Of a DNA stretch of 41,192 bases, positions 1 through 41,192 are shown one piece after another. Positions within the stretch are counted from its first letter, which is position 1. Each line of letters begins with the position of its first letter. The notes beneath the pieces were generated by a model that was not told the DNA's origin, ran no database searches, and was given only the letters and a program-made list of their open reading frames with translations. The stretch comes from Natrinema amylolyticum (GTDB lineage Archaea > Halobacteriota > Halobacteria > Halobacteriales > Natrialbaceae), in assembly GCF_020515625.1 (NCBI RefSeq), contig NZ_JAIWPJ010000010.1:1-41192 (forward strand). Direction: 5' to 3'. The position numbers and the translations under genes are program-made.

Positions 1-696
1 GGTCGTGTTTAGTTTGTAGCATTGTGCCAGACGGCGAAGGCTTGGAGCCACGATTCAGCTGTTGACGGTTGTGCGTGACTGAAACAGTTTGAGAACGAAG
101 AAGTACGTCGTTTTATCTCACGGAAGATACGTTCAGCAGCGTTCCGATTTCCATGTTTTTCGTATCGAAATCGAAGCCCAGATCGACGGAGTGCAGTCTG
201 GAGATGTTTTGCTCCATCGACGAGAAACACGGCATCATCGATATCATGTTTCTCAGTGAGTTCCTGCAGGAACCGTTCTGTCAACGCGGTCGTAGTCGTT
301 GAATATAGCCTCATATGGAGAATTTTGTTCGTTTCCGGATCGACAGCAGTGTACAGCCAATACCGATGTTCGTTGAGTTGAATCACTGTCTCGTCGAGCG
401 CGACGTGATTCGGCTTCTCGTCATCCGCTAGCTGTAGATTGCACTTGTGGACCCAATCGTGGACTGCCTTGCGACTGCGTTCGACACCGAACTTCTCTAA
501 TTCTCGAACGGTATTCGAAAGCGAGAGACCAGCAAGATGGAGTCGAATACCGAGTTCCATTAGCTGGCGCGGTGTCCGCTCTCGCTCCACAAAACTCAAA
601 TCGATCCAGTCGCTACACCCACTGAGGCGGCGGATTTTTGGCATGGACACCACAAAATCGTGCCGCCTCACTTTTCACGCTTAACGAAACAGCGCC
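1..696 (-). mobile_element. IS6-family insertion sequence (ISH14-like)
   Basis: A short element carrying one transposase gene on the minus strand. Bases 1-14 and the reverse complement of 683-696 match at 10 of 14 positions, including the shared TGTTT and GTT blocks, and are read as imperfect terminal inverted repeats. Size and single-gene layout fit IS6-family elements of haloarchaea. The left flank is outside the window, so the expected 8-bp target duplication cannot be checked. It may have helped assemble the worn region that follows. Confidence 0.8.
9..644 (-). CDS. IS6-family DDE transposase
   Basis: A 211-residue DDE transposase that would move its element by replicative transposition. 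The N-terminal half has the helix-turn-helix region of the family (SLSNTVRELEKFGVERSRKAV). The catalytic core follows: the first Asp in HVALDETVI, the second in VFLVDGAKHL, and the Glu in NAAERIFREIKRR. The C-terminal LQAFAVWHNATN is the usual end of the haloarchaeal members. A longer reading from a GTG at 671 exists, but the ATG at 644 gives the typical MPKI.RL.G start and is preferred. No frameshift is seen, so it looks intact. Confidence 0.9.
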   Translation of the reverse strand: MPKIRRLSGCSDWIDLSFVERERTPRQLMELGIRLHLAGLSLSNTVRELEKFGVERSRKAVHDWVHKCNLQLADDEKPNHVALDETVIQLNEHRYWLYTAVDPETNKILHMRLYSTTTTALTERFLQELTEKHDIDDAVFLVDGAKHLQTALRRSGLRFRYEKHGNRNAAERIFREIKRRTSSFSNCFSHAQPSTAESWLQAFAVWHNATN

Positions 697-791
697 CTGA
701 GTAGTGTCATATGAAGTTTATTTTCCCTATGAACTCAATATACTGACCCCCAAATTAATTATCTCTCCAGTGGGTAGTTCTTCACGTAGGC

Positions 792-1316
792 ATGGCTGAT
801 CCAGAAAAGGTGGACGTAAACGATGCAGTCAGAGAGAAGTGGAAAGAAAATACATCCACGTTCGAGCGTGTTCGGACTGTGATCAAAACAACGTACGATG
901 GGATGACAGCCAGTGAAATCGCTGACAAAGCGCTGGTTGCAGAGGGGACTGCTCGGGGCCACCTGGAGGAACTCGCTGATAGTGGCTATGTAAAGAAGAC
1001 GTCGGACCCTAATAGAGGGGCAACACTCTATCAGCGATCGATGGAATCGTTGATCCTCGAGAATGCACATGATATTCTCGAGAATGCTGACACGGGTACC
1101 ATACTCAACAGGGTCAATGATATGCAGGCAGAGATCAATGAGTATCGCGATCGGACTGGAGTTGAGGAGCCTGAGGATATTGCGTGGGATAATGCCGACC
1201 TCGATCGAGAGGAACTCAGGTCGTGGCAGACGACGCGTCGAAACCTTGGGTTCGCGAAGGTGGCACTCGCACTAGATCAGGCGGAAGATGTCGTCAATAA
1301 GCGAACTGCGGTGTGA
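792..1316 (+). CDS. Winged-helix DNA-binding protein, putative antitoxin of a TumE-like pair
   Basis: A 174-residue protein with an N-terminal winged helix. Residues about 20-75 read as an ArsR/MarR-like fold (MTASEIADKALVAEGTARGHLEELADSGYVKK, then a short wing). The remainder is acidic and helical. I recall this as a haloarchaeal family catalogued as DUF7342. Its stop overlaps the start of the next gene (TGATG), so the two are translationally coupled. A small HTH protein followed by a coupled small protein with a TumE-like histidine motif is the layout of a toxin-antitoxin operon, with this gene as antitoxin and autorepressor. The DNA-binding fold is seen; the antitoxin role is inferred from context. 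Confidence 0.7.
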   Translation: MADPEKVDVNDAVREKWKENTSTFERVRTVIKTTYDGMTASEIADKALVAEGTARGHLEELADSGYVKKTSDPNRGATLYQRSMESLILENAHDILENADTGTILNRVNDMQAEINEYRDRTGVEEPEDIAWDNADLDREELRSWQTTRRNLGFAKVALALDQAEDVVNKRTAV

Positions 1317-1792
1317 TGGACGGTAAGAATTCGAAGACTGAATCTCATTCTCTCTGCGGTCCGACTGATCGAGACGCACTGATCGACTTTCGCGATATCG
1401 TGGAGGACGAAGAGCCGTTAGCTGATGCAGAGCTGGACGATTTCTTCAATCCGAACGAATTGCATATTTTCCTCTCCGACGGTGTTAGTAAGGCTAGAGA
1501 GGGGAGATTCGATGTTGAGTGGTCAACGCAGGGTGATTATAATATCCACTACACGGACGATCTCGGGAATGATCTTCGATGGGACGTCCACCCGCATGAT
1601 TACACCGATCCGGACGATGATCCCCACTTCCATCCCCCACCAGATGCGTCCAATGATGACGACGACGTCGAGGATTCGTGCATTACGGTCTCCACAGTCG
1701 AGCTCGTTGCTCGAGCGACTGTTCGACTGTGGAGAGATGTGTATCCGGATGGATCACTTGCAGATTCGAACGACCTGATCGATCCTCCCTGA
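1316..1792 (+). CDS. TumE-like (DUF6516-type) putative toxin component
   Basis: A 158-residue acidic protein. Residues about 75-115 contain YNIHYTDDLGNDLRWDVHPHD followed by a second His/Pro cluster (HFHPPPD). This resembles the core of TumE/DUF6516 toxin proteins, in which a Y.Y...D..G.L..RWD.A.HH segment is followed by a PH.KH segment. The C-terminal part (TVELVARATVRLWRDVY) is predicted helical. An upstream in-frame GTG at 1313 is possible, but the ATG at 1316 is preferred and overlaps the stop of the upstream gene by one base. The family link is from remembered motifs only. If wrong, it is an uncharacterised partner of the upstream winged-helix protein. Confidence 0.55.
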   Translation: MDGKNSKTESHSLCGPTDRDALIDFRDIVEDEEPLADAELDDFFNPNELHIFLSDGVSKAREGRFDVEWSTQGDYNIHYTDDLGNDLRWDVHPHDYTDPDDDPHFHPPPDASNDDDDVEDSCITVSTVELVARATVRLWRDVYPDGSLADSNDLIDPP

Positions 1793-1960
1793 TCCGTGCG
1801 AATGGTTCTCTGGTTTGTTGAGTATTGGTAGTTCGTTTTCTCGAGAGAGGAATCTATCTACTCTGAGATGCTTCTGGTTGTGGGATGATCGCTTCTGCAG
1901 GTATACAAGTCAGGATTCGGGCCGGATTTGGAGTATGAACATATCTGTTTATCCACTAAA

Positions 1961-1985
1961 TTGATATCCTCCTCCGCGTAAAGCG
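1961..1985 (-). repeat. Remnant right end of a TnpB (IS1341/IS605-type) element
   Basis: TTGATATCCTCCTCCGCG resembles the TTGACATCC(T/A)CC sequence found at other element ends in this window (2818, 16085, reverse complement at 16872-16883), with one substitution. In the tnpB direction (minus strand) it is the outermost right end. The element body should lie to the right, but an integrase fragment begins at once, so only the tip survives. Confidence 0.45.
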
Positions 1986-2198
1986 ACCAACAGCGGCAAG
2001 TTTTCAAAGTGTCCGTCGAACGTCAGCCCGCACGCGGTTCAGCGGGGGAGCATCACGCACTACCTGAACAGTGACGTGCCGGAGGCGGCCGTCGGAGATC
2101 GGGCGAGCGTGAGCCAGAAGGTGCTCGAGATGCACTACGATCAACGGACCGAGAAGGAGAAGATGGAGCAGCGGAGGGAGTATCTGAGGAACATCTGA
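1983..2198 (+). pseudogene. C-terminal remnant of a tyrosine recombinase/integrase
   Basis: Frame +3 reads about 71 residues to a TGA at 2196. It contains SPHAVQRGSITHYLNSDVPE and then VSQKVLEMHYDQRTEKEKMEQRR. These are the last catalytic-domain motifs of haloarchaeal integrases: HxxR (here HAVQR), then the segment with the nucleophilic Tyr (LEMHYDQRTE), then the charged C-terminal helix. There is no start codon and no N-terminal two thirds; the reading frame abuts a TnpB-element end. A plasmid- or provirus-type integrase was evidently truncated here. Not expected to be functional. Confidence 0.8.
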
Positions 2199-2234
2199 AT
2201 AAACAACCGACTCAGGCTCGCCACCTCGAAGAGA

Positions 2235-2348
2235 TCACCCAATATAGGCTAATCCAGAAAGGATCAGAACGAACCCGAGAACGGCCAGTATCACGAACAC
2301 GGGATCGTCCTCGTTGAACGGCTTCCAACTGTTCACCTGCTGATTCAT
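2235..2348 (-). CDS. 37-aa single-pass membrane protein
   Basis: This frame encodes 37 residues: a polar N-terminus (MNQQVNSWKPFNEDDP), then one hydrophobic segment (VFVILAVLGFVLILSGLAYIG) ending at the stop. Composition and topology (acidic outside, about 20 hydrophobic residues) are those of a real small membrane protein rather than a chance frame. I do not recognise a family. It lies between the integrase remnant and a long non-coding stretch, with no close partner on its strand, so no function can be inferred. Confidence 0.55.
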   Translation of the reverse strand: MNQQVNSWKPFNEDDPVFVILAVLGFVLILSGLAYIG

Positions 2349-2919
2349 TAAAGGATGAGTGCCTACGGGCCTAGACCCGTACTATTTCGAGGTATCCGGG
2401 TCGGAGCAGCAGAGCGACCATCCACTCCTGTAGGAGGCTAGTGACGTACGGGCCCGCGAACAGACTCTGTCTATCTGATATATCTAAGCGACTCAGAACA
2501 TATTTCACAATTTAGTAATTTGAGTAATATGTTCTAGATCTCTCCGAAATGGTTTCGACTGCGTTGATGGCAACCCGTCCGTTACACTCGGGACACGAAC
2601 TGGTTCTCGAGCCGGTTCGAGGTTCACGTTTCGCCGCAACGAACATACCTTAATACAAAAACACTTCGAGTATATAGGCCTGCAACAGAACTGTGTAAGA
2701 AACACGAGCGGCGCTGTATGCCCTTGATGCTCGCTCCTCCGGCGCTCGCTAAGGAAGGAGGTTTAGCGCCTTACTCCAGCTAAACGATTCTATGTCAAGC
2801 CCATACCAATAGGCTGATTGACATCCACTTCCGCCTAAAGGCGGAGGAATCCCGGCCGCAGTTGGGATAATAACCAAAACACTGGGCACAGCGTGATCTC
2901 CCAGAATCGAGACGCTCTC
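2349..2919. other. Non-coding stretch with transposon debris
   Basis: No convincing gene. A 66-codon minus-strand frame at 2505-2705 lacks family features and is probably chance. From about 2728 there are GC-rich inverted repeats (GGCGCTCGCTAAG near GGTTTAGCGCC), and at 2818 a TnpB-element end. The stretch reads as eroded insertion-sequence DNA upstream of the integrase remnant and downstream of the PAC2 gene, which is read leftward. Confidence 0.4.
2818..2853 (-). repeat. Right-end remnant of a TnpB-type element
   Basis: TTGACATCCACTTCCGCC is followed by a perfect hairpin, CCGCC-TAAA-GGCGG (2831-2844), and GGAATCCC. This is the same plan as the ends at 16085 and 29086: GACATCC, a small GC hairpin with a 4-base loop, then an AAT/TCC block. 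It is read as the terminus of an IS200/IS605/IS1341-type element oriented on the minus strand. No tnpB coding remains beside it. Confidence 0.5.
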
Positions 2920-3669
2920 CTACCGGAACATCCCTCGGACAGGTTCTTCCTGCTGGCCCTGCGCCTGCTGTAACTGCTGTACAACCTGCTGTTTCTGGCG
3001 CTGGATCTCCTCAGCTTTCTCCTGGAGTTCACTGGTGTCGATCTCGAACTCGACGAGCGGTTCGAGTGCGTTCTCGATCACGGACCGAGCCGCGGCCGGA
3101 TCCGGGAGCCGTGGGTCTGCCCGGACGAGCAGTAAGGCTGCTGGAACATCCGCCTGGTAGCACGCATTGATGAGTGCGCCGGTCACGCCACTGACAGCGC
3201 CGTTCTCCTCTGCGAGTGCGATGTCCGCCTCTTCGAGTTCTATCTTTAGTTCCTCGGTCGTTGCCACACCGACGACGTCTCCCTGCTGTTCCTCAGACTG
3301 GGCCGGTGCACCAGCGAGGAAGATCGCTCGGCTGAAGTCCTCTACTAGGTCCTCCAGTACGCACTGGCTGAGGCCCGAGAACGCGTCCTCAGGTATCGGA
3401 ACATCGCTCTGCAGCGTCATGATATCAGGGTCTGAACCGCCATAGACGCGTACCGTATCCTGAACCAGACCATCGGTAAACGATGCAACGGGCGGCAATG
3501 TCTCAGACCGGATCGCCCCATACTGCTCGAGACCAAGCTGGTCGGTGATCTGATCGACAGCAATCGAGGCCACCAATCCGTGGCCCGGTAGCCCCTCGAT
3601 CAGCGTCGGTGCCGCTGCATCGAGGTCGGCCGACCGGTGAAACGTCACGTCAGGCGTCTCTGGAGTCAT
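2920..3669 (-). CDS. PAC2-family protein (proteasome assembly chaperone-like)
   Basis: A 249-residue protein of the archaeal PAC2 family, related to eukaryotic proteasome assembly chaperones PAC1/2. The N-terminal core shows the family signature: TLIEGLPGHGLVASIAVDQITDQLG, then the strand-turn YGAIRSETLPPVASF. The middle has AIFLAGAPAQ and NGAVSGVTGALINACYQADVPAALLLV. The last 50 residues (LQEKAEEIQRQKQQVVQQLQQAQGQQ) form a Gln-rich coiled coil. Archaeal members are thought to be soluble and oligomeric, but their client is not established. The ATG at 3669 is the only reasonable start. It sits alone inside a decayed region, and its length is normal, so it is probably functional cargo or an original chromosomal neighbour. 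Confidence 0.85.
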   Translation of the reverse strand: MTPETPDVTFHRSADLDAAAPTLIEGLPGHGLVASIAVDQITDQLGLEQYGAIRSETLPPVASFTDGLVQDTVRVYGGSDPDIMTLQSDVPIPEDAFSGLSQCVLEDLVEDFSRAIFLAGAPAQSEEQQGDVVGVATTEELKIELEEADIALAEENGAVSGVTGALINACYQADVPAALLLVRADPRLPDPAAARSVIENALEPLVEFEIDTSELQEKAEEIQRQKQQVVQQLQQAQGQQEEPVRGMFR

Positions 3670-3990
3670 GCCTGGCGACCTACACCGACCAACCAGATAT
3701 GCATGCGGGGGTGTGGTCGGCAGTCCATCGGCCCGCTATCGCTGGGCGCGATCGATCATGCGGCCATACGGTTCGTGAACGGCACAGCCGTGCCCCGGAG
3801 ATGAGTACCGACCTCGCGATGACGAGACTAGCCGTCTCCGGATAATCTCGGTGCCCGATATTCGATGGAAGACCATCGCGTAGACCAGCACCGCGATCCG
3901 GACTGGACCGAACCAGTCTGCAAACAGCGAGCAATGATAGTAGCAGTGTCAGAGGGAGTACTAACTGCTCGCACCGCGTACCGGCGGTCG

Positions 3991-4506
3991 ATGGTCAACG
4001 CCTTCTGGCTCGACCGCGACCTCGAGCGGACCGCGGCGTGGCTCGTCGACCGGCACGTCACCAGTAGCGTCTTCGAGTGTTCGATGGTGCTGACGACGGC
4101 GGTCCAGTTGAACGGCTACCCGGAGTCCGACTCGCTCTATTTCACTCATCCCGATAACGCGCTGACGCGCTGGGCGGCGCGGTCGCTCGCCAATTGGCAG
4201 TATCTGCGTGACTACACCGACCGTGCCTACGACGAGTGGCGCTATCGGTGGGATCACGAATCGACGGATCGCCACGGCTCGTGGGCGACCGTTCGATTGC
4301 TCGAGGAGGAACGCGTTCGCGGTCTTGAGTGGCCCACTGAGGGCCGCGATGCTCCGCCGCAACTGACTGGAGAGTGGACGGCCGACGACTACGTCGACGC
4401 CTATCGGTACTACTACGCCAACGAGAAGCGGCACCTGTTCGGCTGGTCGAAGGACCGATCGATGCCGCCGTGGATTCCCGAGTACACGGTCGATGACGCA
4501 AGGTGA
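3991..4506 (+). CDS. Homologue of a conserved phage/provirus protein of unknown function
   Basis: A 171-residue protein. It begins MVNAFWLDRDLERTAAWLVDRHVTSSVFECSMVLTTA, has FTHPDNALTRWAARSLANWQYLRDYTDRAYDEWRYRW in the middle, and YVDAYRYYYANEKRHLFGW near the end. This order (VN.F.LD, then D.HV...E..Q.L.TA, then HP...W...S..NY..L, then AYR.YY...KRH...W) is one I recall from conserved proteins of tailed phages, sometimes annotated as pyrimidine-dimer-glycosylase-like. I am not certain of that label. The frame is open upstream to 3865, but MVNAF is the natural start. It overlaps the following pseudogene region and supports a provirus origin for the locus. Confidence 0.6.
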   Translation: MVNAFWLDRDLERTAAWLVDRHVTSSVFECSMVLTTAVQLNGYPESDSLYFTHPDNALTRWAARSLANWQYLRDYTDRAYDEWRYRWDHESTDRHGSWATVRLLEEERVRGLEWPTEGRDAPPQLTGEWTADDYVDAYRYYYANEKRHLFGWSKDRSMPPWIPEYTVDDAR

Positions 4507-4541
4507 CGTTCTTTCACTCCCCGCATGCTACCGTCGACGAC

Positions 4542-4860
4542 ATGGTCCGAACCGGGATCCAGTCGTGTACACACTGCGGGAGCTAGAAGGCGGACTTCCG
4601 GCGCTGCTCCGGTGCATCGGCGAGACCGACTTCGACGGGGCCGAGTTCGCAGGATTCGGGGAGACGTCACCGGACGAAGCGGCGACCGTCCTCGAGACGA
4701 TCGGCCTCGAAGCCGCCGGCGTTCACGTCGAAATCGACGCGGGCTGGGCGAACGCGGCGGGGTACGATCCGATCGCGCTGCTCGAGTGACTCGAGAGACG
4801 TGTCCCGCTGGTCTATATCAAGATGTCGACGATGGCCAGCCCGTCGAACTCGGCGATACC
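4542..4860 (+). pseudogene. Decayed sugar-phosphate isomerase/epimerase (xylose-isomerase-like TIM barrel)
   Basis: Pieces of one gene lie in different frames. ATG at 4542 gives MVRTGIQS, then a frameshift leads into YTLRELEGGLPALLRCIGETDFDGAEFAGFGETSPDEAATVLETIGLEAAGVHV. That is the N-terminal third of the haloarchaeal family. It joins directly to DAGWANAAGYDPIALLE, which belongs near the C-terminus, so roughly the middle 120 residues are deleted. After a TGA at about 4787, the motif continues as RRVPLVYIK and, in another frame, DVDDGQPVELGD. At least two frameshifts, one large deletion and a lost tail make this a clear pseudogene. Confidence 0.75.
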
Positions 4861-4917
4861 GTCGGCCGTGGGCGAACAGTCGGGCGACGGACACTCGTAG
4901 GTTTTCGTGTCGGTCAT
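4813..4917 (-). CDS. 34-aa ORF coupled to the upstream 145-aa gene
   Basis: Starts one base after the TAG of the gene at 4919-5356 and reads MTDTKTYECPSPDCSPTADGIAEFDGLAIVDILI. The CPSPDC pair looks like half of a zinc-binding site. The last nine residues are antisense to the tail of the isomerase pseudogene, so the C-terminus was probably created by a recombination joint and the protein may be truncated. The tight spacing supports expression with its upstream neighbour. No family recognised. Confidence 0.4.
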   Translation of the reverse strand: MTDTKTYECPSPDCSPTADGIAEFDGLAIVDILI

Positions 4918-4918
4918 G

Positions 4919-5356
4919 CTATCGCCCTCGAACGGGTGCCTTGTTCGTCCGTCGGCTCTGTTTGAACTCCCGAATTCGTTTCCTGAATTGCGCTGTCCAT
5001 CCACGATATTCACCGTCGACCGACACGCTCTCGAGATCCTGGCCGTTTCGAGTTTCGATCATGAGCTGATCGGCGTTCGCGAGTGCGTCCGCCGAGAGCC
5101 AGGCCTCGCTTTTGGACTCCCCGTCGACGATAGCCTGTGTTGCCATGTCCCGATCGTAGTACTCGAGGTCGTCGTTGTCACGCGGGAGCACGTCGATGAG
5201 CGAGACCTCGCGCGGGAGTTGAAGCACCGCAACTTTGTCGTCCCCCGTTGGGGCCGGCAGCGTCACGGTCTGTGGAACGACCACCGGTGGCTCGCCGTCG
5301 GTTTGGATCACTGTGGCGTTGCCGAGTAGCTCAAATTCGATTATATCGTTACTCAT
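4919..5356 (-). CDS. Uncharacterised 145-aa protein, probable provirus gene
   Basis: MSNDIIEFELLGNATVIQTDGEPPVVVPQTVTLPAPTGDDKVAVLQLPREVSLIDVL opens a protein with a predicted beta-rich N-terminal half. This is followed by YYDRDMATQAIVDGESKSEAWLSADALANADQLMIETRNG and a basic C-terminus (QFRKRIREFKQSRRTNKAPVRGR). I recognise no family. Codon use is haloarchaeal and the frame is clean. The basic tail could bind nucleic acid or an acidic partner. It lies between the isomerase pseudogene and an integrase remnant and is coupled to a 34-codon frame, so it is best taken as a relic of the integrated element. Confidence 0.55.
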   Translation of the reverse strand: MSNDIIEFELLGNATVIQTDGEPPVVVPQTVTLPAPTGDDKVAVLQLPREVSLIDVLPRDNDDLEYYDRDMATQAIVDGESKSEAWLSADALANADQLMIETRNGQDLESVSVDGEYRGWTAQFRKRIREFKQSRRTNKAPVRGR

Positions 5357-5401
5357 TCGTTCACACCTTGGTCATCACGCGGTATAGGTGCCCGCTCTCC
5401 A

Positions 5402-5728
5402 TTGCCCGTTCAACTCCGCGGGCACCGCCGAACTCGAGTATTGATCGGACGCGGCAACGTCAACCTTGAGAACGGCGTGATAACTGGTCTCGAAAAGAGC
5501 CAACAGAAAGAGGAGCCGGCACTTCCTGAACAGGCAATCGAACCACTCCGACGGCTCGAGATACTACTCGATCTACCCGCCGACGGCTGGCCAGTCTTTC
5601 CGTCCCGGTACCCGCCGTCGCTGTACGCGGCGATCGACAACGCCCGACTCCTGATGAAACGGTTCCGAGGCTACACGGCGGAAGACTTGATCTCTCCTGT
5701 TAATGATGTCGTTGAGCAGAGAGTTTAG
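5402..5728 (+). pseudogene. Internal fragment of a second tyrosine recombinase
   Basis: The frame reads 108 codons. EPALPEQAIEPLRRLEILLDLPADGWPVFPSRYPPSLYAAI resembles the central part of another haloarchaeal integrase class, in which a segment like RLE.LL..P.D.WPVFPT.H.PTLY precedes the catalytic HxxR region. The later NARLLMKRFRGYTAEDLISPV resembles GGR..MKR segments of the same family. Neither the catalytic Arg/His/Tyr set nor a normal start is present, so it is read as a remnant. Its 3' end overlaps the MBL-fold gene by four bases, convergently. The family call is moderate. Confidence 0.5.
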
Positions 5729-7371
5729 TCGTCACTGGGTTCCGTTTTGATAGTTACGTCGACTACGTCACCAGCTTCGACATCAGCGGTCTCTAGGAGT
5801 TGCAAGACCTGCTTGTCCGCACCATCGCTCAACACACGGGCTGAAACCGTTTCCTCGGATCGTTCGAGTGTCGTTTCAATCGCCTCGAGACGGGCGAGAA
5901 CGTCTTCTTCGAACGATCGATCGGTCTGTCGGTCGTCCTCATTACTTTCAGCTACTTTCGAACCGTCGTTCTCAGGATCGGTACCGGCATACGGGTCCTC
6001 GATAGCCCGTGAAAACGTCTCTTCGAGGGCATCGAGATCGACACCTTCCGCCTCGAGATCGATCGATCTATGTCGACAGCGAGGCAGCGAGGCGTCGATC
6101 TCGAGTGGTTGCTCTTGGATCGCTTCCCACTGTCGGCTTTGAATTCGACTTGCAGTCGAGTCGGTGATCCAGTCGGGGACCTGCCACTCGCCGTTCTCGT
6201 AGAGACAATGGATCCCTGTATCGTTCGTTCCCCACGTAAAACAGCGATCGAAGCGCCGCTGAAATTCCTTGAGCGTGCGTCCGCTCGCGTGCTTGATGAC
6301 GACCTCTTTCGGAGCGATATCGCGAACAATGTCGGTGATCGTCTCGCTACTGGGATGATTTGACAGTGGAAACACCTGTGTGGTACAGCGCGTGTCTGCT
6401 GGGTCGACCTCGTCTCCCGTCGTCAGTTGAACGAACGCAGCAGCAGGATCGTCATCGATCGCTTGCCGGAGTCGCTGTGTACTGCCGGTCGTCGGCATTT
6501 CCGGTCCTGCAATCGTGATCCCGCCATCTGCCAGTACCTCGCTCGTCCGGTCGAAGACCGCTGTCGGTTCGACCCCGGACACATCGTACTCGAGGCTGTC
6601 GTAGAGTTTCGCAGCCTGACCGACGAGCGTGATCGGAACCTCGCGCTCGAGCACTTCTATACAGTGACCCAGCAGTGTCGCGTAGTGAACGCCAGTCAAC
6701 GAACTCGCTGCGACGACCACTCGTGAGCCAGCATACGCGTGCTCGAGGGTCAGTTGAAGTGACTCATTCAGCGACGTCGTGTAGGAATCGTTACTCGCGA
6801 CGTTTAGCAACAGACAGTCGATATCGAACGGGTACGATGTTGCCAGACCCGGAAATCCCGCACACGGTCGCGTCGTGAAGTCTCCCGAGATGAGAACGTG
6901 TTGCTCGCCGTCTAGGGGGTCGTCAGTCGCAGTCTCATCGCGAAACCGGACTAGGAACCCAGCCCCGCCAGGCGTGTGGCCAGCGGCGATCGGCCGGACC
7001 TCGAGTCCGTTGAGGATCGACGTCCATTCGTCGATCGGTTCGAGGGCGTCGAGAGCGGCGGAGACATCCCCGAGGTCGTTATCCTTTGTGGCCTCCGGCA
7101 GAGCCTGCTCGAGGATAGCGGCAGTTGTGTCTGCGGTATAGACTGGTGCACTGTGTCGGACGTTCGTTGCGAGCGTGCGATAGTGATCGATATGCGGGTG
7201 TGTGAGTAAGATTGCGTTCAGATACTCATCGTCTGCAAGCAGCGTGTCGAGATTGACGCCATCTCCTGCGTCGACGAGAATACAGGCACGCGTGCCATCC
7301 GCAGCTGTAAACCGCAGTAGCGTCGATTCATTGCCGCTGTTAATATTTGTATGTTGATAGGATACACGCAT
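5725..7371 (-). CDS. MBL-fold metallohydrolase with acidic C-terminal extension
   Basis: A 548-residue protein. Residues about 1-200 are a metallo-beta-lactamase fold: LVDAGDGVN, the metal-binding THPHIDHY (HxHxDH), then PIAAGHTPGG and VLISGDFTTRP with the bridging Asp. Residues about 200-380 look like a beta-CASP-type or related middle domain (RVVVAASSLTGVHYATLLG, VFPLSNHPSSE, VVIKHASG), as in nucleases acting on RNA or DNA. The C-terminal part is an acidic linker followed by a short helix (FEEDVLARLEAIETTLERSEE) and a beta segment. Nuclease activity is an inference; the metal site is seen. It is convergent with an integrase remnant and has no close same-strand partner, which suits an accessory or plasmid-derived gene. 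Confidence 0.75.
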   Translation of the reverse strand: MRVSYQHTNINSGNESTLLRFTAADGTRACILVDAGDGVNLDTLLADDEYLNAILLTHPHIDHYRTLATNVRHSAPVYTADTTAAILEQALPEATKDNDLGDVSAALDALEPIDEWTSILNGLEVRPIAAGHTPGGAGFLVRFRDETATDDPLDGEQHVLISGDFTTRPCAGFPGLATSYPFDIDCLLLNVASNDSYTTSLNESLQLTLEHAYAGSRVVVAASSLTGVHYATLLGHCIEVLEREVPITLVGQAAKLYDSLEYDVSGVEPTAVFDRTSEVLADGGITIAGPEMPTTGSTQRLRQAIDDDPAAAFVQLTTGDEVDPADTRCTTQVFPLSNHPSSETITDIVRDIAPKEVVIKHASGRTLKEFQRRFDRCFTWGTNDTGIHCLYENGEWQVPDWITDSTASRIQSRQWEAIQEQPLEIDASLPRCRHRSIDLEAEGVDLDALEETFSRAIEDPYAGTDPENDGSKVAESNEDDRQTDRSFEEDVLARLEAIETTLERSEETVSARVLSDGADKQVLQLLETADVEAGDVVDVTIKTEPSDD

Positions 7372-8010
7372 GCGTTTTATCTACCATTGATTGTAGCTCT
7401 GCATAAAACCAGGAGATATTCCCAGAAGAGTCATCCAGATCACGCGGTCACCGTCGGTAACATCTGACCCGACCGGCGAGTAGGACAACTGAACCAGACA
7501 TCTTCACGGCGAAATCAGCACACGAACTCCAGCAACTTCCATCGCAGTCTTCACCAACATAATGATCGGGAGAGGAAGATTGTTGGTCACCGCTTGGCAG
7601 AAAGAAGAAAGTTCCCGATATCGGGACTCCAGACGGTGTGAAGATGGCGGAATTCCGCGAAAGCACGCGGACAGCGAACGACCGGTTCGGCGGAGAGGAT
7701 ATCGATGAGTGGGCACCACACGCTGTCGACGACGAGACTTGACTTCGACAGGTGAGAAGCGATTAACGAGGAGCGCAAGAAAGTGGTGCGTATGACTGCT
7801 GACATCGCGTATCCCTCTGTCTAACTTATATAACGATATTTAAATAAACGGTCAAACCTCCGCTGAACGTTCGGATGTCCGTTCCCTGCGGATACTGCTG
7901 ACACCAGGCCAAAGGCCGGAAAATACCTCAGGTTCTCCGATCCGGGTCCGGGAAACCATATCTCTGGACCAACGGAATGCTGCGTGTGGCTACCCAAAAG
8001 CGTAGAGTCA
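7372..8010. other. Gene-poor stretch with one possible coding fragment
   Basis: No complete gene. On the plus strand, about 7592-7742 reads GRKKKVPDIGTPDGVKMAEFRESTRTANDRFGGEDIDEWAPHAVDDET and stops. The composition is convincingly haloarchaeal, but there is no start or family match, so it may be the tail of a lost gene. The overlapping minus-strand frames (7448-7805) are proline/serine/arginine-rich shadows. From 7800 the sequence is AT-rich and then downstream of the FilR1-type regulator gene. Confidence 0.3.
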
Positions 8011-8832
8011 CTAGACCTTCGGTAATATTGCCGGACCAACCTGCTTAGCCTCGGTCCGGTAATCTTGATAAAGTGATTCGGCCCACGACACAACAGTTGG
8101 ATTTCCAGTAACTAACAATCCTCGAACTTCCCGTTCCTCTCCTTGTTCTTCACCCAACCAGATAGCTACTGACTCATCGAAGATATGAATATTAATTGGG
8201 ACTTCCCCCTCATACATCCAGACACCATTCTTTTCTGCCCTTGTACGCCACAGAGGCACCTGTTCTGGTTTTGCAGGAAGGGTGTCGAACCAACTAGCTT
8301 TAATCACGATTTCAGCATCCAATTTCCCGCCCACAGACTGGTTATGGATAAGTTTCACAAATCGACGAAGAGCAACTTCCACAAGAGAGCGCATCTCATT
8401 CGCATCACGAATCATCTCTGCCACGTGATCATATGGGCCAGCCGGATGAGAGGAAGTCGGCGTTATGATGTTAGCATCGCTCAGATGACGAAAATCAATC
8501 GAGTAAACAGGAGACGGAAGCCAATTGATGGCGGCCCCGAGTTGCTGGACGCCTTCGATAGTCTGCAGATACTCGCAAAATTCGTCGATCATAATCTCCC
8601 CTCTATCCGTGAGTTTATACTGACTCCCCACAGAGTCGATCCATCCCCGTGATTCACCCTCAGCGAGCACCCGCGCAACTGTCGACCGGGAGGCCTCCGT
8701 CTGCTCTGTGAGAGCCTTGCTCGTCGTCGCCCCTTCTGTGAGCGCCTTGAACACCTCTACGCTGTGTTCCGAATTGGCGAAGACCTGAATCGCGTCCAGC
8801 GTAGAGGCTCTGGCGGATTGGTCTGGGGCCAT
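8011..8832 (-). CDS. FilR1-type helix-turn-helix transcriptional regulator
   Basis: A 273-residue regulator. Residues about 20-90 form a winged HTH (EVFKALTEGATTSKALTEQTEASRSTVARVLAEGESRGWIDSVGSQYKLTDRGE). The remaining 180 residues match the plan of the archaeal FilR1/methanogen-regulator output domain (formerly DUF1724): a start near YDHVAEMI, then AEIVIKASWFDTLPAKPEQVPLWR, then a strand-rich end with HIFDESVAIWLGEE and GLLVTGNPTVVSWAESLYQDYR. The ligand is unknown. The ATG at 8832 is preferred to a GTG at 8850. It is transcribed away from the DUF5602 gene. No target operator was identified. Confidence 0.8.
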   Translation of the reverse strand: MAPDQSARASTLDAIQVFANSEHSVEVFKALTEGATTSKALTEQTEASRSTVARVLAEGESRGWIDSVGSQYKLTDRGEIMIDEFCEYLQTIEGVQQLGAAINWLPSPVYSIDFRHLSDANIITPTSSHPAGPYDHVAEMIRDANEMRSLVEVALRRFVKLIHNQSVGGKLDAEIVIKASWFDTLPAKPEQVPLWRTRAEKNGVWMYEGEVPINIHIFDESVAIWLGEEQGEEREVRGLLVTGNPTVVSWAESLYQDYRTEAKQVGPAILPKV

Positions 8833-9068
8833 GCGGAAGTCTACGCTCACGCAGTTGCTAATAATTTTCCAAGAGGGTAGGAATGTTTGCAGGGCCTTGG
8901 AAGATACTTATCGAATAGAATTATGGACTGGAGCACGCTATATGATATCAAGGCCCAAGAACGGGCTGAGAGAGGGAACTATCGAATGCGAGAGTCTCAA
9001 TTCCGAGTTAGTTGAGCGGCAATCGGTCGAGAAAACACACGATTCAGCGAAACACACGGGGCAAACGT

Positions 9069-9938
9069 ATGACCAACCTGAAAGAGACAACTCGGCGTAC
9101 AGTACTGAAAACAATTGGGGGAAGCGCTGTCGGGGGAGCGGTGATGACTGGCACCACAACTGCCAGCGCGCCCTCAAAGTCAGAGACACGGCACCTCCAC
9201 GCAGGCGGATCACATGACATCGGAGAGGGGACAGTGACGGCATACGCAACAACGATGTCAGCCGACAGTGTCTTCTCGCTCGGTGTTTACTTTGATAGCG
9301 CTGCAATAGATGCGTTAGGCGATGAGGAGGTTGCAATACCGCTTACTTTTCCATCAGAAACGACCGGTGGTGACGCCCTCAATCTCCATCAATTCACCTT
9401 CCTACGGTTCAATTACCTTCCAGAGGGACACTGGCCGGAGGGAGTGTACGACGTACCCCACTTAGATACCCAGTTCTTCATGCTCGATCAGTCGACCGTC
9501 GAGGGGATCGAAGAACGGCCAGCGACCTATTCGATTCCAGAAGCCCAGATGCCCGAGGATCACATCCGGCCGCCAGTGGTCGACACCAACGACGATGGTG
9601 AACCCGATACGCCAATCGTTGAGGCAGGACGGGGAGAGCCGATTGCCGATCCAAGCTCATCGGAGCACCAGGAAGACGGTGAATTCACTCACACATGTAT
9701 CTATGGAGCGTCTGATCCGGACAGTGATGGGAGGGGGCAGATTTCCCTAATTGAGCCGATGATCACAGTCGACTTCGCCGACCAACTAGATACGGTGGTG
9801 GACACTGAGTTGAAGACACCGGAGGAGTATTTCGCTGCCGGCGAGTATCCCACCTCGTACCTGCTACAACCAGGCGAAGATGGTGGTTTCTTCGTTTCTC
9901 TCACCGATTTCGAATCATTCCCAGGCCCGAGCATGTAA
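9069..9938 (+). CDS. Secreted DUF5602-family protein with signal peptide
   Basis: A 289-residue protein. The start MTNLKETTRRTVLKTIGGSAVGGAVMTGTTTASA gives a Tat-like signal (RR followed by a weakly hydrophobic stretch). The frame is open further upstream from 9012, but that extension lacks such a signal. The mature part follows the haloarchaeal DUF5602 pattern: VTAYATTMSADSVFSLGVYFD, then LRFNYLPEGHWPEGVYDVPHLDTQFFML with a His cluster, then FTHTCIYGASDPDSDGR, and LKTPEEYFAAGEYPTSYLL. The HW...YD.PH.D.QF.ML motif could bind a metal or form a cupredoxin-like site, but the activity is unknown. It acts outside the cell or anchored to the membrane. The upstream regulator is divergent, so co-regulation is possible. 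Confidence 0.75.
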   Translation: MTNLKETTRRTVLKTIGGSAVGGAVMTGTTTASAPSKSETRHLHAGGSHDIGEGTVTAYATTMSADSVFSLGVYFDSAAIDALGDEEVAIPLTFPSETTGGDALNLHQFTFLRFNYLPEGHWPEGVYDVPHLDTQFFMLDQSTVEGIEERPATYSIPEAQMPEDHIRPPVVDTNDDGEPDTPIVEAGRGEPIADPSSSEHQEDGEFTHTCIYGASDPDSDGRGQISLIEPMITVDFADQLDTVVDTELKTPEEYFAAGEYPTSYLLQPGEDGGFFVSLTDFESFPGPSM

Positions 9939-10705
9939 TGAAATCACATATGGCTGTAGTCGCCATGCGACCAGACGGTCGTTATACCTGTTTTCCTGGA
10001 ATTTCTACCATTTCGACTGGATGTGAAAATTAGTAGTATATTATCTGCTACTTGTTGAGATATATGTCCATAAAGGTATTGTATAATAATGATTTTGGTG
10101 GAGGATCTGGTGAGTGCCTCAAATAAAGGACAAGGTGATGACATACTATACCAACTGAAAACCGATCATCGCGTCGGACTGGCAGGGAAGATACGAAGCT
10201 AAGGGTACCGAATGCCGAACACCGATACCGATAGATCACCAATAAGGACCGGCAACCGCACGTGACCGACGTACTCGAATACGTCCCAGACGAAGCCGCG
10301 TCCGAACGTGATTCTGTCGACGAATACCGATCAAGATCGGCTCGAGGGATGGCGTTCCAGTCGATATGATCGGTACGTCACGTTGACGGCGCCACCGACG
10401 AGTCCCGAGAGAGTCTGTGCGAATTAGGTCTACCAGACACGATCGTAGGGGCCAAGCATTCCGAACGTGTGGACCAACGCCGTCGTCGAAATCTACTCTC
10501 ACTGCTACGGACAGAATCGAACATCGTATCCTCGTTCAAAGTACTGCGGAAACGAGACGAACGTCAGCGAAGAGATGCCGTTGACGATGACACTCGGATC
10601 GCAACATACTCCTGTTCCGCCAGCTGCCGAATATGCGGAAGGGAAGTACCCCTCTGCTGGCAGGTCAAATATGTATACCGATCCAGAACGTGGTCAGTGA
10701 TAGGC
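9939..10705. other. Long intergenic stretch upstream of the UspA gene
   Basis: No supported gene. The part 9940-10150 is AT-rich with several TATA-like runs. About 10260-10360 has a short open stretch (TDVLEYVPDEAASERDSVDEYRSRSARG) with no start or family match. The plus-strand frame that continues from 10469 into the UspA gene is not needed, because the UspA start is clear. AAATATGTATA near 10668 is a plausible TATA region about 35 bases before the UspA start. Confidence 0.35.
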
Positions 10706-11560
10706 ATGTACGACCGTATTCTCGTTCCCGTCGACGGGAGCGATTCGGCGACGGCAGCACTGGACCACGGGCTCGAGATCGCGACCGATCACGACACGAC
10801 CGTCACGCTCCTCTACGTCGCGGACACGAACAAGCCGAGTCAGACCCGTGCTGGCACCGACGTCGTGGACGTCCTCGAACGCAAAGGCGACGAGATCGTC
10901 TCGGACGCGCGGGAACGGGCAGCGGACAGCGACGTTGCCGTGACTACGGACGTCTTGCAGGGGACGCCCCACGACGTGATCATTGATTACGCCAAGACGA
11001 AGGATGTCGATCTCGTGGTGATAGGGACCCACGGGCGAGACGGCCTCAAGCGATACGTCGTCGGGAGTGTTGCCGAACGCGTCGTCAATACGGCGCCGAT
11101 GCCGGTACTGACAGTTCATGCGATTGACGAACCGACCTATCCGTACGAGTCCGTTCTTGTCTCGACCGATGGAAGCGAGCACGCGACGACCGCACTACAG
11201 ATGGGCACGGATGTCGCGAAGCGCCACGGCGCGACGCTCCATATCCTCGCCGTCCTCGAGGACGGACTCCTCGGATTGGGCGGCGAATTGGACCGCGAGA
11301 GACAGGCGATGGACCTGCTCGAGGACGCTAAGTCGACGGCGACCAACGGAGGCGTCGACGACGTCGTGACCGCCGTTGAATCCGGATCGGTTCCGACAGA
11401 GATTATCTCTTACGCCGAGGCCGCGGGAGTTGATCTGGTAGTAATGGGAACACACGGTCGGACGGGTCTGGACGACCGGCTCCTCGGCAGTATCACCGAA
11501 CGGGTCCTCCGCACCGCGTCAGTTCCCGTCCTGACGGCGAATCAACGCGATGAATCGTGA
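10706..11560 (+). CDS. Universal stress protein with two tandem UspA domains
   Basis: A 284-residue protein with two UspA domains. The first (1-140) begins MYDRILVPVDGSDSATAALDHGLEIA and ends with the nucleotide-binding loop IGTHGRDGLKRYVVGSVAERVVNTAPMPVLTV. The second (about 150-284) begins YESVLVSTDGSEHATTALQMGTDVA and ends VMGTHGRTGLDDRLLGSITERVLRTASVPVLTA. Both carry the G-x2-G-x9-G(S/T) motif of ATP-binding Usp proteins. Cytoplasmic; likely a stress or energy-state sensor. ATG at 10706 starts the first domain exactly. The neighbours, a lipid kinase and an FNT channel, are on the other strand and convergent with it. Confidence 0.9.
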   Translation: MYDRILVPVDGSDSATAALDHGLEIATDHDTTVTLLYVADTNKPSQTRAGTDVVDVLERKGDEIVSDARERAADSDVAVTTDVLQGTPHDVIIDYAKTKDVDLVVIGTHGRDGLKRYVVGSVAERVVNTAPMPVLTVHAIDEPTYPYESVLVSTDGSEHATTALQMGTDVAKRHGATLHILAVLEDGLLGLGGELDRERQAMDLLEDAKSTATNGGVDDVVTAVESGSVPTEIISYAEAAGVDLVVMGTHGRTGLDDRLLGSITERVLRTASVPVLTANQRDES

Positions 11561-11656
11561 GCTGATGAACCCGATGTCGAGGCCCCCTACGACTCGTCGG
11601 GGAACCGGCCGCCGTCGGGGTTCCCCCGCGGGTCTCGACGGTTGCGGGCGTAACCG

Positions 11657-12607
11657 TCATACCGGCATGGAACGGCCTCGGTCACCGTACTCCTCTCCCA
11701 CGCAAACACGGAGCGCTCGCGGCCGAACACCGATCTCGACCGTCTCGTACTCCTGACGCTCCCCGTCGAGACTGAACTGCACCGGCTCGTCCTTCAGGGC
11801 GACGACCTCGAGGGCGGACGCTTCGATCGTCGTGACGTGGGGCGTTTCCCGACTGAGGAACCGTCGTTCGACGGCCTCAGCGATCGCGTCCGTCGGCGGC
11901 ATCCGATCGACGATCGTCACCTCGAGGCGTCCGGTGCGGGCGTTCGACGGTTCGTTTTCGCCGGTGAACCGCCGAAGGGTACCGATCCCCAGACACAGCG
12001 CCTCGCCCTGCCAGACGTACTCTCCGTCGCCTGCGGCGGCGTCAACCGCAACCTCGAGTCCGTCGAATTCTCGAGCGGTCCGCAGGCCTTCGATAACGAA
12101 CGCGAGCGTGCCGATCCGTTCTTTGAGTTCCTCCGAGGCTGCCGTACTCGCCGCTGCGGGAAGCCCCGCGATAGCCGACAGTACGAACGGTTCGCCGTCG
12201 GCCATTCCCAGGTCGAGTCGCTTCGTCTCACCTCGGTCCGCGGCCGCGAACCCGTCTCGTATCTGGTCGATCCCCAGCGCCGACGCGGCGATGTTCGCCG
12301 TTCCTGCCGGGATGATAGAGAGCACCATATCCTCGAGTGCGTCGGCCGCGACGAGCCCCTGAACGGCTTCGTGAACGGTTCCATCGCCGCCGCAGATCGC
12401 GAGGAGGTCGACATCGTCGGCCGCGGCCTGCGTCGCGATGTCGACCGCGTGTCCAGCGCGTTCGGTCTCAACGATTCGAAATCCGTGGTCAGCGGCGAGT
12501 CGACGGACTTGTTCGACGTGATCCCCGTCCCCGCTCGTCGGATTGAGGATGAGACGACGCGTTTCTTCGGTCGACCCGTCGGTCGAACCCGCGTCTCCAC
12601 TGGTCAT
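11657..12607 (-). CDS. Diacylglycerol/YegS-like lipid kinase
   Basis: A 316-residue DAGK-catalytic-domain protein. RRLILNPTSGDGDHVEQVRRLAADHGF is the N-terminal nucleotide-binding start, and ICGGDGTVHEAVQGL (73-77 GGDGT) is the diagnostic phosphate-binding motif. LSIIPAGTANIAASALGI corresponds to the PxGTxND/NxxA segment; here GTAN replaces the common GTGND. The C-terminal beta-sandwich ends with VQFSLDGERQEYETVEIGVRPRALRVCV. It would phosphorylate a lipid or long-chain alcohol at the inner membrane face; the substrate is not determinable here. It lies 72 bases downstream of the FNT gene on the same strand and may be cotranscribed. Confidence 0.88.
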   Translation of the reverse strand: MTSGDAGSTDGSTEETRRLILNPTSGDGDHVEQVRRLAADHGFRIVETERAGHAVDIATQAAADDVDLLAICGGDGTVHEAVQGLVAADALEDMVLSIIPAGTANIAASALGIDQIRDGFAAADRGETKRLDLGMADGEPFVLSAIAGLPAAASTAASEELKERIGTLAFVIEGLRTAREFDGLEVAVDAAAGDGEYVWQGEALCLGIGTLRRFTGENEPSNARTGRLEVTIVDRMPPTDAIAEAVERRFLSRETPHVTTIEASALEVVALKDEPVQFSLDGERQEYETVEIGVRPRALRVCVGEEYGDRGRSMPV

Positions 12608-12679
12608 GACGGAATCGGATGGGACGAGTACCCAAGTGCTCTGGGCCGGATGCGGCCGGGAGATCGCTTTTCGTGGCGG

Positions 12680-13459
12680 TTATTCTTCCGATCCCATCAC
12701 CTGGGCAACGTGAGTGAACGTAACGAGGCCGATTCCACCGACGAAGTTCCCTACGGTCGCGACGACAACCGTTTCGGCCAGTGCTCCGTACCCGATCGGA
12801 GCGTCGAAGAGAAGCCCGAAAAAGACGTGGATCGCAGTGACGATCACGTGATCGAACGGCCCGAGGGCCAACAGGAACCCGACGATATAGGCCATCGTGA
12901 TGCGGCTCCGAACGCTGTTGACGCCCTGTAGGAGGAACGACAGTAAGCTCACGAGGGCACCGCCGATAATGGCACTTGCGAACATCCCTCTCAGCGGCCG
13001 ATGGACGATCTCTTCAGCCGTCCGCGACAGTGCATGTGCTGACCCGGACGGAAGGACGCCATCGACGGCAAAGACGAGTGCGAAGAGGAACCCGCCGATG
13101 AGGTTGACGACGAGGGTGACGATCCACAGCCGAAGGAGCGGCCCGAGCAGCCACGAGCCGTCCTGGTCGACCGCCTTCGCGGCCGGATCGAAGAAGTTCT
13201 CGTTGAACAGCTCCGATCGGCCGACGACCAGGAAGACGACGCCGACTCCGAAGGTGAGCGCGCCTGCGATATGTGCGACGTCACCGAAGCGCGGTTCGAC
13301 CAGTCCGTCGACGACTCCGAGCGTGGCGATGCCGAAGACGATGGTGAACCCCGCAATGAAGCTGGTCGCCGTGAGCTCGAGCAGTGACTGGTCGAGCCGT
13401 CGTTCACCTTCCGCGACCGCCCGATCGAATATCTCTGCTGGATCTGGAGCGATTGGCAC
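12680..13459 (-). CDS. Formate/nitrite transporter (FNT) family channel
   Basis: A 259-residue membrane protein with six hydrophobic segments. LLELTATSFIAGFTIVFGIATLG and FGVGVVFLVVGRSELFNENFFDP give the first membrane pairs; the latter is the family loop around SELFTEN. LLRLWIVTLVVNLIGGFLFALVF is followed by MFASAIIGGALVSLLSFLL, and MAYIVGFLLALGPFDHVIVTAIHVFFGLL carries the central His region (FDHVI). FNT proteins are pentameric channels for small monovalent anions such as formate, nitrite or hydrosulfide; the specific anion is not determined. The start is GTG at 13459. The protein begins MPIAPDPAEIFDRAVAEGERRL, an amphipathic N-terminal helix of the family. Confidence 0.88.
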   Translation of the reverse strand: MPIAPDPAEIFDRAVAEGERRLDQSLLELTATSFIAGFTIVFGIATLGVVDGLVEPRFGDVAHIAGALTFGVGVVFLVVGRSELFNENFFDPAAKAVDQDGSWLLGPLLRLWIVTLVVNLIGGFLFALVFAVDGVLPSGSAHALSRTAEEIVHRPLRGMFASAIIGGALVSLLSFLLQGVNSVRSRITMAYIVGFLLALGPFDHVIVTAIHVFFGLLFDAPIGYGALAETVVVATVGNFVGGIGLVTFTHVAQVMGSEE

Positions 13460-13832
13460 GTCGGAGTTAACACGTACTAGCGGGATAACACATATCCATG
13501 GATATTCAACGAACCTGATACCGCGCGAGTCGGTACCGCTTCGGCAGACGGTCGCCGATCCGATATCCGGTTCGGCCGATCGCGATCAGAGTGGGCGTCG
13601 ACTCGTCTCATCCGGCGGGGAGCGCGAGGCGGACCGCTCCGCCAGACGTCGGAAAGCGGTTGATCCGCATAGACGGACTGCACCGCGTTTCGAATGATTT
13701 CGCTCACCGGAGTCGAATCACCTCTTCTCACGACATGCATCCGGTCAGTCTGTTCTTGTCGGCGACGTCGAAGGGAGAGACCAGATATCGGACCGGTAGG
13801 GATGTCTAGTTATTCCGAATTAGGCGAGAAAA
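13460..13832. other. Intergenic stretch without a recognisable gene
   Basis: Lies between the starts of the FNT gene and the end of the duplicated Tat protein gene. Minus- and plus-strand frames of 70-90 codons are present but are arginine/proline-rich shadows with no family signs. It presumably holds the FNT promoter near 13480-13500 (GGGATAACACATATCC on the plus strand). Confidence 0.3.
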
Positions 13833-13852
13833 CCCACGACTAACGTCGTGGG
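13833..13852 (-). terminator. Hairpin terminator (or element-end hairpin)
   Basis: A perfect 8-bp stem, CCCACGAC (13833-13840) with GTCGTGGG (13845-13852), and a TAAC loop. Read in the direction of the minus-strand gene ending at 13859, it is followed by GTTTTCTCG, a short T-run. This suits termination of that gene. A similar hairpin occurs at ends of IS1341-type elements, so it may be a transposon remnant put to that use. Confidence 0.5.
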
Positions 13853-13858
13853 ATCATA

Positions 13859-14668
13859 TCACCGAAGCGACTCATCGTCGATAGTAAGGGTTTCTTCGTC
13901 GACGACATTGAACTCGGCGGCGACGAGATTGCCCGCCGGATCGAATATTTCGGACTCGTCACGCATCACGTAGAGTTCTCCCTCCTCCGTTTCTGCTCCC
14001 TCTTGTGGGAAGAAGAGGAACTGATTGTTCGTGCCGAAGTATTCGGCATGGACGGTATTGTAACCCGTGAACAGGCCGCTTTGCTCGATATCCTGTGGAA
14101 CCCATCCTTGCGGTCCTGACGTGATCTCGAACGGCGCGCTCGAGAAGAAGTTATCCGGACGGACAGCAGCTTCGCCGCCACCCTCGTCCAGAATCTCGAA
14201 GTCCTCCTCGGTCTCGAGTTCGAAGGGGAGGTCCTCTCCAGTGAGCGGTCGGTACTGGACGCGAACGAGACCGGAAATTGCTAACTCGTCTTCGATCGGT
14301 GACGATAGTCGGTCGTCGAATACGTACTGCTCTCCCTCTTCGATCTGTGCATCTTGGGGTACGAAGAGATACCCCTCTTCGTTCGTGTTGAAGTGTTCAA
14401 TAACACGTACGCTGTGGTTCTGCAGGACGTCCGGATTGTCCACGACAGGGGCGTCTTCCAGTGGCGGCGAGACGACCTGGAAGACCGCGCCCGAAAAATA
14501 CACTTCGCCAGTCGTAATCGCCTCTCGAAATTGCTCGTCATCGTCGTTTTCGGCCGGCGCCTCCTGTGCACCCACATTTCCGGTCACACCGAGTCCTAGT
14601 GCGGCCGAGGTGAGTGAGCCTGCCTTCACGAACCACCGTCGTGATCTCCGGTTACGCTGCTCATTCAT
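13859..14668 (-). CDS. Tat-exported acidic protein with an internal tandem duplication
   Basis: A 269-residue protein. The N-terminus (NRRSRRWFVKAGSLTSAALGLGVTGNVGAQEA) is a Tat signal with a twin Arg and a likely cleavage site after GAQ. The mature protein contains two homologous halves. The first runs from GEVYFSGAVFQVVSPPLED through HSVRVIEHFNTNEEGYLFVPQDAQIEEGEQYVFDDR. The second runs from DNFFSSAPFEITSGPQG through NTVHAEYFGTNNQFLFFPQEGAETEEGELYVMRDE. Shared features are an F/Y-rich strand, H..EYF or EHF, N.....FPQ, and EEGE.YV..D. I do not recognise the family. It is predicted to be extracellular and beta-rich. A hairpin follows the stop. Confidence 0.7.
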   Translation of the reverse strand: MNEQRNRRSRRWFVKAGSLTSAALGLGVTGNVGAQEAPAENDDDEQFREAITTGEVYFSGAVFQVVSPPLEDAPVVDNPDVLQNHSVRVIEHFNTNEEGYLFVPQDAQIEEGEQYVFDDRLSSPIEDELAISGLVRVQYRPLTGEDLPFELETEEDFEILDEGGGEAAVRPDNFFSSAPFEITSGPQGWVPQDIEQSGLFTGYNTVHAEYFGTNNQFLFFPQEGAETEEGELYVMRDESEIFDPAGNLVAAEFNVVDEETLTIDDESLR

Positions 14669-14789
14669 GCGAAATCAGTGTCCCTCTCGGACGATCGGTC
14701 GTTCACCCCATCTTTCAATAGTCACCATGCCGGCTTTTGCAGCCGTTGGCAGCACCATTGATCGAGCGGTATTACAAGAATCCTGAAAG

Positions 14790-15407
14790 TTAATTATCAG
14801 AAGTAGACCGGAATCGTCGCCCGAAGAACCCGACGAGTTCACTGACGTAGCCGGTTCCCCAAATCGCGACGATTACTGCGCCGACTGCGTTGAACACGAA
14901 GTCGGTAACGATGTCGTCGATTCCATAGACAGTGACCACCGCGCCGCCGAGGGCGAACTCCAGTACCTCCCAGATAACGCCGACCGCGAGGACGAAGACG
15001 ACGATGAACACGGAGCGAAAGGTCGACGGGACGTTCATCTCGTCGGAGTGGAGTTCGAACGCACGGAAGGCCGCATACCCCAGCCCCGCAATGATTGACG
15101 CTGAGACGGTGTGGGCGATCTCGTCGTACCACTGGTACGCTTCGTAGAGCCAAAGCGATCCCACCGTATGGAGGATCACGGCGGTGGTAATCCAGAGGAC
15201 GAGCCCGGCATCCATCGAGTATCCGTACTCCCAACGCAACCACGCCGGCAGGAGCGTTATTCCGAGGGCCAATCCTGCCGTTCCGGAGATCCCGAACTGA
15301 AACGTCACTACCCCGTAACCGAGGAGCGCGACGAGCCCGAGTTGCAGGCCTCGAACGATACGGCGCTCCTGAGCATCCGTCAGCCCCAGCGCGTCGCCGA
15401 GCGTCAT
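14790..15407 (-). CDS. Polytopic membrane protein, DUF2238/YjdF-like
   Basis: A 205-residue membrane protein. MTLGDALGLTDAQERRIVRGLQLGLVALLGYGVVTF is a soluble N-terminus plus the first membrane helix. Then follow GTAGLALGITLLPAWLRWEYGY, LVLWITTAVILHTVGSLWLYEAYQWYDEIAHTVSASIIAGLGYAAF, and SVFIVVFVLAVGVIWEVLEFALGG, ending in a helix with IVTDFVFNAVGAVIVAIWGTGYV. The buried polar motif YDE..H, WE..E and DTxxD-like (DDIVTD) matches the DUF2238/YjdF pattern. Function unknown; the conserved acidic and His residues suggest a metal site within the membrane. The ATG at 15407 overlaps the stop of the upstream gene (ATGA), so the two form an operon. The longer frame to 15569 is antisense-like and is not used. 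Confidence 0.75.
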   Translation of the reverse strand: MTLGDALGLTDAQERRIVRGLQLGLVALLGYGVVTFQFGISGTAGLALGITLLPAWLRWEYGYSMDAGLVLWITTAVILHTVGSLWLYEAYQWYDEIAHTVSASIIAGLGYAAFRAFELHSDEMNVPSTFRSVFIVVFVLAVGVIWEVLEFALGGAVVTVYGIDDIVTDFVFNAVGAVIVAIWGTGYVSELVGFFGRRFRSTSDN

Positions 15408-15991
15408 GGTGATTCCGCTCCGTTCGCGGCTCGAGCGACAGCACCCGCTGGTTCGAATCGGCCGGCAAACCACTGGAAGAGTCCGCCGAACACGAGTCCC
15501 ACAACGGTGACGATGACGAAATCCCACTGGAGTTCGGTCTGTGAGTGCAGGTACTCGGTCCCGAGCCATTGATCCGAGTAGAACTGCATGATGGTCCAGA
15601 GCGCTTGGAGTGCCATCGTCGTCAGTACCGCAAAGATAACAGCGAATCGACGGCTTAGTTCGACCGATGCGAACGTCTCAAGCTCGACGACGATGACGAG
15701 TGCGAGCGTCGCAATAGCGAGATACACCACGGTCTCGGACGGAAATCCGACCAGACCAGCAACGGCTGAGAGCGTAGCGACTGCCAAGAGCGGCCAGGAA
15801 ACCATCGCCGTCCAGTCGTTGGTGATCAGCGCTGGTACTGATACCGTAGCGACGATGACTAGCTCGAACCCACCCCAGAGCAGAACGCCTGTAAGAATAC
15901 TCTCGATGGCACCCAGCGCCACGATGCCCGTCAATGACCATCCGATGACGGCGTTCATCCGCTCGTCGCGGACGAGTTCCTCGAGCGCCAC
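15404..15991 (-). CDS. Partner polytopic membrane protein
   Basis: About 195 residues with five to six hydrophobic segments: MNAVIGWSLTGIVALGAIESILTGVLLWGGFELVIVATVSVPALI, MVSWPLLAVATLSAVAGLVGF, VVYLAIATLALVIVVELETF, and FAVIFAVLTTMALQALWTIMQFYSDQWLGTEYL. It ends with TELQWDFVIVTVVGLVFGGLFQWFAGRFEPAG. The repeated E(L/F)ETF and WDFV segments recall the polar positions of the downstream DUF2238-like protein, so the two may be paralogous halves of one complex. The start is uncertain: a GTG at 15991 (ALEELVRDER) is preferred; TTG at 16033 and ATG at 15958 are alternatives. It is translationally coupled to the next gene. Confidence 0.65.
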   Translation of the reverse strand: MALEELVRDERMNAVIGWSLTGIVALGAIESILTGVLLWGGFELVIVATVSVPALITNDWTAMVSWPLLAVATLSAVAGLVGFPSETVVYLAIATLALVIVVELETFASVELSRRFAVIFAVLTTMALQALWTIMQFYSDQWLGTEYLHSQTELQWDFVIVTVVGLVFGGLFQWFAGRFEPAGAVARAANGAESP

Positions 15992-16084
15992 AACGTACCA
16001 ACTCGGTCCGGGGACACTAAAATCCGCAGCCAAATTTCAACCGCCCAACGGAGATGAACGTCCGTAGTCAACGAACTGATGTAT

Positions 16085-16410
16085 TTGACATCCTCCCGCG
16101 CTGAAGCGCGAGGATTCCTTCGTGGGACAGCAGGTCGTTCCTGCGTCCTCGAAGGCATCCTGACCAGACCACGAGGTCTCGGCTGTGGTTTGTGCGTCGG
16201 GCCACCAACGGTGGCGGGGTGTACTTGAGTATCCGCTTGCACCCACGGGCCGTGCCATCGACCCGACTCGGTTCAAACCGAGTGAGCGAGCCGCTCTGGT
16301 GCGGGATCGGTTTTTGATAGTGGATATCCACATTCAACTCCAGTTTTCGTCAGGAGTACGGCTTATAGGCTGAACAGGCGCAATACCACGGCCTTCAGGC
16401 CGTGGATACG
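16085..16410 (-). mobile_element. Miniature non-coding IS200/IS605-type element (PATE-like)
   Basis: At one side TTGACATCCTCC (16085-16096) is followed by the hairpin CGCGC-TGAA-GCGCG (16097-16110) and AGGATTCC, the right-end plan seen elsewhere in the window. At the other side a perfect 8-bp hairpin with TTCA loop (16386-16405, CCACGGCC/GGCCGTGG) follows a GCTTATAGGCTGAAC block; this matches my memory of left ends of haloarchaeal IS200/IS605 elements. About 325 bases lie between the ends with no transposase coding, and the frames inside are poor. It fits the palindrome-associated miniature elements described in haloarchaea. Boundaries are approximate. Confidence 0.5.
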
Positions 16411-17050
16411 CGCCGTCACTGAGGAGAGACGTCCCGTTCGATGACCCGCTTGCGTTTCGAAATACCGGCGCTTAAGTGACAGGCAGGCCTATTAGCAGGG
16501 AGGAATCGGTCGGAACGGAGCGGATTCCGAACCATCCTTCGGAGGCGGCCTGTCCGCCCGCAGAACGAGGCAGTATCCGAAAGAACAGGCGGTGAACGCC
16601 ACATCTTCGAAGGGTGTGCCGACGTGCCGACTGCTCAAAGCACGCGACACGATACCCCCGACTCTACTGACGCCGGCTGGCGTCCCTGTGGCAAAAACAA
16701 CACCCGGACGCCGTACACGGTCGAGGATAGGGGTAACGGCAGTTTGGCACTGCCAGCAGTCCACTACATCGATACTGTGGGACTACCCGCGCCCGAAAGA
16801 TGTGGTAGATCGATGACTGGATTGCGAACCTGAAACTCCCACCGCTCGGGATTCCTCTGCGTTTACGTGGAGGAGGATGTCAATCCACGATATGCTGTCG
16901 GACTACGTAATAGCCGTGAATTCCTGTTATCGGATTCATCCCTGGCGTAACCGACGGGGCTTTCTCCTCGCACTTCCGGAAGGACCCAGCAACCAGACGG
17001 ACCACGATTGGTTCTACGACCATGATTTGGTGCTCACAAATCTCAGTAAA
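16411..17050. other. Eroded transposon DNA
   Basis: No supported gene. The right part ends at a TnpB-element terminus (16869-16883). Several frames of 60-90 codons cross the stretch on both strands (for example plus strand 16624-16833, with PTAQSTRHDTPDSTDAGWRPCGKNN), but none shows a family motif. It is probably the degenerate 3' part of a TnpB-type element followed by neutral DNA up to the end of the dehydrogenase gene. Confidence 0.35.
16869..16883 (+). repeat. Right end of a TnpB-type element, plus orientation
   Basis: GGAGGAGGATGTCAA. Its last 12 bases (16872-16883) are the exact reverse complement of 16085-16096. Upstream, GGATTCCTCTGCGTTTACG resembles the segment preceding the end at 29086 read on its own strand. 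The element body would lie to the left, facing the miniature element. Confidence 0.5.
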
Positions 17051-18070
17051 TTAGCTGGAATCGGTTGATACGATGCGCTGACCAAGAACGGCGCTCACAA
17101 TCGCAACTACGAGACCAATGATCAGGGCGAGCACTCGTCGGTGCATCGATGCCTGGAGCTGATAGCTCAGATCGCGCGCCTGATCGTCGAATGGGCCGTG
17201 AGCACCGAAATCACCCGACACTGGTCCGTACAGGTTGTGTTCCCGGTCGGGATCGACCGGCTCGTCAGTTTGCTGGGAGTCGTAGCCGCTTTGTGCGAGA
17301 TAGTTATCGAGTCGCCGCGGGATCAGACGGTTCCCGAGGATCGCTTTCACCGTCGATCGCCCGACCCACAGTTCGTCCCTGCTGTGGTCGACGGCCCAGA
17401 TGATCGCTCGAGCAGCGACCTCGGGCTGGTAGATCGGCGGTACCGGCTGCGGCTTTCTCGGGAGCCGGGTTTTCGTCCACTCGAATTGAGGGGTATTCAT
17501 CGCGGGCATCTGTACCATCGACAGCTGCACATCACAGTCGTCGTGGAGCAACTCCGTTCGCACGGACTCCGTATATCCCTGTATCGCGTGTTTCGCACCA
17601 CAGTAGGCCGACTGAAGCGGAATACCTCGGTATGCTAACGCAGAGCCGACCTGAACGATCGTCCCCTCGTCGCGGGGCCGCATTCGATCGAGGGCAGCTT
17701 GCGTGCCGTAGACGTACCCCAAATACGTGACCTCGGTGACCCGACGATAGTCGTCGTCGGTCATCTCCGCGGCGGGTGAAAAGACCGATACCATCGCATT
17801 ATTCACCCAGACATCGATCGGTCCGAACGTATCCTCGACGGTTTCGGCCGCGGCCTCGACCTCGTCGGGATCGGCGACGTCCGTCGGGACGATAATCGCC
17901 TCGCCACCGGCCCGTTCGACCTCCTCGCGTGCGCCTTTGAGCCCGTCCTCGCCCCGCGCGAGGAGCCCGACCTTCGCGCCGCGTTCGGCGAACGCGCGAG
18001 CGGTCGCTCGCCCGACGCCGGCTGATGCACCCGTCACGACGACGACTTCAGAGTCGGTAGTTCCGGACAT
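17051..18070 (-). CDS. Short-chain dehydrogenase/reductase with C-terminal membrane anchor
   Basis: A 339-residue classical SDR. TGASAGVG (13-20) binds the dinucleotide, and VNNA (89-92) is the NNAG-type motif with the final Gly replaced by Met. Ser143, Tyr156 and Lys160 (SAYCGAK) form the catalytic set. NAD(P)H-dependent oxidoreduction of an unknown alcohol or carbonyl is expected. After residue about 250 comes an extension (GYDSQQTDEPVDPDREHNLYGPVSGDFGAHGPFDDQARD) ending in one hydrophobic segment, VLALIIGLVVAIVSAVLG, which should anchor it to the membrane. It starts two bases after the VKOR-fusion gene ends, so it belongs to the same operon (GH15, VKOR/SPW, SDR). Confidence 0.88.
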   Translation of the reverse strand: MSGTTDSEVVVVTGASAGVGRATARAFAERGAKVGLLARGEDGLKGAREEVERAGGEAIIVPTDVADPDEVEAAAETVEDTFGPIDVWVNNAMVSVFSPAAEMTDDDYRRVTEVTYLGYVYGTQAALDRMRPRDEGTIVQVGSALAYRGIPLQSAYCGAKHAIQGYTESVRTELLHDDCDVQLSMVQMPAMNTPQFEWTKTRLPRKPQPVPPIYQPEVAARAIIWAVDHSRDELWVGRSTVKAILGNRLIPRRLDNYLAQSGYDSQQTDEPVDPDREHNLYGPVSGDFGAHGPFDDQARDLSYQLQASMHRRVLALIIGLVVAIVSAVLGQRIVSTDSS

Positions 18071-18072
18071 GG

Positions 18073-19578
18073 TTAGCTACTGAGGGGGTTCAGTCGGTCG
18101 ACCGTCTCGAGGGTGGCATAGCTCTCCCAGCCGCCGTAGCGGTCGGTGATTGGCCCGCGGGGAACGCTGAGGAGCACGATCAGGACGCCGGCGACGGTGG
18201 CGTTGATCGCAGCGATCGTTGGGACTCCCGTGATCAGCCACGGCGCTACGAGAACCCACCCAGCGAGCGGAACGTTGAGGAACCGAACCGGACGAGCGGG
18301 TTCACCGGTCGCGATCACGGTAAAGGAGACGACCAGCGAGCCGACCAAGTGGCTGCTGTCGGCCATGAACCCCGTCGTCCCGAAGAGGGTCGGCGAGAGC
18401 ATGAGCCAAGCCCCGAGCACCATCGCGGCGAACAGCGTCCACGGGATCGAGACGCCCCAGAACGGTTCGCTGACCGGAGAGTCACCGATCGGTCGCGTCC
18501 CGGTTTCGTCGACGCCGGCCTCGTCTTCGGGGATCGTACCACCCATCCAGAAGGCGGTCCAGAGGCTGTCGCCTTGGCGCATTAGTCGGACGACATACTG
18601 ACCCATCGCAACCACCTCGTCGACCGTCAGTGAGATCATCCACAGCATGCCAAAGGCCGACAGGAGACAGAGAGTACACCACGTCCCGACCATGATCGGC
18701 TGCATGATGACTAGCAGTACCTGGACGAAGCCGAGCGGGATGACGACGACGCCGAAGAACGCGACCATCCACGGCATCGTCCGCCACCGGCGGCGGTCAC
18801 CCATGAACCCCATCAGGGCCTCGACCGAGTAGGCGACCGCGCCGAGACCGGCGTCCGAGACCGGGAACGCCTCCGAGACCTGCGACGTCAGTATCGCCTC
18901 GGTTCCCGGGTCGTACAGCGGGTCCCAGACGCTCTCGATGTAGCCCAACTGAAACGCGGCCATGTACCACGAGGCGAAGAAGCCGAAGATCCCGAGCGCG
19001 ATCAGCGGCGCGCGCTGGGCTCCCGTCGAAGGATTGTACGACCAGCCCGGCGGGACGGTCGGCCCGTCCATCTCCGAGCGCATCACGATCAGCACCGAGA
19101 ACGTGATCACCATGGTCCCCACGAGCGCGTTGTTGGCGTATGCTGCGGCCGTCGGTGCCCAGAACGCGATCGGCGCGAACACCAGCCAGAGACCCACGAA
19201 GCCGTTTGCGTAGTTGGCGTAGCCGCTCTCGCGGTAGATCGTGAGTCCGGCCAGCGCGATCAAAAGGAGTCCGCTGACGACGCTGTTCGCGATCATCAGC
19301 GTACTCCCGTAGTCCAGTGCCGGCGTGCTCGCGATGAGCCAGACCCCGAGCGAGATGACGGCGTATTGGGGCCACACCTCCTCTGTTGGATGAGCGAGCA
19401 TCATGTCGCCCGGTCGCATCGATCCTCCGTTATCGCCCTGTCCGCCGCCGTTATTACCGTTGTGACCGTCGCCGTCTCCACGTATATCGCCGTTGCCGAC
19501 CCTCGAGCGTCGCTCTCGCGCGTCGGTCGTCACGGCGGTCGATTCCCCGTTCGAGTCGTGATCGCTGTCGTCGCTCAT
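18073..19578 (-). CDS. SPW-repeat and vitamin K epoxide reductase (VKOR)-like membrane fusion
   Basis: A 501-residue polytopic protein. The N-terminal 60 residues are Gly/Asn/Asp-rich and disordered. Residues about 65-185 form an SPW-type pair of membrane hairpins (WPQYAVISLGVWLIASTPAL, GLWLVFAPIAFWAPTAAAYANNALVGTMVITFSVLI). The middle (about 195-340) resembles a VKOR domain: MAAFQLGYIESVWDP, then the helix with the redox motif GTWCTLCLLSAFGM (CxxC). The C-terminal 120 residues are a second SPW region (FAAMVLGAWLMLSPTLFG). VKOR homologues re-oxidise thiol partners outside the membrane using quinone; that role here is inferred. Start MSDDSDHD at 19578 lies 10 bases after the GH15 stop. Confidence 0.8.
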   Translation of the reverse strand: MSDDSDHDSNGESTAVTTDARERRSRVGNGDIRGDGDGHNGNNGGGQGDNGGSMRPGDMMLAHPTEEVWPQYAVISLGVWLIASTPALDYGSTLMIANSVVSGLLLIALAGLTIYRESGYANYANGFVGLWLVFAPIAFWAPTAAAYANNALVGTMVITFSVLIVMRSEMDGPTVPPGWSYNPSTGAQRAPLIALGIFGFFASWYMAAFQLGYIESVWDPLYDPGTEAILTSQVSEAFPVSDAGLGAVAYSVEALMGFMGDRRRWRTMPWMVAFFGVVVIPLGFVQVLLVIMQPIMVGTWCTLCLLSAFGMLWMISLTVDEVVAMGQYVVRLMRQGDSLWTAFWMGGTIPEDEAGVDETGTRPIGDSPVSEPFWGVSIPWTLFAAMVLGAWLMLSPTLFGTTGFMADSSHLVGSLVVSFTVIATGEPARPVRFLNVPLAGWVLVAPWLITGVPTIAAINATVAGVLIVLLSVPRGPITDRYGGWESYATLETVDRLNPLSS

Positions 19579-19588
19579 TGTCAGTCTC

Positions 19589-21490
19589 TCATTCGTTTTC
19601 ACTCGATTGCTGGACGATCCCCCCACTCGGGATGGCGTCGTCGAGCGGTTCGTCGCGCCCGAGTGGTGCGGACGATCTAGCGCTCGAGCCGTTTACGTCG
19701 GTGAGGGAGAGCGCGCTGTTGATGAGGCCGATATGACTGTACGCCTGCGGGAAGTTGCCGCGTTGCTCGCCGGCCTCAGGATCGACCGCTTCGGCCAGCA
19801 GCCCGAGCGGGCTGGCGTACTCGATGACGGACTCAAAGCGATCGGTCGCCTCGTCGGTCCGTCCGGCGAGCGCCAGCGCAGTGACGAGCCAGAAAGCGGT
19901 GACGACGAACGGGTTGTCGGTACCAGGAAGCCCGTCGTCGCCTTCGTAGCGCCGGACGAGACCATCGTCGGTCGCCAGTCGATCGATCGTCGCGTCGATC
20001 GTCCCTTGAACGCGATCGTCGTCGGGCGAGAGGAAGCCGACGGCCGGGATCAGCAGATTCGACGCATCGAGCGTGTCTTCGTCGCCAAACACCCGTACGA
20101 AACTGTTAGCGTGGTCGCTGTATCCTCGGTCGAGGATCGCCTCACGAACGTCCTCGCGGCACGTCCGCCAGCGCTCGAGCGGGGCCGACACGTCGTCGCC
20201 GGCCGTCGCGGCAAGCTTGATTCCTCGGTCGAGCGCCGTCCAGCACATGACTTTCGAGTAGACGAACTGCTGTGGATCGCTCCGAACCTCCCAGATGCCG
20301 GCGTCGGGTTCGTCCCAGCCCTCGCAGACGTAGTCGACGAGTTTTCGCATCACTGCCCAGTCGTCGACCGTCACCCGCTCGCCGTAGCGGACGCTCTCGT
20401 AGATCGCGAGGATCAACTCGCCATAGATGTCGAGCTGGTGCTGGTTCTCGGCCGCATTACCGATGCGGACGGGAGCCGATCCGCGGTAGCCACCGAGGTG
20501 ATCGAGGACGCGCTCCTCGAGGTCGTTCTCCCCGTGGAGGCTATAGACCGGCTGAATGTTCGCGGGGTCGTGATCGCGGCAGTGATCGAGACACAGCTGG
20601 AAGTACGATCGCGCCTCCTCGAGGTGGCCCAGTTCGGAGAACGCCCGGACCGTAAAGGCCGAATCACGGATCCAGTTGAATCGGTAGTCCCAGTTGCGGA
20701 CGCCGCCGATATCTTCGGGGAGTGACGTCGTCGGGGCCGCACACACTGCGCCCGTCTCCCGGTGAATGAGGAGTTTGAGAACGAGCGACGACCGGACGGC
20801 GAGGTCGTGCCATTGGCCACCGAGCGGACAGTCTGCCTCGTCACAATCGTGGACCCAGCTCCGCCAGTAGTCGACGACCCCTTCAAGCGTCCCCTGATGC
20901 TGCGACGGCTCGAGGGGAATCGCCTCACCGTATCCGAGCACCAGCCAGCGCGTCTCACCAGTTTCGAGCATGACCCTGGTACTCGCCTCATGCCCGTCGG
21001 TGGACGGCTCGAGCGGCAGGTCGCTCGAAAGAACGGCTCGTTCGTCAGTGCCGACCGCAACGACACCGTCAGCCGCTGCTTCGACCTCGGGCACGTCTCG
21101 TGCGTAGTCGAACCGCGGCTCGAACGTGATATCGACCTCGAGAGGACCGTCCTCGCATTCCAGTTTCCGGTAGACGGCAGGCGGTGGGTCGTCCGCCCCC
21201 ATCACCTCGGCGACAGGCATGAAATCCGTCACCGTTACATCTCCACTGGCGGTCCGGAACGTCGTCTCGAGGACGTTGGTACGGTCGCGATACCGCTGGA
21301 CGGATTCGAACGACTGCGTCGGTCGGACGGAAAAGTGGCCGCCGCGGTCGGAATCGAGCAGCGCGGCGAAGACACTCGGCGACTCGACGTGCGGGAACGG
21401 ACACCAGTCAATCGAGCCGTCGCGACCGACTAACGCGACCGTGTTCCCGTCACCGATCGCACCGTACTCCTCGAGGCGTTTGTACTCCAT
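19589..21490 (-). CDS. Glycoside hydrolase family 15 (glucoamylase/trehalase-like)
   Basis: A 633-residue GH15 enzyme. The N-terminal super-sandwich domain (YKRLEEYGAIGDGNTVALVGRDGSIDWCPFPHVESPSVFAALLD) is followed by the (alpha/alpha)6 barrel with IGGVRNWDYRFNWIRDSAFTVRAF. The general acid is probably the Glu in PDAGIWEVR. The general base is probably the Glu in GLLAEAVDP, just before RGNFPQAYSHIGLINSAL. There is no signal peptide, so the enzyme is cytoplasmic. Archaeal members include trehalases and glucan hydrolases; the substrate cannot be fixed from sequence. ATG at 21490 (MEYKRL) is preferred to GTG at 21496. It heads the operon with the VKOR fusion and dehydrogenase. A role in osmolyte or storage-sugar turnover is inference. 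Confidence 0.9.
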   Translation of the reverse strand: MEYKRLEEYGAIGDGNTVALVGRDGSIDWCPFPHVESPSVFAALLDSDRGGHFSVRPTQSFESVQRYRDRTNVLETTFRTASGDVTVTDFMPVAEVMGADDPPPAVYRKLECEDGPLEVDITFEPRFDYARDVPEVEAAADGVVAVGTDERAVLSSDLPLEPSTDGHEASTRVMLETGETRWLVLGYGEAIPLEPSQHQGTLEGVVDYWRSWVHDCDEADCPLGGQWHDLAVRSSLVLKLLIHRETGAVCAAPTTSLPEDIGGVRNWDYRFNWIRDSAFTVRAFSELGHLEEARSYFQLCLDHCRDHDPANIQPVYSLHGENDLEERVLDHLGGYRGSAPVRIGNAAENQHQLDIYGELILAIYESVRYGERVTVDDWAVMRKLVDYVCEGWDEPDAGIWEVRSDPQQFVYSKVMCWTALDRGIKLAATAGDDVSAPLERWRTCREDVREAILDRGYSDHANSFVRVFGDEDTLDASNLLIPAVGFLSPDDDRVQGTIDATIDRLATDDGLVRRYEGDDGLPGTDNPFVVTAFWLVTALALAGRTDEATDRFESVIEYASPLGLLAEAVDPEAGEQRGNFPQAYSHIGLINSALSLTDVNGSSARSSAPLGRDEPLDDAIPSGGIVQQSSENE

Positions 21491-21592
21491 AATCACTCTG
21501 AAGCTCGGATCGTCGCGTCCACGTCGTCGCGCACACGGATCGATCGCTGATCGTCGATAATCGGTTCGTCTCTAGTCACCGGATCATTTTTT

Positions 21593-21958
21593 CTATTGGG
21601 CCGTCGCTCGAAGGGGCGTCGCACTGCCGGCGATATACGCATTATAGCTCCCGAAACTCGCCACGACGGTCCCCGAGACGACGTCGTTCCACAGCGCTAG
21701 TCCCCCGAAGCCGAGTGCGAACGGCGCAACGACGAGCCAGAGGCCGAGGACCGCGACGATACCCGCGCCGGTCACACTTTCAGGTCGTTGTCTGACGGCC
21801 CTGGCGTAGTTGTAGCCGGTGACGAGGACGACCGCAGTACCGACAATTACGTCGTTCCAGCGACCGATCGCTGGTGTACCAAGGACGAACGGAGCCGCGA
21901 TCAACCAGCAGCCGAGCACGCCGTTGCCGCCTGCTGTCAATTTAGTCGTTGCGTCCAT
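21593..21958 (-). CDS. SPW-repeat membrane protein
   Basis: A 121-residue protein with four hydrophobic segments in two repeats. The first is GVLGCWLIAAPFVLGTPAIGRWNDVIVGTAVVLVTGYNYAR. The second is AVLGLWLVVAPFALGFGGLALWNDVVSGTVVASFGSYNAYI. Each half carries the W...P...W.N...G motif of the SPW family. It is an integral membrane protein of unknown function. It lies 102 bases upstream of the GH15 gene on the same strand, and the downstream VKOR fusion carries the same repeats, so the two may form one membrane assembly. Confidence 0.88.
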   Translation of the reverse strand: MDATTKLTAGGNGVLGCWLIAAPFVLGTPAIGRWNDVIVGTAVVLVTGYNYARAVRQRPESVTGAGIVAVLGLWLVVAPFALGFGGLALWNDVVSGTVVASFGSYNAYIAGSATPLRATAQ

Positions 21959-22030
21959 GATCCGACGCTCGTGTTTGTTTCAATCGGGAGCGAGTCGCGT
22001 TCGGTGCCACGAATCGAGATGGAGGCCAAT

Positions 22031-22384
22031 TCAGGCTGAAGCCATATTCCGGCAGGTCTCCGCACACTCGCGGAGAACGTCCGCACAGACCTGACAGTGC
22101 TCGGCGTCGTGTTGCTCGCACTCGTCGGCGCACTCCTCGCAGGCGTCGGCGGTGACCGCAGCGAGGTCCGAGCTGTATCCGGAATTGCGGACCATAAACC
22201 GTGCATGCATGGTCGCTAGGTCGGCAACGTCCCGGCAGAGCCGCAGACACTCGGCCATCTCTTCGCCCTCACCGGCGCACTCGTCGGCACACCATTCGCA
22301 GGCCTGAGCGCATTCGAAGCAACTGTCGATACACTCCTGCATCTCCTCGTTCTCGCTCACGTGGTCAATCTGCGTTAGTGCCAT
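22031..22384 (-). CDS. Cysteine-rich four-helix-bundle copper-binding protein (DUF326/Csp-like)
   Basis: A 117-residue protein, rich in Cys: QECIDSCFECAQACEWCADECAG, ECLRLC, ACEECADECEQHDAEHCQVCADVLRECAETC. Cys spaced at C-x2-3-C on helices is the pattern of copper storage proteins (Csp1/Csp3), whose four-helix bundle binds many Cu(I) ions. No signal peptide is seen, so it is likely cytosolic like Csp3. The frame extends upstream to 22489, but MALTQIDH at 22384 is the usual start. The SPW gene (72 bases downstream) and VKOR fusion on the same strand suggest a thiol/metal redox theme, by inference. Confidence 0.9.
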   Translation of the reverse strand: MALTQIDHVSENEEMQECIDSCFECAQACEWCADECAGEGEEMAECLRLCRDVADLATMHARFMVRNSGYSSDLAAVTADACEECADECEQHDAEHCQVCADVLRECAETCRNMASA

Positions 22385-22604
22385 TGCAGTTGGTCGGTCG
22401 ACGGCGATCGGTTTTGTTATCCACACCCCACGACGAACCGACCGAATGGTGAGGAGCGACATCCGTAGCGGATAGCGCGGTCTGTCCAATCGGTGAGGAC
22501 GGCTTCACGAATCATTACCACCGACGAAGAGAGAGGGTCGCTGTCGAGTAGCCGAGACTCCTTCCACCCTATCCTGCCAATGATAGCAGATAATATACAT
22601 TTGA

Positions 22605-22616
22605 TTCACCGGTGAA
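22605..22616. promoter_or_regulatory. Perfect palindrome in the promoter of the 22662 operon
   Basis: TTCACCGGTGAA is a perfect 12-bp palindrome. TAATATACAT sits about 10 bases upstream (from 22590), in TATA-box position, and the operon starts at 22662. This is a good place for an operator, possibly of the winged-helix protein at 22970, acting on itself. Not tested. Confidence 0.4.
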
Positions 22617-22661
22617 ATCCCAGGCCACAGTTTAACCAATACTGGTACCCAAGCCCACGGT

Positions 22662-22982
22662 GTGGAACACTCTATCGTTCACCTCCTCGAGGTTCCCTTC
22701 GCGATTATCGCTGGTACCGGGGCAGGAGTGTTCGCGCTCCTATCGTGGGGTATTTTCCGAAACTCCCCCTTCGGGACGGCAATCGCTCTCCTTTCTCTCA
22801 TAATGGTCGCGCTGACAGTATATCACACACTGTTGCTCATCACTGGACCGGATCTGCTGATCCTCCACGTGCTCCGAAGCGCGGCGAACACAATCGTCGC
22901 GATATTCCTCGGACTGCTCATAGTTCGCCACCACCAACTTCGGCAGAATCGGCCAGTAGGTGAGGCATCGTGGAAGGATTAA
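22662..22982 (+). CDS. Small three-helix membrane protein coupled to a winged-helix regulator
   Basis: A 106-residue protein starting at a GTG (the only in-frame start before the first membrane segment). Three hydrophobic segments: FAIIAGTGAGVFALLSWGIF, TAIALLSLIMVALTVYHTLLLI and LLILHVLRSAANTIVAIFLGLLIV, then a basic tail (RHHQLRQNRP). No known family recognised. Its last 13 bases overlap the start of the next gene, which has the same three-helix pattern plus a DNA-binding domain. The two probably assemble in the membrane as sensor and regulator. Confidence 0.7.
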   Translation: MEHSIVHLLEVPFAIIAGTGAGVFALLSWGIFRNSPFGTAIALLSLIMVALTVYHTLLLITGPDLLILHVLRSAANTIVAIFLGLLIVRHHQLRQNRPVGEASWKD

Positions 22983-23551
22983 CTCCGTTCGTCGAATACA
23001 ATCTGGTGGTCGGGATCGTTGTCGCTCTCGAACTCCTCTACTTCCTCTCCCTCGAGTCATCGGTGACAGCGTACCGTCGGTTCGTGCTCGTAACGGTCGG
23101 CGGATTAGTCCTCGCTGTGATCGGCGGACCAGTCGCTGAATTGTTCGCGCCGTCGCTCGTTCACTGGATCCACGGGGCCGCTGCACTTCTGGTTGTCCTC
23201 GGTCTCTACGACCCCGTAGCGAACGATCTACGGACTGCAGAGTGGGCGCAGGTGTTGCTGAGCGAACCGGCCCAGATTCGGCAGCCAGCCGACTGGATGA
23301 CGCCGATGGACGATGAGATCCTCAGCGTGTTTCACAACGCAGAGCTGATCCTGACGCCGTCGATCATCGCCTACAACACTGGATTCAGTCGAAAAGAAGT
23401 AAACCGTCGCCTGATCAAGCTAGACGAACACGGGCTCGTCGAAAAGATCGAGCGGGGAAAGTATCAGATGACCTACCGGGGCGAGCAATACCTTCGCGGA
23501 CAGCTCCATACGGTTCCAGCGACGAACGACGAAACTGAAGTCAAAAGTTAG
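22970..23551 (+). CDS. Membrane-anchored winged-helix regulator
   Basis: A 193-residue protein starting at GTG. The N-terminus has three hydrophobic segments (YNLVVGIVVALELLYFLSL, FVLVTVGGLVLAVIGGPVAELF, LVHWIHGAAALLVVLGLYDPVA). The C-terminal 80 residues are a winged helix: MDDEILSVFHNAELILTPSIIAYNTGFSRKEVNRRLIKLDEHGLVEKIERGKYQMTYRGEQYL. This is the PhiH1-like/ArsR-like repressor fold of haloarchaea. Such a design would place DNA control under a membrane signal. It is translationally coupled to the upstream membrane protein. The target is unknown; the palindrome at 22605 is a candidate. Confidence 0.78.
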   Translation: MEGLTPFVEYNLVVGIVVALELLYFLSLESSVTAYRRFVLVTVGGLVLAVIGGPVAELFAPSLVHWIHGAAALLVVLGLYDPVANDLRTAEWAQVLLSEPAQIRQPADWMTPMDDEILSVFHNAELILTPSIIAYNTGFSRKEVNRRLIKLDEHGLVEKIERGKYQMTYRGEQYLRGQLHTVPATNDETEVKS

Positions 23552-23730
23552 TCAATTCAGCATCGTGGAACAGCCCCATAGGCTGTACTCGGTATTTACA
23601 GGAAACGAGACAAGAACGTTACTCGTGACGAGATTCCGGACCGGCCTCCAGCGTACGTTCATTTTCATCACACGGAGAACGATCGGGTCGCACGCCCGGT
23701 TCGCCGGTTCTACAGATAAGCAAGGCGAGT

Positions 23731-23753
23731 GCCTCGGGGCTTGACCCCGAGGC
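23731..23753. repeat. GC-rich hairpin, remnant of an IS1341/IS605-type element
   Basis: A perfect 9-bp stem, GCCTCGGGG/CCCCGAGGC, with loop CTTGA, followed by GGTTCACGAG. The CCTCGGGGTC core is also found in the structured segment at 28817. Haloarchaeal TnpB-type elements have such hairpins near their ends. The region 23552-23906 has no gene and reads as element debris; the hairpin could also terminate the upstream operon. Confidence 0.4.
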
Positions 23754-23906
23754 GGTTCACGAGAGCCCATACGAGGAGTGCGAAACGGCATACGCTTTCG
23801 TTGTAAGCGGCCGTCTTGTTGTGGAGATAATGGATCTCGCCACCTCAGCGATCAGTACGACTGCGAACTGCCTGCTGAGGTACCTACCAGTTCCAGACTA
23901 GCTCTG

Positions 23907-24380
23907 TTATTCAGTCTCTTCGTCGAGTCGGAACGTCGCGCGGATCGATTCTGGGAGGGGCGGTCGTGGGGCCATTTCGTGTCGCTCAATCTTCTCGGGC
24001 TTTCGCGTTTGCTGGTGAACGGCTCGCGCCATCGGGACGCCCTTGAGATAGTTGAAATCCCCGAGGACGCCGGCACCATATTCGGTGAAGCCGTAGAATT
24101 TCCACGGCAAGCCGCGCTTTTCCTTGTTTGGGGGATACTCGTAGATTGCGAGAATCTCCGCGTCAACGAGCACATCTAACTGCTCCTCGACGGTCTTTTT
24201 CGATTTACTCGGAACGAAATGGTTGATTTCAGCCGCCGACGCGAGGATTTTCGGGTGCCCCACGAGTACCTGAATGATGCTGTGTCGAGTTTCCTGTGAC
24301 AGCAGCTCCATCAGCTCACGCTGCCGCTCTAAGGGATTTTCCTCGTTGTCGGGTTTGGAATTCGTAGAGATGTCGGCCAT
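23907..24380 (-). CDS. Winged-helix transcriptional regulator (ArsR/MarR-like)
   Basis: A 157-residue regulator. Residues about 15-100 form the winged helix: ERQRELMELLSQETRHSIIQVLVGHPKILASAAEINHFVPSKSKKTVEEQLDVLVDAEILAIYEY, with the wing in PPNKEKRGLPWKFYGFTEYG. The rest is a basic, probably dimerising tail. A single-gene regulator divergent from an uncharacterised gene, with a palindrome in the 100-base shared promoter, suggests local autoregulation and control of that gene. ATG at 24380 is the only sensible start. Confidence 0.8.
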   Translation of the reverse strand: MADISTNSKPDNEENPLERQRELMELLSQETRHSIIQVLVGHPKILASAAEINHFVPSKSKKTVEEQLDVLVDAEILAIYEYPPNKEKRGLPWKFYGFTEYGAGVLGDFNYLKGVPMARAVHQQTRKPEKIERHEMAPRPPLPESIRATFRLDEETE

Positions 24381-24447
24381 GGTGACTGGACGTACGGTGC
24401 CGGGTCACATAAGCATGGAGGGTTAACTTCCCTACGTTAGACCAGTA

Positions 24448-24469
24448 TGGTTATTAGGCAATATAACCA
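24448..24469. promoter_or_regulatory. Inverted repeat in a divergent promoter
   Basis: TGGTTAT (24448-24454), 8-base spacer, ATAACCA (24463-24469): a perfect 7-bp inverted repeat, 11 bases upstream of the ATG at 24481 and about 70 bases upstream of the divergent regulator gene. Size and position suit an operator for the winged-helix dimer; it would block the promoter of the plus-strand gene. Confidence 0.5.
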
Positions 24470-24480
24470 CATTAGTTAGT

Positions 24481-25227
24481 ATGACGAAGATACCGGAGAA
24501 CACGGATGAACTCACGGACGTCATTCTGAACGACATCCTCTACGGCTTAGACCTCGATCCAGTAGAGAGCGAACGACTCCTCTCCTATATGAGGGATCGA
24601 CACGAGCATCTCTTTGGCCCGCATTCGACGTATTTCGTGTTGGGGAGTTACGAGTCACCGTTCAAGTATCGTCTCGATGAGGCACTTGACGTGCTGAACC
24701 ACCGGCACGATGCCTATGCGTACCTGCTCGCCACGCAACCCGACCTTGATGTGTCTGATGACATCCCGGACCTCAAAGTGAAGTTCTTTCTGCACGCCCT
24801 TTACGCGGATTCGATTCCACTGATTCTCGAACACGATACTGGTGGGGCAGTCGCCGAGTTTGGACGCGTTGAGCGCCCGGCGTTGCTCACCCGCACATAT
24901 CTCTTCCCTCGGGCGCAGGACGAACAGTACGATGATGATTCCCTGCTCACAACACGAGATGCGATACTCGCTCGGGCCGTCGAACTAGCATATCATGCTG
25001 CTAATCTCGACGAGGAACTTACAGCACTGGCTGAACGGGCTCGTGACCACGGACTGGATATCTCGACGTGGGACCTCGAGTCGTATCTAGAGTCCGAGCT
25101 CGGCGGTCGCACGCCGTCGTACAGTGGTGTGATAACCGATTCCCTCGTCCACCTCGAATCACTGAACCAGTGCTTTTCGTGGACGACGACGGAAGAGCTC
25201 GAAGAACGATTATCGAACGTTCCGTAA
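24481..25227 (+). CDS. Uncharacterised protein resembling nucleoside deoxyribosyltransferase/TIR-like folds
   Basis: A 248-residue protein I do not recognise by name. Its first 140 residues have a Rossmann-like plan: STYFVLGSYESPFKYRLDEALDVLNHRHDAYAYLLATQPDLD (strand, SY loop, helix, strand), then DLKVKFFLHALYADSIPLILEHDTGGAVAEFGRV. The last part is the kind of helix-strand-(G/S)G...E(F/L)G segment in which nucleoside 2-deoxyribosyltransferase-like and TIR-like proteins carry the catalytic Glu. The C-terminal 100 residues are helical (ELAYHAANLDEELTALAERARDHGLDI). Such proteins often cleave N-glycosidic bonds of nucleotides or NAD. The resemblance is from general pattern only. The divergent winged-helix gene and the operator imply tight repression. 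Confidence 0.5.
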   Translation: MTKIPENTDELTDVILNDILYGLDLDPVESERLLSYMRDRHEHLFGPHSTYFVLGSYESPFKYRLDEALDVLNHRHDAYAYLLATQPDLDVSDDIPDLKVKFFLHALYADSIPLILEHDTGGAVAEFGRVERPALLTRTYLFPRAQDEQYDDDSLLTTRDAILARAVELAYHAANLDEELTALAERARDHGLDISTWDLESYLESELGGRTPSYSGVITDSLVHLESLNQCFSWTTTEELEERLSNVP

Positions 25228-25367
25228 TCCGTCTCAAAGACACATACTCAACTGCAGGACTAACCTCAATCCATCTTAAACAGCGATGGAACCCCGGCCT
25301 TTAGACCGGGTGGGGAATTGCGTCACTCGACTACGCTCTCCACCGATCATTCTCCCACGTAACTAAG

Positions 25368-25553
25368 TTCCAAGCAGATATCAACACAGCAGCGAACATC
25401 GCTGGTCGCGTTGATCCGTGGGGAGAGAGCGTTCCTTGGGAACCGGAACGCAATGACTCGCCACGGAACGGGAGCGCCTGTGACAGCGCCACAGCCCACC
25501 ACGAGACGAGCGAGAAATCCTTGCAGATGACACTCGAGGCCTACTCGGACTGA
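25368..25553 (+). pseudogene. C-terminal fragment of TnpB (RNA-guided nuclease)
   Basis: The frame reads FQADINTAANIAGRVDPWGESVP and runs to a TGA at 25551. ADIN.AANIA is the RuvC-III motif of TnpB with the last catalytic Asp, and R.DPWGE.VP is the haloarchaeal C-terminal signature. The zinc finger normally upstream and all other domains are missing; the sequence before 25368 is not colinear. It cannot be functional. It is a different copy from the fragment at 29140, which diverges in the tail. Confidence 0.8.
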
Positions 25554-25972
25554 AACCTGCAGGCTCTCGTTCGACCGTCGAACGAATCGACCTTTGAGGC
25601 GTGAGACGGCCGAATTCGAGGGTTTGAATACGGCCTCATCTGATAGTTTTTGATGAATTTGTAGGCCCGTGCTGAATACAGCGCGCGAATCTCGCACTGT
25701 AGCAGGACGTAACCCTGGACGTAGAAATCGCCGTAGCGTGATCGTGGGAGTATGACCTCGGCTGGCTATTGTTGCCGAACAAAGTCCGCCAGCGGGTGCA
25801 ACAGGACTGTAAGTCCCGGGATGATGTAGCCGTATGCTTGTGTCGATCTACCGGTGTTCTCCCTACTGTCTGTAGTGTTCGGTAACAGCTAACGTGATGC
25901 GCGACGTAGCTGTAACTTACGCCCACTACGAGGCCACGTTGAGGTCGGGACCTGTCGAGGTGGGTGTATCAG

Positions 25973-25979
25973 AAGGAGG
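25973..25979 (+). promoter_or_regulatory. Strong Shine-Dalgarno site
   Basis: AAGGAGG five bases before the ATG at 25985. It decides the start against an upstream in-frame ATG at 25964. Such a full site is unusual in haloarchaea, where most transcripts are leaderless, and implies a leadered mRNA. Confidence 0.7.
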
Positions 25980-25984
25980 AAACT

Positions 25985-27232
25985 ATGGCAGCAACACCCG
26001 AAACCGAGTCAAACAAACAGATTGTCCGCCGGCTATTAGACGAAGTGGTGACCGAGGGAAACATCAACCTCATTGATGACCTCTTCGCTGAGGACGTACT
26101 TGACCACACTCTGATGGGCGAGACCCGAGGCCGTGAACCAATCAAAGAACGAGCCAAATCCCTGCACGGCGCGTTTTCGGGCTTCTCAGCGACCGCTGAG
26201 AAGCTGGTCGCTGAGGACGATACTGTGGCACTGTGGGCGATTGATCGAGGAACGCACGATGGCGAGTTTCTGGGCATCGAACCGACGGGACGGGAGGTTG
26301 AATACTCGGCGACGGCGTTCTTCCGGATGGAAGATGGGAAAATCGTCGAGCGGTGGGTTCAGCCCGACTTGTTCGGCCTTATGCAGCAACTCGGCGTCGT
26401 CGAACTGCCCGGAGACCCGTCGAGCCGAAGAACGATGGAAACGGTCACGTCGGCAGATGGCACGCCGATTGCGTATGAGCGAACCGGGAGCGGGCCACCG
26501 ATCGTACTCGTATACGGGAACGGCGACATCCTCCAGTTCTGGGAAGAAGGGGGAGTCCGTTCTGCGTTCGCCAACCAGTACACAGTCTACACCATCGAAC
26601 GCCGAGGACGCGGCGAGAGCGGCGACGCCGCCGAGTACAAACTGGAACGCGAGGCTGAGGATGTGGCGGCAGTCGTCGAGACCATCGACGAACCGGTGAC
26701 GCTGCTCGGCCACTCCGGTGGCGCCCTCTATTCGCTGGAGGCGGCCCTGCGAACCGACAACCTCCGTTCCCTCCTCTTGTACGAACCACCGATTCAGGTC
26801 GTCGACAACGAACTCGACATCGCCGAGGAGCTCACTGAAATGAGAGCGCTGGTGGAGCGCGATGAGAGTGAGCAAGCGCTCGTCCAGTTCATGCATGACA
26901 TCGCAGGTCTTCCGCCGGACAAGATTGACGCGCTTCGTTCGGCACCGGTCTGGCAGGAGATGGTCGCCGCGGCTCATACACTCCCCCGTGAGTTAGAGGC
27001 GATTAGCGAGTATGAGTTCGAGCCAGCCCGGTTCGCAGATATGATTATACCGACGTTGCTGTTGTCCGGCAGCGAGAGCCCCCCACTATACAAAGACGCG
27101 ACGAAAGCGGTCAACGAATCGCTTCCCAACAGCCGGATCGCCGTTTTCGAGGGAGAACAACACATGGCGATGCACACCGCACCGGACCGGTTCATCACCG
27201 AGGTGATCACGTTCATCGAGGAATCGTCCTGA
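25985..27232 (+). CDS. SnoaL-like domain fused to an alpha/beta hydrolase
   Basis: A 415-residue, two-domain protein. Residues 1-140 are a SnoaL/ester-cyclase-like fold (NKQIVRRLLDEVVTEGNINLIDDLFAEDVLDHT, GREPIKERAKSLHGAFSGFSATAEKLVAEDD, VEYSATAFFRMEDGKIVERW). Residues 151-415 are an alpha/beta hydrolase: METVTSADGTPIAYERTGSGPPIVLVYGNG, nucleophile Ser244 in LLGHSGG, ERRGRGES after strand 4, and a C-terminal EGEQHMAMH with the probable catalytic His. Met151 matches the usual start of stand-alone hydrolases of this type, so two genes seem to have fused. A cytoplasmic esterase or hydrolase is likely; substrate unknown. Confidence 0.85.
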   Translation: MAATPETESNKQIVRRLLDEVVTEGNINLIDDLFAEDVLDHTLMGETRGREPIKERAKSLHGAFSGFSATAEKLVAEDDTVALWAIDRGTHDGEFLGIEPTGREVEYSATAFFRMEDGKIVERWVQPDLFGLMQQLGVVELPGDPSSRRTMETVTSADGTPIAYERTGSGPPIVLVYGNGDILQFWEEGGVRSAFANQYTVYTIERRGRGESGDAAEYKLEREAEDVAAVVETIDEPVTLLGHSGGALYSLEAALRTDNLRSLLLYEPPIQVVDNELDIAEELTEMRALVERDESEQALVQFMHDIAGLPPDKIDALRSAPVWQEMVAAAHTLPRELEAISEYEFEPARFADMIIPTLLLSGSESPPLYKDATKAVNESLPNSRIAVFEGEQHMAMHTAPDRFITEVITFIEESS

Positions 27233-27461
27233 CTGACCGGCAATCAATTGTCACTCAATTAGGTGGCATTGGCTATTGACGATCACGGAGTAGTCGGTTC
27301 AGAACTGACGTTCCAAACAACCCACCCCTTGTGCTGTATGCACCCTCCATATTCAGCACGCGTATCCTCACAGAACATAAAGGGGTCGTATCAATTGGCG
27401 ATTGATTTTCTTAATCGCCACCAGTTTAGTTGTACATGAATCTCACCGATGGACCACCTGA

Positions 27462-27478
27462 CGTTCGATTATCGAACG
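27462..27478. promoter_or_regulatory. 17-base near-perfect operator-like palindrome
   Basis: CGTTCGAT-T-ATCGAACG: two perfect 8-bp arms around one base. A half-site CGTTCGATT recurs at 27498-27506. Symmetric site plus repeated half-site is typical of a dimeric regulator's operator. The gene it serves is unclear, because a transposon end separates it from the EamA gene. Confidence 0.35.
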
Positions 27479-27566
27479 AAAGCACCCCTCCCCGGTCGTT
27501 CGATTGATAATCCCATCGCTGTCTTGCGATTATTCCACCGGAAATCTATGGGCGCTGCCAGATTGG

Positions 27567-27615
27567 ATTCCCCTCGTAGGGGAAGCCTCGCTGTTTACGG
27601 CGGGGATGATATCAC
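27567..27615 (+). repeat. TnpB-type element right end, inverted relative to 29086
   Basis: Its reverse complement matches 29086-29134 at 38 of 49 positions, including the GTGA.ATC start, CGCCGTAAA and AGGCTTCCC blocks and the closing GGGGAAT. It contains small hairpins (CCCC-TCGTA-GGGG). The element body, now lost, would lie to the left. Confidence 0.6.
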
Positions 27616-27774
27616 CTGTCTGTCACTCTTGCCTGGTCGCCTATGTTTGAGGAATGACTCACATGGACATATAGCTATTGGGTCGTGTTATCAGGGTTCC
27701 CGTAAACCGTTTAGTTGAGCCCCGTATAGACAAGACACTGACTTTGAACCAGCCACATATTACACAATGATAAC

Positions 27775-28782
27775 ATGACAAAGGCAGAAGACGTGTTGTT
27801 GTTTGGCGCGCTCGCATTCGTCTGGGGAACAGCCTTCACCGCGATCGAAATCGGGCTAGAAACCATTCCTCCACTCCTCTTCGCAGCGGCCCGATTAGAT
27901 ATCGCTGCGTTCATCTTCGTGGGAGCGGTCCTACTCAGCCGGATTCAATGGCTTCCCCGCACTAAAGCAGACATCGCTCTCATCCTCTCGAACGGAATTC
28001 TCGTCATCGGAGCGCACTTTGCGTTCTCCTTCATCGGCCAGAGCTACGTCACAAGTGGAGTCGCTGCGATCGTCCTCAGTTTCACACCGATCATCACACC
28101 CGTCATCGCTATCCGAATCCTCCCAGCAGAACGCATCTACAGCACAGACGTCCTCGGTCTCTGTACCGGGCTTGTCGGTGTGGTCGCTATCGCAACTGCT
28201 GGTGGGTCCTTTGATGGACAACTCCTCGGTGTTGGACTTCTCTTGGCATCCGCAATCGTCTTCGCGCTTGGCTCCGTACTGACGGAACGCTGGACAGCGA
28301 TTCTCCCAGCACTGTCCCTCCACGCGTGGTCGATGATTACTGGCGCGGTATTCCTCCATGTCACTGCCTACACCTATTCAGGTGCATCGTTCCGGACCGT
28401 GACGTGGACGCCGTCAGCAGCAGCCGCCCTCACGTACCTCGGCATCTTCGCAACAGCAGGCGGGTTCCTCCTCTACTTCACCTTGCTGAATCGAATCGGT
28501 GCAACGAACGTCAGCCTCATCAACTACGCATCACCCGTTGTAGCGACGATCTTCGGTGCAACCCTCCTCGGTGAGCAAATCACCATAGCGACCATCGCCG
28601 GATTTGCGCTCATCGTTGTCGGATTCGTGCTTTGCAATATCCGGCCGCTCTGGCGGCTTACCCGGTCCATCAGGAACGTGGGCGTCAGTGATCAGGTGCT
28701 TGAACGCGATGAAGTCCGCATCCAAGGTAACGTCTACACTACAAAGACCGATTCACAGAACTACCTGCAGCCAAGTGATTAA
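27775..28782 (+). CDS. EamA/DMT-superfamily transporter
   Basis: A 335-residue protein with ten hydrophobic segments in two EamA repeats. The first begins VLLFGALAFVWGTAFTAIEIGLETIPPLLFAAARLDIAAFIFVG and includes VTSGVAAIVLSFTPIITPVIAI. The second begins LLGVGLLLASAIVFALGSVLTERW and ends GATNVSLINYASPVVATIFGATLLGEQITIATIAGFALIVVGFVL. These are the W.S.F.....P..FA..R and P......E.....G..LI signatures of drug/metabolite transporters. The export or uptake substrate is not predictable. The C-terminal 45 residues are a soluble tail. It lies between two inverted TnpB-element ends and may have been moved or trapped by them. Confidence 0.9.
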   Translation: MTKAEDVLLFGALAFVWGTAFTAIEIGLETIPPLLFAAARLDIAAFIFVGAVLLSRIQWLPRTKADIALILSNGILVIGAHFAFSFIGQSYVTSGVAAIVLSFTPIITPVIAIRILPAERIYSTDVLGLCTGLVGVVAIATAGGSFDGQLLGVGLLLASAIVFALGSVLTERWTAILPALSLHAWSMITGAVFLHVTAYTYSGASFRTVTWTPSAAAALTYLGIFATAGGFLLYFTLLNRIGATNVSLINYASPVVATIFGATLLGEQITIATIAGFALIVVGFVLCNIRPLWRLTRSIRNVGVSDQVLERDEVRIQGNVYTTKTDSQNYLQPSD

Positions 28783-29085
28783 CTGCCCCTCGCTGGTCGT
28801 CGTGCTGATGAATCGCCTCGGGGTCAAGTGGTTCGAGACGCCTTCGGTGTCTCGTCATTACGGAAGACCAACGGTCTTCCGAACGACCCCGGAGCATTTG
28901 CCTTGACCGCCTGTGAATACTATTCTCTGAAAAGACGGGAGATCGATATCGATGAGCAAGCTGTGATCGACGAGTCAATCACCACGCCAGATCCAGATCT
29001 TGGGCAGCTAGACGTCGACGGCTAGACAATGTGGCAGATTGGTTTTGAGGCGGCAAATGTTCTGATAGTGGTGGCTACTACTGGA
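28783..29085. other. Non-coding stretch with a three-way RNA-like structure
   Basis: At 28817-28894 an outer stem (CTCGGGGTC with GACCCCGGAG, one bulged base) encloses two hairpins. One is CGAGAC...GTCTCG (28834-28854); the other is CGGAAGACC-AAC-GGTCTTCCG (28861-28881, a perfect 9-bp stem). I recall similar folds downstream of haloarchaeal tnpB genes, where reRNA/sotRNA is made. From 28895 a short open stretch (TACEYYSLKRREIDIDEQAVIDESITTPDPDLG) ends at 29025 without a recognisable family. Confidence 0.45.
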
Positions 29086-29139
29086 GTGACATCCTCCTCG
29101 CCGTAAATGGCAAGGCTTCCCTCGCATGGGGAATACCAG
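29086..29139 (-). repeat. Right end of a TnpB-type element next to its tnpB fragment
   Basis: GTGACATCCTCCTCGCC starts the end; it directly abuts the tnpB fragment stop at 29140 (minus strand). This pairing fixes the orientation of the motif: GAGGAGGATGTCA is the tnpB-distal right end, and the other copies in the window were oriented by it. Confidence 0.65.
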
Positions 29140-29556
29140 TCAGTCGTCACTGGTAGAGGGTTCCGACTCTTGGAACGCCGTGAGCGTCATCTGCGCTGGT
29201 GCGCTCGTCTCACGGTGAGTCGTGGCGGTGTCACTACCGCTCCCATCTCGTGACGAGTCATTGCGTTCTGCCTTGTCAAGCGGGACGCTCTCTCCCCACG
29301 GGTCAACCCGTCGTGCGATGTTCGCGGAAGCGTTGATATCGGCCTGAAACGTCGATACGTGGCAGTTGCCGTTCGGACACTGGAACTCGGCTTGGGAATC
29401 TCGCCGACCGATACGGTGGCACGAGTGGCACGTCTGACTGGTGTACGCTGGATTCACGTACTCGACAAGGATGGCTTCCTCGGTCGCCTTGTCCTCGATG
29501 CGCCCTTGTAGTCGAGCGAACGCCCACGAGTGAAGGCGGAAGTGAACCCGGATCCA
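29140..29556 (-). pseudogene. C-terminal fragment of TnpB
   Basis: The frame reads from about 29556: WIRVHFRLHSWAFARLQGRIEDKATEEAILVEYVNPAYTSQTCHSC, then the zinc finger (C..C 17 residues before CPNGNC), then TFQADINASANIARRVDPWGESVP. The zinc finger (CHSCHR, CPNGNC) and the RuvC-III Asp are intact, but the N-terminal OB/RuvC-I/II parts are absent, so no nuclease can be made. The tail (ETSAPAQMTLTAFQESEPSTSDD) is the usual end of haloarchaeal copies. The element end follows directly. Confidence 0.85.
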
Positions 29557-29663
29557 CTATTGAGCTATTCGACGCTCTATCTCTGACTTCGGTTTCGATT
29601 CAGTAACTGGAACAAGTCAGATTATCATTCTATATAAATTAGAAAGATTGGGAAAGTCAGTTG

Positions 29664-29882
29664 TTAGGGTTCGGGACAAGCATCCCAAGGCGAGTGTGCC
29701 GGATCAGCCGCACGGTCGTGCTGTGCAGCGTGATCTCCAGCGTTCTCGCACGCTGCTCCAATACCTGTCTCCAATCCCTCGGCGGCTACGCCTCCCGTGG
29801 CGATGACTGCTAGCACCGCAAGCGCTACCAAAGCGAGTACGATGCGCTGATGACGGATCAGTAACTCTGTTACGTTTGACAT
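29664..29882 (-). CDS. Small secreted or membrane-anchored peptide
   Basis: A 72-residue protein. MSNVTELLIRHQRIVLALVALAVLAVIATGGVAAEG has one hydrophobic segment with a plausible cleavage site after GVAA. The 38-residue remainder (GLETGIGAACENAGDHAAQHDRAADPAHSPWDACPEP) has two Cys that could form one disulfide. A GGGGGAC run lies eight bases before the ATG, fitting a ribosome binding site. I do not recognise the family. A secreted peptide is possible, but an antimicrobial role is speculation. Confidence 0.5.
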   Translation of the reverse strand: MSNVTELLIRHQRIVLALVALAVLAVIATGGVAAEGLETGIGAACENAGDHAAQHDRAADPAHSPWDACPEP

Positions 29883-30699
29883 TCTTGTCCCCCTTACCGC
29901 TTGGTGCTACCCGGAAGTCGTTCTCCTTCCTTGGTCTAGCACCACACATCCCTCCCTCAGATAAGGTAATAAATATGTTAGTATAATATCGGGAATAGTT
30001 GTATAGATAGATAAATAGGATAGCTCCTTACTCGTTTCCGTACCCGAGACACTGCCAGCCTTCTCGCTGGCAGGTGAAATTTGATATAGATAATGTATGT
30101 TTGATATGGATTCCAGGTGATATTCACGGCGAACATTTGGGTGTGTACAGCTGCGGCTGGAGGAATTTTAGTGTCGGAAGAAGACGCTGAATGAGCGCCT
30201 TCGAGGTATCACGATCCTAGTGATACCAATAGCAGGTAGCAACGCTAGCGGTAAGGTCGTTACGGTCGATGAACAACGAACAGGAGAGAGCACAGGACGA
30301 GAACAGAGACGTCGTCAACGAGACACCGACGGTCAAAGCGCAGTCGAAATGGAAATTCAGGCGAAAGTCGATGCCAACTACCCGGCTGGTCCCGAAGCTC
30401 ATCTGCGTTAGATTCCCCTATTTCTACGGCAAGTCCGGAGGATTCCAACGGAGAGGCGATGGTTTCCTGTGCAGGTTTTTCATTTCCGGTGACGGGCTGC
30501 CGACTGATGAGGGTCTCGAGGAGATCAACGAGATATCCCGCTTTTTCGCAATGCTCTCACCGGCATCCTCTTCATTCTCTCCTGAAGGTTGTGAGTGCGG
30601 CATATGTCAGATTGGGCAGTTATTTCGCAACTAGCGCCGACTCTAGTCCCAATCAAATAGCCCCCAAGCACGAAACGTTCAGACCGCGAACGTCGAGAT
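29883..30699. other. Long AT-rich intergenic stretch
   Basis: No supported gene. It includes a perfect 8-bp hairpin CTGCCAGC-CTTCTC-GCTGGCAG (30052-30073). A 121-codon plus-strand frame (30269-30634) reads MNNEQERAQDENRDVVNETPTVKAQSKW, then becomes uncharacteristic of haloarchaeal protein (SFSPEGCECGICQIGQLFRN). I rate it doubtful. The stretch 29950-30130 is very AT-rich. Confidence 0.35.
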
Positions 30700-31887
30700 A
30701 TGAATCGCAGAGAGTTCGTTCGAACGGCAGGTCTGGTCGGACTAGCCGGAATACCCGAGAAAGTCGCCGGACAGACCGACGGGAACAGCGCGGACGACCA
30801 CGACACGATTCGGGTCCCTACCGACGAACCTACCATACAGGACGCCGTCGATGTTGCCGAGGAGAGCGACCTCGTACTTCTCGAAGAAGACACATACGAG
30901 GAGGCAATCGAGATCGGGACACCCAGGATAACACTGCGCGGTCACAACCGAAACAGGGTTATCCTCGACGGTGGGTTCGAGCAAGAAGACGGGATACTCG
31001 TCGAAGCCGATGAGGTCGCTGTCGAGAACCTTACTGTACGGCACTTTCGAAATAACGCCGTCTACTGGAACGACGTCGACGGATTCCGGGGGAGTTTCCT
31101 GACAGCGTACAACAACGGCTACTACGGGATTTACGCCTATCGCTCACGTGACGGCCGATTTGAGTACAGCTACGCGTCGAGTCATCCCGATGCTGGGTTC
31201 TATCTCGGCCGTAACCAACCGTTTGAGGCGGTGATCTCCGACGTTGTCGCTGAGTATAACGGTCTGGGGTACTCGGGGACCAGCACGGGTGAGGATCTAA
31301 CGATCAAAGATTCGATCTGGCGGCATAACATGGCCGGTATCGTTCCGAACACGTTAGATACGATTGACCCACCCCAGCATTCCTCACACATCGTGAACAA
31401 CGTCGTCTACGACAATGGCAACGAGAACGCCCCCACTGAGCAACACACGTATCCGATGTTTGGCACTGGCATCCTCCTCTGGGGTGGAAACGATAATCTC
31501 GTCGAGGACAACATCGTCGATAGTCACCCAAATTTTGGGATTGCAGCCTATCCTACCGTTGACGAGCCATCGGAGAACGTGATCCGAGAGAACATCGTCC
31601 GAGGATCAGGACGGGCAGACCTAGCGCTGGGCGCGCCTGCCGGCGAGGACAACCAATTTGAAGCAAATGAGTTTCGTACCAGCCTGCCGTCGGCCATCCA
31701 AGACGATGCGAGCGAGGGCGACGATCACGTCACCGAGGTCTTCCAGGAACAGCAGCGCCGCGCCGAGGACGAGAACTATCCGTCGGGCAACTGGCGCGAC
31801 CAGCCTGAACCACGAGATCAGCCGACAATGCGTGATCCGGAAGCGCCACCTCGGCCCGCCAGCAAATCCATCTCATGGGGACAGTGA
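30700..31887 (+). CDS. Tat-exported NosD-like parallel beta-helix protein
   Basis: A 395-residue secreted protein. MNRREFVRTAGLVGLAGIPEKVAGQ is a short Tat signal. The rest is a right-handed parallel beta-helix of NosD/PbH1-repeat type: IRVPTDEPTIQDAVDVAEESDLVLLEEDTYEEAIEI begins it, and the rungs VENLTVRHFRNNAVYWNDVDGFRGSFLTAYNNGYYGIYAYRS, SHIVNNVVYDNGNENAP and DNLVEDNIVDSHPNFGIAAYPT follow. The C-terminus is disordered and Pro/Arg-rich. Such proteins often bind or act on surface polysaccharide, or mature metal centres as in nitrous oxide reductase; no partner reductase is nearby. The extra start at 30700 (ATG) is clear. The end overlaps the antisense ATPase relic only in its shadow frame. 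Confidence 0.85.
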   Translation: MNRREFVRTAGLVGLAGIPEKVAGQTDGNSADDHDTIRVPTDEPTIQDAVDVAEESDLVLLEEDTYEEAIEIGTPRITLRGHNRNRVILDGGFEQEDGILVEADEVAVENLTVRHFRNNAVYWNDVDGFRGSFLTAYNNGYYGIYAYRSRDGRFEYSYASSHPDAGFYLGRNQPFEAVISDVVAEYNGLGYSGTSTGEDLTIKDSIWRHNMAGIVPNTLDTIDPPQHSSHIVNNVVYDNGNENAPTEQHTYPMFGTGILLWGGNDNLVEDNIVDSHPNFGIAAYPTVDEPSENVIRENIVRGSGRADLALGAPAGEDNQFEANEFRTSLPSAIQDDASEGDDHVTEVFQEQQRRAEDENYPSGNWRDQPEPRDQPTMRDPEAPPRPASKSISWGQ

Positions 31888-31899
31888 ACGGTCACCGTT

Positions 31900-32458
31900 C
31901 TATCGCAGCCGTTGAGCAAGAGAAGCACCGAGAGAGCGGGATCGTCATGAAAAATGAACGATATATCGTCGCGGTCCGTGGCTATCTCCTGTAAGTCGTC
32001 GGAAAACCCCGATCGACGGAAACAGCAGTAGTGATACTCGAGTTCGGACCCATCCGGTGGCGTCCACTGTCTCTGTGCAGCACTGCACTCGAGATCGATG
32101 AGGTCACCTTCGTCATCTGACTGAACGTATACTTCCATTCGCCAGCGACGATCGTTCCATCACTTGCGAGATCAACGACGTTGAGTTCGTGATAGTGGTG
32201 CCACCAGTAGCCAATCCTCTTGTCCGTCTCGGGGACCAGTGATGGAAGTGCATTCTGACAGCTCTCTTCGAACATTGTCCCTCTGTCCTCGGTGAACACT
32301 TCCCCAGCCGTTGCCGGCTGTCTACTTCCAAAACTAGATATTGAGGAGAGTGGCGACCTAGAGAACCGGATCCGGTCTGTTGTTCGTAGCGAATTAGCGG
32401 AGGCAGAATGACCCGGTAGCCAACGCAATATGGAGGAAACTTCACTCAGTTTAGGCAT
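31900..32458 (-). pseudogene. Frameshifted C-terminal part of an archaeal DUF234 ATPase
   Basis: Frame 1 gives MFEESCQNALPSLVPETDKRIGYWWHHYHELNVVDLASDGTIVAGEWKYTFSQ, the nuclease-like DUF234 C-terminal domain (YWW...E.DVV.L......GE.K.T) of archaeal DEXX-box AAA ATPases. The sequence then continues in another frame: DDEGDLIDLECSAAQRQWTPPDGSELEYHYCCFRRSGFSDDLQEIATDRDDISFI. The AAA ATPase domain is absent. Both a frameshift and loss of the N-terminus mark it as a pseudogene. The start of decay before 32280 is unclear. Confidence 0.75.
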
Positions 32459-32684
32459 ATGGAATTGTCATATATCTAAGTTATTTTTGAATACCCTTTT
32501 CCCTTCTGATCATGGTGGTCAACCTCGAGACTCCGATCGTGTTTGAGCGAATTAGTACCGGATGTTTCTCGTCCAATCCACATACCACTGTTTGGCTAAC
32601 ATATGTTCCACACAATTTTGGTAGAGATAAATCATACACAGTAGTATTTAGTCCCTACACGTGTTCGGTTCTGATTGAGATTGG

Positions 32685-33473
32685 ATGCGATCACTTGATA
32701 ATACTCCGATTGTACAGGACGGGAAGTCAATCATCCTCGCCCACGATCACGGACTAGAACACGGGCCGGCTGCCTTCGCGGATGTCCCTGAGCGGCTTGA
32801 TCCGGAGACGGTCTTCGAAATGGCAACTCACGATGCAGTGACTGGGTTCGCAGTCCAGAAGGGGCTTGCAGAGACGTATTACCCCTCCTACAATGACGAT
32901 GTGAACCTGCTGGCGAAACTCAACGGCACCAGTAGTCTCTGGATGGGCGAACCGTATTCGCCGCAGACGTGCTCGGTGGAGTACGCGCTGGAACTCGGCG
33001 CTGACGCCGTGGGATATACGGTATATCCAGGGACCAATCGCGAGCCGGAGATGTTCGAGGAGTTCCAGAAGATACAGGAATCGGCCCGCGAGCACGATAC
33101 TCCAGTGGCGATGTGGTCGTACCCGCGTGGGCAGGCTGTAAAAGAGCACCGCAAGCCCGAAATAATTTCCTATGCGACTCGGATCGCGCTCGAGCTTGGT
33201 GCGGATATTGCGAAGGTAAAGTACCCGCGAAGCGGCGAAGCAATGGCTAACGCAGTGGACGCAGCAGGTGACGTGAACGTCGTCCTGAGTGGCGGCTCCA
33301 AGACCGACGATAGCGAATTCCTGTCATTGGTTGAGACGGCGATGAACGCTGGCGCTAGTGGTTTAGCGGTCGGTCGTAATGTCTGGCAGCGTGATGATCC
33401 TGAGCAGATCCTCGACGCCCTCGAAGCAATCGTCTTCGAGGGTGCGGCTGCGGACGAGGTACTTGACGGTTGA
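32685..33473 (+). CDS. fba: Archaeal class I fructose-bisphosphate aldolase
   Basis: A 262-residue TIM-barrel aldolase (DhnA/FbaB type). It cleaves fructose 1,6-bisphosphate to DHAP and glyceraldehyde 3-phosphate through a Schiff base. AHDHGLEHGPAAF (19-31) is the phosphate-site start, MWSYPRGQ (143-150) lies in the middle, and Lys177 in DIAKVKYP is the Schiff-base lysine. VVLSGGSKT and GASGLAVGRNVWQ bind the other phosphate. It is the first gene of the fructose module and lies 172 bases upstream of glpR. Use of a class I enzyme here contrasts with Haloferax, where a class II enzyme serves this pathway. ATG at 32685 is clear. Confidence 0.92.
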   Translation: MRSLDNTPIVQDGKSIILAHDHGLEHGPAAFADVPERLDPETVFEMATHDAVTGFAVQKGLAETYYPSYNDDVNLLAKLNGTSSLWMGEPYSPQTCSVEYALELGADAVGYTVYPGTNREPEMFEEFQKIQESAREHDTPVAMWSYPRGQAVKEHRKPEIISYATRIALELGADIAKVKYPRSGEAMANAVDAAGDVNVVLSGGSKTDDSEFLSLVETAMNAGASGLAVGRNVWQRDDPEQILDALEAIVFEGAAADEVLDG

Positions 33474-33645
33474 GACCACGTCAGTGGACGGGATTGGTGA
33501 ACAGCGGGATTGGTCGAAGGATCATGTCGGCCGCGTCATCGCCGAAGCCGTCTCTGACGGCTGTTGGACAGTAGGCAATCAAAAGCGATCACAATCAGAT
33601 AGGAATATGAACGCCACCGTGTTATCCGTTCGTAAGCAAACACCT

Positions 33646-34407
33646 ATGTTACCGGCAATGCGAAAACGCGAGATCGTCGAGCTGGTCTCCGAGCGAGGCG
33701 AGTGTTCCGTCGCCGAACTCGCCGAAGAGATGGACTGTTCGAAGGCGACGATCCGTCGCGATCTCAACGATCTCGAAGAGAGGCAGTTGATCGAGCGATC
33801 TCACGGCGGTGCAGTGCCGGCAACGACCGTTGGGGAGGAACAGACCTACGGCCAGAAGGAGGTACAGAACCTCGACGGCAAGATGGCGATCGCCGAGCGA
33901 GCAGTCGAGGAGATCACTGATAATCAGGTCGTGTTTTTCGACTCGGGATCGACGACAATGCAGGTCGCCAAAAACATCCCGAAGGATCGTTCGTTCCTCG
34001 CCGTCACTAACTCGCCGGTTCTAGCGATGGAGCTGGGCAACCGGAACGACGAAGTGAAACTCACTGGCGGATCGCTCCGTCATGAGACTCGCGCGCTCAC
34101 CGGACCGAGTGCGGAGCGATTCATGGAGCGGACCAACTTCGATCTCCTGTTTCTCGGCACAAACGCGATTGAACCGTCGGAGGGACTGATGACTCCGAAC
34201 GAGGACGAAGCCCGGCTGAAATCGCTCATGATCGAGAACTCGGGACGTATCGTACTCGTCTCCGACGGATCCAAGCTGGGTAAACAAAGTTTCGTGAAAT
34301 TCGCCGACTTCGAAGACTTGGACGCATTTATTACCGATACGACGCTCTCGGACGAGCAGCGTGAACCGTTGAAAACCGCCAACGTGGATCTCATTGAGGG
34401 AACTTAA
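33646..34407 (+). CDS. glpR: DeoR-family transcriptional regulator GlpR
   Basis: A 253-residue DeoR-family repressor. MLPAMRKREIVELVSERGECSVAELAEEMDCSKATIRRDLNDLEERQLIERSHGGAV is the winged HTH. The C-terminal DeoR sugar-binding domain (QVVFFDSGSTTMQVAKNIP, LFLGTNAIEPSEGLMTPNEDEARLKSLMIENSGRIVLVSDGSKLGKQSFVKFADFEDLDAFITD) senses a phosphorylated sugar, by analogy fructose 1-phosphate. In Haloferax GlpR represses pfkB and related genes; the same is inferred here because pfkB follows after two bases. The frame is open upstream (to 33379), but MLPAM at 33646 is the family's usual start. Confidence 0.92.
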   Translation: MLPAMRKREIVELVSERGECSVAELAEEMDCSKATIRRDLNDLEERQLIERSHGGAVPATTVGEEQTYGQKEVQNLDGKMAIAERAVEEITDNQVVFFDSGSTTMQVAKNIPKDRSFLAVTNSPVLAMELGNRNDEVKLTGGSLRHETRALTGPSAERFMERTNFDLLFLGTNAIEPSEGLMTPNEDEARLKSLMIENSGRIVLVSDGSKLGKQSFVKFADFEDLDAFITDTTLSDEQREPLKTANVDLIEGT

Positions 34408-34409
34408 CA

Positions 34410-35318
34410 GTGATTTTGACAGTCACGCTCAACCCTGCAGTCGATCACACGCTCAAGGTTGAGGATCTCCCCGAACCCTCTGCGGTCGCACGGACCGATA
34501 GCGCGCGCGTCGACCCCGGCGGAAAGGGGATCAACGTCTCGAAGTATCTCGTTGAACTCGATACGGAAACGGTCGCGACCGGTGTCGTCGGTGACTTCTT
34601 GGGCCAATTCGTTCGCGACAGCTTGGTCGACGAGGGGATCACCGGCGACTTTGTCGAGATCGAAGGTCGGACGCGACTCAACACCACGATTCTGACCGAC
34701 GATGCCGAGTACAAGATCAACCACAATGGACCGACGGTCGACACGAGCGCGATCGACGATCTCCTCGAGATTATCGAGCGCTACGACCCCGATACAGTCG
34801 TCGTCGGTGGTAGTCTCCCGCCGGGTCTCGGTCCCGAGGCCATCGACCAGATCGCCCGAGCGGGCGACTGGCAAACCGTCGTTGACGTTGGCGGAGATGT
34901 ACTCAACGATTTAGACGCGTCCTACGCGCTCTGCAAACCCAACCGCGAAGAGCTCGCCACAGCGACGGGACAGTCGGTCAGTTCGCTAGAGGAGTGTCAG
35001 AAAGCGATCGAACAGCTCCGCCAGAGTGGCTACGATCGGGTTATTGCATCGTTGGGCGCCGACGGTGCCATCATGGCGACGCCGGACGAGTGCCTGCATG
35101 CGGCAGCGCTGGATGCCGATATCGTCGACACGGTCGGTGCCGGCGACTCGATGCTTGCGGGCATTCTCTCTGCACGTAATCGGGGCGCGACGGACGAGGA
35201 GGCACTCCGGACGGGCGTGGCCGTCGCATCGCGTGTCGTCTCCGTACCGGGTACAGATGTCCCACCGCTCGACAACGTGGCAGAAGCGATCGATCGCGTG
35301 TCCGTATCGACCCGATAA
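34410..35318 (+). CDS. pfkB: 1-phosphofructokinase
   Basis: A 302-residue PfkB-family kinase converting fructose 1-phosphate to fructose 1,6-bisphosphate with ATP. Start GTG at 34410 (MILTVTLNPAVDHTL). VDPGGKGINVSKYL (about residues 34-47) and DTVGAGDSMLAGILSA (catalytic GAGD, near residue 245) are the two PfkB signatures; SLPPG in the middle belongs to the 1-PFK subgroup. It starts two bases after glpR ends, so the two are cotranscribed and share a promoter. The product feeds the class I aldolase. Confidence 0.92.
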   Translation: MILTVTLNPAVDHTLKVEDLPEPSAVARTDSARVDPGGKGINVSKYLVELDTETVATGVVGDFLGQFVRDSLVDEGITGDFVEIEGRTRLNTTILTDDAEYKINHNGPTVDTSAIDDLLEIIERYDPDTVVVGGSLPPGLGPEAIDQIARAGDWQTVVDVGGDVLNDLDASYALCKPNREELATATGQSVSSLEECQKAIEQLRQSGYDRVIASLGADGAIMATPDECLHAAALDADIVDTVGAGDSMLAGILSARNRGATDEEALRTGVAVASRVVSVPGTDVPPLDNVAEAIDRVSVSTR

Positions 35319-35430
35319 GTCACATCTCCTTTCCGGGTGTTTGGTTGTGATCGTTCTCTCGATTACCCGCCCCTAGTTTTCACAACTGATGTGTATTTTG
35401 TCCATTCTATGAACGGCGGTTTTAGTGGCA

Positions 35431-35460
35431 ATCGACGGTCGATAGTGCTTAAATACGCAG
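35431..35460 (+). promoter_or_regulatory. Candidate ptfC promoter with upstream palindrome
   Basis: CTTAAATAC (35448-35456) is a TATA-like box 81 bases before the ptfC ATG. Just upstream, ATCGAC-G-GTCGAT (35431-35443) is a perfect 6-1-6 palindrome, overlapping the place where BRE and activators act. It may bind a sugar regulator such as GlpR. A separate ptfC promoter is plausible because 218 bases lie between pfkB and ptfC. Confidence 0.45.
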
Positions 35461-35536
35461 ATACCCTCTGAACGCGCAGGAATTAATTCGATAATATTCG
35501 GTCAGAAACAATCGGATTCGAAAATTCTTTTGAACA

Positions 35537-36736
35537 ATGGGTGGGATTCCTATCCGAAGTATGGCAAGGCAAGACAGAGCAGAACGCGCGCTTCGGTCCC
35601 ACGTCACCTCCGTCAAAGAGGACGTGATGACTGGCGTGTCGTTCATGATTCCGTTCGTCACCATCGGGGGTATCTTCTTAGCGGTGGCGTTCATGGTCGC
35701 CGAGCTGCCGTTCACCGCTGGTACCACCGAGACGGTTTTCGAAGAAACCGGATCGCTCGCGTGGTACATGGCCGAGATCGGCGTCCTCGGTCTGACGATC
35801 ATGATCCCTATCCTGGGGGCGTACATCGCCTACGCCATCGCAGATAGGCCCGGACTCGCGCCGGGGTTCATCCTCTCGTGGGCGATTCAGCAAGAGAACA
35901 TCATCGAAGCCGCCGGTGAGATCGTCGGCTTCCAGGCCGACGGTGCCGTCGCCGGCTTCCTCGGCGCACTGGTGGCCGGTCTCCTCGCCGGCTATGTCGC
36001 CCGCTGGATGAAAGGGTGGACAGTCCCATCCTTCATCGAGCCGATGATGCCGGTGCTGATCATCCCTGTGGTTACGACAGCACTGCTGGCCCCGCTCGTG
36101 ATCGTTGGACTGGGAGTTCCGATTGCGATCGCCGACGACGCGTTGACGACGTTCCTCGAGAACATGGAGGGCGCAAATGCCCTCCTGCTTGGCGCGATCC
36201 TCGGCGCGATGATGGCGTTCGACATGGGTGGCCCAGTCAATAAGGTCGCCTACGTCTTCGCCGTCGCGCTCGTGGGAGATCAGATCTATGGGCCGATGGC
36301 AGCGGTGATGATCGCCGGTATGACCCCGCCGCTCGGGCTGGCACTTTCGAATTTCATCGCACCCCAGAAGTACTCGGCCGAGATGTACGAAAACGCGAAG
36401 GCAGCAGTGCCACTGGGCCTGTCGTTCATCACTGAAGGTGCGATCCCCTATGCAGCGGCCGACCCGCTAAGGGTAATTCCCAGCATCATGATCGGCAGCG
36501 CGACCGCTGCCGCCACCGCGATGTGGATCGGTGTTACCATGCCGGCGCCCCACGGAGGTATCTTCGTGTTCCTGCTGTCGAACAGCCCGCTGGCCTTCCT
36601 CGGTTGTATCGTACTCGGAACGGGCGTGACCGCAGCAGTTGCAACGGTCATCAAGCCCGACTTCGAGAAGACGGTCGCCGATGTCGACACCGAAGCAGGG
36701 ACGAGTGCCCAGGCAGCAACACAAACCGACGACTGA
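35537..36736 (+). CDS. ptfC: PTS fructose transporter subunit IIC
   Basis: A 399-residue membrane channel (EIIC-Fru) that brings fructose in while EIIB phosphorylates it. About nine to ten hydrophobic segments: VSFMIPFVTIGGIFLAVAFMV, LAWYMAEIGVLGLTIMIPILGAYIAYAIADRPGLAPGFI, GFLGALVAGLLAGYVARWMKGW, and VLIIPVVTTALLAPLVIVGLGVPIAIADDALT. MMAFDMGGPVNKVAYVFA and LSFITEGAIPYAAADPLRVIPSIM (ITEGAIP) are the substrate-site motifs of the fructose family. Unlike most bacterial systems the IIA and IIB domains are separate genes. ATG at 35537 or 35561 (MARQDRA) could start. Confidence 0.93.
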   Translation: MGGIPIRSMARQDRAERALRSHVTSVKEDVMTGVSFMIPFVTIGGIFLAVAFMVAELPFTAGTTETVFEETGSLAWYMAEIGVLGLTIMIPILGAYIAYAIADRPGLAPGFILSWAIQQENIIEAAGEIVGFQADGAVAGFLGALVAGLLAGYVARWMKGWTVPSFIEPMMPVLIIPVVTTALLAPLVIVGLGVPIAIADDALTTFLENMEGANALLLGAILGAMMAFDMGGPVNKVAYVFAVALVGDQIYGPMAAVMIAGMTPPLGLALSNFIAPQKYSAEMYENAKAAVPLGLSFITEGAIPYAAADPLRVIPSIMIGSATAAATAMWIGVTMPAPHGGIFVFLLSNSPLAFLGCIVLGTGVTAAVATVIKPDFEKTVADVDTEAGTSAQAATQTDD

Positions 36737-36791
36737 GACATCGCAAGCTAACTTCCCCGTAACTATTAAGCCCACAGATCATACGTTTATC

Positions 36792-37268
36792 ATGGCAGAT
36801 ACACTCTCACAAGACCGAATCGATACGCTCGCCCCGACCGAACACATCACGCTCGACCCGCCGCCCGCCGACAAGCAGGCTTGCATCGAGTACCTGCTAG
36901 ACCTACTCGTCGATGCAGGGCGGGTTGAGAATCGGGAGGCTGCCTTAGAGGCACTACTCGCTCGTGAGGAGGAAACGACGACCGGCGTCGGTATGGGAAT
37001 CGGGATTCCTCACGCCCAAACGGACGCCGTCACGCAACCGTCGGTGGCGTTCACTCGTTCGGACGAGGGCGTCGACTTCGGGGCGATGGACGACGAGCCC
37101 GCACAGCTAATCTTCATGATACTCGTCCCCGAATCAGGGGCGGACGATCACCTCGCCATCCTGAGCACTCTCTCGCGGGCACTCATGCACGACGAGGTCC
37201 GCGAGGATCTCTACGACGCGGAAACGCCCGAGGAGGTACAAGACGTTCTGAAGGAGGCGGTAGCATGA
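36792..37268 (+). CDS. ptfA: PTS fructose subunit IIA
   Basis: A 158-residue EIIA-Fru that takes phosphate from HPr on His74 (GMGIGIPHAQTD) and passes it to EIIB. The family features CIEYLLDLLVDAGRVENREAALEALLAREE and FMILVPESGADDHLAILSTLSRALMHDEVREDL are all present. Start ATG at 36792; the frame is open further upstream, but the extension overlaps the end of ptfC. It ends over the start of ptsH (ATGA, four bases). In Haloferax I recall this gene last in the operon; here it comes directly after ptfC. Confidence 0.92.
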   Translation: MADTLSQDRIDTLAPTEHITLDPPPADKQACIEYLLDLLVDAGRVENREAALEALLAREEETTTGVGMGIGIPHAQTDAVTQPSVAFTRSDEGVDFGAMDDEPAQLIFMILVPESGADDHLAILSTLSRALMHDEVREDLYDAETPEEVQDVLKEAVA

Positions 37269-37555
37269 GTACCGAACGCACCGTCACGGTCGTCCCCGAG
37301 GCCGGCCTCCACGCCCGTCCGGCCGCCAAGTTCGTCGAGGCGGTTAACGATCATCAATCGGACGTGGAGATCGGTCGCGTCGACGAGGACGATCTCACCC
37401 CTGCAGGTAGCATGATCGCCGTTACGAGCCTCGGCGTTGAGAGCGGCGAGGATATCCGAATCGTTGTAGACGGTCCCGACGAAGAGGCAACGTTGGACGC
37501 TCTCGAACGGGTTCTGACAACCCCTGAGGACGAACTCGCCGACGCAAACACCTAA
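37265..37555 (+). CDS. ptsH: PTS phosphocarrier protein HPr
   Basis: A 96-residue phosphocarrier. PEAGLHARPAAKFVEAV carries the phospho-accepting His16 and its Arg. PAGSMIAVTSLGVESGEDI includes a Ser at the position that HPr kinase modifies in Gram-positives, but no HPr kinase is seen in the window. It overlaps ptfA by four bases and precedes ptsI by 12. Acidic throughout, as expected for halophile cytosol. Confidence 0.93.
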   Translation: MSTERTVTVVPEAGLHARPAAKFVEAVNDHQSDVEIGRVDEDDLTPAGSMIAVTSLGVESGEDIRIVVDGPDEEATLDALERVLTTPEDELADANT

Positions 37556-37567
37556 ACACCTGATCAG

Positions 37568-39262
37568 ATGTCCCGACGAACTCTCACCGGCACCGGCGCC
37601 ACACCCCGCTCGAACATCGGGACGGTCGTCTGGTACAGTCCGGACGTCGACCTTCCTGACCCCGACAACGTAGATGTCGACCCGGCGACCGAGCGCGATC
37701 GCTTCGAAGACGCTCGCGAGGCCGCCCGCTCGGAGTTAGAGTCCGAACGCGAGCGGACCGCCGAGCGCGTCGGGGAACAGGAGGCCGAAATATTCGACGC
37801 TCACCTGCAGTTCCTCGACGATCCCCAGATCGAAGACGGCGTCGAGAGCGCGATCGAGGACGGTCTTCCCGCCGAATACGCCGTCCAGCAGGCGTTCGCC
37901 GATCCGATCGAGCAATTCGAGGGCATGGAGGGACGGATGGCCGAGCGAGCGGACGACCTTCGCGACGTCCGCGACCGTCTGATTCGACTGATCGCCGGCG
38001 GCGAGCGAGTCGACCTCGGCGACCTTCCTGAGGGGGCAGTGGTCCTCGCCGAGCGGCTCACGCCGAGTGACACTGCCCAACTCGACCCCGATCGCGTCGC
38101 GGGATTTGCCACCGTCACCGGCGGACGCACGTCGCACGCTGCGATCTTCGCTCGGTCGCTGGCGCTCCCAGCCGTGGTCGGTGTCGGTGACGAACTACAC
38201 GACATCGACGAGGGTGCGACCGTCGTCGTCGACGGCGAAAACGGAGAAATTGCCGTCGACCCCACCGATGAACGCCGTGAGGCAGCGTCGGCTACCCACG
38301 AGGTGGAGATTCGAGAGGAGCCGGTAGCAACCGCCGATGGTACTGAGATCGAGATCGCCGCGAACGTCGGTCAACCCGTCGAACTCGAGGGTGCCAAGGC
38401 GCAGGGGGCCGACGGTATCGGTCTCTATCGTACGGAGTTTCTGTTCCTCGATCGCGAGGCACCGCCGGACGAGGACGAGCAGTACGAGACGTACGTAGAG
38501 GCGCTCGATATGTTCCCGGACGGTCGCATCGTCGTTCGGACGCTCGACGTCGGCGGCGATAAGCCGATCCCCTACCTCGACCTGCCCGATGAGGAGAATC
38601 CGTTCTTGGGCGAGCGGGGAATCCGCCGATCGCTCGGTCCGGACACGGACCTCTTCGAGGCGCAGCTCCGTGCGTTGCTCCGGGCCGCCGCCGACAGTGA
38701 CGGTCGGCTGTCCGTCATGTTCCCGCTCGTCGCAACGGTCGAGGAACTCGACGCCGCGCTCGAAACCGTCGATGCGGTCGCGGCTGCCCTCGACGAGGAG
38801 GGCATCGACTACGCCGTTCCCGAGCTCGGCGTGATGATCGAGACGCCCGCTGCCGTGTTCGCTGCTCCGGAACTCGCCGAGCGGGTGGATTTCTTCAGTG
38901 TGGGCACCAACGACCTCACTCAGTATATTATGGCCGCAGCGCGCGAAAATGAAAATGTTGCCGACATCAGGGACCCATGCCAGCCCAGCGTGTTACGGGC
39001 CGTCGCACAGGCCGTCGAGGCAGCCCACGAGAACGACACGTGGATCGGTATGTGCGGAGAGATGGCTGGCGATCCCGAGCTGACCGAGCTGCTCGTCGGC
39101 CTGGGGCTCGACGAACTGAGTATGAGCGCAGTCACCGTGCCAGAGGTGAAAGCGACCGTCGAGTCGGTCGACACCGACGAGGCGGCCGAGCAGGCCACTC
39201 GAGCGCTCGAAGCGGCCACCAGAGACCAGGTACTCGAACGAATTCAGAACAACGACTCATAG
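37568..39262 (+). CDS. ptsI: PTS enzyme I (phosphoenolpyruvate-protein phosphotransferase)
   Basis: A 564-residue enzyme I. It autophosphorylates with PEP and phosphorylates HPr. The N-terminal domain (about 1-220) has the active His190 in VTGGRTSHAAIFARSLALPAVVG. The C-terminal PEP-binding barrel contains GADGIGLYRTEFLFLDR, VVRTLDVGGDKPIPYL and LGERGIRRSL. It ends with FSVGTNDLTQYIMAAARENENV and WIGMCGEMAGDPELTELLVGLGLDELSM, where the Cys is the conserved proton donor. Complete in length. It is the generic component of the relay and would also serve other PTS systems in the cell. Confidence 0.95.
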   Translation: MSRRTLTGTGATPRSNIGTVVWYSPDVDLPDPDNVDVDPATERDRFEDAREAARSELESERERTAERVGEQEAEIFDAHLQFLDDPQIEDGVESAIEDGLPAEYAVQQAFADPIEQFEGMEGRMAERADDLRDVRDRLIRLIAGGERVDLGDLPEGAVVLAERLTPSDTAQLDPDRVAGFATVTGGRTSHAAIFARSLALPAVVGVGDELHDIDEGATVVVDGENGEIAVDPTDERREAASATHEVEIREEPVATADGTEIEIAANVGQPVELEGAKAQGADGIGLYRTEFLFLDREAPPDEDEQYETYVEALDMFPDGRIVVRTLDVGGDKPIPYLDLPDEENPFLGERGIRRSLGPDTDLFEAQLRALLRAAADSDGRLSVMFPLVATVEELDAALETVDAVAAALDEEGIDYAVPELGVMIETPAAVFAAPELAERVDFFSVGTNDLTQYIMAAARENENVADIRDPCQPSVLRAVAQAVEAAHENDTWIGMCGEMAGDPELTELLVGLGLDELSMSAVTVPEVKATVESVDTDEAAEQATRALEAATRDQVLERIQNNDS

Positions 39263-39266
39263 AACA

Positions 39267-39740
39267 ATGAAACTCGTTGCAGTCACGTCATGTCCGACCG
39301 GTATCGCACACAGCCAGATGGCAGCAGAGAACCTCGAGACGACAGCCGAAGAACGAGGCCACGACATCAAGGTCGAGGTCCAAGGCGCGATGGGTGCCGA
39401 GAACGAATTAACGGACAACGAGATCGCGGCCGCTGACGCCGTTATCATCGCCGCAGATACATCGGTCAGCCGCGATCGCTTCGAGGACAAGCCGCTCGTT
39501 AAAGGAACTGTGAAAGACGCTGTCAATGACCCGGAAGGGCTTATCGATCGAGCAGTGCAACGCGCCGAAGCCGGCGAAACCGGCGTCGTCGAGATCGGCG
39601 GCACTGACACCGAAACCGAGACTGCGGACGCAAAGGAAGCCGAGGCTACTACGGACTCGGGAAACGAAGAGCCGACTGAGCAGCTCGGCGGAGATCCATC
39701 GAAGGGCCTCTTCGCCCGTTTGAAGAGGTTGCTATCATGA
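39267..39740 (+). CDS. ptfB: PTS fructose subunit IIB with acidic linker and basic tail
   Basis: A 157-residue EIIB-Fru. MKLVAVTSCPTGIAHSQMAAENLE holds the phospho-Cys9; VQGAMGAENELTDNEIAAADAVIIAADTSVSRDRFEDKPL completes the fold (to about residue 95). Then comes an acidic linker (GTDTETETADAKEAEATTDSGNEEPTEQ) and a basic, hydrophobic end, KGLFARLKRLLS. In bacteria IIB is fused to IIC through linkers; this tail could hold the free IIB at the membrane or IIC. It starts four bases after ptsI. Confidence 0.93.
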   Translation: MKLVAVTSCPTGIAHSQMAAENLETTAEERGHDIKVEVQGAMGAENELTDNEIAAADAVIIAADTSVSRDRFEDKPLVKGTVKDAVNDPEGLIDRAVQRAEAGETGVVEIGGTDTETETADAKEAEATTDSGNEEPTEQLGGDPSKGLFARLKRLLS

Positions 39741-39798
39741 CACAGGTGGACCGATTCAGGACGAAAACTGGAGCCGAATCGGAGAGCGGGTGGGATCG

Positions 39799-40653
39799 AT
39801 GACCGACGTACGTCCCATCTTAGACGCCCTCGTAGAGGTGACGCCAACCGTCCGCGAGGAGCTGCGAACGGCCTCCAGGGAGGGAGAGACCGAAACGGAG
39901 AACCCCAGCGGCGACGCCCAATCGGCCGCCGACGTAGTGATTGATCGTCGGTTTCATGACCGACTGACCTCACTCGACGCTGTCGGTGCGTTCGCCAGCG
40001 AGGAGCGTGAAACCGTCGAAGACGTCGGCGAAGGGTTCAGTGTTGCTATCGACCCGCTCGACGGGTCGTCGAATCTACGATCGAACAACATCGTCGGAAC
40101 GGTAGTTGGAGTATACGATGCCTCGCTCCCGGCTAGCGGCCGCGACCTGATCGCCAGCGCCTTCCTCCTGTACGGACCGCTGACAACGATGACAGCCGCC
40201 GTAGACGGCGAAGTAACTCGATACACGATCGATGGCGGTGAAATAGTCGACACCACCCCTGTGGTCTTTCCCGACGAGGACGGAATTTGCGGATTCGCAG
40301 GGGCGACAAGCGAGTGGCCGAACCTCATAAGGGAGTTCTGGGGAAACCTGAACTACGAGTATAAACTCCGGTACACTGGCGCGATGGTCGGCGATATCGA
40401 CCACCTTCTCGTCGAGGGTGGACTACTCGGATATCCCGAGCGGGAGTCCAGTCCGAACGGTAATCTTCGGCTCCAATACGAGGCGAATCCGATGGCACAC
40501 CTCGTCGAGACCGCCGGCGGCCGCTCCACGACTGGCTTAGGGTCGTCCCTCGACGTCGACCCTGAGGAACTCCATCAGCACGTCCCCGCCTATTTCGGAA
40601 GCACTGACCTAATCGGTAGGCTCGAGGACGTCATAGAACAGACACCTGAATAG
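39799..40653 (+). CDS. fbp: Fructose-1,6-bisphosphatase (class I type)
   Basis: A 284-residue phosphatase of the FBPase/inositol-monophosphatase superfamily, FBPase branch. Glu69 (ASEERE) and AIDPLDGSSN (84-92) bind the metals. YEANPMAHLVETAGGRSTTG binds the sugar phosphate, and LRYTGAMVGDIDHLL lies in the core. It hydrolyses fructose 1,6-bisphosphate to fructose 6-phosphate. In a fructose operon it would route part of the carbon to hexose phosphates for glycosylation or pentose synthesis, an inference. ATG at 39799 (MTDVRP) is preferred to GTG at 39790. It lies 58 bases after ptfB and 12 before the next gene. Confidence 0.9.
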   Translation: MTDVRPILDALVEVTPTVREELRTASREGETETENPSGDAQSAADVVIDRRFHDRLTSLDAVGAFASEERETVEDVGEGFSVAIDPLDGSSNLRSNNIVGTVVGVYDASLPASGRDLIASAFLLYGPLTTMTAAVDGEVTRYTIDGGEIVDTTPVVFPDEDGICGFAGATSEWPNLIREFWGNLNYEYKLRYTGAMVGDIDHLLVEGGLLGYPERESSPNGNLRLQYEANPMAHLVETAGGRSTTGLGSSLDVDPEELHQHVPAYFGSTDLIGRLEDVIEQTPE

Positions 40654-40665
40654 AAACATAATACG

Positions 40666-41192
40666 ATGATTATGAATATCGAAACAAGATCGGAATTAGC
40701 TACCAGACAGATCTACGTCGCCGGAGAGTGGATCAATACAAGTCAGACGCTTCGAGTCGACGATCTCGCAGACGGTGGTGCCGTCGGTGAGATAGCTGTA
40801 GCGGGACCGGAGGAGGCCAGAACTGCACTGCGTGCTGCCCACGAAATCAAACCGGAACTGCGCGAGACGACAGTCGTCGAGCGCGCCGAGTGGTGTGAAA
40901 CGATCGCTGACCGACTCCGCGACCGCGAAGAGGAGATCGCGGAGGTCATCGTCCGGGAGGCCGGCAAACCGATCTCGTCGGCCCGCGGCGAGATCGGTCA
41001 GGCGGCCGAGCGCTTCGATCGAGCGGCCGAGGAGGCGCGCAATATCGTCAGCAAGGGCGAGTACTGCGAGGGATCGACGGCCGGCCACGAGGGGTGGCAG
41101 GCGATCGTCAAACACGAGCCGATCGGCGCGGTACTGTGTATCACGCCGTACAACTACCCGCTTGCCACGACGGCGCTGCAGGTCGCGCCCGC
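40666..41192 (+). CDS. Aldehyde dehydrogenase family, GAPN-like (5' part, cut by the window end)
   Basis: About 175 residues of an ALDH-superfamily enzyme: RQIYVAGEWINTSQTLRVDDLADGGAVGEIAVAGPEEARTALRAAHE, then VVERAEWCETIADRLRDREEEIAEVIVREAGKPISSARGEI, then HEPIGAVLCITPYNYPLATTALQVAPA (the conserved TPYN-P loop). The catalytic Glu and Cys lie beyond the window. Following an aldolase and phosphofructokinase module, non-phosphorylating oxidation of glyceraldehyde 3-phosphate (GAPN) is the most likely role, but other ALDHs are possible. Two in-frame ATGs (40666, 40672) could start it. It starts 12 bases after fbp, so it is in the same operon. Confidence 0.8.
   Translation, partial: MIMNIETRSELATRQIYVAGEWINTSQTLRVDDLADGGAVGEIAVAGPEEARTALRAAHEIKPELRETTVVERAEWCETIADRLRDREEEIAEVIVREAGKPISSARGEIGQAAERFDRAAEEARNIVSKGEYCEGSTAGHEGWQAIVKHEPIGAVLCITPYNYPLATTALQVAP

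Follow-up and report, generated by a model that had tools for sequence, protein, structure and literature searches.

What is the compact palindromic structure at 28817-28894 of the window, by which we mean the whole stretch of 41,192 nucleotides analysed here, which is contig C10 in a haloarchaeal genome of 4.7 Mb? A first-pass annotation had described a three-way junction, in which an outer stem of nine pairs encloses a 6-bp hairpin and a perfect 9-bp hairpin, had argued that such regularity implies selection on an RNA, perhaps a TnpB guide-RNA scaffold that was kept or left behind when tnpB was lost, and had proposed to look for covariation among homologues and for the same fold near tnpB genes. 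The fold is present as described, and it is real and beyond chance. On the plus strand its minimum free energy (MFE) is -43.2 kcal/mol (z -5.29), matched by none of 200 dinucleotide shuffles; the minus strand reaches -39.0 (z -4.64), again equalled by 0 of 200 shuffles, and the junction folds on both strands because the structure is palindromic. The outer stem has 8 pairs in the plus-strand MFE structure, or 9 with one bulged G. The inner hairpin at 28834-28854 has 9 pairs, the outer 6 of them plain Watson-Crick, with 5 further pairs added beyond a bulge in the MFE structure, and the second inner hairpin, at 28861-28881, is a perfect 9-bp helix.

Relatives of the junction are dispersed among haloarchaea. 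DNA searches with 28783-29040 as query found them in 70 of 100 genomes, our own included. The matches listed from other genomes all end by 28919 (query position 137), and the flank is therefore not conserved. A genome collection held 44 stretches with the inner part of the junction followed by TTGA, all labelled as a haloarchaeon, as "halophilic" or as "uncultured archaeon". Plasmid records gave 31 matches, and the 25 listed are all haloarchaeal and include Natrinema, Natronomonas pharaonis and Haloferax mediterranei; no gene lay under the match among the genes listed in the incomplete gene tables of four plasmid records that we opened, and a gene did so at three other plasmid matches listed. 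Neither phage records nor viral contigs, the latter searched with the exact pattern of the inner repeat, contained a match.

Covariation was assessed on an alignment drawn from 40 places, reduced to 29 full cores by removal of 11 partial or duplicate-strand entries and to 27 by removal of L012 and L019. RNAalifold, run on these 27 homologues with no structure supplied, recovered the same three-way junction, with both sides altered in at least one sequence for 9 of 26 pairs. When a named structure of 29 pairs was scored, 97.2% of cells were paired (89.6 in shuffles), 58 cells carried double changes (15.8 +/- 3.4 in shuffles) and the covariation score was 0.232 (0.096 in shuffles), none of these values being reached in 500 shuffles. 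Pairs with double changes numbered 9 against 6.3 (5 of 500 shuffles as high), and further pair types showed no excess (19 against 19.4; 381 of 500 as high). Sliding the partners by 1-3 columns, as a control, left 30-48% of cells paired and 1 to 12 double-change cells. The covariation that had been looked for is present in the 27 homologues and is confined to the inner pair of hairpins; the near-invariant outer stem carries no double change. It supports the hairpins and does not distinguish RNA from DNA. Because DNA palindromes evolve likewise, such covariation is no proof of an RNA.

The genes beside the relatives are more informative. Among 76 distinct copies (77 rows minus one duplicate), 17 have same-strand tnpB homology that ends at most ~160 nt upstream of the junction; tnpB was detected with nine TnpB proteins of the own genome, and these counts are lower bounds. 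The suggestion that the same fold would be met near tnpB genes is thus borne out, on the same strand and 3' of the gene, the position that guide (omega or re) RNAs occupy. In the tnpB-linked relatives the outer stem stands just 3' of tnpB, the end reads RRTTCAC and homologues diverge beyond it. Nine loci have tnpB frames of more than 200 codons: the stop codon falls 10-19 nt before the stem in seven (L011, L016, L094, L097, L099, L107 and L116), 133 nt before it in L091 and 38 nt inside it in L117. Five of these long frames (L016, L011, L117, L097, L091) have the Pfam TNB domain, and the three relatives given to the NCBIfam model of RNA-guided TnpB (L016, L117, L097) all passed its cut-off. 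At three further loci (L009 at 73, L106 and L123) tnpB homology starts 190-575 nt downstream, which places the junction at the left end. For the copy in L119 at 3223, tnpB is on the opposite strand and ends ~33 nt beyond the junction; this copy has an outer stem of a different type, and both strands match the model. The first-pass annotation had missed the strand; the placement of tnpB in the relatives makes the minus strand the relevant and probably the working one. Judged from sequence, an IS200/IS605 element (tnpB, IS1341-type) supplies the outer stem, which is its right-end hairpin. L016, L117 and L097 share a near-identical end hairpin despite a TnpB identity of 25-27% (L016 and L117, 25% over 205 aligned positions; L016 and L097, 27% over 338). 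Such a near-shared end under diverged TnpBs points equally to a site recognised by one common TnpA and to a part of the guide RNA, and it suggests that the DNA end, seen by that TnpA, is under selection more than the binding of TnpB. The Y1_Tnp domain, scored as presence per genome, occurs in 21 of 29 genomes of the genus.

Read on the minus strand, the locus divides into the following features, to which we add two from elsewhere in the window.

28808..28917, minus: complete gene-less PATE-like element, 110 bp including the 5-nt left target and the right TTCAT (basis: 34 two-ended copies)
28913..28917, minus: left boundary; TTCAC, the presumed target pentanucleotide, which reads TCTAC in 29 of the 34 copies
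28896..28912, minus: left-end segment AGGCGGTCAAGGCAAAT, which resembles tnpB-element left ends such as AGGCGGTACGAGGCGGATG (L011, L016)
28887..28895, minus: 5' strand GCTCCGGGG of outer stem P1, the right-end hairpin of the element (from the alignment and the search for uninterrupted hairpins)
28829..28886, minus: inserted two-hairpin repeat, 58 bp, TCGTTCG...CGAACCA, with inverted ends
28861..28881, minus: hairpin P2, a perfect 9-bp helix in the inserted repeat (folding and covariation)
28834..28854, minus: hairpin P3 of the inserted repeat (folding and covariation)
28815..28828, minus: loop motif CTTGA, which is retained, and CTTGACCCCGAGGC, the 3' strand of P1
28808..28812, minus: right-end motif TTCAT (TTCAC in most relatives)
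28788..28807, minus: predicted guide position, should the locus be expressed as a guide RNA for TnpB (homologues diverge here, beyond the RRTTCAC end)
23709..23760, plus: uninterrupted 52-bp sister element, with TCTAC, left end, hairpin at 23731-23753 and GGTTCAC
29140..29557, minus: C-terminal tnpB remnant, apparently of another element, below the NCBIfam cut-off

The junction combines an outer end hairpin with a repeat inserted into it, and the two differ in origin. When the inner repeat is excised, a plain hairpin GCCTCGGGG-CTTGA-CCCCGAGGC is predicted. Its pattern occurs uninterrupted in 48 of 100 genomes (0 for the reversed-pattern control), and the window itself holds one, at 23731-23753 in the 52-bp element TCTAC...GGTTCAC. 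The inner repeat, for its part, was found without the outer stem at all 21 loci opened for that purpose (L031 and 20 fetched loci, the latter chosen from matches of the junction model limited to its inner part). Its ends are sharp and constant across loci (GTCGTTCG...CGTGATGACG...CGAACCAC) and its flanks are varied; it is almost its own reverse complement (GTGGTTCG...CGTCATCACG...CGAACGAC), has imperfect 8-bp inverted ends (GTSGTTCG/CGAACSAC) and mostly measures 56-64 bp. The exact consensus is present in 59 of 100 genomes, and its reversed control in none. As for the suggested TnpB guide-RNA scaffold, what stands is the kind of element, a TnpB-type (IS200/IS605) element without its tnpB; the whole fold as one scaffold does not, since the outer stem alone is the end hairpin of the element and the inner hairpins are an independent, dispersed repeat.

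Filled and uninterrupted states both occur in every class that we defined, that is in three tnpB-linked classes and in the gene-less one. The 34 uninterrupted copies comprise 9 with a gene-less left end, 7, 6 and 3 of the three tnpB types and 9 unclassified; the 76 filled copies comprise 40 that begin with a left end (gene-less copies pooled with the left ends of tnpB elements), 10, 7 and 2 of the three tnpB types and 17 unclassified. As the two sets come from different searches, the ratio of 76 to 34 is meaningless. That different tnpB lineages share the same loop insertion could mean that whole ends were exchanged, and not that the repeat inserted several times.

Within the outer hairpin the inner repeat keeps one orientation: under a strict pattern, 67 distinct contexts are forward, none is reverse and 2 are symmetric. 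A comparison of the empty site (GGGG-CTTGA) with the filled one (GGGG-[insert]-CTTGA) reveals no target duplication. About 40 of 94 copies from our earlier searches, not counting 7 misfiled and 2 false ones, lie outside end palindromes, and copies without the outer stem speak against a repeat that never moves on its own. The flanks of copies outside the hairpin gave no pairing signal (mean duplex energy -9.2 against -9.9 when shuffled; n=49, the 7 misfiled and 2 false matches included), and hairpin loops are therefore not the sole site of the repeat; for hairpin copies (-16.0 against -15.8) the comparison is uninformative, their flanks being alike. Larger loop inserts, with two extra hairpins between P2 and P3, occur in L030 (1411-1548) and L002 (1413-1554); the L030 element measures 161 bp, a length that would correspond to a four-hairpin insert of ~109 bp. 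Separately, L129, L131, L133, L140, L193, L194 and others combine the inner repeat with a third hairpin between stems like AACCTTTTGC...GCAAAAGGTT, resulting in four-way junctions, several of them soon after a stop codon. In L119 (3210-3312) a copy of the inner repeat directly follows the 3' end of a different type of tnpB, in the opposite orientation on the tnpB strand; the ends of other tnpB elements are thus also entered by the repeat.

The boundaries of the outer element were drawn from 34 two-ended gene-less copies, 25 filled and 9 uninterrupted. Filled elements measure 106-112 bp (23 of 25) and uninterrupted ones 52-53 bp (8 of 9), leaving no room for a gene. TCTAC begins 29 of the 34 and TTCAC ends 30, figures that express a preference within the only end patterns allowed, T[TC]NAC and TT[CGT]A[CT]. 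The left ends of tnpB elements can carry a similar hairpin, as in TTCACAGGCGGTACGAGGCGGATGCCCCGATC-CTTGA-GGTCGGGG of L011. Joined flanks of ten of 13 chosen gene-less copies were also sought in 29 genomes of the genus, our own included. For the 53-bp sister copy near G000:C4:58305, two relatives hold a contiguous pre-insertion site, in which 48 bp are absent and no duplication is seen; no such site was found for the other nine, both copies in the window included, a weak absence with 12 candidates scored per genome.

We consider it very likely that the junction consists of two nested mobile DNA repeats, a gene-less element of IS605 type (PATE) and a ~58-bp repeat in the loop of its right-end hairpin; for this arrangement we infer the order of events, the mover of each layer and the RNA function as follows. 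The first layer would be a 52-bp terminal-only PATE of an IS200/IS605, IS1341-type element, made of a target pentanucleotide, a ~17-bp left end, the hairpin with its CTTGA loop and RRTTCAC. It may have arisen by deletion between the similar left- and right-end palindromes, an origin proposed for terminal-only elements of Haloquadratum (PMC3119063). In L009 a tnpB element (frame 221-1486, 421 aa) has three-way junctions at both ends (73-157 and 1497-1584), and deletion between the two repeats would yield exactly the gene-less unit. The element would then have inserted beside a TCTAC-like site without duplication, as seen for the one sister copy. The second layer, a two-hairpin repeat with inverted ends, would have entered the loop just 5' of CTTGA, in an orientation that is constant where it can be told, and left the stem intact, to become the outer helix of the three-way junction. 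Where an element has retained tnpB, this stem is the final helix ahead of the predicted guide, and it would most likely serve both as right-end hairpin in the guide RNA of TnpB and as a DNA hairpin for a TnpA-type transposase. The tnpB-bearing relatives probably make guide RNAs in which the junction replaces the hairpin, because the right-end hairpin is part of the guide RNA in Halobacterium (PMC12558985). The window copy is most likely a decaying non-autonomous element, because its end reads TTCAT and its outer stem, compared with relatives, has one mismatch and one G-U pair, a slight decay; guide activity in trans would be possible for it.

A bolder version, which we think unlikely, extends these nested repeats into a strategy: an archaeal REPIN-like repeat would colonise the tips of TnpB guide and transposon-end hairpins as a passenger of the guide RNA, and the 110-bp units would act as guides in trans that recruit TnpBs from elsewhere in the genome and prevent their own loss. 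If so, the hairpin tip would be among the few sites where an insertion spares recognition by both TnpB and TnpA.

Quite unlikely, in our judgement, is that the locus is a functional TnpB guide-RNA scaffold (omega RNA or reRNA) kept by selection and working in trans with a TnpB encoded elsewhere. The minus-strand position, the RRTTCAC-like end and the variable sequence beyond it are as in tnpB-linked copies; the own genome has 16 places with a TnpB domain, 12 of them with open frames of at least 360 aa, and gene-less sister elements are common. Against this, the window copy has the mutated end and the mismatched outer stem, and only ~17 bp separate its left boundary from the stem. A guide-RNA scaffold would be expected to span ~100 nt or more. 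In the own genome, moreover, C4:201868 is the sole junction match with a listed tnpB just upstream, and that gene is decayed (54-aa frame), and the uninterrupted hairpins at C4:58305 and C4:176912 have no listed tnpB within 1 kb.

We regard as very improbable a plus-strand terminator or free-standing structured RNA that has no relation to a transposon. The plus strand does fold slightly better (-43.2 against -39.0), and the junction lies just 3' of a gene for an EamA transporter (27775-28782). This reading was dropped because the relatives put tnpB on the minus-strand side; homologues also adjoin unrelated genes, it is the boundaries of a mobile element that are conserved, and in L209 and L210, which both have the transporter gene, homology ends at ~28790, outside the element. 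The window contains no tRNA and no match to an Rfam family at gathering score, and a permissive Rfam search of 28600-29200 and four tnpB-linked relatives revealed nothing above chance level at the junction; its single match with E < 0.01 falls on the tnpB remnant. Least credible of all is that the whole 110-bp unit is a single MITE with the inner hairpins as an original part: filled copies do predominate (76 against 34), in a sample biased by the query, but the inner repeat without the outer stem and the outer hairpin without the inner repeat occur in many genomes.

Two nested repeats have precedents in haloarchaea, likened here by description rather than by sequence. In Haloquadratum, a study of 2011 described PATEs (palindrome-associated transposable elements) of H. 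walsbyi, among them 52-bp forms of HqIRS46 and ISHwa23 that retain only the termini, together with ~110-bp SMR-A repeats (HqIRS42, HqIRS43 and HqIRS55) that insert within PATE palindromes (PMC3119063). Like those PATEs, the outer layer is too short to code, has a near-terminal palindrome related to IS605/tnpB elements and a conserved terminal oligonucleotide target without duplication (here for one sister copy), and the uninterrupted sister in the window is exactly 52 bp long; the host differs, and the hairpin here holds an inserted repeat. The inner layer resembles SMR-A in being short, in its inverted ends, in causing no target duplication and in lying within near-terminal palindromes of PATE/IS605 elements, but it usually measures ~56-62 bp, and the ~110 bp of SMR-A is approached only by the four-hairpin insert of L030 (~109 bp). 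The rule described for Haloquadratum, a repeat that enters the palindrome of a PATE, would by analogy fit a shorter repeat in other haloarchaea.

The inner repeat also recalls the REP, BIME and REPIN sequences (PMC3733652, PMC6006769), being an inverted pair of hairpins with short conserved outer tags, dispersed and in high copy number. Its two tags read GTCG and GTGG, one per side, rather than GTAG, and phyla named in those two papers are bacterial, one of the papers also mentioning archaea. With TnpB guide RNAs (omega RNA or reRNA, and the sotRNAs of Halobacterium salinarum, whose guide RNA includes the right-end hairpin; PMC12558985) the locus shares the right-end hairpin, which in relatives stands on the 3' side of tnpB and on its strand, but the window copy has no tnpB and lacks most of the scaffold. 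A search of that paper for the term "three-way" returned nothing. The literature that we searched, mostly titles and the openings of abstracts, with subscription papers outside it, gave nothing on an end hairpin turned three-way junction or on a ~58-bp repeat of this kind. PATEs that carry guide RNAs have reportedly been published in bacteria.

The striking RNA-like fold is thus explained as two nested mobile repeats, and the locus shows, at the level of sequence, how a small repeat can sit in the hairpin that ends TnpB elements. The site of insertion is probably also part of the guide RNA of a Cas12 ancestor, so that tolerance of the passenger can be tested against silencing by it. More generally, covariation and stable folds in haloarchaeal intergenic regions can stem from mobile palindromes and not from RNA genes, which calls for caution in their annotation.

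The tnpB remnant at 29140-29557 (minus) was considered as the partner of the junction and rejected: the left boundary of the element, at 28917, stands between them, and the remnant apparently has a different 3' end of its own at ~29073-29191, marked by a sub-threshold HgcC-like match (minus strand). Matches to HgcC (RF00062) in the own genome are all sub-threshold, and 7 of the 13 directly follow the 3' end of a same-strand tnpB. Across 13 genomes of the genus, at least 20 of 57 are just 3' of tnpB (at least 19 tnpB places), and none is 5' of a listed tnpB. HgcC is an archaeal RNA family described as of unknown function (PMC5496347), and in Thermococcus kodakarensis 3 of 5 HgcC transcripts seen were placed within transposase genes (PMC4247193). 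The position of these matches suggests that HgcC may be a TnpB guide RNA.

Elsewhere in the window, the open frame at 9-671 (minus) resembles an ISH/IS6-type transposase. Those at 32685-40653, from their translations read by eye, resemble a fructose phosphotransferase cluster, with an aldolase, a DeoR/GlpR-like regulator, a sugar kinase, membrane and soluble PTS components and a fructose bisphosphatase.
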